Numbered from the stretch's first letter, positions 1-64,000 are shown. The stretch is DNA of 64,000 nt from Candidatus Thorarchaeota archaeon (GCA_029855935.1 JAGSHN010000005.1:62001-126000), one strand, 5' to 3'. The notes: generated by a model not told the origin, from the letters alone. Numbers and translations: made by a program.

Positions 1-966
1 CAGATCAGGAATTGGATGTGTCATATCGTCCTGTGGCATAGACAGAATTGGCATCTGGGTGATTGTGCCCTTGCGACCGTGGATACGTCCAGCACGCTCG
101 TAGATTGTACTCAAGTCAGTGTAGAGATAACCGGGATAGCCGCGTCGCCCTGGCACCTCTGACCTAGCGGCGCTAATCTCGCGAAGAGCCTCGGCATAGT
201 TTGTCATATCAGTCAAGATGACGAGAACGTGCATGTCTGACTCGTAGGCCAAATACTCAGCTGCAGTGAGTGCTGCGCGAGGCGTGATGATACGCTCGAT
301 TGCAGGGTCGTTTGCGAGGTTAAGGAACAGTGCTGTGTGCTCAAGAGCGCCAGTTTCCTGAAATGAGGATATGAAGTACTGGGCCTCGGTGGCAGTGATT
401 CCCATCGCCGCAAAGACTATTGCGAACTCGCTCTCCTCGCCGGGAATCTTGGCCTGTCTCACAATCTGGGCTGCGATGCGGTTATGGGGCAGTCCAGAGC
501 CAGAGAATATGGGCAGCTTCTGTCCCCGGACCAGCGTGTTGAGGCCGTCAATGACAGAGAGGCCAGTCTGAATAGGCTGACGGGGATACTGTCGGGCGTA
601 GGGGTTGATTGGGGACCCGTAGATGTCCCAGTGATCCTCTGCTGTGAGCGGTGGCCCTCTGTCAAGGGGGTTGCCCGAGCCATCGAGGACACGACCTAGT
701 ATCTCAGATGATACGGGGAGCTTCAGAGTTTCGCCGATGAAGCGGACTGCGGTGAGCTCGGTGTCAAGTCCGCGAGTCCCCTCAAAGACCTGGATGACCG
801 CCCGCCCTCTTCCTGTTTCGAGCACAGTCCCGGTGAGGGTCTCTCCCGACGGCGCACGTATCTTTACGACCTCGTTGTATGCCACATCGTGAATGTTCTC
901 CACAACAAGAAGAGGCCCGCTGACATCGGACACCGTGCGATAAGTGATTGTGGTTTCCTTCCTCAT
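1..966 (-). CDS. atpB: A-type ATP synthase subunit B (partial, C-terminus beyond window)
   Basis: Non-catalytic nucleotide-binding subunit of the A1 headpiece of the archaeal A1Ao ATP synthase. The 322 codons present run from the N-terminal barrel into the nucleotide-binding domain; the segments [14 protein letters not shown] and [14 protein letters not shown] are typical of this subunit, which has no canonical P-loop. The gene continues past base 1, so roughly the last 140 residues are missing. ATG at 964-966 is the natural family start. A TATA-like box at 1005-1016 lies about 40 bases upstream, so B may be transcribed on its own. It is separated from subunits F and A by a DNA glycosylase and a membrane protein gene, which is not the usual order. 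Confidence 0.95.
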
Positions 967-1004
967 ACTAGGCAGCCGTCCCGTGAGTGCAAGCGGTAGT
1001 GACC

Positions 1005-1016
1005 TGTTTTAAGAAT
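1005..1016 (-). promoter_or_regulatory. TATA-like box before ATP synthase subunit B
   Basis: The minus strand reads ATTCTTAAAACA. A start about 25 bases downstream would leave a leader of roughly 20 bases before the ATG at 966. Called from sequence and spacing only. Confidence 0.4.
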
Positions 1017-1041
1017 TGCTCTGTGAAGGAAACCATTTGGG

Positions 1042-1560
1042 TCACCACAGCCATATGACTGCAGAGAGGGACACGAATATTGTCAGCACGATTAGCGAAC
1101 GCACAATCAGTCTTTTTCCAGTTCGTTCCATCTCAGGGGACAGATGGGTAAAGTATGTAATTGCTCCCACAAGCACGCATATTGCACAGATTGCAGAGCC
1201 GAATGCATAGACCAGGGGAAGAGTTTCGACATCGGACAGCTTTAGCAGCTGCGCGGGAATGAAGTCCACGTTTGCGAGCAGCAGTGCAATGTTCTCAACA
1301 TCCACGATGGTGCCAAGTATGTTCCCCAGTACATAGAAGACAATTCCGATGATGATTGACCCCTTCGCGGCAGAATCGCTCAGTGTCGAGGCATAGACGA
1401 CCAGCCCTATGACTAGAAAGACATAGTAGAAGCGAACGCAGAGTACGTAGGCCACAACGAGAATGTTGTAGACAGTGTCTACACCGTTGAACGAGGGAAG
1501 AGGCGTGTTCTGCAGCAATGCTCTGAAGATTGGCAGGGCTGGAGAAACCATTGATCTCAC
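1042..1560 (-). CDS. Unrecognised multi-pass membrane protein in the ATP synthase cluster
   Basis: A 172-residue hydrophobic protein with four or five predicted membrane helices: around residues 30-60 (probably two), 68-88, 115-138 and 150-172. It has no charged catalytic motif that I recognise. It starts at a GTG five bases after the UDG stop codon, so the two are probably co-transcribed; an ATG three codons later is an alternative. It sits between ATP synthase subunits A and B. It does not resemble the proteolipid K or subunit I of the Ao sector, so an ATPase role is not supported by its sequence. Function unknown. Confidence 0.7.
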   Translation of the reverse strand: MRSMVSPALPIFRALLQNTPLPSFNGVDTVYNILVVAYVLCVRFYYVFLVIGLVVYASTLSDSAAKGSIIIGIVFYVLGNILGTIVDVENIALLLANVDFIPAQLLKLSDVETLPLVYAFGSAICAICVLVGAITYFTHLSPEMERTGKRLIVRSLIVLTIFVSLSAVIWLW

Positions 1561-1565
1561 AATGA

Positions 1566-2153
1566 CTAGTGCGAAGTGGCGGATATAACCCCCACTCGAA
1601 TCAGCTCCCGTTGTAACACACGAAGGTCGTGGCGTAACAGGTCAAGTATCGTGCGACTTCGGAGCGCGGCTGCAGGATGATACGTCATGAACATCTTCAG
1701 AGAGTCAGCCTCGTAGAATCGTCCGTGCGCCTCAGAAACCCTCCACGGACCAACAACCGAGGAGATAGCCACCCCGCCGAGAAGGACGACGACCTCTGGC
1801 CGAATGATGTCGATCTGATGTAGGAGATATGGCAGGCATCGTTCGATCTCGCTAGCCGCTGGAGCCCGATTGCGCGGAGGACGGCATTTCAATACCGACG
1901 TTATGAAGACATCACTGCGGTCAATGCCTATCTCACCCAGTAGCTCTGTCAGGAGCCTACCAGAACGCCCTACGAAGGGTCGGCCAGTTTCATCTTCCCT
2001 TGCGCCCGGGGCCTCTCCCACCATCATGATCCTCGCCTCGGCCGGTCCCTCGCCAGGTACCGCGTGCTTCCGTGACGCACTCAGAGGGCATAGGCTGCAC
2101 TCACGCATGTGTTGATGAAGTTGCTCAAGGGCATCAGTACGACGGGTCATCAT
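1566..2153 (-). CDS. Type-4 uracil-DNA glycosylase
   Basis: Removes uracil from DNA, the product of cytosine deamination, to begin base excision repair. The 195-residue protein has the four cysteines of the iron-sulfur cluster (CSLC at 19-22, then one in VLKCRPP and one in IERCLPY), motif A GEAPGAREDETGRPFVG and motif B HPAAALR. Length and motifs fit family 4 UDG of archaea and thermophilic bacteria. A TATA-like CTTATTAC about 25 bases upstream suggests a nearly leaderless transcript from one of two adjacent ATG codons. It lies between ATP synthase subunits A and B, an unusual place for a repair gene. Confidence 0.93.
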   Translation of the reverse strand: MMTRRTDALEQLHQHMRECSLCPLSASRKHAVPGEGPAEARIMMVGEAPGAREDETGRPFVGRSGRLLTELLGEIGIDRSDVFITSVLKCRPPRNRAPAASEIERCLPYLLHQIDIIRPEVVVLLGGVAISSVVGPWRVSEAHGRFYEADSLKMFMTYHPAAALRSRTILDLLRHDLRVLQRELIRVGVISATSH

Positions 2154-2200
2154 CAGACATTATTGAACGGCCAGTAATAAGGACAGAGTGATTGTGTCCA

Positions 2201-4006
2201 TCACTGTACGTCCAGAGGAGTCGCGCTCGACATCGATAACTCTTGGAAGAGTGACTCGAACTCCTGTTCCATCTTCTTCTCAATGGAGTCCATTATACCG
2301 TCAAAGCTGTCCCACGGCGCAATCTTCATACGTGCTATGTTGTCAAGGACACTGAACTCGAGTATTCGCCGAACTGTAGCACCTATCTCCACAGCCTTGG
2401 TCATCTTGCGTGCAAAGTTGATGATGATCCTGAGCATTCTGTAGGTCTTCCTTATTGGGCAGTACGTGTCAATCTCATGAAGCGCACTCTGAGTCAGAAA
2501 GTCTTCCTTTATCATCCGCGCGGCCTCCAGAGTCGCGCGCTCCGACTCTGGCAACGCATCGGGGCCAACAAGCTGGACTATCTCTCTCAGCTCTTGGTCC
2601 TTCTGCAGAATCGCCATAGCCTCACGCACGAGATCGGGCCAGTCAGGACCCAAGTGCTCCTTGTGCCACTTCTCAAGATTGGCCATGTACAATGAGTAGC
2701 TCGTCAGGGTGTTGATGGCTGGAAAGAATCTCCGGGCGGCGAGGTCCTTGTCCAATGCCCAGAAGACCTTGACGACTCGAAGAGTGGCCTGTGTGACCGG
2801 TTCTGAGAAGTCGCCCCCAGGGGGAGAAACAGCACCACAGATTGTGACTGAGCCAAGACGGTCGTCTGACCCGAGAACTCTCATATGCCCCGCACGCTCA
2901 TAGAACTGAGCAAGACGTGACCCGAGATACGCAGGATAGCCCTCCTCAGAGGGCAGCTGTCCAAGCCTGCCGGAGATCTCACGGAGCGCCTCAGCCCATC
3001 GGGAGGTAGAGTCTGCCATAAGGGCGACATCATAGCCCTGGTCACGGAAATACTCGGCAATGGTGGCTCCTACATATATTGAGGCTTCCCGCGCGGCGAC
3101 AGGCATATTGGACGTATTGGCTATGAGGACCGTTCGCTCCATCAGAGGACGCCCACTCTGCGGGTCCTTCAGCTGGGGCCATTCCTCAAGCGCCTCAGTC
3201 ATCTCATTCCCGCGTTCGCCACACCCAACATATACAACGACTTGAGCATCAGCCCACTTTGCGAACTGATGAAGAGTGACTGTCTTGCCAGTCCCAAATC
3301 CCCCGGGGATTGCGCCCGTACCACCCTTTGCTTGCGGCATAAACGTGTCAATGACGCGCTGACCTGTAATGAGGGGGGTGTCCATAGGGACTCGTTCCTT
3401 GAACGGTCGCCCGACACGGACAGGGGTGCGCTGCATCATAATGACATCATGCACATCACCCACTGCATCCTTGACTCTGCAGATTGTATCGACCACCGTA
3501 TAGTCACCCTCATCGACGATCTCAACAATCTCGCCCTCCACACCGAGAGGTATCATTATTCTCGACGTGATTATTCCAGTCTCAGGGACCTCTCCGATGA
3601 TGTCGCCGGGAACAACTTTGTCCCCCACCTTGACAGTGGGATGGAAATGCCATTTCTTCTTCTTGTCGAGACCCTCGACAGTCAGCCCACGTGAGATGAA
3701 GTCCCCAGACATCTTCTTGAGCTCTGGGAGAGGACGCTGAATGCCGTCATATATGGAACCAAGAAGGCCGGGGCCCAGTTCCACTGAGAGAAGGCCACCT
3801 GTGGCAATGACGGGTTCGCCGGGGGCGACTCCGGAGGTCTCCTCATAGACCTGAGTGGTGAACTCCTCCTCACCCACCTCGATCACTTCGCCGATCAGCT
3901 TCTCGTGCCCCACATGGACAACCTCATACATCTTGATACCGTAAATCCCACTGCATCGCACTACAGGCCCAGAGATACTCTCAATGCGTCCCACTCTCTC
4001 GTTCAT
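2201..4006 (-). CDS. atpA: A-type ATP synthase catalytic subunit A
   Basis: Catalytic subunit of the A1 sector, which makes or hydrolyses ATP at the A/B interface. From ATG 4006 it is 601 residues, normal for the family. N-terminal barrel NERVGRIESISGPVV, the bulge domain, P-loop GGFGTGKT at about residues 235-242, GERGNEM, and [18 protein letters not shown] are all present. The P-loop differs from the usual GPFGSGKT at two places. The open frame runs 34 codons further upstream, but that part overlaps subunit F and looks unlike the family. GGTGAT ends about seven bases before ATG 4006, supporting this start. Subunit F ends 25 bases upstream. Confidence 0.96.
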   Translation of the reverse strand: MNERVGRIESISGPVVRCSGIYGIKMYEVVHVGHEKLIGEVIEVGEEEFTTQVYEETSGVAPGEPVIATGGLLSVELGPGLLGSIYDGIQRPLPELKKMSGDFISRGLTVEGLDKKKKWHFHPTVKVGDKVVPGDIIGEVPETGIITSRIMIPLGVEGEIVEIVDEGDYTVVDTICRVKDAVGDVHDVIMMQRTPVRVGRPFKERVPMDTPLITGQRVIDTFMPQAKGGTGAIPGGFGTGKTVTLHQFAKWADAQVVVYVGCGERGNEMTEALEEWPQLKDPQSGRPLMERTVLIANTSNMPVAAREASIYVGATIAEYFRDQGYDVALMADSTSRWAEALREISGRLGQLPSEEGYPAYLGSRLAQFYERAGHMRVLGSDDRLGSVTICGAVSPPGGDFSEPVTQATLRVVKVFWALDKDLAARRFFPAINTLTSYSLYMANLEKWHKEHLGPDWPDLVREAMAILQKDQELREIVQLVGPDALPESERATLEAARMIKEDFLTQSALHEIDTYCPIRKTYRMLRIIINFARKMTKAVEIGATVRRILEFSVLDNIARMKIAPWDSFDGIMDSIEKKMEQEFESLFQELSMSSATPLDVQ

Positions 4007-4031
4007 CGATTCTATCACCACGGCGGGGGAG

Positions 4032-4355
4032 TCATATGTCGATCTCGATACCAACTGCGCGGCGCACCAACTCCTTGAGGACCTTCTCGTATGCGCCAGT
4101 GGAGCCACTGCGATCGGGAATGAGCACTATGACCGGCACCGGTGACACAGACAGTTCGAGTATGGTCTTCTCGACCGTCTTTGCAAGAGGCTCGGTGATT
4201 ATTATCAGCCCCATATCGGGGTCACGAAAGTAGTCCACTAGGGCCTCTCGTGTCTCGTCCGGGTTGGACGGTATCGTTGACTCCTTGACACCAGCCATTC
4301 TGAATCCGATGACTGTATCACGGTCACCGATAACTGCGATCTTGTCATTTATCAT
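4032..4355 (-). CDS. atpF: A-type ATP synthase subunit F
   Basis: Small central-stalk subunit that couples rotation to the A1 head. INDKIAVIGDRDTVIGFRMAG followed by a Rossmann-like fold and GLIIITE is diagnostic. The chosen start, ATG 4355, gives 107 residues and matches the family N-terminus. In-frame ATGs at 4394 and 4403 would add 13 or 16 poorly conserved residues. It lies just upstream of subunit A in the conserved F-A order and 32 bases after pyrI when the longest form is considered. Confidence 0.92.
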   Translation of the reverse strand: MINDKIAVIGDRDTVIGFRMAGVKESTIPSNPDETREALVDYFRDPDMGLIIITEPLAKTVEKTILELSVSPVPVIVLIPDRSGSTGAYEKVLKELVRRAVGIEIDI

Positions 4356-4435
4356 AGGTGGACCCGCACCACAGTTGCGTCTTGCAGGTTCCATAGGCGT
4401 CATGATAAAAACAATTTGGATTGGCGAAGTTCAGC

Positions 4436-4930
4436 TCACCGTTCCGTGAACTGACGGATGATCTCTTCCTCGTCCACTATTGTCCAGCAGTACAGGCACT
4501 TCAGGCGGGTTGGCTTTCGAGAGATCACCTGATACTTGGCAATGATGGGTTCTCGAGGCTCGTTTGTTATGCAACGGGTATTGGGACAGACCACAATGTC
4601 CGTAATCAGGTCAGGGAGCCGGACTCTGTTCTTCTCGACCACCTTTGCATCGCGGATTATGTTGATCGTCGCCTCAGGCGCAACTAGGGCGATCTTTGCC
4701 ACCTCGGGCGTTTCGAGAAACCGGTCCTCAAGCTTCACGATGTCCTTCTGACCTATTCGCGAGCTGGATATGTTCATAGCGATTGTAACTATGCTGCCCT
4801 CCTTTCCGGTGATGCCGAGAATCTGGAGGACTTCGAGGGCATGCCCGGCGCGAATATGATCGATGACAGTACCGTTGTTTATCTTCACAATACGGATATT
4901 GCCTATCTTCTCGCTGCTCAAGGGCCTCAC
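4436..4930 (-). CDS. pyrI: Aspartate carbamoyltransferase regulatory chain
   Basis: Regulatory subunit of aspartate transcarbamoylase, the committed step of pyrimidine synthesis; it binds the nucleotide effectors and bridges catalytic trimers. It has 164 residues, with the allosteric domain first (KINNGTVIDHI, LEVLQILGITGKEG) and a zinc domain last, with C115, C120, C145 and C148. It starts at a GTG at 4930, consistent with a leaderless transcript from the TATA-like box at 4951-4960. The catalytic chain PyrB is not in this window, but dihydroorotase is at 49.7 kb. It appears to head the ATP synthase F-A operon. Confidence 0.95.
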   Translation of the reverse strand: MRPLSSEKIGNIRIVKINNGTVIDHIRAGHALEVLQILGITGKEGSIVTIAMNISSSRIGQKDIVKLEDRFLETPEVAKIALVAPEATINIIRDAKVVEKNRVRLPDLITDIVVCPNTRCITNEPREPIIAKYQVISRKPTRLKCLYCWTIVDEEEIIRQFTER

Positions 4931-4950
4931 ACCGTGTTGGTCGCAGCAGA

Positions 4951-4960
4951 CACTATATGT
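4951..4960 (-). promoter_or_regulatory. TATA-like box for pyrI-atpFA
   Basis: The minus strand reads ACATATAGTG. Its centre is about 25 bases before the GTG start of pyrI, pointing to a leaderless mRNA. Divergent from the SRP54 promoter. Confidence 0.4.
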
Positions 4961-5044
4961 GACCGGCTGAGCAAACTCAGAGCTGCATTGGATTTATGGC
5001 TTGTGCAGCAACACAGCCGAGCATCACCATAACAGAACCGAAGG

Positions 5045-5053
5045 TTGATATGT
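5045..5053 (+). promoter_or_regulatory. TATA-like box for SRP54
   Basis: TTGATATGT lies about 45 bases before the SRP54 ATG. A Shine-Dalgarno match GGTGAT sits seven bases upstream of the ATG at 5094. Confidence 0.35.
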
Positions 5054-5093
5054 GGAGTCTAGAGAGGTCGAGGAGAAGACTGGTGATTGACCG

Positions 5094-6437
5094 ATGGTAC
5101 TAGAGAGTCTTGGCAGGGCGCTCAACTCGGCACTGAAGAAACTCTTTGGAGCCAGCGTTATCGATGAGGAGCTCGTAAAGGAGCTGGTGAGGGATATTCA
5201 GAGGGCCCTCCTGCAGGCCGATGTCGATGTCAACCTGGTGATGGAGATAACAAAGCGAGTCCAGGAGCAGGCCCTCGCGGAAACCCTGCCAAGAGGCATC
5301 TCGAGAAGAGAGCATATCGTGCGAGTCGTCTGGGACGCCCTTGCTCACTTTCTGGGAGAGAAGGCCGTGCCGCTGACCATACATCCAGGCCGGCCCAATG
5401 TGATAATGCTCGTCGGTATTCAGGGATCAGGGAAGACCACGACAGTGGGGAAGCTTGCACGGTACTATCAGAAGAGGGGCATCAAGACTGGAGTAGTCTG
5501 CGCGGACAACTTCCGTCCGGGAGCATACGACCAGCTCAGACAGCTGGCCGAACGATCACACGTTCCCTTCTACGGTGATGAGAGAGAGAAGAATGCCGTG
5601 AAACTCGCCAAGCGCGGCGTTGAGGAGATGAAGAAGAAGGGAATCGAGCTAATCCTCGTTGACACCTCTGGTAGGCATCGTGAGGAAACCGGTCTAATCA
5701 AAGAGATGCGGGACATAGCCAAGGCAATCAAGCCACAGGAGATAATCCTCGTAATTGATGGGACTCTGGGGCAACAGGCTGGCGCACAGGCTGCCGCATT
5801 CAAGAGGGCCACTGACATCGGATCAATAATAGTGACGAAACTGGACGGTGGCGCCAAGGGCGGCGGTGCACTCTCTGCCGTCGCGGCGACCGGTGCGCCC
5901 ATCAAGTTCATCGGCGTCGGAGAGGGGATGGATGCGATAGAGCCCTTCAACCCGACCAAGTTTGCAGGCCGTCTGCTCGGGATGTCGGACATCCGGGGAC
6001 TCATTGAGAAGGTCCGAGAGGCGCAAGTTGAATTTGACGAGGACGCGGCCAAGCGTCTGATGAAGGGGCAGTTCACACTGACGGATATGATGGCCCAGCT
6101 GAGGCAACTCAAGAAGATGGGGCCCATCGGAAAGGTGATGGAGATGCTGGGTCTGAAATACAAGCTGCCTGAGGATGTGGCTCAGTTGCAGGAGCAGACC
6201 CTACGGAAGTTCGAAGTCATAATGAACTCGATGACCAGAGAGGAACTCGACAACCCCAAGATCATCAAGTCGTCACGGATTCAGAGGATAGCCCGAGGGT
6301 CGGGGACCTCACCTCAGGACGTGAGAGAGCTGCTCAAGCAATATGAGCAGATGAAGAAGTTGATGAAGAGCCTCGGAAAGCAGCGTCGCGGCAGGAGAGG
6401 CGGGTTCCCAGCGATTCCGGGCCTACCGGGGATGTAG
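5094..6437 (+). CDS. srp54: Signal recognition particle 54 kDa protein
   Basis: GTPase that binds 7S RNA and signal peptides and targets ribosomes to the membrane with FtsY. It has 447 residues: helical N domain (1-95), G domain with GIQGSGKTT at 108-116, VDTSGRHR and TKLDGGAKGGGALS, then an M domain ending in a basic segment and a methionine-, glycine- and proline-rich tail. The length and domain order are typical of archaea. GGTGAT upstream supports the ATG. It begins a plus-strand run with trmY eight bases downstream. Confidence 0.97.
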   Translation: MVLESLGRALNSALKKLFGASVIDEELVKELVRDIQRALLQADVDVNLVMEITKRVQEQALAETLPRGISRREHIVRVVWDALAHFLGEKAVPLTIHPGRPNVIMLVGIQGSGKTTTVGKLARYYQKRGIKTGVVCADNFRPGAYDQLRQLAERSHVPFYGDEREKNAVKLAKRGVEEMKKKGIELILVDTSGRHREETGLIKEMRDIAKAIKPQEIILVIDGTLGQQAGAQAAAFKRATDIGSIIVTKLDGGAKGGGALSAVAATGAPIKFIGVGEGMDAIEPFNPTKFAGRLLGMSDIRGLIEKVREAQVEFDEDAAKRLMKGQFTLTDMMAQLRQLKKMGPIGKVMEMLGLKYKLPEDVAQLQEQTLRKFEVIMNSMTREELDNPKIIKSSRIQRIARGSGTSPQDVRELLKQYEQMKKLMKSLGKQRRGRRGGFPAIPGLPGM

Positions 6438-6445
6438 CATTCAAC

Positions 6446-7036
6446 ATGTCAGTCCGGCGGTTCGTCCTGTGCCTAGAGAGTCTCCGACTAGAATGGGACG
6501 CCATCAGACGCGGAGACAATCCTCGGGATGTTGTGGTGGCCTGCCGGTGTGTGAACGCAGGGCTCTTTGTGTCAAAGGATATCCGTAGGGATGTGGAGGT
6601 GGTCGTACTGTATGGCCTTGCCGATGACCTGACGGGCATAGTCTTTCCAGGGGATGGGCTGAGAAGGGTGTCACCGGACGAGAGGTCGATATCTTTCTTC
6701 CTCAAGAAGGCCAGTGAGCGTGCGGTTGACGTTGACCACGGGAGAACGAGGCGGCTTGACAACGGAATCATTGTGATCCACAGCGACATCGATACACTAG
6801 CACAAGAGTGGAGTCGTTCTGGCCTCTATGTTGTAGTCCCTAGAAGCGATTCCTCAGGCATGGGTATTACGAGATTCCATGGGACGTTCGTCGTAGGGGT
6901 CAGTGGGACCATCTTCGAGGCATTAGTCAACCACCAAGAGGCCCAGCGAATCGTTGGTAACCATAGTCCAGAGAGATGGATTGTGGAGATTAATTGGCGG
7001 GCGGACCGCGTCCAAGGGATGACTTCGGAAATTTGA
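6446..7036 (+). CDS. trmY: tRNA (pseudouridine54-N1)-methyltransferase TrmY
   Basis: SPOUT-family enzyme that methylates pseudouridine 54 in the T-loop of archaeal tRNAs, using S-adenosylmethionine. The 196-residue protein carries the family segments RCVNAGLFVSKDIRRDVEV and SPDERSISFFLKKA. The C-terminus (WIVEINWRADRVQ) is less typical than the start. It lies eight bases after SRP54 and is probably co-transcribed with it. Confidence 0.88.
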   Translation: MSVRRFVLCLESLRLEWDAIRRGDNPRDVVVACRCVNAGLFVSKDIRRDVEVVVLYGLADDLTGIVFPGDGLRRVSPDERSISFFLKKASERAVDVDHGRTRRLDNGIIVIHSDIDTLAQEWSRSGLYVVVPRSDSSGMGITRFHGTFVVGVSGTIFEALVNHQEAQRIVGNHSPERWIVEINWRADRVQGMTSEI

Positions 7037-7088
7037 TAATGGAACGCTCTTAGAGTGTCGCGAGCAAGCCTTCTGGGCGTGAGTACCC

Positions 7089-8264
7089 GTGCCGACAAAT
7101 GTGTCACCCGAATTTGACCGCCAGCGTCAGATATACGAGGACACAGAGGATCTTGAGCAGAGGATAATAGAGCTTCAGAAGCTGCTCGCACTGGCGCCCA
7201 ATCACAAGGGCGCAGAACGTATGATTGCCGACTACCGGAAGAAGCTCGCGAAGCTGAAGGCCGAGCTTGAGAAGCGTCGTGAACAAGAGAGAGCAAGGAG
7301 GAGCGCGGCCGCTGCAGAGGGCGCGATAAGGAAGGAGGGAGCTGGTCAGGTCTGCCTCATTGGCGTGACCAATAGTGGTAAGTCGACACTCATCAATGCG
7401 GTCACGAATGCGGAACTCGAGGTTGCGGACTATCCTTTTGCGACCTCCGTGCCCATCCCCGCCATGATGGCCTACGAGGACATCAGCATTCAGCTGGTCG
7501 AGCTCCCAGGTCTATTCGAGGGCAGCTATGACTCCAGTATCGGAAGACAAGCACTCGCACTGGCGCGCAACACGGACCTCATTGCAATAGTTGTTGATCT
7601 ATCCCAGGACATAGAGTCACAGATGAAGATAATCCTTGGAGAGCTTGATAGGGCACGAATCAGACTGAATCGCGAGAGGAGCGCCGTGAGGGTGGAGCGT
7701 ACCGGGACGGGGGGAATCATGGTCTATGGTGTCCATAACTTTGAGGGGACGCGCGAGGAGGTTGTCGAGTTTCTCAAGAGCCGCAAAATCAACAACATAA
7801 TTGTGCGATTCCAGAAGCCAGCTACATTTGAGAACTTGATTGATGCGCTCGACTCGAGCGTGGTGTTCGTCCGTGCCATGATCATTGCAACGAAGGGAGA
7901 TATGCCCGGCTCGAGGGAGCGTTTTGAGGAGCTGAGGGCCAAGTATGGCAATAGGTTCGACATAGTTCCCGTCAGTGCTCTGAGAGGAGAGAATCTCGAC
8001 GTAATGAAGGACGCCCTCTTCGACCACCTAGACATCCTCAGGGTATATACCAAGGCACCAGGCAGGAAGAAGGAGGACAAACCTATAGTCCTGCCAGAGG
8101 GATCTGTCGTGGAGGACGCGGCAGCCAAGGTACACAAGGAACTCTTTGTCAAGCGATTCAGGATGGCAATACTGTATCGAGAGAATGATAGAATCAAGAG
8201 AAGGCAGGTCGGCCTGAGCTATCCCCTACGGGATGGCGATGTTCTTCAGTTGCTTCACAGGTGA
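7089..8264 (+). CDS. DRG/Obg-family GTPase with TGS domain
   Basis: A 391-residue GTP-binding protein of the DRG family, which associates with translating ribosomes. It has an N-terminal coiled coil (about 15-75), G1 GVTNSGKST at 92-100, and a C-terminal TGS domain ending YPLRDGDVLQLLHR. Two G motifs are off consensus: G3 reads ELPGLFEG, with Glu in place of Asp, and G4 reads ATKGD rather than NKxD. The start is GTG at 7089. The neighbours are tRNA modification genes (TrmY before, TrmJ-like after), consistent with a translation-related role (inference). Confidence 0.9.
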   Translation: MPTNVSPEFDRQRQIYEDTEDLEQRIIELQKLLALAPNHKGAERMIADYRKKLAKLKAELEKRREQERARRSAAAAEGAIRKEGAGQVCLIGVTNSGKSTLINAVTNAELEVADYPFATSVPIPAMMAYEDISIQLVELPGLFEGSYDSSIGRQALALARNTDLIAIVVDLSQDIESQMKIILGELDRARIRLNRERSAVRVERTGTGGIMVYGVHNFEGTREEVVEFLKSRKINNIIVRFQKPATFENLIDALDSSVVFVRAMIIATKGDMPGSRERFEELRAKYGNRFDIVPVSALRGENLDVMKDALFDHLDILRVYTKAPGRKKEDKPIVLPEGSVVEDAAAKVHKELFVKRFRMAILYRENDRIKRRQVGLSYPLRDGDVLQLLHR

Positions 8265-8303
8265 GCCCTCTGTGGTCCGTGTGTATAGAAGAGGCGCTGT
8301 AAT

Positions 8304-9041
8304 ATGAGCGTGCTGTCCAATGTGATTGTTGTCCTAGTCGAGCCCGAGTCGCCGGGGAATGTTGGATTCACGGCGAGGGCAATGGCCAACTTTGGAGTGG
8401 ACAAACTCAGAGTGGTTGGTAGCGACCCTAGAAACGAGGACGAGGCAATCATGTTCTCAGTCCACGCCAACAACATCCTTCAGTCGGCTCAAATCTATCC
8501 AACGTTGAACGAGGCGATCTCAGATGTTGACATTGCTTGGGCGGCCACAGCAAGAGCAGGAGGCGATCTCAGTGTCACAAGGGTGGTGGTGCCGCTGGAA
8601 GAGCTCCCCAGTCCACGCAGTCTGCCCGGACGCGTTGCCCTCGTATTCGGGAGAGAGAGCAGTGGACTGACGACCGAAGAGATTCTCTCCTGCGATATCA
8701 CATTTACAATACCAACATCATCCAGATATAGGAGTCTCAATCTCAGCCACGCTGTTGCGGTGACTCTGTATCAGCTCTACCTGAGGGCCACGTCTGAAGA
8801 GGAGGACATTGAGCAGGTGGCTCACAGACTGGCCTCAAGAGATTCACGCGAGCAAGTATGTGAGTTCTTTGATGAGATTGTCGACGCCATACCTCTGAAA
8901 GACTACCGTAAGCCCATAGCAAAGCAGGTGTTTCGAAACGTCGTGGGCAGATCCTTTCTGACTGGTCGCGAGGTCACAACACTGACTGGCGTCATCAGGA
9001 AGATGAGAAACTACATCCTGAAGTGCAGTCAACGGGATTAG
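8304..9041 (+). CDS. TrmJ-like tRNA 2'-O-methyltransferase (SpoU/SPOUT)
   Basis: A 245-residue methyltransferase related to TrmJ, which methylates the ribose at position 32 of tRNA. The SpoU motifs are clear: ESPGNVGFTARAMANFG near the start, VALVFGRESSGLT and SLNLSHAVAVTLYQL. Substrate position is inferred from the family. ATG 8304 fits the family. The stop overlaps the L10e stop by four bases on the opposite strand (9038-9041), so these two genes converge with no spacer. Confidence 0.9.
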   Translation: MSVLSNVIVVLVEPESPGNVGFTARAMANFGVDKLRVVGSDPRNEDEAIMFSVHANNILQSAQIYPTLNEAISDVDIAWAATARAGGDLSVTRVVVPLEELPSPRSLPGRVALVFGRESSGLTTEEILSCDITFTIPTSSRYRSLNLSHAVAVTLYQLYLRATSEEEDIEQVAHRLASRDSREQVCEFFDEIVDAIPLKDYRKPIAKQVFRNVVGRSFLTGREVTTLTGVIRKMRNYILKCSQRD

Positions 9042-9580
9042 TCAGGGCCGTAGCCGAGCTTGCGTTTCAGCTCTGGGTCTATCTTTTCAAAGACGATCTT
9101 GCACGGCGTCGGAAACTTTGGAGCGGCCTTCTTCAGTGCCTCTCGCGCCACCGCGATGTGTTCGCGATTCACACGGATTGTTATCAGCGGCTGACCGGGC
9201 CGGACACGCGCTGCAGAACCGATGACCTTGCCAAAGGCCTTCCGCATTCCGTCCTGCACGCGGTCTGCTCCCGCGCCGGAGATCATCTTGTTCTCCCGCA
9301 GATAGTGGTATGGTTTCACGCGGATACGAAGATGGTAGTTCTTCCTCGTGGCACGGCGAGTCATATGACGGTTTGATGCGACACGTGCCGCCTCAAGAGC
9401 CTGATGACGAATCTGACATCTCTCAAGGGCAATCAGAGACAGTGTGACCTCGAAGTCGCCAGAGGTGTTGCCCATATCAAAGCTCACAATTCGACTGGCG
9501 GGTCTTCTGTGGATGTACTCTTTTCGTACGAATGGAGGTCTGTCACAGAGCCTGTAACAATGACCAGGTCGTTTTCCCAT
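9038..9580 (-). CDS. rpl10e: Large-subunit ribosomal protein L10e (uL16 family)
   Basis: Ribosomal protein near the peptidyl-transferase centre and the tRNA path. It has 180 residues from ATG 9580 (MGKRPGHCYR, matching the family start). A GTG three codons upstream is less likely because GGTGG lies just upstream of the ATG. RRATRKNYHLRIRVKPYH and the RENKMISGAGADRVQDGMR loop are diagnostic. A TATA-like box at 9651-9660 precedes it. Confidence 0.96.
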   Translation of the reverse strand: MGKRPGHCYRLCDRPPFVRKEYIHRRPASRIVSFDMGNTSGDFEVTLSLIALERCQIRHQALEAARVASNRHMTRRATRKNYHLRIRVKPYHYLRENKMISGAGADRVQDGMRKAFGKVIGSAARVRPGQPLITIRVNREHIAVAREALKKAAPKFPTPCKIVFEKIDPELKRKLGYGPD

Positions 9581-9650
9581 ATCTGCCACCTAGTTTAGAT
9601 GATGGTATCAGGCCTTGAGCGGCTGAAGTCAGAGTCACGCTCTGAGGACC

Positions 9651-9660
9651 GAATAAAAGG
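9651..9660 (-). promoter_or_regulatory. TATA-like box for rpl10e
   Basis: The minus strand reads CCTTTTATTC, about 70 bases before the L10e ATG, which leaves a leader of about 45 bases with an SD match. Confidence 0.35.
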
Positions 9661-9737
9661 ATTATGGCGTGGACCGAGAACCTGCGACGATTCTCTATGC
9701 GTCCGGCCGGACCCAGCGGTGCTCAGAAACCAGTAGT

Positions 9738-10670
9738 TCAGCTGCTGATCGAGGCCATGATGAGGATCGGGAATATTATGGTGGCGTCACCAATCACGGT
9801 TTCAAAGTTCGAGTCCTCACGTATCTTCTGCCAAGAGATTCCCTCGGCCAGTGGTGCACCACTCAGACTACCGCCCTCGGGACGGTCCAGTGTTATCTGC
9901 ACAGCGAGGTCCAGACCGCCACGGAGGATGGTGCTTCCCATCGTGAAATGCTTTGAAAGACCACCACCCAGAATGATGGCCCCTGTACGTTTGGCAGACC
10001 GCACCATCTCTGCGAGGATACGGAGGTCCTTGACGAAGTCCAGTGAGATGGAGGTCATAGTGCTGTAGGTGAACAGATGAAACCCGAGCATAGAGTCCAT
10101 CAGGCCGGGAGAGAAAATGGGGACACCGCAAACAGCTGATTGGTACACGAATGAGGTGGGGTCATTGAGTGTCAGACCCAGATCCCGCAGGAACTCACTG
10201 GGCGACATCCCGTTGTTTCGTTGTTGGATGGTGAGTCCGTCTAGAAACTCATAGACCTTCTTCTCGAGAGTTTCAAAGTCTTTCTCGCGCACGGAGATAT
10301 CGCCGATGCGTCCCATCCCCGAATGACGAAGTGATACGTCTGTGCTCTCGTGCGTGACTCTGTAATGCGCCCCTCCGAACGCCTCGATCAGATCGTGTAC
10401 AACGTTGGCACCGCTTGTGACTATCACGTCCACATAGTGTCTCTCAACAAGATAGCTGACGATTCGACGAAGGCCTCCGGGAATCAGAGGGCCCGACATC
10501 GCCAGATACGTGAGGCAGTCTTCATCCTCAAACATCTGTCGAATAATAGATACTGCCCGACCCAGCCTACCGGCACCGAGAACGCCCACCGCACGAAAGG
10601 CCTCTCCAAGATCCCCCAGGGAAGAGATCTCTGCGGGGTCGATATGATGGACTCTGTGCAAGAAACACAC
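9738..10670 (-). CDS. dys: Deoxyhypusine synthase
   Basis: Transfers the aminobutyl group of spermidine to a lysine of translation factor aIF5A in an NAD-dependent reaction, the first step to hypusine. It has 310 residues with VIVTSGANVVHDLIEA, SSDG-type segments in the middle (FSPGLMDSMLGFHL), GAIILGGGLSKHF and the active-site region SWQKIREDSNFETVIGDATI, whose lysine in WQKI matches the catalytic lysine. GTG 10670 is the only plausible start in this frame (a stop lies eight codons upstream). A TATA-like box about 25 bases before it predicts a leaderless transcript. Confidence 0.95.
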   Translation of the reverse strand: MCFLHRVHHIDPAEISSLGDLGEAFRAVGVLGAGRLGRAVSIIRQMFEDEDCLTYLAMSGPLIPGGLRRIVSYLVERHYVDVIVTSGANVVHDLIEAFGGAHYRVTHESTDVSLRHSGMGRIGDISVREKDFETLEKKVYEFLDGLTIQQRNNGMSPSEFLRDLGLTLNDPTSFVYQSAVCGVPIFSPGLMDSMLGFHLFTYSTMTSISLDFVKDLRILAEMVRSAKRTGAIILGGGLSKHFTMGSTILRGGLDLAVQITLDRPEGGSLSGAPLAEGISWQKIREDSNFETVIGDATIIFPILIMASISS

Positions 10671-10691
10671 CCAGCTGTTGACCTGAGTGAC

Positions 10692-10701
10692 TCAATAAAA
10701 G
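10692..10701 (-). promoter_or_regulatory. TATA-like box for dys
   Basis: The minus strand reads TTTTATTGAG, centred 26 bases before the GTG start codon at 10670. This supports both the start and a leaderless mRNA. Confidence 0.45.
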
Positions 10702-10908
10702 AGATTCGTAGCACAGAAGAATAAGGAGCGCGAGAGCAGGTCAGTTCCGGGAGGGCTCGACCGTGTCTCGCGCGGTTGGGTCAAGTCAGACGTGATTGAG
10801 CATGTCAGGCGCGAGTAGAAATGTTGCGGCGGCTGCCTGTACATCTAGACGGACTCGTATGGCCCGGAGAGAGATGACCGAAAGTATCTGTGCGAACATG
10901 TAGCAAGT

Positions 10909-10916
10909 CTTAAATG
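10909..10916 (+). promoter_or_regulatory. TATA-like box for rpl35ae
   Basis: CTTAAATG lies about 50 bases before the ATG at 10962, with a GAGG Shine-Dalgarno match at 10950-10953 in between. The rest of the 290-base gap (10671-10961) shows no ORF or RNA that I recognise. Confidence 0.4.
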
Positions 10917-10961
10917 TGGACCAGAAGGCGTGAACGAGAGTCCAACCGTGAGGAATTCGGA

Positions 10962-11246
10962 ATGTCCGAGAATGGTATCCTGAAAGGCCGTCGAGGTGTT
11001 GTGACGAGCTACCGCAGGGGAAAGCATCTCATTCACCCCAATCAGGTGCTACTCCAGTTCGATGGGATTGATACTAGGGCGCAGGCGGCCACGCTCTCAG
11101 GGCGCAAGGTAAAGTGGGTCTCTGAGAACGGCCGGGAGTTCTTGGGAAAGATATTGGGACCCCACGGCAATAGCGGAGTGGTACGTGCCAAGTTCAGAAC
11201 AAATCTGCCCGGCCAAGCAATCGGCACTCCTGTCTACCTGTTGTGA
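10962..11246 (+). CDS. rpl35ae: Ribosomal protein L35Ae (eL33)
   Basis: Large-subunit ribosomal protein shared by eukaryotes and some archaea. It has 94 residues from ATG 10962, with GVVTSYRRG, HPNQVLLQFDGID, LSGRKVKW, GKILGPHGNSGVVRAKF and LPGQAIGTPVYLL all matching the family. A GTG 16 codons upstream gives a charged extension unlike the family; the GAGG nine bases before the ATG favours the short form. It is monocistronic, with no gene close on either side in the same direction. Confidence 0.93.
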   Translation: MSENGILKGRRGVVTSYRRGKHLIHPNQVLLQFDGIDTRAQAATLSGRKVKWVSENGREFLGKILGPHGNSGVVRAKFRTNLPGQAIGTPVYLL

Positions 11247-11418
11247 ACGCTATGTCGATGCCGTACCAAGTTTTATGAGGATTGCCGAGAGCAGTTGATG
11301 CGGCTCCAATGATGCAAAAGGCTATCCGAGGGCAAGAGCCCGACGACGAATCATAGTTAGGCTGAGGAGCCAATTCTTCAACAAATGCCGCCCATATTGC
11401 CTTGGAACGTGAGATCAA

Positions 11419-12000
11419 TTGCTGGAGTGGACGATCTACTTCTCTCTGTACTGGTTGGCTGGCTTCTCACTTAAGATTGGGGATGAAATGCTGGATACTC
11501 TCCATAGAGCACGGATGTCGCTGATCCCCCTATCACTTGCCGGACTGACATTCGGAGTACTGATGTCCACCTCACAGTGGGACCTAGTTCTTCTGTGTGC
11601 AATCATCATAGGAGTGGTCGTTTCAGGAAAGATGAACAGAGTGCAGTTTATAGTAGGTCCTGTGGTGATTGGGATCGTTCTACTCATCTTCGGACTGCCC
11701 GAGATCACTGATGCCTATGTTCTGGTCTTCATACTTGTCGCCCTGCTCCTCGCGGCCGCGGCAGACGAGATGGGGAACGACTGGGCTGACAAGAAACGCG
11801 AGGCAGGTATCTTGGTCCGCTTCTTCAGATACAGATTCGGACTCAAGCTCTGCGTTCTCGTGATAGCAATAGGAGTACCATCATTCCTTCCAGCAGCACT
11901 GGGGCTATGGCTCTTGGATGTGGGCTATGAGATTGCAGCTGCGACTATGAACCGCTCGTCACAACATGCTCAAAGGCCAGACTACAGCATACATCAATAA
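11419..12000 (+). CDS. Unrecognised integral membrane protein
   Basis: 193 residues with about five hydrophobic helices (near 3-20, 34-52, 56-70, 78-95, 99-115) and another around 142-170. The loop DEMGNDWADKKREAG between helices is acidic and then basic. It starts at TTG 11419 and no ATG upstream fits. I do not recognise the family; a distant likeness in size to CDP-archaeol synthase is not backed by its motifs. The last 56 bases overlap the end of the convergent radical SAM gene. Confidence 0.65.
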   Translation: MLEWTIYFSLYWLAGFSLKIGDEMLDTLHRARMSLIPLSLAGLTFGVLMSTSQWDLVLLCAIIIGVVVSGKMNRVQFIVGPVVIGIVLLIFGLPEITDAYVLVFILVALLLAAAADEMGNDWADKKREAGILVRFFRYRFGLKLCVLVIAIGVPSFLPAALGLWLLDVGYEIAAATMNRSSQHAQRPDYSIHQ

Positions 12001-12967
12001 ACACGGGGCGAAGACCCAATGATCTCGCAGTCTCGACACCTGCTTCACTGGCGTAGGCTATGCCATTGACACCAGCCCGGACCGCGTACTCATCAGTGGC
12101 CCTCTTGTGGACACCAAGAGGACGAGCACATCCTAAGAGGACCGGGATAGAGGGGAAGCCCAGCCGAGCGGCCAGTATGACGCGTCCCACGCTCTCCGGC
12201 GGCGGAGGTGACAGTCCCTCCATGGGAGTATGACGCAGAGGACTCAGAACAATTATGACAACTGCCGCGGGAGAGAACTCTCCGACCAAGCTCAGGGCCT
12301 CAATCTCCCCACGGAGCCGCCCAAAATAGAGACCAACCATGATGTGTGGAACGACGCGAACGTCAGAGCTTCTTAGAAGCGTCAACGACTCACGGACTAT
12401 CGCTGCGCCATTCTCAAGATGATAGACCTCTCTTGCGACAACATCGTCGGCGATAACATCCATCATCGCAGCATCAACGCCAACGTCGGCGAGCATCTCG
12501 GCGGTCGGCGCATCGACGAGCCCGGTATGTACAACGACTGTCAAATCGAGGTCTTCCTTGACAGTACGAATGGCATCTCTGTATCGGAGGAGTGGGACGT
12601 GACCCTGAAGATCCGATCCGCCACTGATGAGTAGGCCCACTCCGCCGTGTTCGCTGACCTCACGAGCCCGTTGAACGAGCTGCTCTGGACTCAGTGCGGG
12701 CTCCATCCCCTTCAGCAGCTGTCCCTTGCAATGCTCGCACTGAAGCGCACACGCTTGGCCGGTTACGCTGAGAGAGATGAAGTTGTGTCGGTTCGATTGG
12801 GAATGGGATGGAATGGAATGCGGATAGGATGTGGGTCCATAACAGAACAGCTCGCGACCAAATCGGTTAGTCCGCAGACGAAGGCCCTCTCTCAGACGGG
12901 CCTCAAACTCGGCAGACGGCACAGCAAGGAGGCTGCGCCCATCACTGAGCAGGTCGAAATCTACCAT
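11945..12967 (-). CDS. Radical SAM protein (biotin synthase-like)
   Basis: A 340-residue radical SAM enzyme. The cluster motif is CALQCEHC (CxxxCxxC) after SVTGQA, followed by LLISGGSDLQGH, which binds S-adenosylmethionine in this fold. It resembles the archaeal 'biotin synthase-like' family; some of these act as two-part lipoyl synthases (LipS1/LipS2), but I cannot assign a substrate. ATG 12967 is chosen; the open frame continues upstream across the divergent promoter region but that part looks non-coding. It is divergent from the acyl-CoA synthetase genes. Confidence 0.85.
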   Translation of the reverse strand: MVDFDLLSDGRSLLAVPSAEFEARLREGLRLRTNRFGRELFCYGPTSYPHSIPSHSQSNRHNFISLSVTGQACALQCEHCKGQLLKGMEPALSPEQLVQRAREVSEHGGVGLLISGGSDLQGHVPLLRYRDAIRTVKEDLDLTVVVHTGLVDAPTAEMLADVGVDAAMMDVIADDVVAREVYHLENGAAIVRESLTLLRSSDVRVVPHIMVGLYFGRLRGEIEALSLVGEFSPAAVVIIVLSPLRHTPMEGLSPPPPESVGRVILAARLGFPSIPVLLGCARPLGVHKRATDEYAVRAGVNGIAYASEAGVETARSLGLRPVFIDVCCSLAFEHVVTSGS

Positions 12968-13052
12968 TTCACAGTGGCACAGCCATGGCGGTGTTATAGA
13001 GTTGTCGTATCTTGCCAGATGAGAAGCTACAAGTACTAGATGGGGGAGGGCC

Positions 13053-14543
13053 GTGTTGAGGTCTAAGCAGACTATCGAGGTCTTCGCGAGGCGGATGGCG
13101 GTGAGCCAGAACACGAATGATGAGATTGACATCTTCTTCAGTGCCAAGAGTGTTGCAATATACGGAGCGTCGGCCACTCCGAACAGTGTCGGACAGGCTA
13201 TCGTACAGAACTTCATCAAGCCACAGTTCACGGGTAGGGTCTATGCTGTTAACCCGAAATACTCTCAAGTACTGGGAATACCATGTTATCCTTCTCTTCA
13301 GGATATTCCCGATGAGATTGATATGGTCGTGGTTGCCGTCCCAGCAAGAATCACGCCACGCGTCTTTGAGGACATTGCGGCAAAGGGTGTGAAGGCGGCA
13401 ATTGTCATATCGGGTGGATTCTCGGAAACCGGTCCCCGTGGTGCGGAACTTGAGGACCAGATAGTCAAGATTGCACGTGAGAACGGAATTCGTGTCATCG
13501 GACCCAACTGTGTTGGCGTCATCGACACAACGACCCACATTGACACCTTTTTCCTCCCTGAGTACAGATGTAGTAGGCCTCGAGCCAGCAATGTCGCTAA
13601 TATCTCGCTGGTCTCGCAGTCAGGAGCGTTTGCTGCGGCGATCGCCGACTGGACCGCCGAACTTGGAATTGGAATGTCCAAGATAATCAGCCTCGGTAAC
13701 AAGTGTGATGTGGATGATGACGACCTGCTCAGATATCTCGCCGCGGACGACTCCACACAGGTGATATGCTTCTACACGGAGGGCTATGACCCGGGGAAGG
13801 GTCGATCATTCTTCGACACAGCAAAGGAGGTGACACCGCACAAGCCAGTCATAGTCGTCAAGTCAGGCAGAGGAAAGAGGGCAAAGGAGGCGGCCAGCTC
13901 GCACACGGGATCACTTGCAGGCTCTGATCAGGTCGCGGGTGCAGCCTACAAACAGGCGGGCGTCATAAGGGCGGACAACTTCGAGCACATGTTCGATATG
14001 GCCAGGGCACTTGCAATGCAGCCACCAGCACGAGGTGATAGGGTTCTGATGGTAACGAACGGAGGGGGCCTAGGAGTGATGACCACAGATGCTCTTGAAG
14101 CGGAGGGACTCGCTATTCCGCACCCATCGCCCGAGCTTACCGAGAGGCTGCAGGAGAGGCTGCCGAGCTACTGTGCAATAGGCAATCCGATAGACGTTGT
14201 TGGTGACTCCGACTCATCAAGATACGACATAGTCTTCGAGGAGGCCCTCAAGAGCGGTGAATACGACATAGTTGTGGTCGGAATGCTTCTTCAGACCCCT
14301 ACCCTGGGGATGGACATAACCAATGTCATCGCGAACCATCAGCGTCAGTCAGGAGTCCCCTTCGTGGCAGTCGCAATGGGAGGCGCATTCACGAGTAAGG
14401 CAGGAGAGATTATGGAACTGATGGGGGTCCCAACATACGCAACTGGCGAGAAGGCTGCAGTGGCTGCAAAGGCGTTGGCTACGTATGGTGAGATCAAGTA
14501 TCGAGACAAGTTCAGGAGGACGTTGTTTCCTGATAACCCATAA
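13053..14543 (+). CDS. acdA: ADP-forming acetyl-CoA/acyl-CoA synthetase, alpha subunit
   Basis: Converts acyl-CoA, ADP and phosphate to acid, CoA and ATP, the main energy-conserving step of peptide and sugar fermentation in archaea. The 496 residues hold a CoA-binding Rossmann domain (VAIYGASATPNSVGQ), a succinyl-CoA-ligase-like domain (IGPNCVGVIDT, SLVSQSGAFAAA) and the segment EAASSHTGSLAGSD with the phosphorylated histidine. GTG 13053 with GGGAGGG ten bases upstream is the chosen start; ATG 13095 with GAGG is an alternative. The beta subunit follows 46 bases later. Confidence 0.95.
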   Translation: MLRSKQTIEVFARRMAVSQNTNDEIDIFFSAKSVAIYGASATPNSVGQAIVQNFIKPQFTGRVYAVNPKYSQVLGIPCYPSLQDIPDEIDMVVVAVPARITPRVFEDIAAKGVKAAIVISGGFSETGPRGAELEDQIVKIARENGIRVIGPNCVGVIDTTTHIDTFFLPEYRCSRPRASNVANISLVSQSGAFAAAIADWTAELGIGMSKIISLGNKCDVDDDDLLRYLAADDSTQVICFYTEGYDPGKGRSFFDTAKEVTPHKPVIVVKSGRGKRAKEAASSHTGSLAGSDQVAGAAYKQAGVIRADNFEHMFDMARALAMQPPARGDRVLMVTNGGGLGVMTTDALEAEGLAIPHPSPELTERLQERLPSYCAIGNPIDVVGDSDSSRYDIVFEEALKSGEYDIVVVGMLLQTPTLGMDITNVIANHQRQSGVPFVAVAMGGAFTSKAGEIMELMGVPTYATGEKAAVAAKALATYGEIKYRDKFRRTLFPDNP

Positions 14544-14589
14544 ATAGGACTTGAATTCAGACGGTAAGTGAAAGAGAGGTCTGCGAGCA

Positions 14590-15309
14590 ATGAAGATTGC
14601 CAAGAAGATATTCGAAACCGCACGAAGCGAGAACAGGAGTTTTGTCTTGGAGAATGAGGCCAAGGAGATAATGAGGGCCTACGGCATTCCGGTGCCCCCA
14701 TTTGACACAGCAACCACTGCAGATGAGGCCGTTGAGAAGTCCAAAGAGATTGGATTTCCAGTCGTGTTGAAAATACTGTCGAAAGACATTCTTCACAAGT
14801 CGGATGCAGGAGGGGTCAAGGTAAATCTACGGACAGAGGATGAGGTCAGAGAAGCGTTTCAAACAATAATGGAGAATGCGAGGAAGTATGGCGAGGAGCA
14901 CGGTATTGATGTCGATCTGAGTAGAGGCGTGTTCGTTTCCAAGTTCGCAGACGAGGGCACTGAGGTCATCATCGGTGTCACACGCGACCCTCAGTTTGGT
15001 CACGCAATCATGTTTGGCCTTGGCGGCATATTTGTAGAAGTTCTCAAGGATGTGACCTTTAGGCTCATTCCTCTGACTGAGAGTGATGCCAGAGAGATGA
15101 TTAGAGAGATAAAGGCCGCAAAGATACTCGACGGGATAAGGGGACAGCCTCCACGAGACACCGACGCCCTTGTCAAGGTGATTCTTGCCGTGTCAAAAAT
15201 GGTAGAGGAGAACCCAGAGATTCGGGAGCTGGACTGCAATCCCACTTTCGTCTATGAGAAGGGCAATGGAGCGCTTGTGGTCGATGCACGAATCCTAATT
15301 GATGTGTAG
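14590..15309 (+). CDS. acdB: ADP-forming acetyl-CoA/acyl-CoA synthetase, beta subunit
   Basis: ATP-grasp partner of the alpha subunit, binding ADP and carrying phosphate from the alpha histidine to ADP. It has 239 residues, normal length. EAKEIMRAYGIPVPP, FPVVLKILSKDILHKSDAGGVKV, GHAIMFGLGGIFVEVLKDVTFR and ELDCNPTFVY are typical. It is in one operon with acdA. Its last 15 bases overlap the end of the convergent orphan gene. Confidence 0.95.
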   Translation: MKIAKKIFETARSENRSFVLENEAKEIMRAYGIPVPPFDTATTADEAVEKSKEIGFPVVLKILSKDILHKSDAGGVKVNLRTEDEVREAFQTIMENARKYGEEHGIDVDLSRGVFVSKFADEGTEVIIGVTRDPQFGHAIMFGLGGIFVEVLKDVTFRLIPLTESDAREMIREIKAAKILDGIRGQPPRDTDALVKVILAVSKMVEENPEIRELDCNPTFVYEKGNGALVVDARILIDV

Positions 15310-16506
15310 TCCTCCAGCCTGTGCGTTGTACTGACGGAACATGTTTCCCAAGAGAACAAGGGCTCGCTTGATGTCCGTATCCCCGATACGACCAGCATCG
15401 GTAGTGCCAATCGCGAGAAAGAGGATCAGTGACACGAGACGTGGAACTAGCCGGGGATTATGGAGGAGGAACTCCCGCCCTTGCGACTCTGCAACCAGGC
15501 TCTCAATCCGCTGACCGAGTAGGTCTAGGCGCTCAACCGTCGAGGATTCCCGAGGCAGACGAACAAGACACTGTTCCACAAGACGGTCGTCACCGAACAT
15601 CTCCGTCTTGATACCGGCAGACTCCAGAACCGACATTGCCTCGGCCATCATAGACTCATATTCATCGGCCTCCACACGATCAATACCAGCCATTGCTGAC
15701 CGCAGTTGGACAAGAAGTCGGAACGAGTTTGTCAGGACCATTCGGATGGACCGTAGAGAGCGGCCTCTCACCGTGGGGGTCTTTGTGGATTCGAGAACAG
15801 CTGCACGGGACGACTCCAGCTTTCGTTCAAACCCCGGGGAGAGTGTCACAGATGCAATCCTAGGCAAGACTGGACTACGGCAGACTTGTCGTAGCGCACC
15901 GAGCGAGAGAAAGTCATCGGTAGGCGTGTAGAACAGCAGTATTCTCATTGTGTCGTATGCGATCTCAAAGTCGGCCTCCTCCGTCACTGAGCGGCCATGC
16001 CCGTGACACGAGAACGCACTGAGCAGGGCCCACGAGGAGAGAATCTCATCACGCAGTCTCTCACAGTTGCCCCGCTCACAGATATCATGTTCAGACAGGA
16101 ACGAGTGAATTCGTTCGGCGGCACTGTCTATTCTAGAGAGGGTTGGACCCGAGAAACGGACGGTCGAAGCCTCCCTGATGGACTCGCGGGGGTCGTACGA
16201 GGGCGGACGAATGATGAATCCGGGCTGCTCACGCGTCATCATCCACCATCGTGAGGTTGAGGAGAAGTAGTCAAGCGTGTCTACACTGGCCGTGAGTGAT
16301 GTGGAATCGGCATTGGACTGTGAACGAAGATAGGAAACAAGCCGGCAGATTAGCATCATGAACCTTGAGAGATGTGACGACATCTTGTCGCCAGCAAACT
16401 GAATGTCGGAGAACTTGTCTGTTATGAGGCTCATTCTAGAGGTGACATGGTCATCGATGAGTATGGAGATGATACCCCGGTATACCTCTAGAGGTGTCCT
16501 TGCCAA
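15295..16506 (-). CDS. Unrecognised 403-residue soluble protein
   Basis: A long, unbroken, mostly alpha-helical protein with no motif, signal peptide or membrane segment that I recognise. It is serine- and arginine-rich. It starts at TTG 16506, just after an in-frame stop; no better start is available. It lies 94 bases after the cis-prenyltransferase on the same strand and may be the last gene of the GTPase/Roadblock/UppS run. A role with those genes is only suggested by position. Confidence 0.65.
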   Translation of the reverse strand: MARTPLEVYRGIISILIDDHVTSRMSLITDKFSDIQFAGDKMSSHLSRFMMLICRLVSYLRSQSNADSTSLTASVDTLDYFSSTSRWWMMTREQPGFIIRPPSYDPRESIREASTVRFSGPTLSRIDSAAERIHSFLSEHDICERGNCERLRDEILSSWALLSAFSCHGHGRSVTEEADFEIAYDTMRILLFYTPTDDFLSLGALRQVCRSPVLPRIASVTLSPGFERKLESSRAAVLESTKTPTVRGRSLRSIRMVLTNSFRLLVQLRSAMAGIDRVEADEYESMMAEAMSVLESAGIKTEMFGDDRLVEQCLVRLPRESSTVERLDLLGQRIESLVAESQGREFLLHNPRLVPRLVSLILFLAIGTTDAGRIGDTDIKRALVLLGNMFRQYNAQAGGLHIN

Positions 16507-16600
16507 ACCTCATCGTCTCCTCCGACTGGAGCGGCGCGCCTGTTCTGTGGGAGTTGTCCGACAGAAACCACATATAAAACACAGTGTCACTCGCCATATT

Positions 16601-17350
16601 CTACTGACCAAAGCGGCGAGAACGACGCTCGTATGATCTCAGGGCACGCCATATGTCAATTCGCCGAACAGCAGGCCAGTATATCTGAGCAAAGTACAGC
16701 TCGGAGTAGGCCGACTGCCACAGAAGGAACCCGGAGAGACGCTCCTCGCCGGATGTCCGAATTATCAAATCGGGATCGGGGAGACCGTGAGTGTAGAGAT
16801 GCTGCTCGATGACGGACTCGTCAATCCTTGAGGGATCCAGCTCACCTCTCTGTGCCTTCTCAGCAATTGCACGGACCGCATCCACGAGCTCCGCTCGTCC
16901 CGAGTACCCAATCGCGATGTTGAGAATATGGTCCGAGTAGTGGGCGGTCGCCTCTTCGGCCATCCGGATGGCCTCACGCACATCCTCAGGAAGGAGGTCG
17001 ACACGACCAATTGCATTAATCCTGACGCGATGTCTATGGACATCCGGGTTGCTGACGACCTCGTTGAACTTCTCCTTAGCAATCTCCATTATCTCACGGA
17101 CTTCCTGTTCGTTGCGGCGAAAATTCTCCATTGAAAACGTGTACAGCGTGCAGACCTTTACTCCCGCCTCCCATAGTATCCGCAATACCTCCATGACCTT
17201 CTGAGCACCCAGTCTGTGACCATACCACGGCGCGTCCAAGCCATGCTCTCTAGCGTACCGTCGGTTGCCATCCAGGATAATTCCGACATGCCGAGGGGCT
17301 CTGTCCTTGTTCAGCTGTCGATAGAGCACGTACTCGTAGAGGCGATACAT
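16601..17350 (-). CDS. uppS: Polyprenyl (undecaprenyl-type) diphosphate synthase
   Basis: Cis-prenyltransferase that extends farnesyl or geranylgeranyl diphosphate with isopentenyl diphosphate to make the lipid carrier for glycan transfer (dolichol type in archaea). Motifs in order are HVGIILDGNRRYAREHG, TLYTFSMENFRRNEQEV, YSGRAELVDAV and IIRTSGEERLSGFLLWQSAYSE, all typical. ATG 17350 gives 249 residues; a TTG six codons upstream is possible. It follows the small GTPase and a Roadblock gene on the same strand. A perfect palindrome at 17380-17395 lies in the leader. Confidence 0.95.
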   Translation of the reverse strand: MYRLYEYVLYRQLNKDRAPRHVGIILDGNRRYAREHGLDAPWYGHRLGAQKVMEVLRILWEAGVKVCTLYTFSMENFRRNEQEVREIMEIAKEKFNEVVSNPDVHRHRVRINAIGRVDLLPEDVREAIRMAEEATAHYSDHILNIAIGYSGRAELVDAVRAIAEKAQRGELDPSRIDESVIEQHLYTHGLPDPDLIIRTSGEERLSGFLLWQSAYSELYFAQIYWPAVRRIDIWRALRSYERRSRRFGQ

Positions 17351-17379
17351 AGGCCCAGTGAGATTCAATTGTGTGGCAC

Positions 17380-17395
17380 ACCCCTTGCAAGGGGT
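17380..17395. repeat. Perfect 16-base palindrome upstream of uppS
   Basis: ACCCCTTGCAAGGGGT is self-complementary. It lies between the Roadblock gene stop and the uppS start on the minus strand and could form a hairpin in the mRNA or bind a dimeric regulator. Confidence 0.5.
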
Positions 17396-17409
17396 CCCTC
17401 TCTAGACAA

Positions 17410-17445
17410 CCCCCTATTAGGATTGTGAATCATGAATAGAGGGGG
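17410..17445 (-). terminator. Imperfect inverted repeat after the Roadblock gene
   Basis: CCCCCTATT and AATAGAGGGGG pair with one bulged base around a 16-base loop, right at the 3' end of the Roadblock gene (stop at 17447-17449). It could attenuate read-through into uppS. Structure prediction only. Confidence 0.35.
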
Positions 17446-17446
17446 A

Positions 17447-17818
17447 CTATATCATCGTGGCAATCTTGCTTGCAGCCTGCTTCACGTCAATATGGACAAG
17501 CCCAATCTTGACGTTAGCAGTTGTGGAAACAGTCAGACACGCATTCAGACCAGCCTGTACGACAAGCACCCAGCCATCGGAACCCTTGACACTGACCTGC
17601 TCGAGCTCGCCCTTGCCCAGCTCGATAGCCGCCTTCTCGCCGAGCGTCAGCATAGCTGCTGTTATCGCCGCGAGCTTTGCCTCATCTACATCTGCGGGCA
17701 ACGCAGAAACGATTGGAAGCCCCTCGACGCTCACTATGGCACAGGCCTCAATCTCAGGGATATCCCCCTGAAGCTCATTGAGAATGCTTTCAAGAGTTTC
17801 GCCTCTAGACTCGCTCAT
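17447..17818 (-). CDS. Roadblock/LC7 domain protein (1 of 4)
   Basis: A 123-residue Roadblock/LC7 protein. Members of this family bind and regulate small GTPases (MglB for MglA in bacteria, Ragulator in eukaryotes). The fold pattern is EIEACAIVSVEGLPIVSALP, a central helix (AAITAAMLTLGEKAAIELG), then paired strands ending KIGLVHIDVKQAA. ATG 17818 with AGGTGA just upstream is preferred over GTG 17827. It lies 16 bases downstream of the MglA-like GTPase in the same operon, so the two very likely work as a GTPase/regulator pair (inference). Confidence 0.92.
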   Translation of the reverse strand: MSESRGETLESILNELQGDIPEIEACAIVSVEGLPIVSALPADVDEAKLAAITAAMLTLGEKAAIELGKGELEQVSVKGSDGWVLVVQAGLNACLTVSTTANVKIGLVHIDVKQAASKIATMI

Positions 17819-17834
17819 TCTGCTCACCTGGGTG

Positions 17835-18398
17835 CTACTTGTACAGTCTTTTGAGGATTACTTCACGCGATATGGCTTGAAACGCCCTCTTAACTCCTAC
17901 GCCCTGAATGGCAATGGTTTCGTAGATCGGGACGTTGCCGCCCAATCCGAGTAGGTCGAGCATCTCTTCACGCGACATCCTGTTGGGTAGGTCACGCTTG
18001 TTGAGCATGACCACTATCGGAATTTCTCTGCCAAGAGCGTCCCCGAGAAACATCTTAAGCTCTTCGAAACTCTCCACGTTTTCCTCTCGCTGGTCTGGGG
18101 AGGAGTCGGCCACAAAGATGATGCCATCAGCACCTTGGAGGACGACCTTTCGTTGATGCCGGTGCCGTTTCTGACCAGCGACCGTGAACACGTCAAATAG
18201 AACACGTCCACCTGCGCTCATCGGTGCGTAGTCGAAGAAGAGGGTGCGATTGGTTTCGTCCTCGATCGACGTGAACTCGCCCTTCTGCAATCCCTCGACC
18301 TTTGCATAGAGCCATCGCAGTGCAGTTGTCTTCCCGCCCAGACTGGGCCCGTAGAAAACAATCTTGAAATGAATACGGCCCTTATCGTCTTTCCTCAC
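17835..18398 (-). CDS. MglA/Ras-like small GTPase
   Basis: A 187-residue small GTPase with G1 GPSLGGKTT at 17-25, G3 FTVAGQ, G4 NKRDLP at 133-138. In G3 the usual Asp of DxxG is Thr, as in MglA (TVPGQ), and G1 is also MglA-like, so it belongs with MglA rather than Arf or Rab. It has no lipidation motif. It starts at GTG 18398 with GAGGTG four bases upstream. It is followed by a Roadblock gene, the classic MglA-MglB pairing. Confidence 0.92.
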   Translation of the reverse strand: MRKDDKGRIHFKIVFYGPSLGGKTTALRWLYAKVEGLQKGEFTSIEDETNRTLFFDYAPMSAGGRVLFDVFTVAGQKRHRHQRKVVLQGADGIIFVADSSPDQREENVESFEELKMFLGDALGREIPIVVMLNKRDLPNRMSREEMLDLLGLGGNVPIYETIAIQGVGVKRAFQAISREVILKRLYK

Positions 18399-18634
18399 AC
18401 AAACACCTCACTGATCTCTGCGCTCCGTTGATGGCAGTCACACCAGTCAGTAGATTGAACAATACCATCTTGTGGCCTCACTGTGGACAAGCGTAAGTCA
18501 GTTGGGAACGACGGCGGATGCCACCATGAACGGGATGGCCTCCGCAGGCGGGGAGTGTAAGAAATGTAGTCTCATAAAAGCCTTTGTCCGTCGTCTGGCC
18601 CGACTTGACTGAAACTGTGCTGTGCCGCGGACAA

Positions 18635-19105
18635 TCACACTCTCTCAAGCTCTGCAAGCGCGGACTTTAGATCTTCCTCGTCGAGCTCTCGGTCCTTTGA
18701 GGGTGCTCCGGGCTCCACAGCCAAGAACTTGTCGAGCTCCTCGGCCAGCTGCTCACCTTGCTTCTTCATCACCATTCGTATGAGGCCGATATTGACCTCC
18801 TTGGCCTCGGAAACCACGCATAGCACGCCCTTGCCGCATGCGGATGCAAAGATCTTGCCCTCTGAGAACTCCGAGGTGACAATCTCAAGCTCTCCAAGCT
18901 GCAAGTTCTTCCCCTGTTCCTCGCTTGCACAGAACACGGCACTGGCTATGGCCCCAATGCTATCAACATCAACTGCAAAGTAAGCCAACCGAGATACGTG
19001 GGCAATGGTCAGGCCAGTCTTGTCAACCAGGATCACCCTTCGAATACCGCGGTCCTGCCTGATGATGTCCGTGAGAATCTTGTCGAACCTCTTAGGATCG
19101 CTCAT
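18635..19105 (-). CDS. Roadblock/LC7 domain protein (2 of 4), acidic tail
   Basis: 156 residues: a Roadblock domain (RVILVDKTGLTIAHVSR, IGAIASAVFCASEEQGKNL, EVNIGLIRMVMKKQG) followed by a 35-residue charged tail (EPGAPSKDRELDEEDLK) not seen in the other copies. It starts at ATG 19105. Same strand as copy 3, which lies 13 bases upstream, so the two are co-transcribed. The 236-base gap before the GTPase gene (18399-18634) holds a TATA-like CTTTTATGAG near 18575 but no convincing ORF. Confidence 0.9.
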   Translation of the reverse strand: MSDPKRFDKILTDIIRQDRGIRRVILVDKTGLTIAHVSRLAYFAVDVDSIGAIASAVFCASEEQGKNLQLGELEIVTSEFSEGKIFASACGKGVLCVVSEAKEVNIGLIRMVMKKQGEQLAEELDKFLAVEPGAPSKDRELDEEDLKSALAELERV

Positions 19106-19118
19106 GCGTCATACCCCT

Positions 19119-19418
19119 TCAATTTGTGCTCTTCAGAACGACTAGTATCAGACCCTCCTTGACGTCGGGTGCAATGTTGATTTGACCCTTGCTCGTGTCA
19201 AGCGTTAGGAATGATAGAGAGCCCTCTCTCAGTTCCCGAACCGCCTCTAGCGCCTTTCCGACAAGAGAGGTCACAATTGCAGCAACAATCTCTGTGGTCT
19301 CGGGGTCGAGGTCGCTGCTGAGAGGAAGCCCCTCCATATTGGTGACGACAATTCCTCTGACACCCTCTTGGGCCTTCAGTCTTGAAAGAATTGTCTCGAG
19401 CTTCTCTTGGCTGACCAA
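19119..19418 (-). CDS. Roadblock/LC7 domain protein (3 of 4)
   Basis: A minimal 99-residue Roadblock protein: LETILSRLKAQEGVRGIVV, NMEGLPLSSDL, AAIVTSLVGKALEAV, INIAPDVKEGLILVVLK. Start TTG 19418 with GGGGATC about six bases upstream; no ATG is available. It is first of a two-gene run with copy 2 and divergent from copy 4. It may form heterodimers with the neighbouring copies (inference). Confidence 0.88.
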   Translation of the reverse strand: MVSQEKLETILSRLKAQEGVRGIVVTNMEGLPLSSDLDPETTEIVAAIVTSLVGKALEAVRELREGSLSFLTLDTSKGQINIAPDVKEGLILVVLKSTN

Positions 19419-19630
19419 CCGTCGATCCCCACTATGATTTGTTGTATTTCAGCAGTCTGTACCTCACGCAGGGGTATTTTAGACTTGTGGCAATGTGTAC
19501 TTGACGGAGGCCACATTTTGCGCATTTTGACATATTCCAAATGTACTGCCTGATTCCGTCATCGAATACTCAACAATACGCGTACATCGCGATAAGGGAC
19601 GGTAGAGGTGAGGCGTTATTAAATGGTAGA

Positions 19631-19640
19631 AGATATAAAC
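19631..19640 (+). promoter_or_regulatory. TATA-like box for Roadblock copy 4
   Basis: AGATATAAAC lies 62 bases before the ATG at 19701; GGAGG at 19687-19691 is a good ribosome binding site in the leader. Confidence 0.4.
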
Positions 19641-19700
19641 AGGACGTGAGAACAATTCAAGCAAGCCAGTCCACGCGATGTGGCCCGGAGGACCGTCACA

Positions 19701-20069
19701 ATGGTTGACAAAGCGAAGGTCGAGAGCATTGTAGCAGACGTGATGGCGGCCAACGCGGACATCCAAGGAATAGTTGTGTGCAACGCGAAGGGCGAGGTGA
19801 TCTTTGGTCACACCATCACTGAGGACATCAAGCATGCCGATGTAGCCAAATTGGCCGTCAAGATAGCAGGGGACTCTGCGGAGCTTGTCGCGGGCCTCGA
19901 TCAGGGGGGATTGAAGGAGGTCACGATTGCCTCTGAGAAGGGGCTGGTTGTCATCCTAGGGGACGCGGAGATAATCCTTGCAGGTATCGCCGGAGAAACT
20001 GCACGTGAGGCGATGGGTCTCATACGGATTGCACTGCGAAGAGCACTCCTCAATATGGTTGCAAAGTAA
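19701..20069 (+). CDS. Roadblock/LC7 domain protein (4 of 4)
   Basis: 122 residues from ATG 19701, preceded by GGAGG with correct spacing; a GTG seven codons upstream is less likely because it precedes that site. VESIVADVMAANADIQGIVVCNAKGEVIFG, a central helix AKLAVKIAGDSAELVAG, and IILAGIAGETAREAMGLIRIAL follow the Roadblock pattern. It stands alone on the plus strand, divergent from copies 2 and 3 and upstream of SMC. Confidence 0.85.
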   Translation: MVDKAKVESIVADVMAANADIQGIVVCNAKGEVIFGHTITEDIKHADVAKLAVKIAGDSAELVAGLDQGGLKEVTIASEKGLVVILGDAEIILAGIAGETAREAMGLIRIALRRALLNMVAK

Positions 20070-20270
20070 CCTTTCAGCAGCGGCTGCTCTATGGAAACGG
20101 CGTTGTTGCTTGCAAGAGTGAGGCGCAGTCGTTTGGCGCCATATCAGATATGCTAATATTGTCTTGATAATACGATGGTATTACCAAGTGTATTTAGTGG
20201 CACGTATCTTCCAGATATATCGGTGCCACGAGAGAACAGGGTGCCTCAACCGACCGGACGGGATTGTGAC

Positions 20271-23200
20271 GTGGTCTACATCGATAAACTAGTGTGCAGA
20301 GGCTTCAAGTCTTTTGGCCGTGATACCGTCACAATCAAATTCCACCCGGGCTTCACGTGCATTGTGGGGCCGAATGGTTCCGGAAAATCCAATGTCGTTG
20401 ATGCCCTTCTATTTGTACTTGGACAGCTCAGTGCAAAGACTCTGCGGGCAAATGTCTTCTCGGACCTGCTATACTCACCACCAAAACCGGGAATGCCACC
20501 CAAGGCGAAGTCTGCTCTCGTTCAGGTCCACTTCAACAATAAGGATCGAAAACTACCAGTCGATGCAGACAAGGTTGTGATAGAGCGAGAGCTCGACGAG
20601 TCGGGAAAATCGGTGTGCCGCGTGAATGGCAGGGTCGTCACTCGCTCTGCGGTCCTTGACCTTCTGAGCAGCATTGGAGTCGACCCGAACGGGTACAATC
20701 TCGTTCTCCAAGGTGAGATAGCTCAGATGGTCCAAGTCAGTCCGACAGACCGCCGGAAGCTCATAGAGGACATAGCCGGAATCTCAGCCTACGACGAACA
20801 GAAGGAACGCGCTCTCAAGAAGCTGCAGGAGAGCGAGGCCAACCTCTCAAGAGTAGAAACGCAGCTTCAGGAACGCCGTCACCATCTGGAGAAGCTCGAG
20901 AATGAGCGTGAAGACGCCCTGAGATACGAGAGCATAAAGGCGCAGATTCGAGAGATTCGTATTGACCATCTCGCTTGGACAATAGTGAGGGCACAAAAGA
21001 GGATAGCCACGATCGACACCACACTGGCCGAACGCGCCCAAGAGGCCGAGGATCTCGAGAGACAGCTGAGAGAAACCGAGAGAGAGCGCGCCAAGATTGA
21101 GCAGGAGATTGGGGAGATAGAGGAGGAGATTGACAGAGTCACTGGTGGAGAGTCCGCCAGAATCTCAGAGAAGTTTGGAGTTCTCTCCTCGGCCGTCGAA
21201 CATGCCCGACACAGCCTTGAAAGAATGGCTGAAGACATAGAGGCCAAGAGAAAGGAGAAAGAGGCCCTTGAGAGCGAACTTGAGGAGCTTCGCCGTCGGA
21301 GAGAGGCCAGTGCGACCCGAGTCAAGGAGAAACAAGAACAGCTTGAGCAATTGGAGAGGGAGATTGCTGAACGGGAGGCGCACCTCTCAAATCTGCAGAG
21401 GGCACTCCAAGAAGAGCAGGACCTCTACTACGAGACTCAGCAAAAACTTCAGGCGCTCAACGACAAGATAGTGTCACTTGACGAGCGCATTGCAGAGGTA
21501 AGGTCGAGCATCAAGACAGGAGAGCGTGAATCTCGGGCGTTGGAGGAGGATCGAGAACAGGCAGAAACTGCCCTAGAGAAGACCGCTGAGAAGCTGAGTG
21601 AGCTTGAGCACTCTATTCCCGAGATTCGAGAAGAGCTAACAAGACTTGAGGAGATGGAACAGGCCAAGCGAAACGAGCTGGAAGGTGTTGATAGACAGCT
21701 CAAGACGCTTGATGCCGAGATAGCCGAGACCCAGAAGATACTCACTGCAACCAGAGAAGAACTAATCAAAATCAAAGCACGTAGAGACGCACTGAAAGAG
21801 GCGGAGGAAGCATTTCTCAAGCGCAGGAGAGCCATCGCAAGAGTCCTCCAACTGCGTGATGAGGGTGTAGTGAAGGGCATATTTGGGACCGTCGCAGAAC
21901 TTGGAACGATTGACCCTGAACTGTCGACTGCACTGGAGATAGCGGGAGGCAGCAGACTTGGATACATTGTTGTTGAGAACGAGGATGTTGCTACGGAGTG
22001 CATCGAGATTCTAAAGAGAGAACGTGCGGGTAGAGCATCATTCATCCCTCTGAACAGGATAAAGAGCAGAAAGCCCTCGTATGTGCCAGATGACGAGAGA
22101 GTCATAGGCTATGCAATGGACCTTGTCAAGTTCAACCCACAGGTTCAGCCTGCATTCGAGTTCGTGTTTTCAGACACCATTGTCACTGAGGACTTTAGCA
22201 CCGCAAAGAGGCTCGGCTTCAAGGGATGGAGAGCAGTGTCTCTTGATGGTGATCTCGTGGAGAGGTCCGGATTGATAACTGGGGGATATCATCAGCGGAC
22301 ACCCACCGGACTCTCGTTGAAGATAGAGGACAGAAGTCCCGAGATTGAGCGTCGCCTCCAAGGACTTGAGTCGATACTTGACGAGCTTGCCGACAAGCGG
22401 AATTCGCTGGCGCGCACTCGGAGGGAACTGGAGAGGGAGATACAAGACCTCACGAAGACGAGCTACCGTATGAGAATCAAGGCCCAGCTATTTCAGGAGC
22501 AGCACACCGAACTCGTGAGCAGGCAGGAGTCCCTGAAACAGAGAATAGAGGCGATGGGAGAGAAACTGGAGAAGATACGCAGGCAGCTCGCGGAGCTCCA
22601 CGAGGAGGAAAAGAGTCTCTCCCTGAGGCGCGAGAGCCTTCTGGCAGAACGGGAGAGGTACAGTGAGCGCATTGCCCAGTCCCGTGCTATGCAGGTCGCC
22701 CGGGAGATGAGAGAGCTCCAGAAAATAGTTGAGGACCTCAAACATGCACGTGAGAGTCTGCATAGTGAGGTCACAGAGCTGACCGTGGCGCTGAGCCAGA
22801 GATACGAGCCGAGGATAGCCGAGATTGAGAACAGAATAGACGCAGTCTGTCGTGAGGTAGAGGCCCTGAAAGCAAGAGAGGCCAGTCTGCGGCAGGAGCT
22901 CGATTCCAAGGAGAGAGAACTCGAAGAAACAGGGCGGGCACGCGAGAGAATTGAGGACAGGGTCAAGGACAGACGTACACAACAGCTTGAGCTCAAGGAG
23001 CGAGCCCGAAACCTACGGTTCCGACACGAGCAAATCAGAGATGCACAGACAGCAAATGAGAAGGCGGTCTACAGACTGCAGACAGAACGGTCCAGACTTG
23101 AAACTGAGATTGAGGGATGGAGGGCCGAACTCGACACGCTCTCAGACTGTGAAGCGGAGATTCAGAAGAGGAGCTCGGAACGCGAGCCAACGTATAAGGA

Positions 23201-23861
23201 GCTCGACCAGCTGACCGACAAGATCAGGGAGCTGGAGAGAGAGCTGGAGGAGATGGGACCAGTCAACCTGAAGTCGCTCACGGACTATGATGCTGAGAGG
23301 GAGCGATACGAGGAGATAGTGGACAAGAAGGCTCAGCTCGAGGAGGAACACAAGGAGATACTGCGATTCATGGAGGAGCTTGAGAGAGAGAAGACACGAA
23401 AGTTCCTTCAGGTGTACAATGAGATTGCTGACAACTTCTCAAGAGTGTTTGCGAAACTCTCTCCGGGCGGAGAGGCCAGCCTGATGCTGGAGAATCCAGA
23501 GCATCCGCTGATGGGTGGCGTCACAGTACGGTCGAAACCGCGGGGAAAGGAGGTCGTTTCTCTCACTGCAATGAGCGGAGGTGAGAAGACGCTCACGGGA
23601 CTCGCGCTCATATTCGCGATTCAGATGTACAGTCCCGCCAGCTTCTACGTGTTCGATGAGATAGATGCGGCACTCGATGACGTGAATGCGCACAACGTTG
23701 CACTTCTGATTCAGGAGATGTCCAAGTCGTCCCAGTTCATAGTGGTTTCCCTGAGGGATGTCACCGCTCAGAAGGCCGATGTGTTGGTAGGTGTTTCGAA
23801 CCAAGACGGAATCTCAAGAATCGTCGCGGTGGACCTAGAGGAGGTGGGGGCGACAGCTTGA
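20271..23861 (+). CDS. smc: Chromosome segregation protein SMC
   Basis: ABC-type ATPase that folds and helps segregate chromosomes together with ScpA and ScpB. Head N-part with GPNGSGKS near residue 33-40, long coiled coil, hinge (GIFGTVAELG to FIPLNRIKSRKP), second coiled coil, head C-part with TAMSGGEKTLTGLAL and FYVFDEIDAALDD. GTG 20271 (MVYIDKLVCRGFKSFG) matches the family start and gives 1196 residues; ATG 20175 would add 32 residues unlike the family but cannot be excluded. The stop overlaps the scpA start by four bases. Confidence 0.96.
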   Translation: MVYIDKLVCRGFKSFGRDTVTIKFHPGFTCIVGPNGSGKSNVVDALLFVLGQLSAKTLRANVFSDLLYSPPKPGMPPKAKSALVQVHFNNKDRKLPVDADKVVIERELDESGKSVCRVNGRVVTRSAVLDLLSSIGVDPNGYNLVLQGEIAQMVQVSPTDRRKLIEDIAGISAYDEQKERALKKLQESEANLSRVETQLQERRHHLEKLENEREDALRYESIKAQIREIRIDHLAWTIVRAQKRIATIDTTLAERAQEAEDLERQLRETERERAKIEQEIGEIEEEIDRVTGGESARISEKFGVLSSAVEHARHSLERMAEDIEAKRKEKEALESELEELRRRREASATRVKEKQEQLEQLEREIAEREAHLSNLQRALQEEQDLYYETQQKLQALNDKIVSLDERIAEVRSSIKTGERESRALEEDREQAETALEKTAEKLSELEHSIPEIREELTRLEEMEQAKRNELEGVDRQLKTLDAEIAETQKILTATREELIKIKARRDALKEAEEAFLKRRRAIARVLQLRDEGVVKGIFGTVAELGTIDPELSTALEIAGGSRLGYIVVENEDVATECIEILKRERAGRASFIPLNRIKSRKPSYVPDDERVIGYAMDLVKFNPQVQPAFEFVFSDTIVTEDFSTAKRLGFKGWRAVSLDGDLVERSGLITGGYHQRTPTGLSLKIEDRSPEIERRLQGLESILDELADKRNSLARTRRELEREIQDLTKTSYRMRIKAQLFQEQHTELVSRQESLKQRIEAMGEKLEKIRRQLAELHEEEKSLSLRRESLLAERERYSERIAQSRAMQVAREMRELQKIVEDLKHARESLHSEVTELTVALSQRYEPRIAEIENRIDAVCREVEALKAREASLRQELDSKERELEETGRARERIEDRVKDRRTQQLELKERARNLRFRHEQIRDAQTANEKAVYRLQTERSRLETEIEGWRAELDTLSDCEAEIQKRSSEREPTYKELDQLTDKIRELERELEEMGPVNLKSLTDYDAERERYEEIVDKKAQLEEEHKEILRFMEELEREKTRKFLQVYNEIADNFSRVFAKLSPGGEASLMLENPEHPLMGGVTVRSKPRGKEVVSLTAMSGGEKTLTGLALIFAIQMYSPASFYVFDEIDAALDDVNAHNVALLIQEMSKSSQFIVVSLRDVTAQKADVLVGVSNQDGISRIVAVDLEEVGATA

Positions 23862-24574
23862 GCGATGGTCAGAGTGACGTGCCGTTCTGGGTCCAACCAC
23901 CCTACATCCTCCTCACCGATGTTCTTCAACTCGACAAGGTGCAGCCATGGAACGTCAACGTGGGGCGTCTTGTTTCCGAGTTCCTGCGCGAGATGCGGCA
24001 AATGGGGGATATAGACTTCCGTGTGTCAGGTAATGCTCTGTATTCTGCCTCAGTGATATTCATGAGGAAGACGAGAGAACTCGTCCAGATGGGAGTGCTC
24101 CCCCAAGAGGAGGAAGAAGACGAAGAGGAGCTCGAGATTCCACTCATTCGCCCACCATTCAGACTAACGAACAGAAGAGTCACGCTTCAAGAATTGATCA
24201 TTGCAATGGACCGGGTGTTGAGCCGTGGCCCGCGTCGTCGAGCCCCACCCAAAAAGAGGAGGACCAGATCGCCTCTCGGGCCACTGTCCTTTGCCGTGGA
24301 CTCTCAGCGGGCTGATGCGGAGGAAACTGTTCTGCAGGTCTATTCTGACCTCAGGGAGATGGTCGGTATTGGCAAGACGGTGCGGTTCTTCGATGTGATT
24401 ATGAGCAGTACAAGACGTGAGATTGTACGCGTCTTCTTCGCTCTGCTTCATCTCTATTCCAGGTCCTTTGTTGATATCTGGATGGACGAGGAGGATGTCA
24501 TCTGGATAAGATTGCTCGACCCTCCATCGGATGAGCAGGGTAAAGACGAACTCGCAGCCGTGGCGAGAGAGTAG
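23858..24574 (+). CDS. scpA: Segregation and condensation protein ScpA (kleisin)
   Basis: Kleisin subunit that bridges the SMC heads. 238 residues: N-terminal helices (PPYILLTDVLQLDKVQPWNVNVGRLVSEFL), a middle acidic then basic linker (EEEEDEEELE at about 84-93, RRRAPPKKRRTR), and a C-terminal winged helix (VRFFDVIMSSTRREIVRVFFALLHL). It starts at TTG 23858 inside the smc stop, so the two are translationally coupled. Confidence 0.92.
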   Translation: MSDGQSDVPFWVQPPYILLTDVLQLDKVQPWNVNVGRLVSEFLREMRQMGDIDFRVSGNALYSASVIFMRKTRELVQMGVLPQEEEEDEEELEIPLIRPPFRLTNRRVTLQELIIAMDRVLSRGPRRRAPPKKRRTRSPLGPLSFAVDSQRADAEETVLQVYSDLREMVGIGKTVRFFDVIMSSTRREIVRVFFALLHLYSRSFVDIWMDEEDVIWIRLLDPPSDEQGKDELAAVARE

Positions 24575-24582
24575 GTGGTCAT

Positions 24583-25134
24583 ATGGATGACGACATAGTC
24601 ACTCTTGAGGCGGCACTCTATGTTGCCGGACGGCCGCTCACAATCACAGAGCTGGCAGCAATAATTGGCAAGGCCGAGTCCACAGCCGAGAAGCTACTCG
24701 AAGAGCTTGAGTATGAGTATCAGAAACGCAATGGAGCGCTAGAGATAGTCAGGCTCCCGCGGGACCGCTATGTGATGCAGCTCAAGCCCGAACTGACCCC
24801 GCGTGTTGGAAAGTTGATACCCGGCGGGCTTCTGTCTTTCGCCACACTTCAGACCCTAGTCTACATTGCGCTGAAACAGCCAATCCTCCAATCGGAGCTG
24901 GCAATGCAGCGAGGTACACAAGTATACGACCATATCAGGGAACTCGTAGAGAAGAAGTTCGTAGAGGCCACCCCACAGGGCCGTTCGAAGATTCTCAGGA
25001 CAACCACACTCTTCGCGGACTACTTTGGTCTCGACCACGATGTGGTCAGGATGAAGGCTCAGTTGAGGTACAAGATGAAGCAGATCCTGCAGCAGCAGTC
25101 TGCCGAAGGGATGACAGGGGGGAGGAGTACCTAG
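24583..25134 (+). CDS. scpB: Segregation and condensation protein ScpB
   Basis: Winged-helix dimer that binds ScpA in the SMC complex. 183 residues with LEAALYVAGRPLTITELAAIIG, DRYVMQLKPEL, LVYIALKQPILQSELAMQRG and YDHIRELVEKKFVEA, typical of the tandem winged helices. The ATG is nine bases after the scpA stop. It completes an smc-scpA-scpB operon, a complete bacterial-style condensin set. The stop overlaps the convergent hypE stop by four bases. Confidence 0.93.
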   Translation: MDDDIVTLEAALYVAGRPLTITELAAIIGKAESTAEKLLEELEYEYQKRNGALEIVRLPRDRYVMQLKPELTPRVGKLIPGGLLSFATLQTLVYIALKQPILQSELAMQRGTQVYDHIRELVEKKFVEATPQGRSKILRTTTLFADYFGLDHDVVRMKAQLRYKMKQILQQQSAEGMTGGRST

Positions 25135-26141
25135 CAGACTCGAGGCACGGGCTCACCATACGGCACCTGAACCACCTTGCGCCCCCCAATGCTGGTACGC
25201 ATGACAACACGGCCCGGCCCCTCTCGTACTGTCCCAATTGCCTTGGCATCAGATGTGGTCTTGTGAGTTCTTAGAGCCTTCAGGACCTCGTCGGTCCTAT
25301 CAGAGTCCACTATGATGATGGCCGTTCCCTCGCAGCTCATATGTAGCGGATCGAGACCAAGAATCTCGCATAGAGAACGTACAGCGGGGCGTACAGGAAT
25401 CTGCTCTTGATCTATCTCAATTTCTACGTGCGACTTTGATGCTATCTCATTGAGCGCCACCGCAGAACCACCACGTGTTGGATCCTTCATCGAATGAATG
25501 CCACCTACGTCCAGAGCATCGCGAATCGGTGACCATAGCGGTGCGACATCGCTCTTTAGGGAGGTGTCGAAGGCAAGACCCTCACGATGCGCCAGTAGGG
25601 TGGTCCCATGGTCGCCAATCGGGCCGGTGACAATGACATCGTCACCAACCTGTGCACCACTATCCGAGACTGGTGTGTCTAAGTACGTCCGACCGATGCC
25701 CGTGGTGGAGATCACCAGCCCATCCAACGTTCCACGTGGCATCACTTTTGTGTCGCCAGCAATCATAGCGACGTTCAAGGGGGCAATCACCTCATTGATG
25801 GATGACAGTATCCTCTGGAGGTTGTCGATGCCGAACCCCTCTTCCACGACTACCGTGTTGGTCATTGCGATTGGCTGTGCGCCCATCACAGCAAGGTCGT
25901 TTATCGTCCCGCAGGCAGACAACTTGCCTATGTCCCCACCGGGAAAGAACAGGGGCTGCACCGTGTGAGCATCCGTACAGACCACAAATTGCCCCGTTGT
26001 GTCAAGAGTCGCTCCGTCATCCATCTCATCAAGACCAATCGCACCCAGCCGTCGATGTGAGAACGACGGAACTATCACCTCTTCAATGAGTTTCTGCATC
26101 ACTCTTCCGCCAGCGCCGTGAGCGGACTCTATGCGGGCCAT
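25131..26141 (-). CDS. hypE: Hydrogenase maturation protein HypE
   Basis: Dehydrates carbamoyl on its own C-terminal cysteine to thiocyanate, the source of the cyanide ligands of [NiFe] hydrogenases; works with HypF, HypC and HypD. ARIESAHGAGGRVMQKLIEE, VVCTDAHTVQPLFFPGGDIGKLS, GDTKVMPRG and the exact C-terminus PYGEPVPRVC, ending in the active cysteine, are diagnostic. ATG 26141 gives 336 residues and the family start; GTG 26177 would add 12. HypA is 7 kb away across the accessory region; no hydrogenase structural genes are in the window. Confidence 0.95.
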   Translation of the reverse strand: MARIESAHGAGGRVMQKLIEEVIVPSFSHRRLGAIGLDEMDDGATLDTTGQFVVCTDAHTVQPLFFPGGDIGKLSACGTINDLAVMGAQPIAMTNTVVVEEGFGIDNLQRILSSINEVIAPLNVAMIAGDTKVMPRGTLDGLVISTTGIGRTYLDTPVSDSGAQVGDDVIVTGPIGDHGTTLLAHREGLAFDTSLKSDVAPLWSPIRDALDVGGIHSMKDPTRGGSAVALNEIASKSHVEIEIDQEQIPVRPAVRSLCEILGLDPLHMSCEGTAIIIVDSDRTDEVLKALRTHKTTSDAKAIGTVREGPGRVVMRTSIGGRKVVQVPYGEPVPRVC

Positions 26142-26288
26142 GGACGTGTCTCCATACTGTCTTATGGCGAACTCCACCCGTAGGACTATTTGAACAAGTC
26201 GTTGTGTTCACACAGAAGACGGCCACTGAGCAAGATTTAAAACACGTCTACAAAGAGCGACAGTGACCTATTCGAGAGGTAGTCCAAG

Positions 26289-26666
26289 ATGGGTGTCTGG
26301 CATAGAAGGTCGAAGCGGATTGCTACTGGAGCACGCCTCAGGGAGTTTAGAAGTAAGAGAAAGCACGAGATGGGGCGTACGCCCACTGAGACCCTGATGG
26401 GCGAACCAAAGATACTCGTTATTGACAGCAAGGGTGCAAGGAAGAAGACCCCTGCGCTCCGGGTAAAGTACGCCAATGTCACTGATCCAAAGAAGAATCA
26501 GACCTTCAAGGCAGAGATACTGGATGTTGAGAAGAACGAGGCCAACATGGACTACCAACGACGAAAGGTCATCACCCGAGGGACCATAATCAAGACCTCT
26601 AAGGGACGCGCGCGGGTCACCAGTCGGCCCGGACAGGACGGCATCGTCAACGCAATTCTGATTTGA
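26289..26666 (+). CDS. rps8e: Small-subunit ribosomal protein S8e
   Basis: Archaeal/eukaryotic ribosomal protein of 125 residues. GVWHRRSKRIATGARLREF, RKKHE-type segment RSKRKHEMGR, KNQTFKAEILDVEKN and ITRGTIIKTSKGRARVTSRPGQDG are diagnostic. GAGAGGT just upstream of the ATG is a plausible ribosome binding site and ATTTAAAAC near 26235 a TATA box. The following 262 bases (26667-26928) contain no supported gene. Confidence 0.96.
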   Translation: MGVWHRRSKRIATGARLREFRSKRKHEMGRTPTETLMGEPKILVIDSKGARKKTPALRVKYANVTDPKKNQTFKAEILDVEKNEANMDYQRRKVITRGTIIKTSKGRARVTSRPGQDGIVNAILI

Positions 26667-26928
26667 GTTCCATTTTCACTAATGGCTATTCTTGTCAACA
26701 TTGACTACTCAGGCTTATTGGCCGAAAGTATCTACCAACATCCACCGGGACCGAATACGGGGTCTTTCGTCGATACGGCGTGCCCCCATCATAGGAGCGG
26801 ATGGATCGCTCGTTGCCACTGTTCTCCACGGTTAGAGAGCCGAACGTGCTGTTTTGTGTTACTCGTAGTAGGGTGGTATGGAGGCCACGAATTTGAATCT
26901 TGTCGTAGGCGCGTGTCATCAAAATGCA
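26667..26928. other. Intergenic gap between rps8e and the helicase gene
   Basis: No gene, RNA or strong repeat seen. A short plus-strand frame (26682-26936) has no family features or clear start signal. This is the downstream edge of the accessory operon, so it is a place to look for insertion scars. Confidence 0.4.
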
Positions 26929-29900
26929 CTACCTAACACTAATGTAACCTAGATTTTCCCCTACTCGTACACCAGATATGTGCGGTATTTCGGGCCTTGC
27001 TAACGCGAAACACCTCATGCGTTGATGATCCGGCCATATCCACGATTCTTCACGACGAAGATAGAGCAGGATTTCGGCTAACTTGTTCTTTGAGAACCTG
27101 CGTAGTGATGCCAAATCAAGGGGATGATCCTCAAAGAAGAACTCAAAGATCTTCCCCCAATCACGGGTTGTCACAGGATAGACGTGACTATGATCTTCAA
27201 TCAAGAGGGCAATCGGTGTGCCGGTTTCGTCTTCAAGCAGACGTACCGGCAGTGTTCTATTGCTCGCAGTGTGTGCGGCCTCCAGTTTCTTTAGTAAAGG
27301 ATTTCCTATGCTCACGAAGTCATCATCAACGGGATCGACACTTACCCGCTCGCCCTCGATCTCGACTGTTGATTTGCTCTCAGACCTAACAGCCAGCCCA
27401 GACTGCACCGCAGCCCGCTCAATGACACGAATGAGATGAGCATACGGCGACTTGTCAATAATAGTTTGAACATCTTTCGAGTCGGCATGGAGGATCTGGT
27501 TCTTCCTGTATTCTGCCCTTGCACGTTCTATCTCTTCCAATGTGAGATTCACTATGGGAACCCTGCCATCTGCAAGCGATGAAATGACTCGCTTCTGCTG
27601 ATCAGTGAGTATTTCGGGAACTTGGCCCACGACAGCCCTGAAATCGGTTCTCCTATCTTCTAGGACTCTGTACATCCTCTCTTCAATCGAATTCGGATAG
27701 TATAGGTTTATCAAATAGACATCTTTGGCCCTCTGTCCGAGCCTGTCAACTCGTCCAAACCGCTGGAACAGCATAGCGGGGTTCCAAGGCACATCAACGT
27801 TTACCACTTCATTTGCATAGTGAAGATTCAATCCCTCGCTTGCTGCATCGGAACAGACAAGGACCCTTATCGACCCCCTCTTCAGCAAGCTAACGATGTC
27901 CTTTGGGGAACATTCGTGCAGTATTGGCCTTGTCCCATCCCATGCATAGGTCCCGACACACTCGCCATCGTATCGGCCCACCCCAAAAGTGTCCACGAGC
28001 ACTCCAAGCATCTCGATGATGGCGTCGGTCGTCGAAGTGTACCTGCTAAACACAAGAACTTTTCTGCCTCGTGAAACGTGGTCTGACAAGATCTGCCTCA
28101 ACCCTGTCATTTTCGGGTCCACCAATTGGCCACCGCTCTGAAACGCACGTTCGATTAAGTCCAAGATTCGTTGAACTGCGTAAAACTCCGTTTTGGCCCT
28201 TTGGACTGAAACGTTGCTTAGTTCACCATTGGAGGCGTCCATATCGTACTCAAGGTCGCTGTCCAGTTCGTTTTCACGTTGATCGTTTCCAGTCAACGGA
28301 GAGAAACAACCACGATCTACGATTGACTGAAGATACTCTTTTCTGCGCCGCAGTGTGTCAACTGCGGCTCTGATTGAAGAAACAATCCTTTGCCTATACA
28401 AGCTTCGCACAAGCCCAGTCCTGTTTCCATAGTACGACTCTGCATAAGCGAGATGTCTGCTGACGAAGTCCTCAAGTTCTTGGAGGAACTCTTCCTGCTC
28501 CTTGGTGACATTGATTCGTGGACTATACAAGTGGGGAGTTGGAAAGCGGTATCCAATGCTAGATAGGGTTATTCTTTCGCTCCTTACTGCCAAGAACGTA
28601 GCGGGATGTGTGGCAATCACAACTTCTTCTGGCAACGGCCGTACTTGCCGTGCAATCGTTTCATAGAACTTGGTATCTTTGTCGCATTTCTCAGTGGAGA
28701 AGCACTCAAGAGGCCCCACCAGACCGTGTCTTTCGCCCAGTTCATATTCTTGGGCAAATTGATGAATATATCTGAGGTGAGTTACTACAGTGCTCAATAC
28801 ACCGTGTGGGATTTCGCCTCGAAACCACCTTGAATAGTAGTCCAGTGCCTCTTTGAAGCCCTCAGGGACACCAAGGATATCTAACAGGGAGTAGTAGTCC
28901 ATGATGTTCGTCTGGTAGGGCGTAGCTGTGAGGAGAAGGATATGCGGGATATGCCTCTGCATATCTTTCAGTAGTTTGTATAGCCGTGTTGACCGCCCGT
29001 CTGAAGTGTCATCATGAATCCTGGCGTGATGCGCCTCATCAACGACGAGAAGGTCTGGCATATCTTCCAGATCAAGTTGGGGATTGCTTCGTGAATCACC
29101 TCTTAGCCAGTGCCAAGACATGATCAGCAGATTAATTCCGTTATCGCAACGGAAGGGCTTTCTCCCTACTTGTATTGAGTCCAGATCGGTTTGACAAGTC
29201 TGGGTTCTCGAGTCATATACCCAGAAGTTCAGGCCAAATAATTTCTTCAGTTCCTGCTGCCATTGTTTCATAAGAGAAGCTGGTGTGAGTATGAGAACGC
29301 GACGGACACCGCCGAAACGCAGCAGATAATGGATGATAGACCCAGCCTCAATCGTCTTGCCTAGTCCAACTTCATCCGCAAGAAGAATCCTGATTGGCCA
29401 TCTGCTTAGAGCTTGGACATACGCGTGGATTTGGTGCGGTAGCAAGCCCACATAAGGAAACGCAAGCGCACAATAAAGAGGTGAGCGCGAAACCGCGTCC
29501 GCGAAAGAGGCCCAAGAGATCCAATCTTGTCCCTCATTACTGTCAGTGCGTGCTTCGATGGGGGCGTGCTCAACCATTTGTGTTGCGGTGGAGCCGACTC
29601 TGTTTTTGCGAGATGTCAAAGCATGGTTGTATTCATCAACTACAGCACAGAACTCGTCCGTAAAAGGCATGGTTTCAACATCAGAACTTACGCAGTTCCA
29701 CATCTCCTCGAAGCGCTTCAAGAAGTATTCGCTTACTTCTCGCTCATGCGGAATCCAAGAGCGGTGCAGAACAGCATCTTCAATATTCTTTGTAAGACCC
29801 CTTACCGACTCGTTCACAGACCCAGTTATGACAGAATATCTCAGCCCTTGTCGGCGCCTTAGAGAGAGAGACTGGTAGTACCGTCTACCAGCCCAGCTGA

Positions 29901-30468
29901 ACAAGCGCCAGATCTTCGATCGTATTTGCCGAGGCTCTCTATCGTTGCCCTCATGATGGATTACCATGAACTTGGAATGGAACAGGGCAACTTCGGGATT
30001 GGGCCAAGTGCCATGTCTTTGATAATAGTCTATGTTAGCCCTTGGCGTTACCAGTCTAACCTGCATGGCATGTTGATTGAACATCTCCCGGAGTACTGAT
30101 AGAATGTCACCGCTCTCTTGACCAAGAAGAGTCAAGAGTTCTTCTGTATATCCTCTCAGAGCCTCTGCGACTGCTCTCTTTACAGCATCTGTGACTGTGA
30201 GGCCGGGCCGGAGAGCAGGTACAACGGCCTTTGACTGGTGAAAGCCAACAATCAATCTTACGAAGCCACCTCGTTTCCAAATCGCAGCCAGCTCCCGGAG
30301 CAAAATGAGAAGCGAGTAGGGATCATAGAATGATGTGACACGGTCGTACTGATAACCTTCCCGCAAAAGAGGCCCGATCATTCTCCTATAGATCTCTTCT
30401 CCACGTCCACTAATGGCCCGATACGGGGGACCTGATGTCATCGGATGTAGACCCCCAGCTCTATACAT
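26929..30468 (-). CDS. PLD-domain SNF2 (SWI2/SNF2) helicase, defence-type
   Basis: 1179 residues from ATG 30468. The N-terminal third is a phospholipase-D-like domain: FHSKFMVIH (HxK kept, but the last residue of HxKx4D is His) followed by ITGSVNESVRGLTKNIE. Then an SF2/SNF2 helicase: DEVGLGKT (motif I), LLVVDEAHH (II), LLTATPYQTN (III), KVLVFSRYTSTTDAI (IV), SDAASEGLNL (V) and FQRFGRVDRLGQ (VI). Such proteins occur in anti-phage and restriction-like operons (established for the families). The start overlaps the upstream gene by eight bases; a TTG 11 codons earlier is possible. It is the last gene of a three-gene operon with a MORC-like ATPase. Confidence 0.92.
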   Translation of the reverse strand: MYRAGGLHPMTSGPPYRAISGRGEEIYRRMIGPLLREGYQYDRVTSFYDPYSLLILLRELAAIWKRGGFVRLIVGFHQSKAVVPALRPGLTVTDAVKRAVAEALRGYTEELLTLLGQESGDILSVLREMFNQHAMQVRLVTPRANIDYYQRHGTWPNPEVALFHSKFMVIHHEGNDREPRQIRSKIWRLFSWAGRRYYQSLSLRRRQGLRYSVITGSVNESVRGLTKNIEDAVLHRSWIPHEREVSEYFLKRFEEMWNCVSSDVETMPFTDEFCAVVDEYNHALTSRKNRVGSTATQMVEHAPIEARTDSNEGQDWISWASFADAVSRSPLYCALAFPYVGLLPHQIHAYVQALSRWPIRILLADEVGLGKTIEAGSIIHYLLRFGGVRRVLILTPASLMKQWQQELKKLFGLNFWVYDSRTQTCQTDLDSIQVGRKPFRCDNGINLLIMSWHWLRGDSRSNPQLDLEDMPDLLVVDEAHHARIHDDTSDGRSTRLYKLLKDMQRHIPHILLLTATPYQTNIMDYYSLLDILGVPEGFKEALDYYSRWFRGEIPHGVLSTVVTHLRYIHQFAQEYELGERHGLVGPLECFSTEKCDKDTKFYETIARQVRPLPEEVVIATHPATFLAVRSERITLSSIGYRFPTPHLYSPRINVTKEQEEFLQELEDFVSRHLAYAESYYGNRTGLVRSLYRQRIVSSIRAAVDTLRRRKEYLQSIVDRGCFSPLTGNDQRENELDSDLEYDMDASNGELSNVSVQRAKTEFYAVQRILDLIERAFQSGGQLVDPKMTGLRQILSDHVSRGRKVLVFSRYTSTTDAIIEMLGVLVDTFGVGRYDGECVGTYAWDGTRPILHECSPKDIVSLLKRGSIRVLVCSDAASEGLNLHYANEVVNVDVPWNPAMLFQRFGRVDRLGQRAKDVYLINLYYPNSIEERMYRVLEDRRTDFRAVVGQVPEILTDQQKRVISSLADGRVPIVNLTLEEIERARAEYRKNQILHADSKDVQTIIDKSPYAHLIRVIERAAVQSGLAVRSESKSTVEIEGERVSVDPVDDDFVSIGNPLLKKLEAAHTASNRTLPVRLLEDETGTPIALLIEDHSHVYPVTTRDWGKIFEFFFEDHPLDLASLRRFSKNKLAEILLYLRREESWIWPDHQRMRCFALARPEIPHISGVRVGENLGYISVR

Positions 30469-31171
30469 CTTCGAGTAGGTCAAAATGTCTGTATTCGTCA
30501 AGGAAATCTTTGACTATCGCAACCGCTTCGGGGTATTCTTTCTGTAACGCAGGTGAGGTAAACACGCCAAGGCCGAGTTCAAAGTCGTGAATTATTGCAC
30601 GTTCCAACCACATCAGTTGGGACTCCGAAGCATCATGCCTCTTTATGGTCATTAGCAGTGATCGAAAACGCTTCGTAATGGTGCCATTGACAATATCCTT
30701 GTCCTTGAGTAACGAACTTACAGCGGCCCAGTATTCCCTGTCGATCCGATCATATAGGTCACGGATGCGTAATCTCCAGTTACCATTCTCTACAAAATCA
30801 ATGATATTGGAGAGAGGTCGTTCCCCCTTCAACAAGTCATCAAGATGCTCGTAGACAACGGTGCGAACCACCGGATGCAGCAACATTAGTGTTCGAATAA
30901 CTCCCGTGTCCAGGTTCTTTTCAAGCAAGATTCGTCGCTCATCATCACTACACTTACGCAATTCGAAATACATCCGAACAATCTGGGGCGGTACGGCAAA
31001 CGCTTGCGACAGAAAGTGTTCATTTGGCAGCCCGCCATGGGAGGTGTGAAGGTCATATCCCATCTCAATGACCCGATCTTCAAACGTGTGCAGCCGTTCC
31101 AGTATGGACTTGCTGTCATCCATCAGACCGTAGGGATCCCGAATGTGGTCAGTCGTCAACCTCACCCCCAT
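30461..31171 (-). CDS. Unrecognised ~236-residue middle gene of the MORC/SNF2 operon
   Basis: A soluble, helical, charged protein with no domain that I recognise; no catalytic motif, zinc cluster or membrane segment is evident. It overlaps the MORC-like gene upstream by 23 bases (if ATG 31171 is the start) and the helicase gene downstream by eight bases, so it is translated as part of the same unit. ATG 31126 is another possible start (221 residues). Notable segments are LERLHTFEDRVIEMG, LHPVVRTVVYEHLDDL and FELGLGVFTSPALQ. It may be an adaptor between the ATPase and the helicase (inference). Confidence 0.8.
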   Translation of the reverse strand: MGVRLTTDHIRDPYGLMDDSKSILERLHTFEDRVIEMGYDLHTSHGGLPNEHFLSQAFAVPPQIVRMYFELRKCSDDERRILLEKNLDTGVIRTLMLLHPVVRTVVYEHLDDLLKGERPLSNIIDFVENGNWRLRIRDLYDRIDREYWAAVSSLLKDKDIVNGTITKRFRSLLMTIKRHDASESQLMWLERAIIHDFELGLGVFTSPALQKEYPEAVAIVKDFLDEYRHFDLLEDV

Positions 31172-32768
31172 AAAGGGTTGCGTGCCACTTATTACGCAGC
31201 GACAAGGCATAGTTGGGATCCACTGCCATCTCATTTACTAGACAGAAATATAGTGAGTCAACAATCGCCCAATTTACGATAAGACACGATATTTTCTCAT
31301 CACCTTCACGGACTGCCCATTGCCAAAGCGCGGAGGCCGTATTCACAAAGACACACATTTCGTCGGACTCCGGCCTATAGCTGTATTCCCAGAACAATGA
31401 GGGGTCATCGTATTGCGTCTGGGCTACTGAAATCAGCAGCCGACGACTATCGTCAATCGGGACACAGTTCGTAGTGTCAACATCTCCACCCGCCGCAGTT
31501 TCAGAAAAGTCCTGAGAGAGTAAGGATACGGCTTGTTTCGCGGCGCGCCTGAGACCTTGAATGATCTTGCGTGACTTTGCCCCTCCGTCGGTCGATGCAC
31601 GATACTCCTTTGACGCTTTCAACATCCGCTCAAGGATTGGCTGTAGTGCTCTCTGTGCGTCCTTCCACGACTGCAGCTCCGTATTCCATCCGACCTTCGT
31701 AAAATTAGGATCACACATGTCGAGGTGTACCTCGCCGTGTAATCGGGCATATGTTGGATGTGGTCTCTTTGGCAGTAGCCCGTTCTCATCAGGACCAGCC
31801 TTGTGAAATGCTTCGACCAATTGCCCCTTGCGAAATGTGTGGATACCCCAGAGACCAGAACCCGAGGCACTCGTCTGACGAAGAGCCAGCCAGCCCCTTA
31901 TTTTCATAGGTTCTCCTCGCTGTCCGCCCCCATAGTCTGGACGGGCCACTAGGTCCAGTTTGTCGAGAATGACCTTTGTTCCCGGTACAATAGGAATTTC
32001 GTCTGGCTCACAAGGAGCTAGTTCCCGCTCATTTCCTGAACTGTTATCAACAATAATTATCTTGATGTTATGATACTTGATCTCAGGCGAGAAATTTCGG
32101 CCGAGTTCTTCTCTCCATATCTCAGGCCTATGATGACGCTTGTGAAGATGCTCAATACGGATGTACGTACCGCTCTCTAGGCTGCCAAGAGGTCCACCAA
32201 GATCCGGTTCCTCGGAAACGCGGCCAATGATGCTGCCTAACTTCAAATGTCCGTTCTCGATTTCGTGGGTATCAATCTCTATCGAACTCTCCGTTCCATC
32301 TATAAGCGATCTAGTGCGGATCGCAAATTTCCAGCCAAGACCAAGAATCCCAACTTTCATACCCATTCCGTACATTCCCTTTCGGGACCGGAGGGGTATC
32401 CTCCGCTCATCAGAGGCGCCCCTAAGACGGAGAGCCATCTCCAGCTCGTCCAGTGTCATACCGATACCATTGTCCCAAACCTCAATGCTGTCGCCGTTAT
32501 ACCGTATCTTGATGACAGTTTCGGCGGGGCCAGCATCAATCACTCTGCGATATCGCCTGACGAATTCTTTGACATCAGGAACACCACGTTCCATATCCTC
32601 TTTGATGCGCAGGATCTCGTCTGCGCTGGGCCTTCGCCAGTCCAAAGCGTTTGCTACAAGCTCGGACAGGCATTGCACCACGCCAATATTTAGGGCTCCA
32701 ACTCCACGAGGTGTGAAGATCCTATCATCGGCCGTGATGTCGAGCTCCCGTTCTTTGAACCCCACCAT
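31149..32768 (-). CDS. MORC-like GHKL ATPase
   Basis: 539 residues. The Bergerat ATP-binding fold is clear: ELVANALD at 36-43 (N box), DNGIGM at 99-104, and the glycine lid RKGMYGMGMKVG ending near 140. After it comes an S5-like domain whose segment GIHTFRKGQLVEAF ... GEVHLDMCDPNFTKVGWNTELQSW follows the pattern of MORC proteins. Prokaryotic MORCs were proposed to act in restriction-type operons with SNF2 helicases (Iyer, Abhiman and Aravind 2008). ATG 32768 lies just after a TATA-like box, so the mRNA is nearly leaderless. The C-terminal 150 residues are unassigned. Confidence 0.9.
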   Translation of the reverse strand: MVGFKERELDITADDRIFTPRGVGALNIGVVQCLSELVANALDWRRPSADEILRIKEDMERGVPDVKEFVRRYRRVIDAGPAETVIKIRYNGDSIEVWDNGIGMTLDELEMALRLRGASDERRIPLRSRKGMYGMGMKVGILGLGWKFAIRTRSLIDGTESSIEIDTHEIENGHLKLGSIIGRVSEEPDLGGPLGSLESGTYIRIEHLHKRHHRPEIWREELGRNFSPEIKYHNIKIIIVDNSSGNERELAPCEPDEIPIVPGTKVILDKLDLVARPDYGGGQRGEPMKIRGWLALRQTSASGSGLWGIHTFRKGQLVEAFHKAGPDENGLLPKRPHPTYARLHGEVHLDMCDPNFTKVGWNTELQSWKDAQRALQPILERMLKASKEYRASTDGGAKSRKIIQGLRRAAKQAVSLLSQDFSETAAGGDVDTTNCVPIDDSRRLLISVAQTQYDDPSLFWEYSYRPESDEMCVFVNTASALWQWAVREGDEKISCLIVNWAIVDSLYFCLVNEMAVDPNYALSLRNKWHATLYGGEVDD

Positions 32769-32798
32769 CTGAAACCAACCAGTTAGTTACAATTGTCT

Positions 32799-32808
32799 AT
32801 ACATATCT
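32799..32808 (-). promoter_or_regulatory. TATA-like box for the MORC/SNF2 operon
   Basis: The minus strand reads AAAGATATGT, about 31 bases before the MORC-like start codon. It is the only convincing promoter for the three overlapping genes, supporting a single transcript. Confidence 0.45.
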
Positions 32809-33050
32809 TTCTTCGACATACTTGGTACTCTGGCTTCTCCAGGCCAACACGGACTGAACGGAAACTTTGCATCATCATTCGAAGAGTGATCGTGCCGCAT
32901 TGGCAGTCAAATGTAGGAGAGTTAGGTGCCTCACTCAACGACCCACTCAACCCCTACCCTAGTTTGTGGGCCTCATGGGACCATTGGGATTGTGTTTGAA
33001 GCACTACTTGGAATTTTAGGGTCAGAAACTCGCCCAAGCCTCTATGGATC

Positions 33051-33440
33051 CTAGCTAGGGTCCTCAACCTCAACCTCGATGTCACGTATGAAGAACTCCT
33101 TACCTCCAATGATCTCTGTGGCACTGCTCCCACAACGCGGGCATTTCATTGGGGCAAAGACGGCGAGTTCAGGAGGTAGGCTCGAATCAGACTGGCTCTC
33201 ACCCTCGAACCCGCAATCCTCGCATTTCAGGCGACCAGGTACAGGAACTATGTTCAATTCAGCGCCCTCAAGGAGCGTATTCTGAGATGCGATTTCGAAG
33301 TTGAATTTCAGCTGTTCGTGAACAAGGAATGTAAACTCCCCCACCTCAACATTGACACGATTGACCCGTCTTACAGGATGCTCCTGTAGTGCACTGAGTG
33401 CTAGCTCTACCAAGGACATTACTGCCGCAAGCTCGTGCAT
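33051..33440 (-). CDS. hypA: Hydrogenase nickel-insertion protein HypA
   Basis: Nickel metallochaperone for [NiFe] hydrogenase, working with HypB. 129 residues; the N-terminus MHELAAV carries the nickel-binding His2, and the zinc site uses C73, C76, C100 and C103 (CEDC and CPRC). The zinc loop is longer than in bacterial HypA, as in other archaea. It lies between the MORC operon and the Dam gene, far from hypE. A perfect palindrome sits 29 bases upstream of the ATG. Confidence 0.94.
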   Translation of the reverse strand: MHELAAVMSLVELALSALQEHPVRRVNRVNVEVGEFTFLVHEQLKFNFEIASQNTLLEGAELNIVPVPGRLKCEDCGFEGESQSDSSLPPELAVFAPMKCPRCGSSATEIIGGKEFFIRDIEVEVEDPS

Positions 33441-33468
33441 TTTGACATCGAAAAGAGTACAAAAGATA

Positions 33469-33480
33469 TTGCATATGCAA
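33469..33480. promoter_or_regulatory. 12-base palindrome upstream of hypA
   Basis: TTGCATATGCAA is perfectly self-complementary and lies in the hypA/dam divergent region, overlapping the likely hypA TATA region. It could be an operator, for example for a metal-responsive regulator (inference). Confidence 0.35.
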
Positions 33481-33560
33481 CTTGCGATATGAGCTAAGCG
33501 TATCGGTGACTGGAAAGAGTGGACTTATCAGGATAGATCTGCAAAGTTAGATCGAGTTGC

Positions 33561-34418
33561 ATGAGAGGTCCTGTACCGCGTCCCATCGTCAAATGGGCTG
33601 GAGGCAAGGCTCAGCTACTTCAGGAGCTGGAGGATAACCTTCCAGCCTCATTCGGTACGTACTATGAGCCTTTCTTTGGTGGGGGCGCACTCTTCTTTCA
33701 TCTCTCAGCCAAAGGAGTAGTGAGGCGGGCAATCCTTTCAGACCTTAATAGAGATCTTATGAATCTCTACACGGTGGTAAGAGATAATGTAGGGGACCTG
33801 ATTACAGAACTGGCATCAGGGAAGTACAAGAACGAGAGAGATGTCTACTACAAGATCAGAGGAGAGGAGCCAACAGACCCCATCAAGAGAGCTGCAAGAT
33901 TCATCTACTTGAACAAGACCTGCTACAACGGACTGTACCGTGTCAATGCTGCAGGGAAGTTCAATGTCCCGTTTGGCAGATATCGAAATCCCAAGATCCT
34001 AGATGCGGAGAACCTGAGAGCTGCGAGCCAAGCCCTGCAGAGAGCCAGACTATTGATTTCCGATTTTGAGGATGCAGTGCGTTCAGCCAAGGCAGGAGAC
34101 CTTGTGTACTTCGATCCGCCGTATGACCCAGTGAGTGACACAGCCGACTTCACATCATATACAGAGAGAGGGTTCGGAACCGAGGAGCAGAAGCGTCTTG
34201 CAAGAGTATTCAGAGAGCTTGACGAACGGGGTTGTTTCGTACTTGAGAGTAATTCATCCACCGAGTTCATCACGAGGCTGTATTCAGACTATCACATCGT
34301 ACAGGTGTTTGCGAAAAGAGCAATAAGCTCCGACGCCTCCACAAGGGGGCCCATCCAAGAGCTCATAATAAGAAACTATGAGATCACCACCCCCCAGACA
34401 CGCATTGATGAGTTCTAG
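33561..34418 (+). CDS. Dam-type (D12 class) DNA adenine-N6 methyltransferase
   Basis: Adds a methyl group to adenine N6 in a short DNA site; many relatives act on GATC, but the target here is not known. 285 residues: IVKWAGGKAQLL (SAM-binding, residues 9-20), YEPFFGGGALFF, FIYLNKTCYNGLYRVN, GKFNVPFGRY and the catalytic DPPYDP at 185-190. ATG 33561 follows AGATCGAGTTGC with no strong SD. It is divergent from hypA, and its end overlaps the convergent second methylase by four bases. No cognate restriction enzyme is fused to it. Confidence 0.94.
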   Translation: MRGPVPRPIVKWAGGKAQLLQELEDNLPASFGTYYEPFFGGGALFFHLSAKGVVRRAILSDLNRDLMNLYTVVRDNVGDLITELASGKYKNERDVYYKIRGEEPTDPIKRAARFIYLNKTCYNGLYRVNAAGKFNVPFGRYRNPKILDAENLRAASQALQRARLLISDFEDAVRSAKAGDLVYFDPPYDPVSDTADFTSYTERGFGTEEQKRLARVFRELDERGCFVLESNSSTEFITRLYSDYHIVQVFAKRAISSDASTRGPIQELIIRNYEITTPQTRIDEF

Positions 34419-35917
34419 GTCCGCTTGTGATAGATGAGGAGATAGTCATGAGTGATACTGAGAGGGGCCATGGGAGAGGTCGGTACTGGCGGATTGTCAT
34501 TAGCCACAACCACAATTTCGCGAATATCGAGTGCTGGAATGGGCTCTCGCCAAACTTCAAGGGCAGGGCTAACAGTCATCCCGTCTATCCTGAAGTCACG
34601 AGTGTGAATGACGAGATGACCTCCAGGAGCGACCCGCTGGATGCCGTGCCGGATGGCCATTCGAAGCGCATCCACATATTTCCTGATGCTTGAGGGGAGA
34701 ATGGACTCCATAGATGATGACTTGATATATACTAAGTCGACTGGGAACTCATCTGGTTCAACGCAGTTTCTGATAGACGGAGAAACCACAATCTCTAGAG
34801 TATCGGAGTCGCCCCCATATCGATAAGTAACATTCTGATCCATCAGAGAGGACTTCTCTGTACAAGGGAGAATCCAAGTCGTCTTACACTCGACCACAGG
34901 GGGCTCCAGGTGGGTGGAAATGTAGCGATAGTTGATCCCCACATCCTGTCGCATTTCATCCGGGATGAGTGAAGTAGTTGGAGGCACAGTAGGATGGGAT
35001 TTCACGAACACAGCTAGATATTCGTGGGATAGTAGAAGGAAATTATGTTTCACACTGCGGGAATACCAGAAGCCAGTTGTACGACAGTTATGTTGCCGCT
35101 TGATTATCAGATCCTTGAGAAGAAAGCCTTCCCGGAGAAATGTTTCGATTGTCTGAAAGCCCAGAGGCACAACGTGTCGGTGTTTGCGGAGATCCCCAAT
35201 CAGAATTGCAGCATGCCCCAAGGATTTCAAGACGCGATAACATTCTCCAGCCACCACCTTCATACTCTCGACGAATGCGGTGGGATCCTGAAGCGATAGG
35301 TCGTTCTCAATACCTGATGTATACCGGACAATGTTGGCGTAGGGCGGATGTGTGCAGATCAGGTCAACGGTCCCGTCATCAATACAACGAAGGTCAAGCG
35401 CGTCACCGACCTCTACACAGGGTTCGTACGTCGTTGGCGGTGTTTCACTTGTCAGCGTCGTCTGCATAGCGTGGCCGAAGTCCAAGTTCTTCCTCGTAAG
35501 AAGAATCGCAGCAGGGTTTATGTCCAAGGCGATGCACCTTCGTCCTAGAAGCTTGGCCTCTATGGCGGTGGTTCCTCCACCACAGAACTGGTCTAGGACG
35601 AGGTCACCCGGGGAACTGTATCGCAGAATTATGTTTCTTGGAATGTAGGGGGACCAATTTCCCCGATAATTCCCGGAATGTGTCGCCCATTTGCCGCGTT
35701 GTCTGAAGCTCCACACGGTGGTGGTTTCCAAGTGAAAGTCCTTTGGAGCGTAATGAGTGATCTCCTGTGGTCGGAAGAGATTGAGATTAACACCTGTCTT
35801 CTCAATTATGGCCAGCTCAATCTCTCGAAGACTTACCGAGAACTTGCTCATTATCGCCTCATCAGACATCCCGCGCATCTTGGCGGCAAGAATCTCGTCA
35901 CTGAGGCTGCGGCTCAC
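34415..35917 (-). CDS. N4/N6-type DNA methyltransferase with degenerate second half
   Basis: 500 residues. An N-terminal helix-turn-helix (about 5-45) precedes SAM motif I DQFCGGGTT at 109-117, ALDINP, and the catalytic HPPY at 190-193, in the order motif I then motif IV. The region from HPPY to about residue 320 looks repeated at 385-500: VDLVYIKSSSM in place of VDLICTHPPYA, a helix with the same spacing, PGGHLVIHTRDFR matching LGHAAILIGDLRK, and a shared ending HEYLAVF/HDYLLIY. The repeat lacks the PPY, so it is probably non-catalytic. GTG 35917 is the start. Confidence 0.88.
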   Translation of the reverse strand: MSRSLSDEILAAKMRGMSDEAIMSKFSVSLREIELAIIEKTGVNLNLFRPQEITHYAPKDFHLETTTVWSFRQRGKWATHSGNYRGNWSPYIPRNIILRYSSPGDLVLDQFCGGGTTAIEAKLLGRRCIALDINPAAILLTRKNLDFGHAMQTTLTSETPPTTYEPCVEVGDALDLRCIDDGTVDLICTHPPYANIVRYTSGIENDLSLQDPTAFVESMKVVAGECYRVLKSLGHAAILIGDLRKHRHVVPLGFQTIETFLREGFLLKDLIIKRQHNCRTTGFWYSRSVKHNFLLLSHEYLAVFVKSHPTVPPTTSLIPDEMRQDVGINYRYISTHLEPPVVECKTTWILPCTEKSSLMDQNVTYRYGGDSDTLEIVVSPSIRNCVEPDEFPVDLVYIKSSSMESILPSSIRKYVDALRMAIRHGIQRVAPGGHLVIHTRDFRIDGMTVSPALEVWREPIPALDIREIVVVANDNPPVPTSPMAPLSITHDYLLIYHKRT

Positions 35918-35993
35918 TTCCTGTTCACCCGACTGCTAGCTAGGTGAAACGCGAGTCTGATTAACACCACGCTTTCTTCACGATACCCAACCC

Positions 35994-35999
35994 ATATAA
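35994..35999 (+). promoter_or_regulatory. TATA box for the NucS-like nuclease gene
   Basis: ATATAA lies 36 bases before the ATG at 36036. GGGGAG, nine bases before the ATG, is a plausible ribosome binding site. Confidence 0.4.
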
Positions 36000-36035
36000 C
36001 TGACGGGATCCAATAAGAAAGAGAGGGGAGAAACA

Positions 36036-37163
36036 ATGGAGGAAGAGGCAGAGGCGGGTGTCTTCGTCACCCTCTACGACCGGGAAACTCTTGAGATCTA
36101 CCTCAAGAACGGTGTATACGGGACGTTGATGCCTCCAGTTGACGGAATGACGCTTTCCCGCACTAGACATTTTCATACTCTCGGAGACTATTCATGCCTC
36201 CGTGGAGGTATGCACTTGTTCTTCTTCTTGAAACGGTTCATAGTCTACGGCGGGCGTATCAAGGGATCTAAGAAATACGGGGCGTTCTATTTGAATGGCA
36301 TGCAGAGCCCACTGGGAAAAGCGGCAGAGGCGCCATTGGTGTGGGACGAGTCAAATAGAAGTAGATATACACCAACCAGTGAAGAAGGGCTCTTCGAAGT
36401 ACCAGATGCTGGCCGACGCTGCCAGCCGTACTTGGTTCTGTTTGATGATGATAGTGGACTGAGAGGAAGAAAAATCCGGTCTGATGAACTCTATTTCAAA
36501 CTAGGGAGATTTCCATATCCACTACCCTCAAACTCTATCCAGGGAATGAGCTTCTGCGTTCTCACACCTGGTGAAACTGACATACTGTTGGATCTCATGA
36601 ACATGAGCGATGAGGTAGTCGACTATGCGAAAAGCCAAGAAATGAGGCTCGAAGACACGCCCACACCATTTCATCCAAAATGGGGAATTGGCAGTGTGAA
36701 GGAGGCGTACGAAGCTTACGAACTCTTGAAACAGAGGCATAGAGGTCGTGAAACAGAGGCCTTACTACGAGGTGACGTGCTCATAAATGAGGCGCATCTG
36801 GAGGCATCTGTTTTGGCCAACCCTGAACTGCTTCCCAGGGAGATGCAACCGCGCAACCATACTCTTAGCAGGCAAGTTCCTATCTCACCCTTCAAACCGT
36901 TTCAAATGGATAGAGCGGACATCTGCTACTATTCAAGAGAGGCCCCCATCGGCAATGGCACTTTGCCTAGTGTCATCATCGAATTGAAGATGAAGCAGGC
37001 AGGCAAAGCAGAAGTGGAGCAAGTCGAACGCTATCTGGATTGGCTATTCTTAGTTAGGCCAGAAGAGGCACGCCAAGTTCGTGCATTTCTGTATGCTCCA
37101 ATGTTTTCAAGAAGAGCTGAGGTAACGAAACATAGGGGACAGGTCAACCTCATTACCTTCTAG
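36036..37163 (+). CDS. NucS/EndoMS-like nuclease with novel N-terminal region
   Basis: 375 residues. The C-terminal third matches the NucS (DUF91) nuclease fold: NEAHLEASVLANPELL, then RADI with D295, IELKMK with E316 and K318, and EVEQVERYLDWL with Q329, the spacing of a PD-(D/E)XK active site. NucS proteins are usually about 230-250 residues and cut mismatched or branched DNA. The first ~245 residues are unlike the NucS N-domain; GGMHLFFFLKRFIVYGGRIKG at 57-77 vaguely recalls PUA/EVE-like modified-base readers (weak inference). It is divergent from the methylase. Confidence 0.8.
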   Translation: MEEEAEAGVFVTLYDRETLEIYLKNGVYGTLMPPVDGMTLSRTRHFHTLGDYSCLRGGMHLFFFLKRFIVYGGRIKGSKKYGAFYLNGMQSPLGKAAEAPLVWDESNRSRYTPTSEEGLFEVPDAGRRCQPYLVLFDDDSGLRGRKIRSDELYFKLGRFPYPLPSNSIQGMSFCVLTPGETDILLDLMNMSDEVVDYAKSQEMRLEDTPTPFHPKWGIGSVKEAYEAYELLKQRHRGRETEALLRGDVLINEAHLEASVLANPELLPREMQPRNHTLSRQVPISPFKPFQMDRADICYYSREAPIGNGTLPSVIIELKMKQAGKAEVEQVERYLDWLFLVRPEEARQVRAFLYAPMFSRRAEVTKHRGQVNLITF

Positions 37164-37250
37164 AAGATCTAGAGCACCCGAGAAAAGCAACGAAAATAAA
37201 GATCGCCGCAGCTCTGCCCACATAGTGATTCGACACTGAGGGAAGCAGTG

Positions 37251-38456
37251 ATGGTATGGGATCTTATTATCGCCGGGGGAGGCCCGGCCGGTGCAACCTG
37301 TGCACGGAGAGCAGCGCAACTCGGCCTTGACGTGCTCCTAATCGAGAAACAGAATCACCCACGCAGAAAGGCGTGTGGCGGTGGACTGACTCCGCGTGTT
37401 GGAGATGCACTGGACTTGGACTTCTCGCCCGTGGTCGAGAGGGAACAAGGAGGACTCAGACTGTTCTCGCCATCGGGCCTCGCAGTCACCGAGAAACGGG
37501 CGGAGCTCACTGGCTACTTGGTCAGAAGAGAGGACTTCGATCACCTCCTGTTGAAGAAGGCAGAGGAGGCGGGGGCAACCGTATTGGAGGGGATCACCGT
37601 TCTGGACGTCATAGAGACCAGCAGCGGTGTTGATGTCGTCACCGATGACAAGACGTACACTGCACGACTGCTTGTGGGTGCGGATGGGGTCAACAGTACT
37701 GTGGCACGAAGAACGCAACTCAAGCCGAGGTGGAGAGATGACGAGATCTGCCTGTGCATAGAGGCCTCGGTGCCTATGGACTCATCAGACATTGAGAGGA
37801 TATTTGCTATTCCAGACAGCAGTGGTAGGGTCTTCATCGAGATCTATTTTGGCGCCCTGCGACACGGTTATGCGTGGGCCTTCCCGAAGAGAGAAGAGAT
37901 CAGCCTGGGAATTGGGGTCCTGGTCAGCGAGCTTGAAGACCTTAGGGGCGTGTGGAAACGATTCGTTGCATCGTTTGAGGACAGATATGGTGTGAGGGTT
38001 GACCTTTCAAACACAACAGCAGCGCGTGTGCCGCTCAAGGGCCCCATCAAGAACACTGTGACGAAGCGAGTGATGCTGGTCGGTGATGCTGGGGGCTTTG
38101 TGTCACCCGCCACTGGTGAGGGGATATACTACGCTATAGAAACTGGCAGGCTTGCGGCAGAAGTCTCCAAGGAGATACTGAGTGGTGCAGAGGGTATGAC
38201 GACGCAGACCTATCAGCAGAGATGGAGAAGAGCGTTCGGGAAAGACCTTGATGTCGCGAACTTCCTAGCAGGCATGATGTTCCATTCCATCGAGAATATG
38301 GAGGCGGTCTGCAGGATGGCACATGACGACCCAGTCATGCGCAGTCACACGTTCGAGATGATCACTGGAGCAGTGACTTACAAGGAGTCCAGGAACAGAC
38401 TGATCAAGAGGATGTTGCGAAAGCATCTTGGGACTGCCGTCAAGATGGTGTTGTGA
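37251..38456 (+). CDS. Geranylgeranyl reductase family flavoprotein
   Basis: FAD-dependent reductase of the geranylgeranyl reductase family, which saturates the isoprenoid chains of archaeal lipids. 401 residues with DLIIAGGGPAGATCARRAAQLG (FAD), RRKACGGGLT, LLVGADGVNSTVAR, and MLVGDAGGFVSPATGEGIYYAIETG. ATG 37251, with a GTG directly before it as alternative. Which isoprenoid it reduces cannot be told from the sequence. It is convergent with the fumarate reductase genes, with two hairpin-forming repeats between. Confidence 0.92.
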   Translation: MVWDLIIAGGGPAGATCARRAAQLGLDVLLIEKQNHPRRKACGGGLTPRVGDALDLDFSPVVEREQGGLRLFSPSGLAVTEKRAELTGYLVRREDFDHLLLKKAEEAGATVLEGITVLDVIETSSGVDVVTDDKTYTARLLVGADGVNSTVARRTQLKPRWRDDEICLCIEASVPMDSSDIERIFAIPDSSGRVFIEIYFGALRHGYAWAFPKREEISLGIGVLVSELEDLRGVWKRFVASFEDRYGVRVDLSNTTAARVPLKGPIKNTVTKRVMLVGDAGGFVSPATGEGIYYAIETGRLAAEVSKEILSGAEGMTTQTYQQRWRRAFGKDLDVANFLAGMMFHSIENMEAVCRMAHDDPVMRSHTFEMITGAVTYKESRNRLIKRMLRKHLGTAVKMVL

Positions 38457-38470
38457 AGAGAGGGGGTTGC

Positions 38471-38491
38471 GCGGCATGAGATTCATGCCGC
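38471..38491. terminator. Perfect 9-bp hairpin between convergent genes
   Basis: Arms GCGGCATGA and TCATGCCGC around a 3-base loop, 15 bases after the reductase stop. Likely a transcript end or stabilising hairpin for one or both convergent mRNAs. Confidence 0.5.
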
Positions 38492-38499
38492 ATACTACG

Positions 38500-38519
38500 G
38501 AGGACTGACACTAGTCCTC
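38500..38519. terminator. 7-bp inverted repeat at the end of tfrB
   Basis: Arms GAGGACT and AGTCCTC around a 6-base loop, overlapping the tfrB stop codon (38511-38513). Paired with the hairpin at 38471-38491, it fills the whole convergent spacer. Confidence 0.4.
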
Positions 38520-40076
38520 AGCATCACCCTTGCGATAGGACTCGGCCAACAGGTCTGGCAGATACCTTGTCGCGATGTCTGTGCCCTTTAGAATGTCCCG
38601 AATCTGGATTGTGCAGAAGGGGCACTCGGTTGCGACCATGTCAGCACCAGTGGCTTCGATGTAGCCCCGTTTTCGGGCGGCAATCTTCATGGAGATCTCA
38701 CGTTGACCCGCACGGACACCTCCACCTGCACCACAGCACCGATTCTTGTACGGGTCGTCGATGTATTCAACGCCCGGAATCATCTGCAGGAGTTCGATGG
38801 GCTGCTCGACAACCCCCTGACCACGGCCGAGATGGCAGGGCTCGTGGTAGGTCACTCTCAGATTGACCTCACCCTTCGGTGGGACTATGTTGTCCTTTCC
38901 GAGAACATCAATCAGGTATTCGGCGAGGTCGTACACCTTGAACTTCGGTGGCTCGCCGCGCTCGCTCTCAATGAAGGGACGATGATCCTCGCGGAGCGTC
39001 TTTCCACAGCCTGCACAGGCGACGACAACTGTGTCGAGGTCATACTCTTCCATCACTCTCTCGAATATCTCCGTCACACGCCGTGCAGCATCGTGGGCGG
39101 TTTCAAGATCGCCAGTACGGAAGGCAGGGCTCGCGCAGCACCACTGCTCCTTCGGCACAATCACATCAATACCGTTACGATTTAGTACCTCAATGAGCGA
39201 GCGGCCCGTGTCCTGCATCCTGTAGTCAATCAGACATCCTGTGAAGAAAGCAACACGGCCCCGTGGGTTCTCGACCAGAAACTCCTCAGACTCCAGACTC
39301 TTCAGAAGGGGAGTGTCCTTCTCTGGGACAGAACGGCCAGTCCGGTTTATGCTATCGATGAAGCCCTGCTGACCCTCCACCAGTGGGTAGCCGGCCTCGA
39401 CAGCCTTTGCCCGCAGCAACTCCACAGCCAAGCTGGGAATCTTGATGTGTTTCGGACAGCTGTCCTCGCACATCTTGCAGGTGGTGCACATGTAGACTGC
39501 CTCATCAAGAGCCATACTGATACGGTCCTCCACGTCGCGCGGGTCCATCTCAAGACGTGCCAGCTGGCGGATTATCATGGGACCGGCATAGTCCCAAGTT
39601 TCGCGCACAACAGGGCAGTTGGACAGACAGGCACTGCACTCTATGCACTTCCGCAACTCTCGAACAATCTCAATGTCCTGCTGATGGATTATCTCGGGAC
39701 GTGGTGCAGGCTTGTCCCGCGCAACGTATGGACGCACACGGGTCAATCGTGCCTGAGTCCGTGACATATCCACGACGAGGTCCTTGATCACCGGCATCTT
39801 CTCAAGAGGCTCTAGAACGAGATCTTGGTCTGGGTCGACCTTGGCACGACATGCGAGACGTGCTATAGTGTTCACCCTGACGGCACAAGAACCACACTGA
39901 CCACCTCGACACTCCCATCGGAAGGCAAGGCTGGAGTCGTACTTATCTTGAATGTAGAGGAGGGCGTCGAGAACAGTCATCCCGGGCTCGTACTCAACGT
40001 CAAACTCTTGGAAGTGGGGAGCATCATCAATATCGGGGTTGTATCGCAGAACCTTTGCCTTGAACGTTCTTGCCAC
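38511..40076 (-). CDS. tfrB: Fumarate reductase/succinate dehydrogenase iron-sulfur subunit with CCG (HdrB-like) domain, TfrB type
   Basis: Electron-transfer subunit. The N-terminal SdhB-like part has a [2Fe-2S] motif CRGGQCGSC with a fourth Cys 11 residues on; then two 4Fe-4S motifs, CIECSACLSNCP and CTTCKMCEDSCP. The C-terminal half has two CCG-type motifs (EQWCCASPAF and NRCCGAGGG), as in heterodisulfide reductase B and thiol:fumarate reductase TfrB. It has no membrane anchor. GTG 40076 with a perfect GGAGGCGAT eight bases upstream is the start (521 residues). It follows the flavoprotein by 15 bases. The physiological electron donor is unknown. Confidence 0.93.
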   Translation of the reverse strand: MARTFKAKVLRYNPDIDDAPHFQEFDVEYEPGMTVLDALLYIQDKYDSSLAFRWECRGGQCGSCAVRVNTIARLACRAKVDPDQDLVLEPLEKMPVIKDLVVDMSRTQARLTRVRPYVARDKPAPRPEIIHQQDIEIVRELRKCIECSACLSNCPVVRETWDYAGPMIIRQLARLEMDPRDVEDRISMALDEAVYMCTTCKMCEDSCPKHIKIPSLAVELLRAKAVEAGYPLVEGQQGFIDSINRTGRSVPEKDTPLLKSLESEEFLVENPRGRVAFFTGCLIDYRMQDTGRSLIEVLNRNGIDVIVPKEQWCCASPAFRTGDLETAHDAARRVTEIFERVMEEYDLDTVVVACAGCGKTLREDHRPFIESERGEPPKFKVYDLAEYLIDVLGKDNIVPPKGEVNLRVTYHEPCHLGRGQGVVEQPIELLQMIPGVEYIDDPYKNRCCGAGGGVRAGQREISMKIAARKRGYIEATGADMVATECPFCTIQIRDILKGTDIATRYLPDLLAESYRKGDAED

Positions 40077-40091
40077 TGGTATCGCCTCCAA

Positions 40092-41780
40092 CTATGGCGG
40101 ATTCATCCGCGTGATGACGAGCGGCACCTTCTGGAGTTCCATCTCTCCATCCTCACCCTTCCGGATGACAATGTTGTAGTTGCCGTCGTCGTTCGGGTCA
40201 GCATCAGTGCGATAGTGCGCACCACGGCTGCCCTTTCTCATCAGTGCTGCCTCGGTTACCATCCGGGCAGTGATCACCATATGGCCAAACTCAATTGCTT
40301 GATGCCATCCAGGGTTAAAGCGCCTGATTGGCACATCCACCTTGATCTTGGGAACAACCTCTCTCTCAATGCGGCGGAGCTCTCTGACGGCGTACTGAAG
40401 GTCTTCCTCATTGCGGAAGATCTGCACCTTCTCCCACATCAGCGTTGTCAGTTCCTCGCGAGCATCGGCAGGAGAGATTCCCTCTTTGCGCTCGAGCATA
40501 GCCTGAAGCCGCTCGAACTCGCTCTGAACCTCAGACCTATCAAAGCCGGGCAGGTCGTGCTCCAGAGCGAAGAGCGCTGCATTCTTTCCGGCGAGAGCAC
40601 CGAACACTTGCGTGTCAGCCAGTGCATTTCCTCCGAGGCGGTTTCCGCCGTGGACACCACCAGTACACTCGCCAGCAGCAAACAGACCGGGGATGGTCGA
40701 TTGGGCATTCGTGTCAATCCTGATTCCGCCCATAAAGTGATGAGCTGTCGGGGAAACCTGCATTGGCTCCTCACGGATGTCCACACCCGCATCCTCAAAC
40801 TGCTCAATCATGCTCTCTAGACGAAACTCAATCACAGAACGAGGTAGGTGAGCAATACTCAGATACACACCGCCATCTGGTGTGCCTCGGCCCTCTAGGA
40901 CCTCTGTCATTATTGAACGTGCGACTTGGTCCCGGCCCGCAAGCTCCATCACCTGTGGGTAGTAGCGGCTCATAAACCGCTCACCGCGATTGTTCAGCAG
41001 AATACCACCCTCACCACGGACAGCCTCTGTGACAAGACGGCCCTTGGCCGACTCGGGTTTGACCATGCCGGTGGGGTGGAACTGAACCATCTCCATGTCT
41101 ATCAGCTCGCAGCCCGCCTCATAGGCCATGGCGTAGCCGTCTCCGACATCGAGCTGGGCGTTGCTCGTGACCTTGAAGATTCGTCCTGCGCCGCCAGTCG
41201 CCATCACGACAGACTTTGCTCTGAAGACAAGGTAGTCACCGTGCCTCATGTCAATGGCAGTCACACCAGCAATACGTCCGTCGTGAACCAGAAGCTTGGT
41301 CGCAAAGACCTCATCAAACACACGTACAGAGGTCCTACGAATTGCCTCCACAAGCGTGACCATAATCTCAGAGCCTGTACGGTCGGACGCATACGCAGTT
41401 CGACGGTAGCTCTGTTTTCCAAAGGGGCGCTGCGCAATCTTGCCCTCAGGTGTTCGGTCGAAGACTGCGCCCATCTCCTCAAGGTCGTATATTCGCTCAG
41501 GTGCATCGTGAACCAGAATCTCGACAAGCTCTTGGTTGTTGAGGTAGTTTCCGCCAACTACTGTGTCACGAAAATGAACGTCAGGGTTGTCGTCGGGGTC
41601 GACATTTCCGATTGCAACGTTGTATCCGCCCTCGGCCATGGAGGTGTGCGCCTTGCCGACAAGCTCCTTGCTAATCATGACAACATCCACGTTATGCTTT
41701 GCTGCCTCAATTGCCGCGCGGCAGCCAGCACCACCAGCACCGACAACGAGGACATCACAGACGATGGTCTTGTACTCCAA
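40092..41780 (-). CDS. tfrA: Fumarate reductase/succinate dehydrogenase flavoprotein subunit, SdhA/TfrA type
   Basis: FAD subunit interconverting fumarate and succinate. 562 residues with CDVLVVGAGGAGCRAAIEA, KAHTSMAEGG (His45 matches the covalent FAD histidine), MVQFHPTGM, EAVRGEGGILLNN, GAKR-type loop VSPTAHHFMGGI and LFAAGECTGGVHGGNRLGGNAL. TTG 41780 with GGAGG seven bases upstream. It pairs with the CCG-type B subunit; no cytochrome anchor is nearby. Together with the class I fumarase next door it forms a fumarate module. Confidence 0.95.
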   Translation of the reverse strand: MEYKTIVCDVLVVGAGGAGCRAAIEAAKHNVDVVMISKELVGKAHTSMAEGGYNVAIGNVDPDDNPDVHFRDTVVGGNYLNNQELVEILVHDAPERIYDLEEMGAVFDRTPEGKIAQRPFGKQSYRRTAYASDRTGSEIMVTLVEAIRRTSVRVFDEVFATKLLVHDGRIAGVTAIDMRHGDYLVFRAKSVVMATGGAGRIFKVTSNAQLDVGDGYAMAYEAGCELIDMEMVQFHPTGMVKPESAKGRLVTEAVRGEGGILLNNRGERFMSRYYPQVMELAGRDQVARSIMTEVLEGRGTPDGGVYLSIAHLPRSVIEFRLESMIEQFEDAGVDIREEPMQVSPTAHHFMGGIRIDTNAQSTIPGLFAAGECTGGVHGGNRLGGNALADTQVFGALAGKNAALFALEHDLPGFDRSEVQSEFERLQAMLERKEGISPADAREELTTLMWEKVQIFRNEEDLQYAVRELRRIEREVVPKIKVDVPIRRFNPGWHQAIEFGHMVITARMVTEAALMRKGSRGAHYRTDADPNDDGNYNIVIRKGEDGEMELQKVPLVITRMNPP

Positions 41781-41828
41781 CTGCAGGCCTCCGATTGATG
41801 GCTCAATCGTCTGCCCCGCATCGCATTC

Positions 41829-41837
41829 GGTTTAAAG
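41829..41837 (-). promoter_or_regulatory. TATA-like box for tfrAB
   Basis: The minus strand reads CTTTAAACC, about 50 bases before the flavoprotein start codon. Confidence 0.4.
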
Positions 41838-41965
41838 TTGTTACTGTTTGCGGCCAGAAACGACAGGGCCTCTCGTGAGTGCTACCTCTAGGCCTAGTTA
41901 TGGACATCCGAGCTATGTCTATATTCATCTTGATCAGATGTATCATAGTGTCAGGGGGTCAGTGG

Positions 41966-42067
41966 ATGAAAGCAGGGGACATTCTGCTGGGGATAGCCCT
42001 GTTCGTAGTGATACTGGTGATCCTATACGGCATATCAATACAGGTACTTAGCGCCCTTGGGCGATAG
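41966..42067 (+). CDS. Possible 33-residue single-helix membrane protein
   Basis: A small frame starting MKAGDILLGIALF with one hydrophobic helix (about 5-28) and a short polar end. GGGGGT lies eight bases before the ATG. The open frame extends upstream to 41879, but those codons look less protein-like. It sits alone between divergent gene tfrA and convergent fumarase genes in an otherwise empty 388-base stretch. Such short frames can arise by chance, so confidence is low. Confidence 0.4.
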   Translation: MKAGDILLGIALFVVILVILYGISIQVLSALGR

Positions 42068-42168
42068 ATGACTGAGTTCAGCCTCAAGAGAAGTGGGCAG
42101 CAATGTTCGTCTGGCGGAAATAGGGGCGGCAGAGAGCCTGTCGCCCACTTACCCCAGTCTGACTGCTT

Positions 42169-42777
42169 TCACTCGGAGATGCCAATCTTGGCATAGACCT
42201 CTGAGCGTACAGACGCCACCTTCCTGTCCATCTCATCGTGGAGGCTGTTGCCGTGGGAGTCCATGGTGACCAGAAGTGGACCGAAGTTCTCTGCAGTGAT
42301 CACCCACAGAGCCTCAGGCATTCCCAAGTCCCGCCATTCATAGGCACGTACCTCCTTCAGCCCTCTTGCAGCGAGAGCCCCACAGCCTCCAGTGAAGCTG
42401 CAGTACACGGCACCAACCTCCTTCAGTGCCTCGAGTGTCTTGGGGCCCATTCCACCCTTCCCGATTATGATTCGGGGCTTGTACTTGCGGAGGAACTCCG
42501 CCTCGAACAGCTCCATCCTGATGCTCGTTGTGGGACCAGCTGATACAATCTGCCACTTCCCGTCTATCTGTCTGGCCACAGGCCCGACATGATACACGAC
42601 GCTGCCCTCGAACTCGACAGGGGGTTTCTCGCCCTTCTCGTATAGTTCGAGCGCCCTCTGGTGCGCCTCATCTCTTGCAGTATAGACATGCTCACCGGAC
42701 ACGTAGACGATATCGCCCACTCTTAGTCTTCGAGCCTCCTCTTCCGAGATTGGAGTTGTCAGATGATACTCAGCCAT
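42169..42777 (-). CDS. fumB: Fumarate hydratase class I, beta subunit
   Basis: C-terminal half of the two-subunit iron-sulfur fumarase. 202 residues from ATG 42777, preceded by GGAGGG. LTTPISEEEARRLRVGDIVYVSG, GPTTSIRM, IGKGGMGPKTLEALKE and GALAARGL are diagnostic. The open frame begins further upstream, inside the alpha subunit, but the SD and family start support this ATG. It begins one base after the alpha stop. Confidence 0.95.
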   Translation of the reverse strand: MAEYHLTTPISEEEARRLRVGDIVYVSGEHVYTARDEAHQRALELYEKGEKPPVEFEGSVVYHVGPVARQIDGKWQIVSAGPTTSIRMELFEAEFLRKYKPRIIIGKGGMGPKTLEALKEVGAVYCSFTGGCGALAARGLKEVRAYEWRDLGMPEALWVITAENFGPLLVTMDSHGNSLHDEMDRKVASVRSEVYAKIGISE

Positions 42778-42778
42778 T

Positions 42779-43666
42779 CTACCTTCCCTCCAGCGGATGA
42801 GTGACGTACTGTACCTCCAAGTCCTTCGTGATTGTGGCCGTGCTGCGACGAGCGGCCCAGCACTGAACAGCAACGCCGACAGGTAGACTTGCAGGGTGAC
42901 GCATTGCATAGTCCACCTTCACACCCAGCACGGTGGTATCGCCCCCAAGACCCATTGGGCCAATGCCTGTAGCATTTAGTGCCTCATATAGTTCCTCCTC
43001 AATCTTTGCAATCTCCGGGTCGGGATGCCGATCATTCAGCGGACGCAAAAGCTGTTGCTTAGCAATCTTCATCGCAATGTCGGATCCTCCACCAATTCCG
43101 ACACCGATGATGTTTGGTGCACATGCCTTCCCCATATAGCTCATTGCATTGTCAACGACCAGTTTCTTGACGCCCTTAAGGCCGACCCCGGGCTTGAGCA
43201 TTCCTAAGATAGACACATTCTCGCTGCCGCCCCCCTTGGGAAATGCAGTTATCTCCAGCGAGTCACCGGGGACGAGCTCCCAGTTGATCCACGGAATCTT
43301 CTCGCCCGTGTTGTTCCCTGAGTTGCCACCTACAATCGGGTTGACGGCATTCGGACGCAGAGGGACCTTCTCGGTGGCCGTGATGGTTGCCTTGGTCAGC
43401 GCGTCGCGTATCGCTCCGAGATGGGGAAACTCGTATCCGGCCTTGACGTAGAAGATTATTATCCCAGTGTCCTGGCACATAGGAATGCCGCCCTTTGCTA
43501 GCTCGATGTTCTTCAGGATCGCCTCAAACTGTGTCTTGGCAGTCGGGTTGGTTTCTCGCGCATAGGCAGAACGCAGTGCCTCCTCAACATCGGCAGGAAG
43601 GACTGTCGCTGCCATCTGCAGCAGACGAACGGTCGTATCGTGAATGACTTGAGCAGGATCTTTCAT
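42779..43666 (-). CDS. fumA: Fumarate hydratase class I, alpha subunit
   Basis: N-terminal half of the oxygen-sensitive [4Fe-4S] fumarase, which hydrates fumarate to malate. 295 residues with GIPMCQDTGIIIFYV (a cluster cysteine), VPLRPNAVNPIVGGNSGNN-type region, FPKGGGSENVS, CAPNIIGVGIGGGSD and GIGPMGLGGDTTVLGVKV. The neighbouring tfrAB supplies or uses fumarate. A TATA-like ATATATGG near 43730 lies upstream. Confidence 0.95.
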   Translation of the reverse strand: MKDPAQVIHDTTVRLLQMAATVLPADVEEALRSAYARETNPTAKTQFEAILKNIELAKGGIPMCQDTGIIIFYVKAGYEFPHLGAIRDALTKATITATEKVPLRPNAVNPIVGGNSGNNTGEKIPWINWELVPGDSLEITAFPKGGGSENVSILGMLKPGVGLKGVKKLVVDNAMSYMGKACAPNIIGVGIGGGSDIAMKIAKQQLLRPLNDRHPDPEIAKIEEELYEALNATGIGPMGLGGDTTVLGVKVDYAMRHPASLPVGVAVQCWAARRSTATITKDLEVQYVTHPLEGR

Positions 43667-43836
43667 CCTAGTTCAGCCTCCTGGCTGTGTACGGATGTCG
43701 GGGAACTAGCCCCCGGCTGTGTGCGTTGACCATATATGCCCCTAATCTGTCTTGCTGTCTGGAGACCTGCTCCCGTTGGTCACGGCTGCACGGCGGCCAC
43801 AGCAAGAGCAGGTAGACACAGATTGTGTGATGGACA

Positions 43837-44316
43837 TTGCTCCAAGCGTTGGTACTCTTTGCATGCAGCGTGGTTGTGCTCGCAGTGGCCAGTGTCACGG
43901 ACCTTAGAGATAGAACTGTACCAAACTGGCTGTCAGCCACTGCAATGACAGCAGGAGCGAGTCTCTCAATTCTCACTGGTGACCTCTTTCTGAGGCTTCC
44001 GGTCTACATATCAACCATCTTGTTCGTACTGCTCATCGCGTACGTCCTGTTCCGAATCGGCGCCCTAGGCGGGGGGGATGCCAAGATCCTACTTGCTGTT
44101 GCCATTATCAGCCCCGGCACGGTGTTCGTCGAAGTCGATTCCGCATTGGCCCTCCTAGAGGGAGTGGTCCCCTTCGGTCTGATGCTAGTGTTGACTCTTG
44201 GTATGGGTCACATCTATCACCGAATGAGCAACTCAAGCCAGCAGACGCCGCTTGTACCATTAATGCTCTTGTCTTATCTTATGGTACAGCTCTTCCCCAT
44301 AGTGCTTTGGCTCTGA
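43837..44316 (+). CDS. Prepilin peptidase-like membrane protein (A24 family)
   Basis: 159-residue membrane protein with the two active-site aspartates of A24 peptidases: SVTDLRDRTVPNWL in the first cytoplasmic loop and GALGGGDAKILL (GxGD-type) later. It has four or five helices, shorter than bacterial PilD, like archaeal PibD/FlaK or TadV. It would cut class III signal peptides of pilins or archaellins; none is in the window. It starts at TTG 43837, preceded by GTGATG. Confidence 0.85.
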   Translation: MLQALVLFACSVVVLAVASVTDLRDRTVPNWLSATAMTAGASLSILTGDLFLRLPVYISTILFVLLIAYVLFRIGALGGGDAKILLAVAIISPGTVFVEVDSALALLEGVVPFGLMLVLTLGMGHIYHRMSNSSQQTPLVPLMLLSYLMVQLFPIVLWL

Positions 44317-44345
44317 CTGCGTGACATAGATGCCAGATAGCAGTG

Positions 44346-45065
44346 TCACGTGAGGGGATCGCCGATATGTATCCCATCACCCTCAATTGTCAACTCGTGC
44401 CACCTCAGGGAGTGGGACGTGTGACGCATCTTCCAGACGACTATGCTTCTCCGGAGAGATAGATTGGTCATATCAAGGTGGAGTATCACTAGACCCTGTG
44501 CGACATGATGCCCGGCCGTGGGCTGGGAGAGCACGCCGTTCGGTGGTGTGTCGGATATCAATAGTGATGTCAGACCGAGTTCGTTGAGGAGCGCACTTAT
44601 TCTCAGGACCTCGCCCCTCACTACCGAGGGGGTCGTCGAGGGGAGGTTCAGTGCAGAGAAACTATCGATTGTCAGACGTTTTGCACCAGATTCATTGACG
44701 ACAGTATAGATCTCCTCCGCGAGCGTTGCTAGGTCGAATCCACGACGCAATGCGTGTTTTTCGGATGTGGGGAGACCAGCCCGATTTGACGCGGCATCGA
44801 TTATGACAAACTTCCCGTCGGCCTCAAGTCTTGACAGGTCCCATCCGAAGGTGGTTGCTGTCCGTCTCACCTCCTGAGGCCTAGACTCAAGAGTGACAAG
44901 GACCCCGGGCTCATCGTATAGGTCTGCCCCTTTGTACAGATACTGCAGTCCAAAGATCGACTTTCCCGAGCCTGTTGGTCCCACGACCATTGTGGAGACG
45001 CCCCTGGGAAGGCCCCCGTCAACAAGGGCATCGAAACCCGGGATTCCCGTCTTTGCACGGGTCAT
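44346..45065 (-). CDS. KaiC-like RecA-superfamily ATPase
   Basis: 239 residues: TGIPGFDALVDGGLPRGVSTMVVGPTGSGKS (P-loop 29-36), LVTLESRPQEVRR with Glu in the usual place after Walker A, LTIDSFSALN (Walker B) and VVWKMRHTSHS near the end. This is the single-domain archaeal KaiC/RadA paralogue family, of unknown role, often near signal or motility genes. Its start overlaps the Lrp gene by four bases, so the two are coupled. Confidence 0.9.
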   Translation of the reverse strand: MTRAKTGIPGFDALVDGGLPRGVSTMVVGPTGSGKSIFGLQYLYKGADLYDEPGVLVTLESRPQEVRRTATTFGWDLSRLEADGKFVIIDAASNRAGLPTSEKHALRRGFDLATLAEEIYTVVNESGAKRLTIDSFSALNLPSTTPSVVRGEVLRISALLNELGLTSLLISDTPPNGVLSQPTAGHHVAQGLVILHLDMTNLSLRRSIVVWKMRHTSHSLRWHELTIEGDGIHIGDPLT

Positions 45066-45655
45066 TGCCTGTCACTTCCACTGGGTGGCGGTCCAGCAAT
45101 CTCCCAACCCTTCACTATCGAGCTGAGCGGGGTCAATGAAACCTCGACTATGTCAGGGCGCTTCCTCAGAGACTCCACAGTCTTCTCGACCCCAGCCTCG
45201 TCAGGTGCCACAATGAGTGCATAGAGTGTCATAGGCTCACTGCTCACGCCAATCCACTGAAATGCATCCTCCGTCGATAGTTCCTCCGCAAGCGTCTGAG
45301 TCCTATTGCTGCTGATTGATGGGAGGATGTGGCCGCCAACCTTGATCCTGACGAGCCCGGCTGCGTTCAGTCCGAGCGCCCGCGGATTGAGTAGCGCGGA
45401 GAATCGTGAAACTATCCCGGACTTGAGAAGGCGCCGCGTTCTGAAGTGAACTGTTGTGTCGGGCTGGTTGAGCTCTCGTGCAATCTGTGTGAATGGGAGG
45501 CGTGCATCTCGCTGTAGGATGCGGATAATCTTCCAGTCTAGGTCATCCACGGTGGGCCACCCGGGATAGTCTATCAAGGGTAGGCCATGTTGCCCCATTG
45601 ACCTATTAAGACTTGCGTGGTTCGCAAAACGTCGCGTGATGATTGAGAGATTCAC
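45062..45655 (-). CDS. Lrp/AsnC-family transcription regulator
   Basis: 197 residues: helix-turn-helix (LDWKIIRILQRDARLPFTQIARELNQPDTTVHFRTRRLLKSG split over about 38-80) and a ligand-binding RAM-type domain after it (GLNAAGLVRIKVGGH, ALIVAPDEAGVEKTVESL). GTG 45655 shares GTGA with the upstream stop, so it is translationally coupled; ATG 45598 is an alternative start nearer the HTH. It probably regulates its own EMC6-like/Lrp/KaiC-like operon (inference). Confidence 0.88.
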   Translation of the reverse strand: MNLSIITRRFANHASLNRSMGQHGLPLIDYPGWPTVDDLDWKIIRILQRDARLPFTQIARELNQPDTTVHFRTRRLLKSGIVSRFSALLNPRALGLNAAGLVRIKVGGHILPSISSNRTQTLAEELSTEDAFQWIGVSSEPMTLYALIVAPDEAGVEKTVESLRKRPDIVEVSLTPLSSIVKGWEIAGPPPSGSDRQ

Positions 45656-46020
45656 AACATGTGGGAGATGATTACCACAAGAAGTCGCTCATACACACGT
45701 GCGGGGGCGACAAAGACGTAGATGAGTGTCCAGAGCAAGATCCATAATAGAAGGTACGACGCTAGGGAGTCTGTCACCAGTTTCTGGCGGCCACCAATCT
45801 CTGACGGGTCTATGTCCATCACGTAGACAATCACGAAGAGTGAGAGTGTATACACAAGGAATCCAAACAGAACACCTCGCACACCAGCGAAGGCTACTCC
45901 ATTGAGCCCGCAGACAATTGCGCTGATTGTCGCAAAGAGCATCTTGACGTAGAACGACTGATCCTTGGGGCGATCATCCCACCGTCGAAACATCATCTTG
46001 AAAGCGGTGCTGAGTCCCAT
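45652..46020 (-). CDS. EMC6/Rab5ip-like three-helix membrane protein
   Basis: 122 residues from ATG 46020 (GGTGG upstream; GTG 46029 is an alternative). A basic N-terminus is followed by three helices: about 25-45, 47-68 and 88-110. The pattern SAIVCGLNGVAFAG, GVLFGFLVYTLSLF and ASYLLLWILLWTLIYVF follows EMC6, a core subunit of the eukaryotic ER membrane insertase complex. The likeness is in helix spacing and small residues, so it is suggestive only. It is first in an overlapping operon with Lrp and a KaiC-like ATPase and divergent from RqcH. Confidence 0.6.
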   Translation of the reverse strand: MGLSTAFKMMFRRWDDRPKDQSFYVKMLFATISAIVCGLNGVAFAGVRGVLFGFLVYTLSLFVIVYVMDIDPSEIGGRQKLVTDSLASYLLLWILLWTLIYVFVAPARVYERLLVVIISHML

Positions 46021-46057
46021 CTTGGCCACCAGTCAGAGGCATCGTCAAGCAGTGCAC

Positions 46058-46067
46058 GTTATAAAAG
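46058..46067 (+). promoter_or_regulatory. TATA box for rqcH
   Basis: GTTATAAAAG, about 30 bases before the ATG at 46093, predicts a nearly leaderless mRNA. A 13-base palindrome (46072-46084) lies between it and the ATG. Confidence 0.5.
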
Positions 46068-46071
46068 ACTC

Positions 46072-46084
46072 GGTCAGTCTGACC
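46072..46084. promoter_or_regulatory. 13-base palindrome between EMC6-like and rqcH genes
   Basis: GGTCAGTCTGACC has perfect 6-base arms around one central base. It overlaps the expected transcription start region of rqcH and the divergent promoter, so it is a candidate operator, perhaps for the nearby Lrp protein (inference). Confidence 0.35.
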
Positions 46085-46092
46085 AAGCGTGG

Positions 46093-48120
46093 ATGTTGAT
46101 GAAGGATACTATGAGTAATGTGGACATACGGCTGATTCTGCCCGAACTCAAGTCCGCCATAGAGGGCGGGTTTGTGAAGAACATCTACCAGTACGGAGAT
46201 GTCTTTGTTTTGAAGGTCTACCAGCCTGGTGGCGGGACCGCCAATCTGCTCGTAGAGCCTGGTCGACGTGTTCATCTTACTCAGTTCAGGAGAGCAGCTC
46301 CGCGCAACCCTCCCAAGTTTGCAACAGTCCTGCGGAAATATGTGCGTGACCGACGCATACTGCGACTGTATCAGCACGATCTCGATCGAATCATAGTGAT
46401 TGAGATTGAGGGGGAAGAGTCGAAGTACAAGATTGTGGCCGAGTTGTTTGGCACGGGTAATCTGCTATTGCTTGACGGAGAAGATCACATCTTTGTCGCA
46501 CTGCGGTACAAGAGGATGAGAGATAGGGATATTGTCCCCAGGGCCAACTATAGGTTTCCTCCGCCAAGAGGAAGGGACATCTTTGAAGCAGACTTGGACC
46601 ACCTCGGGGAGATACTGAACGACTCAAAGTCGAGCGTCGTCAGAACATTGGCAAGTAGACTGAATCTGGACGCACTGAGCTGCGAGGAGATATGTACACT
46701 AGGAGGGGTCGACCCCTCAGCCAACATCGCCGATCTCGATTCCACATCGGTCGAGCGTCTCATGGAGGGCATGAGGGAGTTCAGAGAACGCCTGAGTCAG
46801 GGGGTGCGAGAGCCGAGGATAGTGTTCGAGCCCGGCGAGGAGGGGCCGCGGAACGTTGCATTCACACCATTCCCATTCGAGACGTTTCGAAACCACCCTT
46901 ATCGCACATTCGACACCTTCAGCCAAGCTATCGACGAGTACTTCGGTGTGACGGAGTCCGAACTCGGAGAAGAGGAGGAGGAGGATGCCCTACTGAGAGA
47001 GAAGAAACGCTTGATGATAATCATCGAGAGACAACAGGAGGGTATAGAGTCCCTCCGACAGAGAGCCGAGGCAGCACGTAGGGCGGGAGAGATAATCTAT
47101 GCCAACTTCCAACTCGTGGATGATGTGCTCGAGTCGGTAAGGAAGGCACGTGACAGCGGTCTGGACTGGCCAGATATCATAGAACGGGTGGAGAGAGGAA
47201 AGAGAGAGGGCAATCCTGCGGCGGCAGCAATCGAGAAGATACTGCCCTCCCAAGCACGAATAACACTGAATCTTGAAGGGACTGAGATTGATCTCGACGT
47301 GAGGCTGAACGTACAGGACAATGCTGCAAGATATTATGAGATTGCAAAGAAAACAGAGAGGAAGATCAAGGGGGCGCTAGAACAGATCGAGAAGACAAAG
47401 GCGAAACTTGCAGCACTCGCCATGAGAGAGGCCCCTGTAGAAACGATACCCAAACGGCGCCCCGTGAGAATAAGAAGAAAGAGATGGTACGAGAAATTCA
47501 GGTGGTTCATCTCAAGCGAGGGCTTCCTTGTAATAGGTGGACGTGATGCCAAGACAAACGAGATTATTGCAAAGAGGTACCTTGAACCGAACGATCTGTT
47601 TCTCCATGCTGCCCTTCACGGGGCACCCTACACAGTGATTAAGGTACCCAGCGAAAAACCAGGCGAAACTACTATCAGAGAGGCGGCACAGTTCGCAGTG
47701 TCATATTCAAGAGCTTGGCAGGACTGTTTTTCCAGCGGCGATGCATACTGGGTCACCCCCGAACAGGTGAGCTTTTCTGCTCCCTCCGGGGAATATCTCC
47801 CAGCGGGCAGTGTGATGATATACGGTTCAAAGAACTACATCAGGGGAGTGCCTGTAGAGCTGGCAGTGGGCGTTCTATTAGAGGAGGAATGGGCAGTGCC
47901 TATGGGTGGACCGCCCACCGCTGTGGCTGCGCACACGCCGTATCACGTCGTAGTACAGCCCGGAGATACAAAGAAGGGGCAGCTGGTGCGAGAGATAGTG
48001 GCAGTTCTTCGTTCCATAGTTCCAGCCGAACAAGCCACTCTCATCGTGGAGATTCCAGAGGAGGACATCATGCGGGTCCTCCCCACTGGCAGTGGGCGTA
48101 TCGTACGAGAGCACGGATAG
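46093..48120 (+). CDS. Ribosome quality-control protein RqcH/Rqc2 (NEMF family)
   Basis: Binds stalled large ribosomal subunits and peptidyl-tRNA and directs C-terminal tailing (established for Rqc2/RqcH). 675 residues: NFACT-N (1-180) with LDRI carrying the Asp98-Arg99 pair, helix-hairpin-helix region, coiled coil (about 300-360), and NFACT-R with WYEKFRWFISSEGFLVIGGRDAKTNE and DLFLHAALHGAPYTVIK. ATG 46093 is supported by TATA spacing; ATG 46111 is also possible. Confidence 0.95.
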   Translation: MLMKDTMSNVDIRLILPELKSAIEGGFVKNIYQYGDVFVLKVYQPGGGTANLLVEPGRRVHLTQFRRAAPRNPPKFATVLRKYVRDRRILRLYQHDLDRIIVIEIEGEESKYKIVAELFGTGNLLLLDGEDHIFVALRYKRMRDRDIVPRANYRFPPPRGRDIFEADLDHLGEILNDSKSSVVRTLASRLNLDALSCEEICTLGGVDPSANIADLDSTSVERLMEGMREFRERLSQGVREPRIVFEPGEEGPRNVAFTPFPFETFRNHPYRTFDTFSQAIDEYFGVTESELGEEEEEDALLREKKRLMIIIERQQEGIESLRQRAEAARRAGEIIYANFQLVDDVLESVRKARDSGLDWPDIIERVERGKREGNPAAAAIEKILPSQARITLNLEGTEIDLDVRLNVQDNAARYYEIAKKTERKIKGALEQIEKTKAKLAALAMREAPVETIPKRRPVRIRRKRWYEKFRWFISSEGFLVIGGRDAKTNEIIAKRYLEPNDLFLHAALHGAPYTVIKVPSEKPGETTIREAAQFAVSYSRAWQDCFSSGDAYWVTPEQVSFSAPSGEYLPAGSVMIYGSKNYIRGVPVELAVGVLLEEEWAVPMGGPPTAVAAHTPYHVVVQPGDTKKGQLVREIVAVLRSIVPAEQATLIVEIPEEDIMRVLPTGSGRIVREHG

Positions 48121-48228
48121 ACGAGAAGTCAGTCGAGTCGATAACATTTTTAATCGTGCGCATAGTGACACGCCTCGGGGACATTCTATAGGTTGGAACA
48201 ATAGTCCCTGTTGAGAGAGGTCATTTCT

Positions 48229-48801
48229 ATGTCGGAACCCTCGCACACGATGTCCGTGAGGGACATTATGGCAGTGAACGTCGTGACCATTCAACCCGAT
48301 GCCCTGATACTGGAAGTCGCCAGACTGATGGCCAAGATGGACATCGGCTCAGTCGTTGTCGTTGATGGTCACAAGCCAGTGGGAATAATCACGGAATCGG
48401 ATATAGTCCGGAGAGTCATAGCTGCAGAGAGGGATCCGACGGCCTGTATCGCCAAAGAGGTCATGTCGTCGCCCATTATTCATGTCACGTCGGACACTCC
48501 TCTGACGGAGGCAATGCGCGTGATGGCGAGAAGCGGTATCAGACGTCTGATTGTCTTGAAGAATGACTCGCTGGCAGGCATTATCACATCCAGGGACATC
48601 CTGAGATGGTCTCCCGAACTGATCGACGTGCTTGTAGAGTCGCTGCGCCTGAGAGAGGGGCCGACCGAGGGCGGGGCTGAAACAGAGGCCGAGGAGGACG
48701 AGCTGGTGGCCTACGGGGGCATCTGTGACGTATGCGGGGAGTACTCCACCGACCTCGTCTTCGAGGACGGAAAGTATCTCTGCGAGTCTTGCCGGCGATG
48801 A
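48229..48801 (+). CDS. CBS-pair protein with C-terminal zinc ribbon
   Basis: 190 residues from ATG 48229 (GAGGT seven bases upstream; a TTG six codons earlier is less likely). Two CBS domains (VRDIMAVNVVTI, AKEVMSSPIIHV) form an adenylate-sensing module. An acidic linker leads to a zinc ribbon, CDVCGEYST ... YLCESC. Target unknown; such proteins are thought to sense energy charge. A TATA-like TTTTTAATC lies near 48147. A second CBS protein follows 54 bases later. Confidence 0.9.
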   Translation: MSEPSHTMSVRDIMAVNVVTIQPDALILEVARLMAKMDIGSVVVVDGHKPVGIITESDIVRRVIAAERDPTACIAKEVMSSPIIHVTSDTPLTEAMRVMARSGIRRLIVLKNDSLAGIITSRDILRWSPELIDVLVESLRLREGPTEGGAETEAEEDELVAYGGICDVCGEYSTDLVFEDGKYLCESCRR

Positions 48802-48855
48802 GATAGAGGGCACAGAGAATCGAGTGAGAGTAAAACCAAGAGGAGGAAACTGCCT

Positions 48856-49671
48856 ATGAAAGTGAGTCAAATAATGGTGGAGCCCGTCACAATTGACAAG
48901 GATCAGCGTCTGTCACACGCGCTTGATCTTCTTGAGAAGAAGCGAGTTGATAGACTGATAGTGACCGAGGACAACAATGTTGTTGGCATACTCACCTATG
49001 CTGACATTGCTGACAGATTGGGTGTCAGCAAGGTAGTCGCCGTGTCAATTGGTAGACTGCACGTTTCATCAGCGATGTCTGACACAGTCATCTCAGTCAG
49101 TCCCGATGATGACATCACTGATGTCGCTCGTCTAATGGTTGAGCGCGGGATGAGTGGATGCCCCGTCATTGATGAGGAGAAGGGACTTGTGGGTGTTGTC
49201 ACAAAGCGGGAGCTGTTGCCGCTTGTGATGAAATTTGACAAGGTCAAAGTGAGGGATCTTATGACCTCAGGCGAGATCCTTCAGGCCAACCCGGTTGAAC
49301 GCCTGATCAAGGCCAGAATGGACCTCCTCACTGCAGGATACTCGGGCATGCCTGTGACCGACGGCTCCCGCGTGATAGGGTTGCTCACCGAACGTCTTGT
49401 TGCAAAGGCAATGGCAAAGTTCAGTACGGAGGTTCCCGACAAACACAGAGCCAATCAGATACGTCTCTTGCGTGTTGCTGATGCAATGCTCAGTCAGCCT
49501 CCAGTCATCAAGGAGGACGCATCAATTGCCGAGGCCGCGCAGTTGATGATTGATACCAATCTCAATACTCTGCCTGTAGTGGACAAGGACGAACGACTCG
49601 TTGGGATAATCAGCACAACAGACATTGCAAGGTTCGTTGCCAATAAATTCCGAGTTCCGAAGACAGACTAG
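48856..49671 (+). CDS. Four-CBS-domain protein
   Basis: 271 residues with four CBS repeats, each beginning with a V-x-x-x-M signature (KVSQIMVEPVTI, HVSSAMSDTVISV, KVRDLMTSGEI, RVADAMLSQPPVI). No other domain is attached. AGGAGG nine bases before the ATG is a strong ribosome binding site. It follows the CBS-zinc ribbon gene and precedes dihydroorotase by 28 bases. It probably binds AMP/ATP-like ligands; the partner is unknown. Confidence 0.92.
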   Translation: MKVSQIMVEPVTIDKDQRLSHALDLLEKKRVDRLIVTEDNNVVGILTYADIADRLGVSKVVAVSIGRLHVSSAMSDTVISVSPDDDITDVARLMVERGMSGCPVIDEEKGLVGVVTKRELLPLVMKFDKVKVRDLMTSGEILQANPVERLIKARMDLLTAGYSGMPVTDGSRVIGLLTERLVAKAMAKFSTEVPDKHRANQIRLLRVADAMLSQPPVIKEDASIAEAAQLMIDTNLNTLPVVDKDERLVGIISTTDIARFVANKFRVPKTD

Positions 49672-49699
49672 TTCGCCTCTCTGAGCGTCAGCAGGTCCT

Positions 49700-51019
49700 G
49701 TGGTCAAAGTGGTCGTCGACCTCTTATTAAGAAACGGGACAATCATAGGGAATCAAACCGAGACGCGGGCCTCAATCGCAGTGTCAGGTCAGAGAATTAA
49801 GGGTGTATACCGACCCGGAACGGAACCAGTGGCACGCCAAGTCGTAGACTGTAATGGACACTACATCCTTCCAGGAATGGTGGACATCCACGTCCACCTT
49901 AGGGACCTTGAGGAGTCGCAGAAGGAAGACTACGCCACAGGCACGATGGCTGCTGCTGCGGGAGGGGTGACCACTGTCGTGGACATGCCCAATTCGCGCC
50001 CTCCGGTGTTGGACTATGATATTCTGCGTTTGAAGATTGAGCGGGCAACGGAGCAACGTTTCGTCAATGTCGGATTCTATGCGGGGATACCTCGCGACGT
50101 GTCAGATGTTAGCCCCCGGATGAAACCGGACATATTGGGATTCAAGGTCTACCCGCATTCTCCACTCTCCGAGGGCGTTCGATACACCTCGACACGTGTC
50201 GCTGACTGCCTGTCCTTGGCCCGAGCGTGGGGACTTCCGCTCCTAGTTCACCCCAACCATAGCGAAACAAAGAGTGCCCCGGCAACCATCGAGGAGTTTT
50301 GGAGAGTCCACAGCTGCGAAACGGAGGTAGATGCTATCAGGAGATTCCTCAGCATTCGAGAGAGATTTGGGGGGCATCTCCATTTCTGCCACGTGAGCTG
50401 CGCGTCGGCTGCAGAGATACTGTCGCAGAGGGCAGGAAGACGTATCACAGCTGAGATCACACCCCACCATCTATTCCTGAACAGGGAGGACAGCCCCACG
50501 GATGGTTCCACAAAAGTGCTGCCGCCTCTGAGAACCGCACGCGACAACGAGGCGCTAATCAAGTTCTTGAAGAACAACAGGAATGTCTGTATCGCATCAG
50601 ACCACGCACCACACCGGATTGAAGAAAAGAAGAGGGAGTTCATCAGAGCAGCCTCTGGGTTCCCAGGGCTGGAAACTACTCTTCCAATGATCATTTCAGC
50701 GATACTCAGACATCGCTTGCCTTGGCAATCGTATCTCGAGGCTTGTTGCGCAGTTCCAGCCGAGATAGTAGGTCTGAGGTCCAAGGGCAAGCTGGCTGCG
50801 GGATATGATGCCGACATAGTTGTGGTCGCGCGAGAGAGATACAAAATCAGGGGGCAGAGATTCCGGTCAAGAGCCAAGATCACGCCGTTCGAAGGCCTTG
50901 AGGTCGAGGCACGGCCTGTGACCACAGTCGTGGGAGGTACTATCGTCTTTGATCACGGGGAGTTCACGGTTGACAAGGGTGAAATAGGAGTAGTGCCCCT
51001 AAGACGCCATATAGAATGA
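49700..51019 (+). CDS. pyrC: Dihydroorotase
   Basis: Zinc amidohydrolase closing carbamoyl-aspartate to dihydroorotate, third step of pyrimidine synthesis. 439 residues: MVDIHVHLRD (metal His), GFKVYPHSP with the carbamylated lysine, LVHPNH, HFCHVS, CIASDHAPH (catalytic Asp) and SKGKLAAGYDADIVVV. GTG 49700 is the start. PyrI is also in the window, at 4.4 kb. It heads a close run with AMMECR1 and NadC. Confidence 0.95.
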   Translation: MVKVVVDLLLRNGTIIGNQTETRASIAVSGQRIKGVYRPGTEPVARQVVDCNGHYILPGMVDIHVHLRDLEESQKEDYATGTMAAAAGGVTTVVDMPNSRPPVLDYDILRLKIERATEQRFVNVGFYAGIPRDVSDVSPRMKPDILGFKVYPHSPLSEGVRYTSTRVADCLSLARAWGLPLLVHPNHSETKSAPATIEEFWRVHSCETEVDAIRRFLSIRERFGGHLHFCHVSCASAAEILSQRAGRRITAEITPHHLFLNREDSPTDGSTKVLPPLRTARDNEALIKFLKNNRNVCIASDHAPHRIEEKKREFIRAASGFPGLETTLPMIISAILRHRLPWQSYLEACCAVPAEIVGLRSKGKLAAGYDADIVVVARERYKIRGQRFRSRAKITPFEGLEVEARPVTTVVGGTIVFDHGEFTVDKGEIGVVPLRRHIE

Positions 51020-51052
51020 CAGTGCCTTGATGGCCAGAGGGGATTGGTACGC

Positions 51053-51685
51053 ATGGATTATACCTACTCGGATGAAGACGGAGTGTTCTTGGTACGTCTA
51101 GCGCGAAGAGCTCTCGACGAGTACGTCAAACATAGAGTGAAGGTGGCGGTACCAGATGATGTCCCACCTCACCTGATGAAAAATTCGGGGGTCTTTGTCA
51201 CACTAAACACACTGGTTGATGATCACGTAATGCTCCGAGGGTGTATTGGGCGGCCATACCCCGTGCAGCCACTTGTAGTTGCCACAATCGATTCTGCTAT
51301 CGATGCGGCAGTGAATGACCCGCGGTTCCGTCCCGTGACCGCTGCAGAACTGGATGGGATTATTGTGGAGCTCAGCGTATTGACGCCGCCCACGAAGCTG
51401 GAGTATGATGACCCTCGGGACCTGCTCAATATTGTCAAGGTCGGGCGGGATGGTCTCATAGCATCACGCGGGATGTGGAGGGGTCTGTTACTCCCTCAGG
51501 TTCCGATTGAGTGGGGGTGGGATGTAAGAGAGTTCTTGGAGCACACGTGTATGAAGGCAGGTCTGCCTAAGGACGCATGGAAAGATCCAGACACAGAGTT
51601 CATGGCCTTTCAGGCAGAGATCTTTGGAGAGGTCACACCACGGGGCAAAATTGTCAGGAATCCGTCACATCCACGAGCCGGTTAG
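51053..51685 (+). CDS. AMMECR1-domain protein
   Basis: 210 residues of the AMMECR1 family (conserved in archaea and eukaryotes, function unsettled; often linked to Memo-like proteins and radical SAM genes). The hallmark LRGCIGRPYPVQPL is present, with AAVNDPRFRPVTAAEL and the GLLLPQVPIEWGWDVREFLEHTCMKAG C-part. ATG 51053 is preferred over TTG 51044, which lies on top of the ribosome binding site. It ends 15 bases before nadC. Confidence 0.92.
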   Translation: MDYTYSDEDGVFLVRLARRALDEYVKHRVKVAVPDDVPPHLMKNSGVFVTLNTLVDDHVMLRGCIGRPYPVQPLVVATIDSAIDAAVNDPRFRPVTAAELDGIIVELSVLTPPTKLEYDDPRDLLNIVKVGRDGLIASRGMWRGLLLPQVPIEWGWDVREFLEHTCMKAGLPKDAWKDPDTEFMAFQAEIFGEVTPRGKIVRNPSHPRAG

Positions 51686-51700
51686 GGGGGTACAAGAGAT

Positions 51701-52555
51701 ATGCTACCACATCACGCCAGAGCCCTCCTGCGGACGTATCTTGAGGAGGACATCAGAAATGGTGATGTGACAACACGCTCGTTGCCACAGATTGCCGGAT
51801 CACAGGCCGTTGCCGTCATCTTGGCACAGTCCAAGTGTGTACTTGCGGGAGTTCAAGAGGCCCTAGAGATATCTAGTCTTGTGGGGGCGGAGGCAGAGGC
51901 TCTCGCCAAAGAGGGCGAGTGGGTCACTCCCGAACAGCCCGTTGTCAGGATAAGAGGTGATGCAGCCGTTCTATTGTCAATCGAAAGAGTCATACTCAAC
52001 ATAATGATGAGGATGAGCGGAATTGCGACAAAGACTCGTCGGATAGTTGAGAGAGCAAAAAAGGTGTATGCAACAATACGTGTAGCAGCCACACGAAAGA
52101 CGACACCAGGATTTAGGTTCTTCGAGAAACGTGCAGTGGAAGTGGGCGGGGGGGATCCGCACCGGTACGCACTCGATGACATGGTATTGATCAAGAACAA
52201 TCACATCTCAATAGTTGGAGGTGCTCGTCAGGCCGTACAGCTCGCCAAGAAACACGCTTCCTTCAGTAAGAAGATATCGTGTGAGGTGAGGAATGACGAG
52301 GAGGCCATAGAGGCGATACAGGAAGGAGCAGACATAATACTACTTGACAATTTTAGCCCCGATAGAATTGTCCGACTACTGGAGCGTCTTCAGGGTCTCA
52401 ATATCAGACAGAGTGTGGTCATAGAGGCCTCGGGGGGGATCGACGAGAACAACGTTGAGGCCTATGCTCAGACTGGCGTTGATGTCATATCGTGTGGCGC
52501 ACTCACTCATTCCTATGTTTCATCAGACTTCAACATGCGCATCGAGAATGAGTGA
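51701..52555 (+). CDS. nadC: Nicotinate-nucleotide pyrophosphorylase (carboxylating)
   Basis: Makes nicotinate mononucleotide from quinolinate and PRPP in NAD synthesis. 284 residues: LRTYLEEDIRNGDVTT, LNIMMRMSGIATKTRR, RKTTPGFRFFEKRAVEVGGGDPHR-type core (split here), LDDMVLIKNNH and VIEASGGIDENNVEAYAQTGVDVIS. GGGGGGTACAAGAGAT precedes the ATG. Its stop codon abuts the CCA end of the convergent tRNA-Glu. NadM, the later adenylyltransferase, is at 61 kb. Confidence 0.96.
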   Translation: MLPHHARALLRTYLEEDIRNGDVTTRSLPQIAGSQAVAVILAQSKCVLAGVQEALEISSLVGAEAEALAKEGEWVTPEQPVVRIRGDAAVLLSIERVILNIMMRMSGIATKTRRIVERAKKVYATIRVAATRKTTPGFRFFEKRAVEVGGGDPHRYALDDMVLIKNNHISIVGGARQAVQLAKKHASFSKKISCEVRNDEEAIEAIQEGADIILLDNFSPDRIVRLLERLQGLNIRQSVVIEASGGIDENNVEAYAQTGVDVISCGALTHSYVSSDFNMRIENE

Positions 52556-52633
52556 TGGTGCCCCGGCCGGGATTTGAACCCGGGTCATAGGATCGAAAGT
52601 CCTAGATGCTGGGCCGGGCTACACTACCGGGGC
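52556..52633 (-). tRNA. tRNA-Glu (UUC)
   Basis: 75 nt plus an encoded CCA. Acceptor GCCCCGG pairs with CCGGGGC (discriminator A); anticodon stem TAGGA/TCCTA closes loop CTTTCGA with anticodon TTC; T arm CCGGG TTCAAAT CCCGG. No intron. The CCA is directly against the nadC stop codon. Confidence 0.96.
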
Positions 52634-52768
52634 GTTCTACTTGCAAGGATTCGCTAGGAGAAGACTGGTGAAACCGATGTCCGTGGCTGGCCCCCAAGAT
52701 GGGACCTGACCTAGCGACAATCGGTGATGGCTCCACAGCTGGGTGTTATTAACGTTATGTAGCAGGAG

Positions 52769-53179
52769 TTACTGGCGAGAGGGCAGAAGAATCTGATCCT
52801 CGGCTGTGTCGGACAACGAATCACAGGAGGTCGCATCTATGGAGTGCGACGTACTGTGGCCACAGCCAGCTGCACCACTATTGTTGTCACCACGCTCAGA
52901 TGACATGTTCGCGTCAGGGCAACCAGCGGTCAAACCAAGTGCGGCCTGAAGCAGAAATGTCCTCAAATCAGAGACATCAGGCAGACCTCTCAGTACCTGT
53001 TCACGGAAGATCAGTGTCGGAAGAACTCGTACTCCAAACACTGTTGCGAAGAGGCGCTCACGGTCGATATCTATCTCGCAGAGATTGGGCCGTATTCCCA
53101 GGACTGATGACTCCTCAAGAATCATGTCGCGCACCGTCCGACACCAGATGCAATGTTTCGACGTGAAGAGGAGTATCAA
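52769..53179 (-). CDS. Thioredoxin/glutaredoxin-like protein with variable tail
   Basis: 136 residues. The first 80 form a thioredoxin-type fold: ILLFTSKHCIWC (CxxC active site), CEIDIDRERLFATVFGVRVLPTLIF with the cis-proline segment VLPT, and VLRGLPDVSDLRTFL. The last ~50 residues are low-complexity, rich in Ser, Asp and Gly with three more cysteines. TTG 53179 is the only start before an upstream stop; GGAG lies 11 bases ahead. Likely a thiol-disulfide redox protein; partner unknown. Confidence 0.8.
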   Translation of the reverse strand: MILLFTSKHCIWCRTVRDMILEESSVLGIRPNLCEIDIDRERLFATVFGVRVLPTLIFREQVLRGLPDVSDLRTFLLQAALGLTAGCPDANMSSERGDNNSGAAGCGHSTSHSIDATSCDSLSDTAEDQILLPSRQ

Positions 53180-53370
53180 GTTCTTGCGCTCCGAGACCTT
53201 GTTCAGTAGTCATCACTGGTGCCATAATTTAAGCGCCAATGGAAACGTGGTTCAAACCGAATGTGACGGTTCGTTGACCTGCTATCATCACCGCTGGCGC
53301 GAGCCGGGTGACGAGATGCTGGCGGTGCTTCGCAAGGTTAATATCGCGGACCAGAGTGACTAACTGTCAA

Positions 53371-53475
53371 GGGCCCGTAGCTCAGCTTGGTGGAGCGGCA
53401 GGCTCATAACCTGTATGTCTGGCGGATAGTCGGACAGGGGAACGGTCAGGGGTTCAAATCCCCTCGGGCCCACCA
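53371..53475 (+). tRNA. tRNA-Met (CAU) with intron in the variable region
   Basis: Acceptor GGGCCCG/CGGGCCC, D arm GCTC/GAGC, anticodon stem GCAGG/CCTGT around CTCATAA (anticodon 53405-53407), T arm AGGGG TTCAAAT CCCCT, discriminator A, encoded CCA. The variable region is 33 nt instead of 5; removing 53416-53443 (28 nt) leaves the usual AGGTC, so I place the intron between nucleotides 44 and 45. The intron can pair with the 3' anticodon strand (CCTGT/ACAGG), as expected for a splicing motif. Elongator rather than initiator is likely but not certain. Confidence 0.9.
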
Positions 53476-53548
53476 TAGTTCTACACAAGCTACATGCCGA
53501 GAGGGTAGCGGTGTATTTTTACGACAGGAGGGAGCCCTCACACAGATT

Positions 53549-54298
53549 ATGAGTAGTATAATTGTGGGTTTCACGGCGAGCCTACTTGCGGGTGCGGCCA
53601 CCGGGTTGGGCGCGATTCCAGTGCTCTTTGGGCGCTCATTCTCACGTCGTACGCTGGATCTCATGTTGGGGTTTGCAGCTGGTGTGATGCTCGCAGCATC
53701 TGCATTCAGTCTTCTTGTGCCAGCACTGGAACATATCTATGGCGGGGTCATCGTTGTGAGCGCAGGTTTCATACTCGGAGGCGCTACGGTTCATCTTGTG
53801 GACAAGTACGTACCTCACGAACATCTGATGAAGGGGCCAGAGGGGCCAGCGAGTTCAATGCCACGAACCTGGCTCCTCGTGATTGCGATAACAATCCATA
53901 ACTTTCCAGAGGGGCTTGCAGTCGGCGTCGCCTTTGGTGCCGAGAGTATTGGAACTGGAATTACCATAGCCACCGCGATTGGCCTACAGAACATCCCAGA
54001 GGGGCTCGCTGTTGCTGCTCCCCTTGTCAGGAACGGGTACAGCAGATTGAGGGCGGGAGGAATAGCACTGCTTACGGGTCTCGTGGAGCCACTCGGAGGG
54101 GCAGTGGGAGTGATAGTCGTGACCCTCTCTCAAGTACTATTGCCTTGGGGCCTGGCATTTGCGGCAGGAGCTATGATCTTCGTGGTGAGCGACGAGATGA
54201 TACCAGAGAGTCATAGTGGAGGGTTTGAACGGTACGCCACACTAGGACTGATGGTTGGCTTTGTGATAATGATGGTTCTGGACAACTTCTTCGGCTAG
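53549..54298 (+). CDS. ZIP-family metal transporter
   Basis: 249-residue inner-membrane transporter for zinc or other divalent metals, about eight helices. The metal-site helices are HNFPEGLAVGVAFGA and QNIPEGLAVAAPL, diagnostic of ZIP/ZupT. The open frame runs back into tRNA-Met, but ATG 53549 is the true start: the TATA-like TATTTTTA near 53515 predicts a short-leader mRNA, and GGAGGG lies upstream. Confidence 0.93.
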   Translation: MSSIIVGFTASLLAGAATGLGAIPVLFGRSFSRRTLDLMLGFAAGVMLAASAFSLLVPALEHIYGGVIVVSAGFILGGATVHLVDKYVPHEHLMKGPEGPASSMPRTWLLVIAITIHNFPEGLAVGVAFGAESIGTGITIATAIGLQNIPEGLAVAAPLVRNGYSRLRAGGIALLTGLVEPLGGAVGVIVVTLSQVLLPWGLAFAAGAMIFVVSDEMIPESHSGGFERYATLGLMVGFVIMMVLDNFFG

Positions 54299-54387
54299 TC
54301 GCTGTTAGAAACGGCTGGGAGAGGCGTTTTTTATAGCGTCTCGACAGCAAGCTTAATATTGACAGCAATTGGGAAAATCGATTAGGT

Positions 54388-54522
54388 GCCGCCGTGGCTC
54401 AGTCGGTAGAGCGACAGCCTGTTAAGTTGTAGTGCAATGCAGTCCGCGTTGCACGACGACTGGTCGGAGGTTCGAGATGCACAGTGATGCCATTGTGCAC
54501 GGGAACCCTCCCGGCGGCGCCA
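54388..54522 (+). tRNA. tRNA-Asn (GUU) with two introns
   Basis: Acceptor GCCGCCG/CGGCGGC, D arm GCTC/GAGC, anticodon stem ACAGC/GTTGT around CTGTTAA (anticodon 54421-54423), T stem GGAGG/CCTCC, discriminator G, encoded CCA. Removing 54432-54461 (30 nt, hairpin GTGCAA/TTGCAC) restores variable loop AGGTC; removing 54476-54504 (29 nt, hairpin TGCACA/TGTGCA) restores T-loop TTCGAAC. The first intron is at the same place as in tRNA-Met; the second is inside the T-loop near 58/59, with one base of boundary ambiguity. Confidence 0.9.
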
Positions 54523-54660
54523 CTCTTCGATTCTCATTCTTTCCCGTCCTCGTAGAGACCATCCACTGATATCCTACGGCCCATGTGATGTATACACAAT
54601 GAAAACGAGTAAATACAGGTGAGGTGACGAGGCCGAAGACAAGACAGGACGGCGACTCCG

Positions 54661-55281
54661 ATGACCAAGGACGACCATAAAGACACTACAATGACCGTGT
54701 GGTGCCCATTGATTGCACCGGAGTACCGTGACAAGCTGCGAGGATACCTTGACGAGCTGCCCCGCGTGAACACAGCCTATGAGGACTGGCTGTCATCAAT
54801 CAGAGGAAAGCCGGTCGTTGGCGTTGACATAGGAGTGATCCTTGATCGAATCAGGATGCTGATGATCAATATCGGTATTGCCTTTGCACAGAACAGGGCG
54901 CTTGCCGAGGCGGTTCAATCCGTGGTATCGGAACAACTTCGGACCTCGGCCTTGAAGCTGGCCGAGAGATTACCAGATGGGTCCCAACTGGAGCATCTCG
55001 CAAGAGCCATAGTAGAGGAGTTCTTCAACGAGATAAAGTTCACACGAGACGTCGTTCCAGAAGAAGAGATAGAGAGTGTAGCGAGGAAAATCATCGAGGG
55101 GATAAGTCAGGACAGAGGACAGGATAGGAGCGGATTTCTGAAGAGGGCTCTATCACGCGGGGCAAGAGAGGATCCACCGGATTTGAACTCAGTCATCGAA
55201 AGAGCATTGCAGAATAGTACAAGCATTGTGAAGAAGCTCTACGTGCGGCTTCTCACACCCAATCCGTGGGCCGACCTATGA
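54661..55281 (+). CDS. Unrecognised 206-residue soluble protein
   Basis: Predicted helical protein, charged, with no motif that I recognise. WCPLIAPEYRDKLRGYLDELP, IRMLMINIGIAFAQNRALAEAV and VVPEEEIESVARKIIEGIS are notable segments. ATG 54661 is the chosen start (54691 possible). It has its own upstream region after tRNA-Asn and precedes the MutS-like gene by about 100 bases. No function proposed. Confidence 0.7.
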   Translation: MTKDDHKDTTMTVWCPLIAPEYRDKLRGYLDELPRVNTAYEDWLSSIRGKPVVGVDIGVILDRIRMLMINIGIAFAQNRALAEAVQSVVSEQLRTSALKLAERLPDGSQLEHLARAIVEEFFNEIKFTRDVVPEEEIESVARKIIEGISQDRGQDRSGFLKRALSRGAREDPPDLNSVIERALQNSTSIVKKLYVRLLTPNPWADL

Positions 55282-55383
55282 AGTCATCAGAGAGGTATTG
55301 GGGCACATCGGGAGGGCTCAGTCACGTTTTTAGGACGACTATGGAATCGAGATGACTGAGATAAACCGAAGGGGATTCTGATA

Positions 55384-57606
55384 GTGAGTATAACAAAGCT
55401 CTCGGACATTCCTGGCGTGGGCGAGAAGGTGCGAAAGGCATTGATTGAACACTTTGGGAGTGAGAACGTTGCACTCAAGGTGATATTGGACTCGCGAGTA
55501 GACCTTGTTGCTGCGGTTCCAGGACTGGGGAGCAGACAGGCAATCAACATCGTGAAAGGCGCCTTTGAGGTGCAATTTGGCGCCAGTTCCAACATGCTGT
55601 TACGAAGCACGGATGCCCGTAAGATATTCGAGATGACATTGGAAATCATAAGAGGTTACGCCAACACCAGCTATGCGCGAGACAAGCTTGTGTTATATTT
55701 CCCACTCCCCCCGGATAAGATGGACGTGATAATGGAGCGTCAGAAGTATTTTGCTGATGCCGCCGAGATGGCGCGAAATCTATCGACAGAACAACGAGAA
55801 ACCCTCAGAAAGGAGCTCTCTCAGGTACGTGGTCTGTTTCGTCGGGTCCCCCCAAGACGCATAGAGGGACGAGTCGTCCTCACGAATGATGACAAGGTCT
55901 TCGACAAACTCGTTCAGGCGGGAGTGGATCGGTGGTGTCCGGTATATATCCTGTCTGAGGGAGAGAACGCGATAGACTATGCACAGGGCTTTGACCTTGT
56001 CATATTCATCTCACCTCTGGGTCTGTATGATGAATCGCTTGATCACTTTGACAATGTTGAGATATTGGGAAAAGAGTGGTCCATCGATGACATACTCCCC
56101 GAGAAGACCATCGGGTTCTACGCACGGAACTACCGTGTCATTGACGCAGCGTGCAGGCTCACTGAAGTGTTCCAATCACTCCCAGTCAACGTGTCGGTAG
56201 AGGCCTTCAAGAGGGCAATCGACTTTGAGAGAATACAGCGGGTCGGTGAGCTACTTGCACAACTGGACGAGTCCGGAAATATAGCAGTAGGTGTAGACGA
56301 GGAGATAGACCGGTATCGGAATGCCGTCAAGATATTCCCCACTGCAATTGCTGAGGTCGAGGCCTGGGCAAATGATGAGATAACGAGCCGTATTGCCAAG
56401 AGTGAAGTCACGCTTGGCGGACAGCAGATAATCAGCATTCTCCAGTCTGCAGAGGCTGACGCGGGAGATGCAGATGCTCTCCGCAACATGCTCCCGGCCG
56501 AGATAATCGAAACATTCTCTACAACCATTCGAGAGGCGGAGGACAAGCTGGTCCAGATGTTGGGTCTCACAGTGCGTGAGGCAGACTGGGTAACAGGCAT
56601 AATCAGTGAGGACATCGCCCTGCCTGTCAAGATGCTGCCGGCCCAGATAAACGCGCTCGAAGACCGTCTACGTCGACTCTATGCCGAACGACAATTTCGG
56701 CTGATGAAGAAAGTAGCCAGAGAGTTGGACCAGCTAAGGGAGGCAGTGGTAGAGGCTGTACAGACTCTTCTGGAATTTGATCTGTTCCTCGCGGTGGGCC
56801 TGTTTGCCGCGGACTACGATCTCCACACGCCCGAGATCTCGATGGACTTCAGGGGTGTTGGTATCGTTGGAGCTCGGAATCTCTTTCTAGTGAACAGCTG
56901 GTTGAAGGGAAAGCACGGTGAGGTGCAACCGATTGACTACGTGATAGGGGACACCCCGTTCAGACCGAAGGGCACTAGTGGCGAGAACTGTGCCATCCTA
57001 TCTGGGGCCAATAGTGGAGGCAAGACGACAACAATACAGACAATCGCACAGATAGTGATGCTCGCCCAGGCCGGGTTTCCAGTGCCAGCCGAGAGAGCAT
57101 ATCTCCGCGTATTCGAAGAGATATACTTCTTCTACAAGAGCAGAGGCATGGTCAGTGCCGGGGCCTTTGAAACGACACTAAAACAGTTCGCGGACATCGC
57201 TGTATCCGAGAAATCAAAGCTCGCCCTCTTCGATGAGATTGAGGCAATAACCGAGCCGGGAAGCGCAGCAAACGTCATTGCAGGCCTGCTCGAGATACTG
57301 CAGAAGGACGAGAAGAACATGACTGTCATCTGCAGCCATCTCGCAAGGGAGATCAAACAGGCGACAGACGCGCCTGTCAGAATTGATGGAATCGAGGCAA
57401 AGGGGCTGAATGAGAGGTTGGAGCTAATAGTGGACAGGACACCGCGCTTTGGGCATCTGGCACGAAGCACCCCGGAACTCATCGTCGAGAGGCTGTCAAA
57501 ACTGACAAAGGGGCCCAAACGAGAAGTCTATCTGCGAATACTTGAGAACCTCACGCGACTCAGAGAAGACGAGGAACGTCTGCAGCAGAAGGGGGTTACA
57601 GACTGA
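55384..57606 (+). CDS. Archaeal MutS-like ATPase (MutS2/MutS5 type)
   Basis: 740-residue MutS-family ATPase. Two helix-hairpin-helix motifs at the N-terminus (LSDIPGVGEKVRKALIEHFG and AAVPGLGSRQAINIV), a long helical lever, and the ATPase domain with AILSGANSGGKTTTIQ (Walker A), LALFDEIEAI (Walker B) and TVICSHLAREI. There is no N-terminal mismatch-binding domain and no C-terminal Smr domain, so classic mismatch repair is unlikely; recombination or DNA junction work is likelier (inference). GTG 55384. It shares one base with the next gene. Confidence 0.9.
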   Translation: MSITKLSDIPGVGEKVRKALIEHFGSENVALKVILDSRVDLVAAVPGLGSRQAINIVKGAFEVQFGASSNMLLRSTDARKIFEMTLEIIRGYANTSYARDKLVLYFPLPPDKMDVIMERQKYFADAAEMARNLSTEQRETLRKELSQVRGLFRRVPPRRIEGRVVLTNDDKVFDKLVQAGVDRWCPVYILSEGENAIDYAQGFDLVIFISPLGLYDESLDHFDNVEILGKEWSIDDILPEKTIGFYARNYRVIDAACRLTEVFQSLPVNVSVEAFKRAIDFERIQRVGELLAQLDESGNIAVGVDEEIDRYRNAVKIFPTAIAEVEAWANDEITSRIAKSEVTLGGQQIISILQSAEADAGDADALRNMLPAEIIETFSTTIREAEDKLVQMLGLTVREADWVTGIISEDIALPVKMLPAQINALEDRLRRLYAERQFRLMKKVARELDQLREAVVEAVQTLLEFDLFLAVGLFAADYDLHTPEISMDFRGVGIVGARNLFLVNSWLKGKHGEVQPIDYVIGDTPFRPKGTSGENCAILSGANSGGKTTTIQTIAQIVMLAQAGFPVPAERAYLRVFEEIYFFYKSRGMVSAGAFETTLKQFADIAVSEKSKLALFDEIEAITEPGSAANVIAGLLEILQKDEKNMTVICSHLAREIKQATDAPVRIDGIEAKGLNERLELIVDRTPRFGHLARSTPELIVERLSKLTKGPKREVYLRILENLTRLREDEERLQQKGVTD

Positions 57607-58187
57607 TGAACAGGGTGTTGATCTTCGGGGATCTCCACGTTCCGACCAGAGCTGACTCAATACCTGAGGCCTTCTGGGACCACATAAGCTCTCAGCAATA
57701 CGACTTTGCATTGGTGACTGGCGACTTGATAACTGAGGACGACATGCGTAGGGTCATGCCGCCTTTGCCAAGATGCTACATAGTGAGAGGCAACATGGAC
57801 AGAGAGGCCAAGCATCCAATCCATCACAAGGTCAAGGTGGGAAAGGCGAAAGTCTTCCTTATGCACGGAACCCACCTTGTTCCTCGGGGTAATCTGGAAC
57901 AGTTCTTTGACCTCTTGGTCGAACAGAAAGCAGACATAGGCGTCTACGGTCACACACATCAACCTCAGATTGAGTATGCCCACAATCGGTTGTTTCTCAA
58001 CCCAGGGACTATAACAGGTGCCACAGGCGGATGGGGCGGCAGACAGGATGCCACATTTCTGGAGTTAGAAGTCGATGGCGACAAAATCACTGCACGCCTG
58101 ATAAGGACGGACTGGAAGAAAATCGAACATATTCCTCTGACCTACAGGATGACGGAGTTGGGTATCGAGCGGGCAACATTCTACTAG
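57606..58187 (+). CDS. Metallophosphoesterase, YfcE/MJ0936 type
   Basis: 193-residue phosphodiesterase with the calcineurin-like metal motifs: IFGDLHVP, VTGDLITED, VRGNMDRE, LMHGT and VYGHTHQPQ. The ATG overlaps the MutS-like stop (TGATG-type), so they are co-translated. Relatives cleave model phosphodiesters and 2',3'-cyclic nucleotides; the natural substrate is unknown. Confidence 0.92.
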   Translation: MNRVLIFGDLHVPTRADSIPEAFWDHISSQQYDFALVTGDLITEDDMRRVMPPLPRCYIVRGNMDREAKHPIHHKVKVGKAKVFLMHGTHLVPRGNLEQFFDLLVEQKADIGVYGHTHQPQIEYAHNRLFLNPGTITGATGGWGGRQDATFLELEVDGDKITARLIRTDWKKIEHIPLTYRMTELGIERATFY

Positions 58188-58203
58188 AACACGCGACCTG
58201 CCC

Positions 58204-59199
58204 TCAATATCCCCGACGGATATCAACAATATTCAGAGGAGTCTGACCACGTAGAAAACGCAGCACATTCTCAGCAGCGAAGCGAATCTGGTGTTTGCGG
58301 GTCGCCTGCGAGTAACCAGCCCGATGAGGCGTCATGATCACATTGTCCAACTCGTGAAAGGGGTATCTTGACGGAGGAGAGTTCTTACCGCCCCATTGGG
58401 AGGGGTATCGCCACCATACGTCGAGCGCGGCACCGGCAATTCGGCCTGTGGATAGGGCCTCGTATAGGGCACGCTCATCAACAACCTCCCCACGTGATAC
58501 ATTGACCAAGATTGCGGAGGACTTCATCCACGAGAGGAACTTTCCATCGACCATGCCTCTTGTTTCGGGGGTCAATGGTACTGTCAGTATCACAAAGTCC
58601 GCCTGACGCACAAGAGGCTCAATTTCGGTGAATGGCACGACCTCTGAAGCAAGGTCTTGAGCACTCACCTTTCCACTACGAGTTGCGGCGACCACTTCCA
58701 CCTCCAGCGCCCGGAGCCGTTGCGCCACGGCAGACCCAATCTGACCCAGACCGACCAAGAGACATCTGGACCCACGAATCTCTCTGTTTGGGGACAGACC
58801 TGCGTAGGTGTACCTCCAGTCCCCGGCGCGCAGATAGCGGTCACTGGGAACGATGTTCTTTGCTGCAGCAAGCAGGAGCGCTATAGCGAACTCGGCCACC
58901 TCTTCGGCATTGACATGTGAATTACACACCGTGATGTCACCGCGTGCAAGAACAGCCTCACGATCAATTTTGTCGACGCCAGCTCCAACTGCCTGTATCA
59001 TCTTCAAGGACTTTGCATGAAGGATGTACTCGCCAGGCACTCTGCCCGAGATGACAGCGACAGCGTCACCTCCGTGCAGAAGCATGTCCTTAGGGTCGCG
59101 TGTACTCGTCACCACCTCAGCAGCCCCATCAAGAATGGCGCGTATCTCTTCAACCACCTCAGAGGTGTAGGGTACGAGAACTCGCGGCAGTCTGGACAT
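58204..59199 (-). CDS. D-isomer 2-hydroxyacid dehydrogenase (phosphoglycerate dehydrogenase-like)
   Basis: 331-residue NAD-dependent dehydrogenase. LVGLGQIGSAVAQRL binds NAD; VNVSRGEVVDERALYEAL has the substrate-binding Arg; TPHRAGYS has the catalytic His. The catalytic Glu normally in DVFxxEP is missing: the segment reads ALDVWWRYP. There is no ACT domain, so it is not a full-length SerA. ATG 59199 with GAGGTG upstream is chosen; the longer frame from 59241 is unlikely. The substrate is uncertain. Confidence 0.88.
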   Translation of the reverse strand: MSRLPRVLVPYTSEVVEEIRAILDGAAEVVTSTRDPKDMLLHGGDAVAVISGRVPGEYILHAKSLKMIQAVGAGVDKIDREAVLARGDITVCNSHVNAEEVAEFAIALLLAAAKNIVPSDRYLRAGDWRYTYAGLSPNREIRGSRCLLVGLGQIGSAVAQRLRALEVEVVAATRSGKVSAQDLASEVVPFTEIEPLVRQADFVILTVPLTPETRGMVDGKFLSWMKSSAILVNVSRGEVVDERALYEALSTGRIAGAALDVWWRYPSQWGGKNSPPSRYPFHELDNVIMTPHRAGYSQATRKHQIRFAAENVLRFLRGQTPLNIVDIRRGY

Positions 59200-59312
59200 G
59201 AAGATTTGCACCTCATAGATAGTGCGGCCGAGTGTGTGCACGATGTCTTATGCTCAAGAAAGAGGTTGTGGTCGGAGCGACGTATGAAACGCCACTCCTC
59301 CCGCTGGTGGAA

Positions 59313-60827
59313 TCAATAAGACCTCGCCACGTAGACCACTTCGCGTGCCGGACGACCACAGACGACACAGACTCCGTCAGGCTTCTCCTCGACATCAATC
59401 CGAGTGCCACGAATCTCGCCTCCCGTCTGGGCCTTGATCTCCTCGGCGCACTCCAAGCCGTCCATCTCGGTGGTGCAGAATGGGATGCGAGCAATCTTTC
59501 CTCGTTCCACAGCGTCACGAATCTCACCCATCCTGTCAGCATCAACTATGAGGCCCTCGAACTTCGCCTCGGCCTGCTTCCTAAGAGTCTGGTCTATGTC
59601 CTCACCAAGCGCGACAATGTGAGAAACAACGTCCGCCAGCGGGACCGTTTCACGCTTCATCAAGTCACGACGGAAGAGGACCACTGTTTCTTCGGACATT
59701 TCACGAGGACCAATCTCCGCGCGAATAGGGACACCCTTCATCTCCCAGTAGTTGAACTTCCAACCAGGGGTGGCCTCATCATCGTCCAGATAGACACGAA
59801 TACCTGCCTGTTGGAGGAGGTTCCTGAAACGATGACAGTAGTCCATCACATCTTCCTCATTCTCCACCTTGAAGATGGGCACTATGACCACCTGATAGGG
59901 GGCCAGCTTGTAGGGAAGTCTGAGGCCCTTGTCATCGCCGTGAACAGAGATCATCGCGCCATAGATTCTCGAGATTGCAGGACCATAGCAGGTCTGATAC
60001 GCATAGACCAGTTCGTTGTCCTCGTTCACGTACTTTATGTCAAAGGCGCGCGCGAAGTTGTCGCCCAAGTCGTGAGTGGAGGGCAGCTGAATCACCTTGC
60101 CATCAGGCATCAGCGTGTCGGCAGCATAGGTGTTGACTCCGCCGGGAAACTTGTCCCACTGGGTCCGCTTGAAGACCATCACGGGAATCCCAAATTGCTC
60201 TGTCACAACCTCCTTGGTCGTTTCGAGGTCCTCCAGTACCTGGGCCTTTGCCTCCTCGTGTGTAGCGAAGACGTTGTGGCTCTCGATCCACAGGAACTCG
60301 CGGCCTCGCAGGAACGGCCGCGTGCTCTTCACCTCAGACCTGAAGACCGAACATCGCTGATACCGTTTCAGAGGAAGGTCACGCCAGCTGCGGACCCACA
60401 GAGCGTACATTGGATAGATTGCCGTTTCGCTCGTGGGCCGCAACGCGAGCCGCTCCTCAAGCCTCTCACCCGTACCAACCTCGCTGATCCAGAACACCTG
60501 AGGCGTGAAGCCCTCCACGTGCTCAGCCTCTTTGATGAGATTGCTCTCTGGAATCACGGTCGGGAAGAGCATCGGGAGATGGTCCTTGCGTTGCAAAGCA
60601 GCCTCATAGAGGTCGAACATGATCTCCATGCTCATTACACTCCAAGGTAGGAAGGGAGTGAAGCCCTTGACTCCATATCGGATGTCAGCCAGTTCAGCCA
60701 CTTTGCATATCTCACCGAACCACTCGGGAAAGTTCTTCTCCTTACTGATATTGAATATGGCCTTTCTGCTCTCATCTTGCTTGCTCTTGACTGTCACAGT
60801 GGACTCAGCCTCCAAGAACTCTGACAA
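59313..60827 (-). CDS. proS: Prolyl-tRNA synthetase (archaeal/eukaryotic type)
   Basis: Charges tRNA-Pro. 504 residues of the shorter archaeal form without the bacterial editing insert: class II motifs PMLFPTVIPESNL, LRPTSETAIYPMYALWVRSWRDLP, and ISVHGDDKGLRLPYKLAPYQVV, then the anticodon domain and a zinc-binding C-terminus (CTTEMDGLECAE and CVVCGRPAREVVYVARSY), ending in the conserved tyrosine. A TATA-like CTTAAATAGG near 60925 lies upstream. A long plus-strand frame over this gene is a shadow. Confidence 0.96.
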   Translation of the reverse strand: MSEFLEAESTVTVKSKQDESRKAIFNISKEKNFPEWFGEICKVAELADIRYGVKGFTPFLPWSVMSMEIMFDLYEAALQRKDHLPMLFPTVIPESNLIKEAEHVEGFTPQVFWISEVGTGERLEERLALRPTSETAIYPMYALWVRSWRDLPLKRYQRCSVFRSEVKSTRPFLRGREFLWIESHNVFATHEEAKAQVLEDLETTKEVVTEQFGIPVMVFKRTQWDKFPGGVNTYAADTLMPDGKVIQLPSTHDLGDNFARAFDIKYVNEDNELVYAYQTCYGPAISRIYGAMISVHGDDKGLRLPYKLAPYQVVIVPIFKVENEEDVMDYCHRFRNLLQQAGIRVYLDDDEATPGWKFNYWEMKGVPIRAEIGPREMSEETVVLFRRDLMKRETVPLADVVSHIVALGEDIDQTLRKQAEAKFEGLIVDADRMGEIRDAVERGKIARIPFCTTEMDGLECAEEIKAQTGGEIRGTRIDVEEKPDGVCVVCGRPAREVVYVARSY

Positions 60828-61000
60828 GCGGTGAACTGGCTAGGACTGAGAAAGAGTCTATTGACGATACGGAACGTAACCACCTAGCACTGAGGTTCAC
60901 CCAAGACGCCCTTCCGGCAGACCCTATTTAAGTTCTACCGTGTCACATCTCTACCTCCAGGCGTCTGTTTCTGAGGGCTGCTGCACAGTCTCTCCAGATA

Positions 61001-61522
61001 TCATCTCTTGAGTGTGACGTCTCCAATCTCGCGCATCCGCTCATCCCATCGATACTTCTGAATCAGAGCCGCAACTCCGGGCGGAACGAGCTCTTGCCAA
61101 GGCCCGTTCTCTCGAATCAGGCGTCGAATATGAGTACCACTGTATCTTGTCCGATCCAACAAGGATGCCTCACCCACCTCGACGCCCGCATCACGGAACA
61201 GTCTTCGAACGAGAGGATTGTGAGTATAGCCCTTCTGAAAATAGGGGACAAGACTTCGGAGGTGGGCCACCCACAGTGGATGAATGTGGATATCGGGAAC
61301 TGGAACTATATCAATGCGTTCAAGCGGGAAATTCTCATCAATCAGCGCACGTTTCAGCATCATTATGCGCTCGCCCCCGCTAAATGGGTTGTCAGGCGTG
61401 TGAGAGTATTGTGCACTGCCTATTGCAATCACAAGATCCTCATCACGGTCGAGAATCTGATGAATGGTAAAGAGATGGCCGTTGTGTACTGGTTGAAACC
61501 TACCCACGAACACCGAGCGCAT
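61001..61522 (-). CDS. nadM: Nicotinamide-nucleotide adenylyltransferase
   Basis: Joins NMN and ATP to make NAD, final step of NAD synthesis. 173 residues: SVFVGRFQPVHNGHL (HxGH nucleotide-binding motif), IGSAQYSHTPDNPFSGGERIMML and YSGTHIRRLIRENGPW, diagnostic of archaeal NadM. Works in the same pathway as NadC at 51.7 kb. ATG 61522; divergent from rtcA. Confidence 0.95.
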   Translation of the reverse strand: MRSVFVGRFQPVHNGHLFTIHQILDRDEDLVIAIGSAQYSHTPDNPFSGGERIMMLKRALIDENFPLERIDIVPVPDIHIHPLWVAHLRSLVPYFQKGYTHNPLVRRLFRDAGVEVGEASLLDRTRYSGTHIRRLIRENGPWQELVPPGVAALIQKYRWDERMREIGDVTLKR

Positions 61523-61679
61523 GATTAGTCATCTACGATTCGATAGTGGTGTCTGATAAGGATTCTCAACGTCTTGACTGTAGAGGCAGCGCCATACTCT
61601 TTAGGTACATAGCAGTACAATGTCAGGCTGGAACGAACGAACTCTGAGACGCGATTATTGAGAGAGGTGCCGTAGTGCG

Positions 61680-62750
61680 ATGATAGACATTGATGGCGCA
61701 TACGGAGAGGGCGGTGGACAGATTCTCAGAACGGCAGTTTCTCTCTCGGCCCTGACGATGAAACCCGTGAGAGTCTACAATATCAGAGCAGGTAGGACTC
61801 CACCGGGCCTGAAGAAACAACACATGGCGGGAATAAGAATAGTCGGGGAACTTGTCGATGCGCAGATTGATGGGCTCGAGGAGGGAAGTACCGAGATAGT
61901 ATTCCAACCTAGGGCGAGGAGGGGTGGTACGTTCAGACATGATGTTGGTACAGCGGGGTCCATTGGTCTCGTTCTTCAGGCAGTCATCCCAGCGGCAATG
62001 CTGGCTCCTGACAACATCACACTTGATCTTATCGGAGGCACCGATGTGGCTTGGAGCCCGCCGATAGACTACATGAGATACGTCTTTGCCCCTGTGGTCC
62101 GCCAGATGGGGGTGCACCTCGAGATTGAGGTGATGCGAAGGGGGCACTATCCACGGGGTGGCGGGAGAGTGAGATGCAGTATAAGACGCCCTGATGAGCT
62201 AGTGCCCTCCGTGATGGACCGTCTGGGCAGAATTGAGAGAGTTGAGGGCATCTCGCACTGCGTCAAGCTGCCAGCACATGTCGCCAGACGACAAGCAGAG
62301 GCGGCGGCCAGAGTTCTGAGAGTGAACGGAGTAGACAGAGTGGACATCCGAGTCGAAACCTACGAGAAGAAGTCTGACCCACACAGGGGGCCAGGCAGCG
62401 GCATTGTCCTCTGGGCGGTGGACGACTCGGGTCACATTCTTGGAGCAGATTCATTGGGTGAGAGGAATAAGAGTGCGGAGAGCGTAGGACAAGAGGCAGC
62501 CGAGAAACTCACGAGGTATATTGCCCGCGGAAGGGCACTGGATCCAAACTTGGGAGATATGATTGTACCCTACATTGCTCTCGCATCGGGAGAGAGTGCT
62601 GTTTCGGTGGCTGAGGTGACATCACATCTTCGGACAAATGTGTGGGCGACAAACAGGATTCTCGGTGTAAACATCAAACTCGACGAGTTTGACGACGGGA
62701 CCGGCAGGCTGATGGTGAGAGGAGTGGGGCTCAGGAGCCTGCCTCGGTGA
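61680..62750 (+). CDS. rtcA: RNA 3'-terminal phosphate cyclase
   Basis: Converts RNA 3'-phosphate to a 2',3'-cyclic phosphate using ATP. 356 residues: DGAYGEGGGQILRTAVSLSALT, RAGRTPPGLKKQHMAG, GGTDVAWSPPIDYMR, PRGGGRV, and TSHLRTNVWATNRIL, which holds the adenylated His. GAGGTG upstream of ATG 61680 is a good ribosome binding site. Its end overlaps the convergent NOG1-like gene by 20 bases. Confidence 0.95.
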   Translation: MIDIDGAYGEGGGQILRTAVSLSALTMKPVRVYNIRAGRTPPGLKKQHMAGIRIVGELVDAQIDGLEEGSTEIVFQPRARRGGTFRHDVGTAGSIGLVLQAVIPAAMLAPDNITLDLIGGTDVAWSPPIDYMRYVFAPVVRQMGVHLEIEVMRRGHYPRGGGRVRCSIRRPDELVPSVMDRLGRIERVEGISHCVKLPAHVARRQAEAAARVLRVNGVDRVDIRVETYEKKSDPHRGPGSGIVLWAVDDSGHILGADSLGERNKSAESVGQEAAEKLTRYIARGRALDPNLGDMIVPYIALASGESAVSVAEVTSHLRTNVWATNRILGVNIKLDEFDDGTGRLMVRGVGLRSLPR

Positions 62751-63771
62751 CAATGTCTGTGTCCGAGACGAGTTCGATCTCCTCCAACGCGGCCTCGATG
62801 ACCTCTGTGACGCCACGTCCCTCAGAGGCCACCATGAGCATAGCCTCAGGCACTCTCTCGCGAGCCGCACTAAGCCGGTCGGGAGGGGTGATGTCCACCT
62901 TATTGAACACTGCGAACAATGGATTCAGGGGGAACATCCGTTGAACCTCACGATAGAGGTTCATCTGTTGGTCGAAGCTCCACCCACACGCCTCAGAGGG
63001 GTCAAACATATAGACAATCACGTGCGCGAGGTACTTCAGGGCTGCAATCGCTGAACGCTCAATCTCGTTCCGCTCGCTCATTGGACGATCGAGAATGCCC
63101 GGCGTGTCAATCACTTGAACCCGTCTATCATCAATGTCCAAATGGCCCACAATCACATTCTTAGTTGTGAACGGGTAATATGCTATCTCAGGCTCAGCCG
63201 TGGAAACCGCCCGGACAAAGGTAGATTTCCCAACGTTCGGAAACCCTGAACACACTATTGTAGGAACATCTGAACTCACTCCGGGGAGCTTGGAGAGAGT
63301 CTTCTTTGCCTCGATTATCAGGTCGAGATTTGGGGCGGTGGCACGGAGAACGGAGGCAATACGACCTTTCGCAGCACTGCGTGAACGGCGAATCTGTTGA
63401 TAGTCATCAGAGAGTTTCATTGCCTCGATGTGCTTCTTGGTGATACTGTCTATGAGGGGGATGCAGTTGTAGACGGAACCGAGGGCCTGCCTGAGCCGAT
63501 CAAGGCCAATCAGGATGTCAGCCAGTTCGTAGTAGAATGGGTGAATCCTGTCTAGAGAGGGAAAGCTCTCTACCGCCAAGCGGAGCTTGCTCTTGACCTG
63601 CCTTGTGAACTCCTTGAGACGGGCAATCTCACGTATCTGCGTACGCTTGAGCTTGCTAAGACGCATGGAACTCTTCATGCTCACGCGTACGGAACGTGAG
63701 TGAGCGAACTTGATAATCTCCTCCGCTCTCATCACGGTGGGAAGCCTTGCGAAGGGATTCAGCCACGACAT
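62731..63771 (-). CDS. NOG1-like GTPase
   Basis: 346-residue GTPase of the NOG1/Obg group, linked to large ribosomal subunit assembly. N-terminal helical bundle (1-160; TRQVKSKLRLAVESFPSLDRIHPFYYELADIL), G1 GFPNVGKST, G2 TTKNVIVGH, G3 DTPGILDRPMSERNEIE, G4 FNKVDI. It ends shortly after the G domain, lacking the eukaryotic NOG1 tail. ATG 63771; divergent from the proteasome gene. Confidence 0.93.
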   Translation of the reverse strand: MSWLNPFARLPTVMRAEEIIKFAHSRSVRVSMKSSMRLSKLKRTQIREIARLKEFTRQVKSKLRLAVESFPSLDRIHPFYYELADILIGLDRLRQALGSVYNCIPLIDSITKKHIEAMKLSDDYQQIRRSRSAAKGRIASVLRATAPNLDLIIEAKKTLSKLPGVSSDVPTIVCSGFPNVGKSTFVRAVSTAEPEIAYYPFTTKNVIVGHLDIDDRRVQVIDTPGILDRPMSERNEIERSAIAALKYLAHVIVYMFDPSEACGWSFDQQMNLYREVQRMFPLNPLFAVFNKVDITPPDRLSAARERVPEAMLMVASEGRGVTEVIEAALEEIELVSDTDIVTEAGS

Positions 63772-63826
63772 CTCGTTTTCAGTCCTCTATGTTCGGCACA
63801 ACAGTTGAAAATGAGCTTTGGTAAAC

Positions 63827-63836
63827 GTTTTAAAAA
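63827..63836 (+). promoter_or_regulatory. TATA-like box for the proteasome beta gene
   Basis: GTTTTAAAAA lies about 50 bases before ATG 63882; GGAGGATGA, five bases before that ATG, is a strong ribosome binding site. Confidence 0.5.
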
Positions 63837-63881
63837 GAATGGAATGTCCTAGAGTAAGACGCTGACGGAGGATGAACGACG

Positions 63882-64000
63882 ATGTCACTTCCCACGGGTG
63901 CAACAGTTGTTGGAATCAAGTGCAAGGACGGGGCCATAGTTGGCACGGACTCCCTCATAAGCTGGGGGACATTCATAATCACCGATAAGGGCATCAAGGC
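63882..64000 (+). CDS. psmB: Proteasome beta subunit, N-terminal fragment (possibly inactive)
   Basis: Only the first 39 codons are present; the gene continues past the window. The segment TGATVVGIKCKDGAIVGTDS lines up with the archaeal beta-subunit start TGTTTVGI: Gly precedes the mature N-terminus and Asp17 is kept, but the residue at catalytic Thr1 is Ala. There is no alpha-type N-terminal helix (YDRAITVFSPDGRL), so it is not an alpha subunit. It could be a non-catalytic beta paralogue. Confidence 0.8.
   Translation, partial: MSLPTGATVVGIKCKDGAIVGTDSLISWGTFIITDKGIK

What the first reader, a model, noticed from the sequence alone, without database searches (positions are those of the whole stretch)
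26929..32768. MORC-like ATPase / unknown protein / PLD-SNF2 helicase operon
Three minus-strand genes overlap end to start (23 and 8 bases) and share one promoter. Seen directly: Bergerat ATPase motifs with a MORC-like S5 segment, a helical unknown protein, and a single-chain PLD-like plus SNF2 helicase. Prokaryotic MORCs were proposed to work with SNF2 helicases in restriction-type operons (Iyer, Abhiman and Aravind 2008), but I know of no characterised defence system with exactly this composition; DISARM and BREX core genes are absent and the Mza type uses a Z1 rather than an SNF2 helicase. Inference: a DNA-entry or phage-defence machine in which MORC clamps DNA and the helicase/PLD arm translocates and cuts.
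Basis: partly seen in the sequence, partly recalled or inferred. Interest (0 to 1): 0.85.

Follow-up and report, generated by a model that had tools for sequence, protein, structure and literature searches.

The report
Three-gene archaeal DNA defence operon candidate
An Asgard archaeon carries a compact, mobile three-gene operon (a MORC-type ATP-driven DNA clamp, a probable DNA-binding protein, and a helicase fused to a nuclease-like domain) that recurs as a unit in other archaea and is most likely an undescribed variant of a known kind of antiviral restriction system.

Summary
The operon is real: MORC-type GHKL ATPase (32768..31149), 236-aa protein X (31171..30461) and PLD-SNF2 helicase (30468..26929), minus strand, overlapping by 23 and 8 bp. 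Catalytic motifs are intact. It is a lower-GC insertion between S8e and hypA, absent from six relatives. Among 228 Asgard genomes the ATPase and X occur in exactly the same three, in the same order. A diverged version lies on a Haladaptatus plasmid directly upstream of drmABC-like (DISARM) genes. The trio helicases form one clade, distinct from DUF499/DUF1156-associated (Type-2 BR) helicases but in the same PLD-SNF2 family, which also includes PbeA. X is no longer quite unknown: its predicted fold and a profile comparison point to a ParB/Noc-like helix-turn-helix. All trio ATPases carry Gln where the MORC signature has Arg, so strict MORC membership is not met. Best reading: a restriction-type defence operon in which X binds DNA, the ATPase clamps it, and the PLD-SNF2 protein translocates and cuts or blocks. 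No defence phenotype is shown. Related operons (MORC plus SF2 helicase; PLD-SNF2 plus another ATPase) are published; I found no description of this combination. New variant of a known kind.

The parts
31149..32768 (-). MORC/paraMORC-like GHKL ATPase with S5 segment, 539 aa
   Evidence: Pfam HATPase_c_3; profile best PDB hits MORC3/MORC4; motifs; homologues in G027, G103 and Haladaptatus
30461..31171 (-). protein X, 236 aa, probable ParB/Noc-like HTH DNA-binding protein
   Evidence: AF2 + Foldseek; hhalign against ParB HTH with shuffle control; conserved in G027 and G103
26929..30468 (-). PLD-like + SNF2/RapA-type helicase, 1179 aa
   Evidence: Pfam, NCBIfam NF042964, PDB RapA, tree
33561..34418 (+). 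Dam-family adenine methyltransferase, possible self-marking partner (separate insertion)
   Evidence: TIGR00571; 43% to Dam beside the G103 trio
34415..35917 (-). N6/N4 DNA methyltransferase, possible partner or separate RM gene
   Evidence: PF01555; 48% over 254 aa to L023:179-1156
36036..37163 (+). 375-aa protein with weak NucS C-terminal (nuclease-like) match; probably not part of the trio
   Evidence: PF01939 0.0017, NF003270 1.3e-6
33051..33440 (-). hypA, resident gene between the two insertions
   Evidence: PF01155; adjacent to S8e in six relatives

Best explanation
A horizontally mobile, restriction-type antiviral operon. Shown: three overlapping genes with intact catalytic motifs, conserved as a unit in distant archaea and sitting in a defence hotspot. 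Inferred: X, a ParB/Noc-like HTH protein, binds or nucleates on DNA. The MORC-type ATPase dimerises on ATP binding and closes around that DNA. It thereby loads or licenses the PLD-SNF2 subunit, which translocates on the invading DNA and cuts it with the PLD domain, or stalls its replication. The host would be spared by adenine methylation from nearby methyltransferases (Dam and/or the N6/N4 enzyme) or by a topology or state cue. Defence function is likely; the step order and the self-mark are the weak links.
For: Same order in Thor-type G000 and G027 and in Heimdall-type G103; ATPase and X strong hits in the same 3 of 228 Asgard genomes; positional trio on a Haladaptatus plasmid directly upstream of drmABC-like genes. 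Empty sites in six relatives; GC3 0.51-0.54 against 0.59-0.66 in flanking genes other than hypA. Helicases of this PLD-SNF2 family are the proposed effectors of Type-2 BR (PMC12839542), and PbeA is part of a proven antiviral system (PMC6459918). MORC/paraMORC genes mostly sit in RM-type operons with SF2 helicases (PMC2292703). X ParB-like. Dam and N6/N4 methyltransferase families shared by the window and L023 islands.
Against: No phenotype data. The X/ParB link is not significant by Foldseek E-value (0.27) or by the Pfam ParB HMM. The methyltransferases lie in a separate insertion on the other side of hypA, so they may belong to another system. The PLD motif lacks the usual Asp five residues after the HxK lysine, so nuclease activity is unsure. 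Only four loci were found, and Haladaptatus X is not detectably homologous to X by profile comparison.
Confidence: 0.55

Rival explanations
1. The trio is a Pbe-like system that blocks viral replication without cutting: the PLD-SNF2 protein translocates or loops DNA and the MORC-like ATPase clamps it, in place of the SMC-like PbeC. The PLD domain need not cut.
For: PbeA has PLD + Res + Helicase_C and acts without cleavage; PbeA profiles match the helicase (6.7e-29 window, 4e-59 Haladaptatus); MORC and SMC proteins are both DNA clamps (established knowledge).
Against: No phosphorothioation gene was recognised in the island; ATPase and small proteins are unrelated to PbeB-D; PLD_Helicase and DrmD profiles score higher than PbeA.
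Confidence: 0.25
2. The trio is an accessory arm of a larger system (DISARM or a methyltransferase-based RM) and does not work alone.
For: Directly upstream of drmABC-like genes in Haladaptatus; near Dam and the N6/N4 MTase in the window and in G103.
Against: No drm genes beside the trio in the window or in G103; methyltransferases and trio are separate insertions in the window.
Confidence: 0.15
3. A housekeeping or repair operon (chromatin compaction, recombination or mismatch-type repair) rather than defence.
For: MORC, ParB-like and SNF2 proteins all have chromosome-maintenance relatives; SMC-ScpAB lie upstream.
Against: Present in only 3 of 228 Asgard genomes, plasmid-borne in Haladaptatus, lower GC3, empty sites in relatives.
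Confidence: 0.05

Closest known systems
Prokaryotic MORC / paraMORC restriction-type operons (Iyer, Abhiman and Aravind 2008, PMC2292703)
   Same: GHKL+S5 ATPase beside an SF2 helicase, methyltransferases and nucleases; a few of those helicases carry an N-terminal HKD (PLD) domain
   Different: The 2008 HKD cases are on Rad25-like helicases; the SNF2 operons carried HNH or EcoRII nucleases. No ParB-like third gene is described in the text read. The MORC Arg signature is Gln here
Type-2 BR systems (DUF499-DUF3780-DUF1156 N6-MTase-HKD/SNF2 helicase; PMC12839542; NCBIfam NF042964/NF042963; PADLOC PLD_Helicase)
   Same: PLD-SNF2 helicase of the same family; an ATPase plus a small protein plus adenine methyltransferase logic
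   Different: No DUF499, DUF3780 or DUF1156 gene here; ATPase is GHKL; helicase falls in a separate clade and scores 254 bits against a cut-off of 1100
PbeABCD (Haloterrigena jeotgali, PMC6459918)
   Same: PLD + helicase protein (PbeA), an ATPase and small proteins in one archaeal cassette; proven antiviral
   Different: Pbe ATPase is SMC-like AAA; depends on Dnd phosphorothioation; two small proteins of 66 and 152 aa; no dnd-type gene was recognised in the window's defence island
DISARM
   Same: SNF2 helicase (DrmD-like matches) and PLD domain as a theme; the Haladaptatus trio directly precedes drmABC-like genes
   Different: No drmA, drmB or drmC beside the window trio; PLD is fused to the helicase; extra GHKL ATPase and X
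Mza (MutL-like ATPase, Z1, DUF, AIPR)
   Same: GHKL ATPase in a defence operon; weak MzaB profile match
   Different: Z1 helicase and AIPR absent; SNF2 instead
Hma (HmaABC; Payne 2021, PMC8565338; treated as Type-1 BR in PMC12839542)
   Same: Helicase, methyltransferase, ATPase theme
   Different: ATPase is DUF499, not GHKL; the window ATPase has no HmaC match

Membership tests
MORC family (Iyer 2008 definition) | GHKL domain with four ATP-binding motifs plus S5 domain with conserved basic residue | tested here: met
   Motifs and FTK lysine conserved; profile best PDB hits MORC3 and MORC4. Single-sequence search finds no MORC
MORC family (Iyer 2008 definition) | GhXhhpXXRhl motif in S5 | tested here: not met
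   All five trio-type ATPases have Q in place of R (GIHTFRKGQLV, GLNLYRENQLV); ATPases in L028, L022, L033, L029 and L030 have R. Filed as MORC/paraMORC-like
Type-2 BR system | HKD-SNF2 helicase | tested here: met
   PLDc_2 + SNF2 + Helicase_C; NF042964 E 2.9e-75 but below cut-off
Type-2 BR system | DUF499 ATPase, DUF1156-type N6-MTase and DUF3780 in the locus | tested here: not met
   None among the trio and three neighbouring genes by Pfam; the window MTase is N6_N4_Mtase with only a weak NF042963 hit (6e-6)
PbeABCD | PLD + Res/helicase protein PbeA | tested here: inconclusive
   PbeA profiles hit (6.7e-29 window, 4e-59 Haladaptatus) but PLD_Helicase or DrmD profiles score higher
PbeABCD | SMC-like PbeC and dnd phosphorothioation genes | tested here: not met
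   The ATPase is GHKL; no PbeB, PbeC or PbeD profile among the hits shown for the six proteins scanned. The rest of the genome was not scanned for dnd
DISARM | drmA helicase, drmB DUF1998, drmC PLD | tested here: not met
   Absent among window genes 26929-37163; present beside the Haladaptatus trio
Mza | MzaB ATPase with Z1 helicase | tested here: not met
   NF041932 12.8 bits against cut-off 850; no Z1 match among the trio and neighbours. Hymenobacter L022 shows a GHKL-Z1-dcm operon for contrast
Hma | HmaA/HmaB/HmaC | tested here: not met
   Helicase hits HmaA at 2.8e-48, one of many SNF2 hits; no HmaB or HmaC in the rows shown
ParB/Noc-like HTH (protein X) | ParB DNA-binding helical fold and sequence profile | tested here: inconclusive
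   Foldseek prob 0.9+ to many ParB/Noc chains but E 0.27 or more and TMq about 0.3; hhalign 22.0 against shuffled maximum 19.0; PF17762 HMM negative
Functional antiviral system | Protection against virus or plasmid | not testable with these tools
   Needs plaque or transformation assays

The most novel reading that the evidence does not exclude
A distinct archaeal immune system in which a ParB-like protein nucleates a MORC-type ATP-gated DNA clamp that loads a PLD-SNF2 motor. It would be the third pairing of this PLD-SNF2 effector with an unrelated ATPase (DUF499 AAA+, SMC-like PbeC, now GHKL), and would show that the clamp or loader part of such systems is exchangeable.
Probability: 0.35. Interest if true: 0.75.

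Novelty: new variant of a known kind. Interest (0 to 1): 0.57.

Why it matters
Prokaryotic MORC-like ATPases have been predicted since 2008 to act with helicases in restriction systems; a minimal three-gene unit makes that testable in a haloarchaeal host. It suggests that one helicase-nuclease effector is reused with different ATP-driven DNA loaders, which would link the BR, Pbe and MORC-type systems. It adds a candidate defence system to the Asgard archaea, the closest known prokaryotic relatives of eukaryotes. The trio ATPases lack the MORC-defining Arg, so they are poor direct evidence on the origin of eukaryotic MORCs.

Tried and rejected
IMG/VR scans with the ATPase, X and both helicases: no trio. 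Phage collection with the ATPase: only a weak hit. I could not reach haloarchaeal genomes through the genome search. AF2 of the ATPase: mean pLDDT 50.6, not used. X against Haladaptatus X by hhalign: not significant, so that link rests on position, size and neighbours. Haladaptatus X against ParB: 2 of 200 shuffles reach its score, not claimed. PF17762 search did not find X. Direct repeats at insertion ends: none of 9 bp or more. Membership of Type-2 BR, Pbe, DISARM, Mza and Hma rejected. Methyltransferases as integral operon parts: not claimed, since they form a separate insertion.

Full report
Observation. Pfam gives HATPase_c_3 for the first, nothing for X, and PLDc_2 + SNF2-rel_dom + Helicase_C for the third. 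All GHKL motifs, the S5 lysine, the PLD HxK and GSxNE residues and the SNF2 motifs are present.

Genome and site. The genome is an Asgard archaeon. Two other genomes with the trio are titled Thorarchaeota HM6_B34 (same family) and Heimdallarchaeota HM7_B34 (same phylum). In six relatives from the same genus or family, ribosomal protein S8e and hypA are neighbours without the trio. In one congeneric genome, G001, S8e-hypA-GGR carries neither the trio nor the methyltransferase block. So two insertions flank hypA here: the trio on one side, and Dam + N6/N4 MTase + NucS-like on the other. GC3 is 0.51-0.55 in both inserts, against 0.59-0.66 in flanking genes other than hypA (0.54). G001 carries a PLD-DpnI_C protein and an unknown gene upstream of S8e, so the locus looks like a defence hotspot. 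No direct repeats of 9 bp or more mark the ends.

Conservation. The ATPase at high score is found in 3 of 228 Asgard genomes, and X in the same 3 (two further X hits at E above 0.001 are not credible). If placed independently, identical sets of three have probability about 5e-7 (my calculation; it ignores phylogeny). Identities to the window are ATPase 60/56%, X 50/44%, helicase 45%. The window-to-G027 divergence is nearly as large as that to Heimdall, while core proteins within the family are mostly 65-88% identical, which fits horizontal transfer. In G103 a second, truncated ATPase lies nearby, with Dam divergent and directly upstream of the trio. On the Haladaptatus DYSN1 plasmid the order ATPase-227 aa-PLD helicase recurs, followed at once by drmA-, drmB- and drmC-like genes and, further on, two cytosine MTases.

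Helicase. A 14-sequence tree puts the window, Heimdall and Haladaptatus helicases in one clade (95/95), an Asgard helicase (G219) as sister (100/99), and helicases from DUF1156 loci (most with DUF499 too) elsewhere. G219 has a convergent methyltransferase beside it that reads like a DUF1156 protein (by eye). NF042964 matches at 2.9e-75, but 254 bits is far from the cut-off of 1100. PbeA profiles also match.

ATPase. The A1 profile finds MORC3 (1.4e-5) and MORC4 ahead of HtpG, topo VI and MutL; the single sequence does not find MORC. The S5 motif of MORCs, GhXhhpXXRhl (PMC2292703), has Gln for Arg in all five trio-type ATPases and Arg in five other prokaryotic relatives. I therefore call it MORC/paraMORC-like.

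Protein X. No library hit. The AF2 model (pLDDT 73) has 13 helices. Foldseek against the PDB returns ParB/Spo0J/Noc chains for the top 26 ranks (prob 0.93-0.99, E 0.27-1.2, TMq about 0.3). Pfam HTH_ParB does not find X. Taken together: probable, not proven.

Mechanism. Established family knowledge: GHKL ATPases of this type dimerise on ATP and can clamp DNA; SNF2/RapA proteins translocate on duplex DNA; PLD domains can be nucleases (as in BfiI). Inferred: X binds DNA, the ATPase closes on it, and the PLD-SNF2 protein is loaded and cuts or blocks. PbeABCD is the caution: a PLD-helicase of the same family, antiviral, but viral DNA stays intact. Self-sparing by adenine methylation is plausible because Dam (43%) and N6/N4 MTase (48% over 254 aa) recur in the window and G103 islands, but the separate insertion argues for caution.

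Known systems. Iyer 2008 describes MORC with SF2 helicases, including a few HKD-fused Rad25-like ones. Type-2 BR, Pbe, DISARM, ARMADA, Mza and Hma each share parts. None contains GHKL + ParB-like + PLD-SNF2 in the text or profiles I could read. Two papers on Asgard and archaeal defence do not mention MORC. The library holds open-licence papers only, so absence from it is weak evidence.

Verdict. A genuine, mobile three-gene archaeal defence candidate; new variant of a known kind; interest 0.57.

Noticed in passing
L089:1269-2036 (-), G001:C19: PLD nuclease domain fused to a DpnI_C (Dam-replacing HTH) domain, beside a 235-aa unknown protein (441-1148), in the same hotspot of a sister species: candidate m6A-directed restriction gene.
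   Followed up: partly
L023:5135-6259 (+), G103: Second, truncated copy (374 aa) of the MORC-like ATPase upstream of the full trio, among Dcm, Vsr, HNH/MutH and PDDEXK_11 genes.
   Followed up: partly
window 34415-37163: N6/N4 methyltransferase divergent from a NucS-C-like protein: may be its own two-gene restriction-modification pair.
   Followed up: partly
L021/L025 (NZ_CP120471.1 131491-143358): MORC-like trio directly followed by drmA-, drmB- and drmC-like genes on a Haladaptatus plasmid: a possible composite with DISARM.
   Followed up: partly
L071, G219:C14: Asgard PLD-SNF2 helicase sister to the trio helicases, followed by a 174-aa unknown protein and a convergent DUF1156-like methyltransferase (identified by eye): an odd BR-like locus.
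   Followed up: partly
L090:3638-7037, G008:C144: In another relative the hypA-GGR gap holds about 3.4 kb of different genes, again a variable site.
   Followed up: no
L104:620-1982, Thermus aquaticus p61: A ParB gene overlaps the start of a type ISP restriction-modification gene.
   Followed up: no
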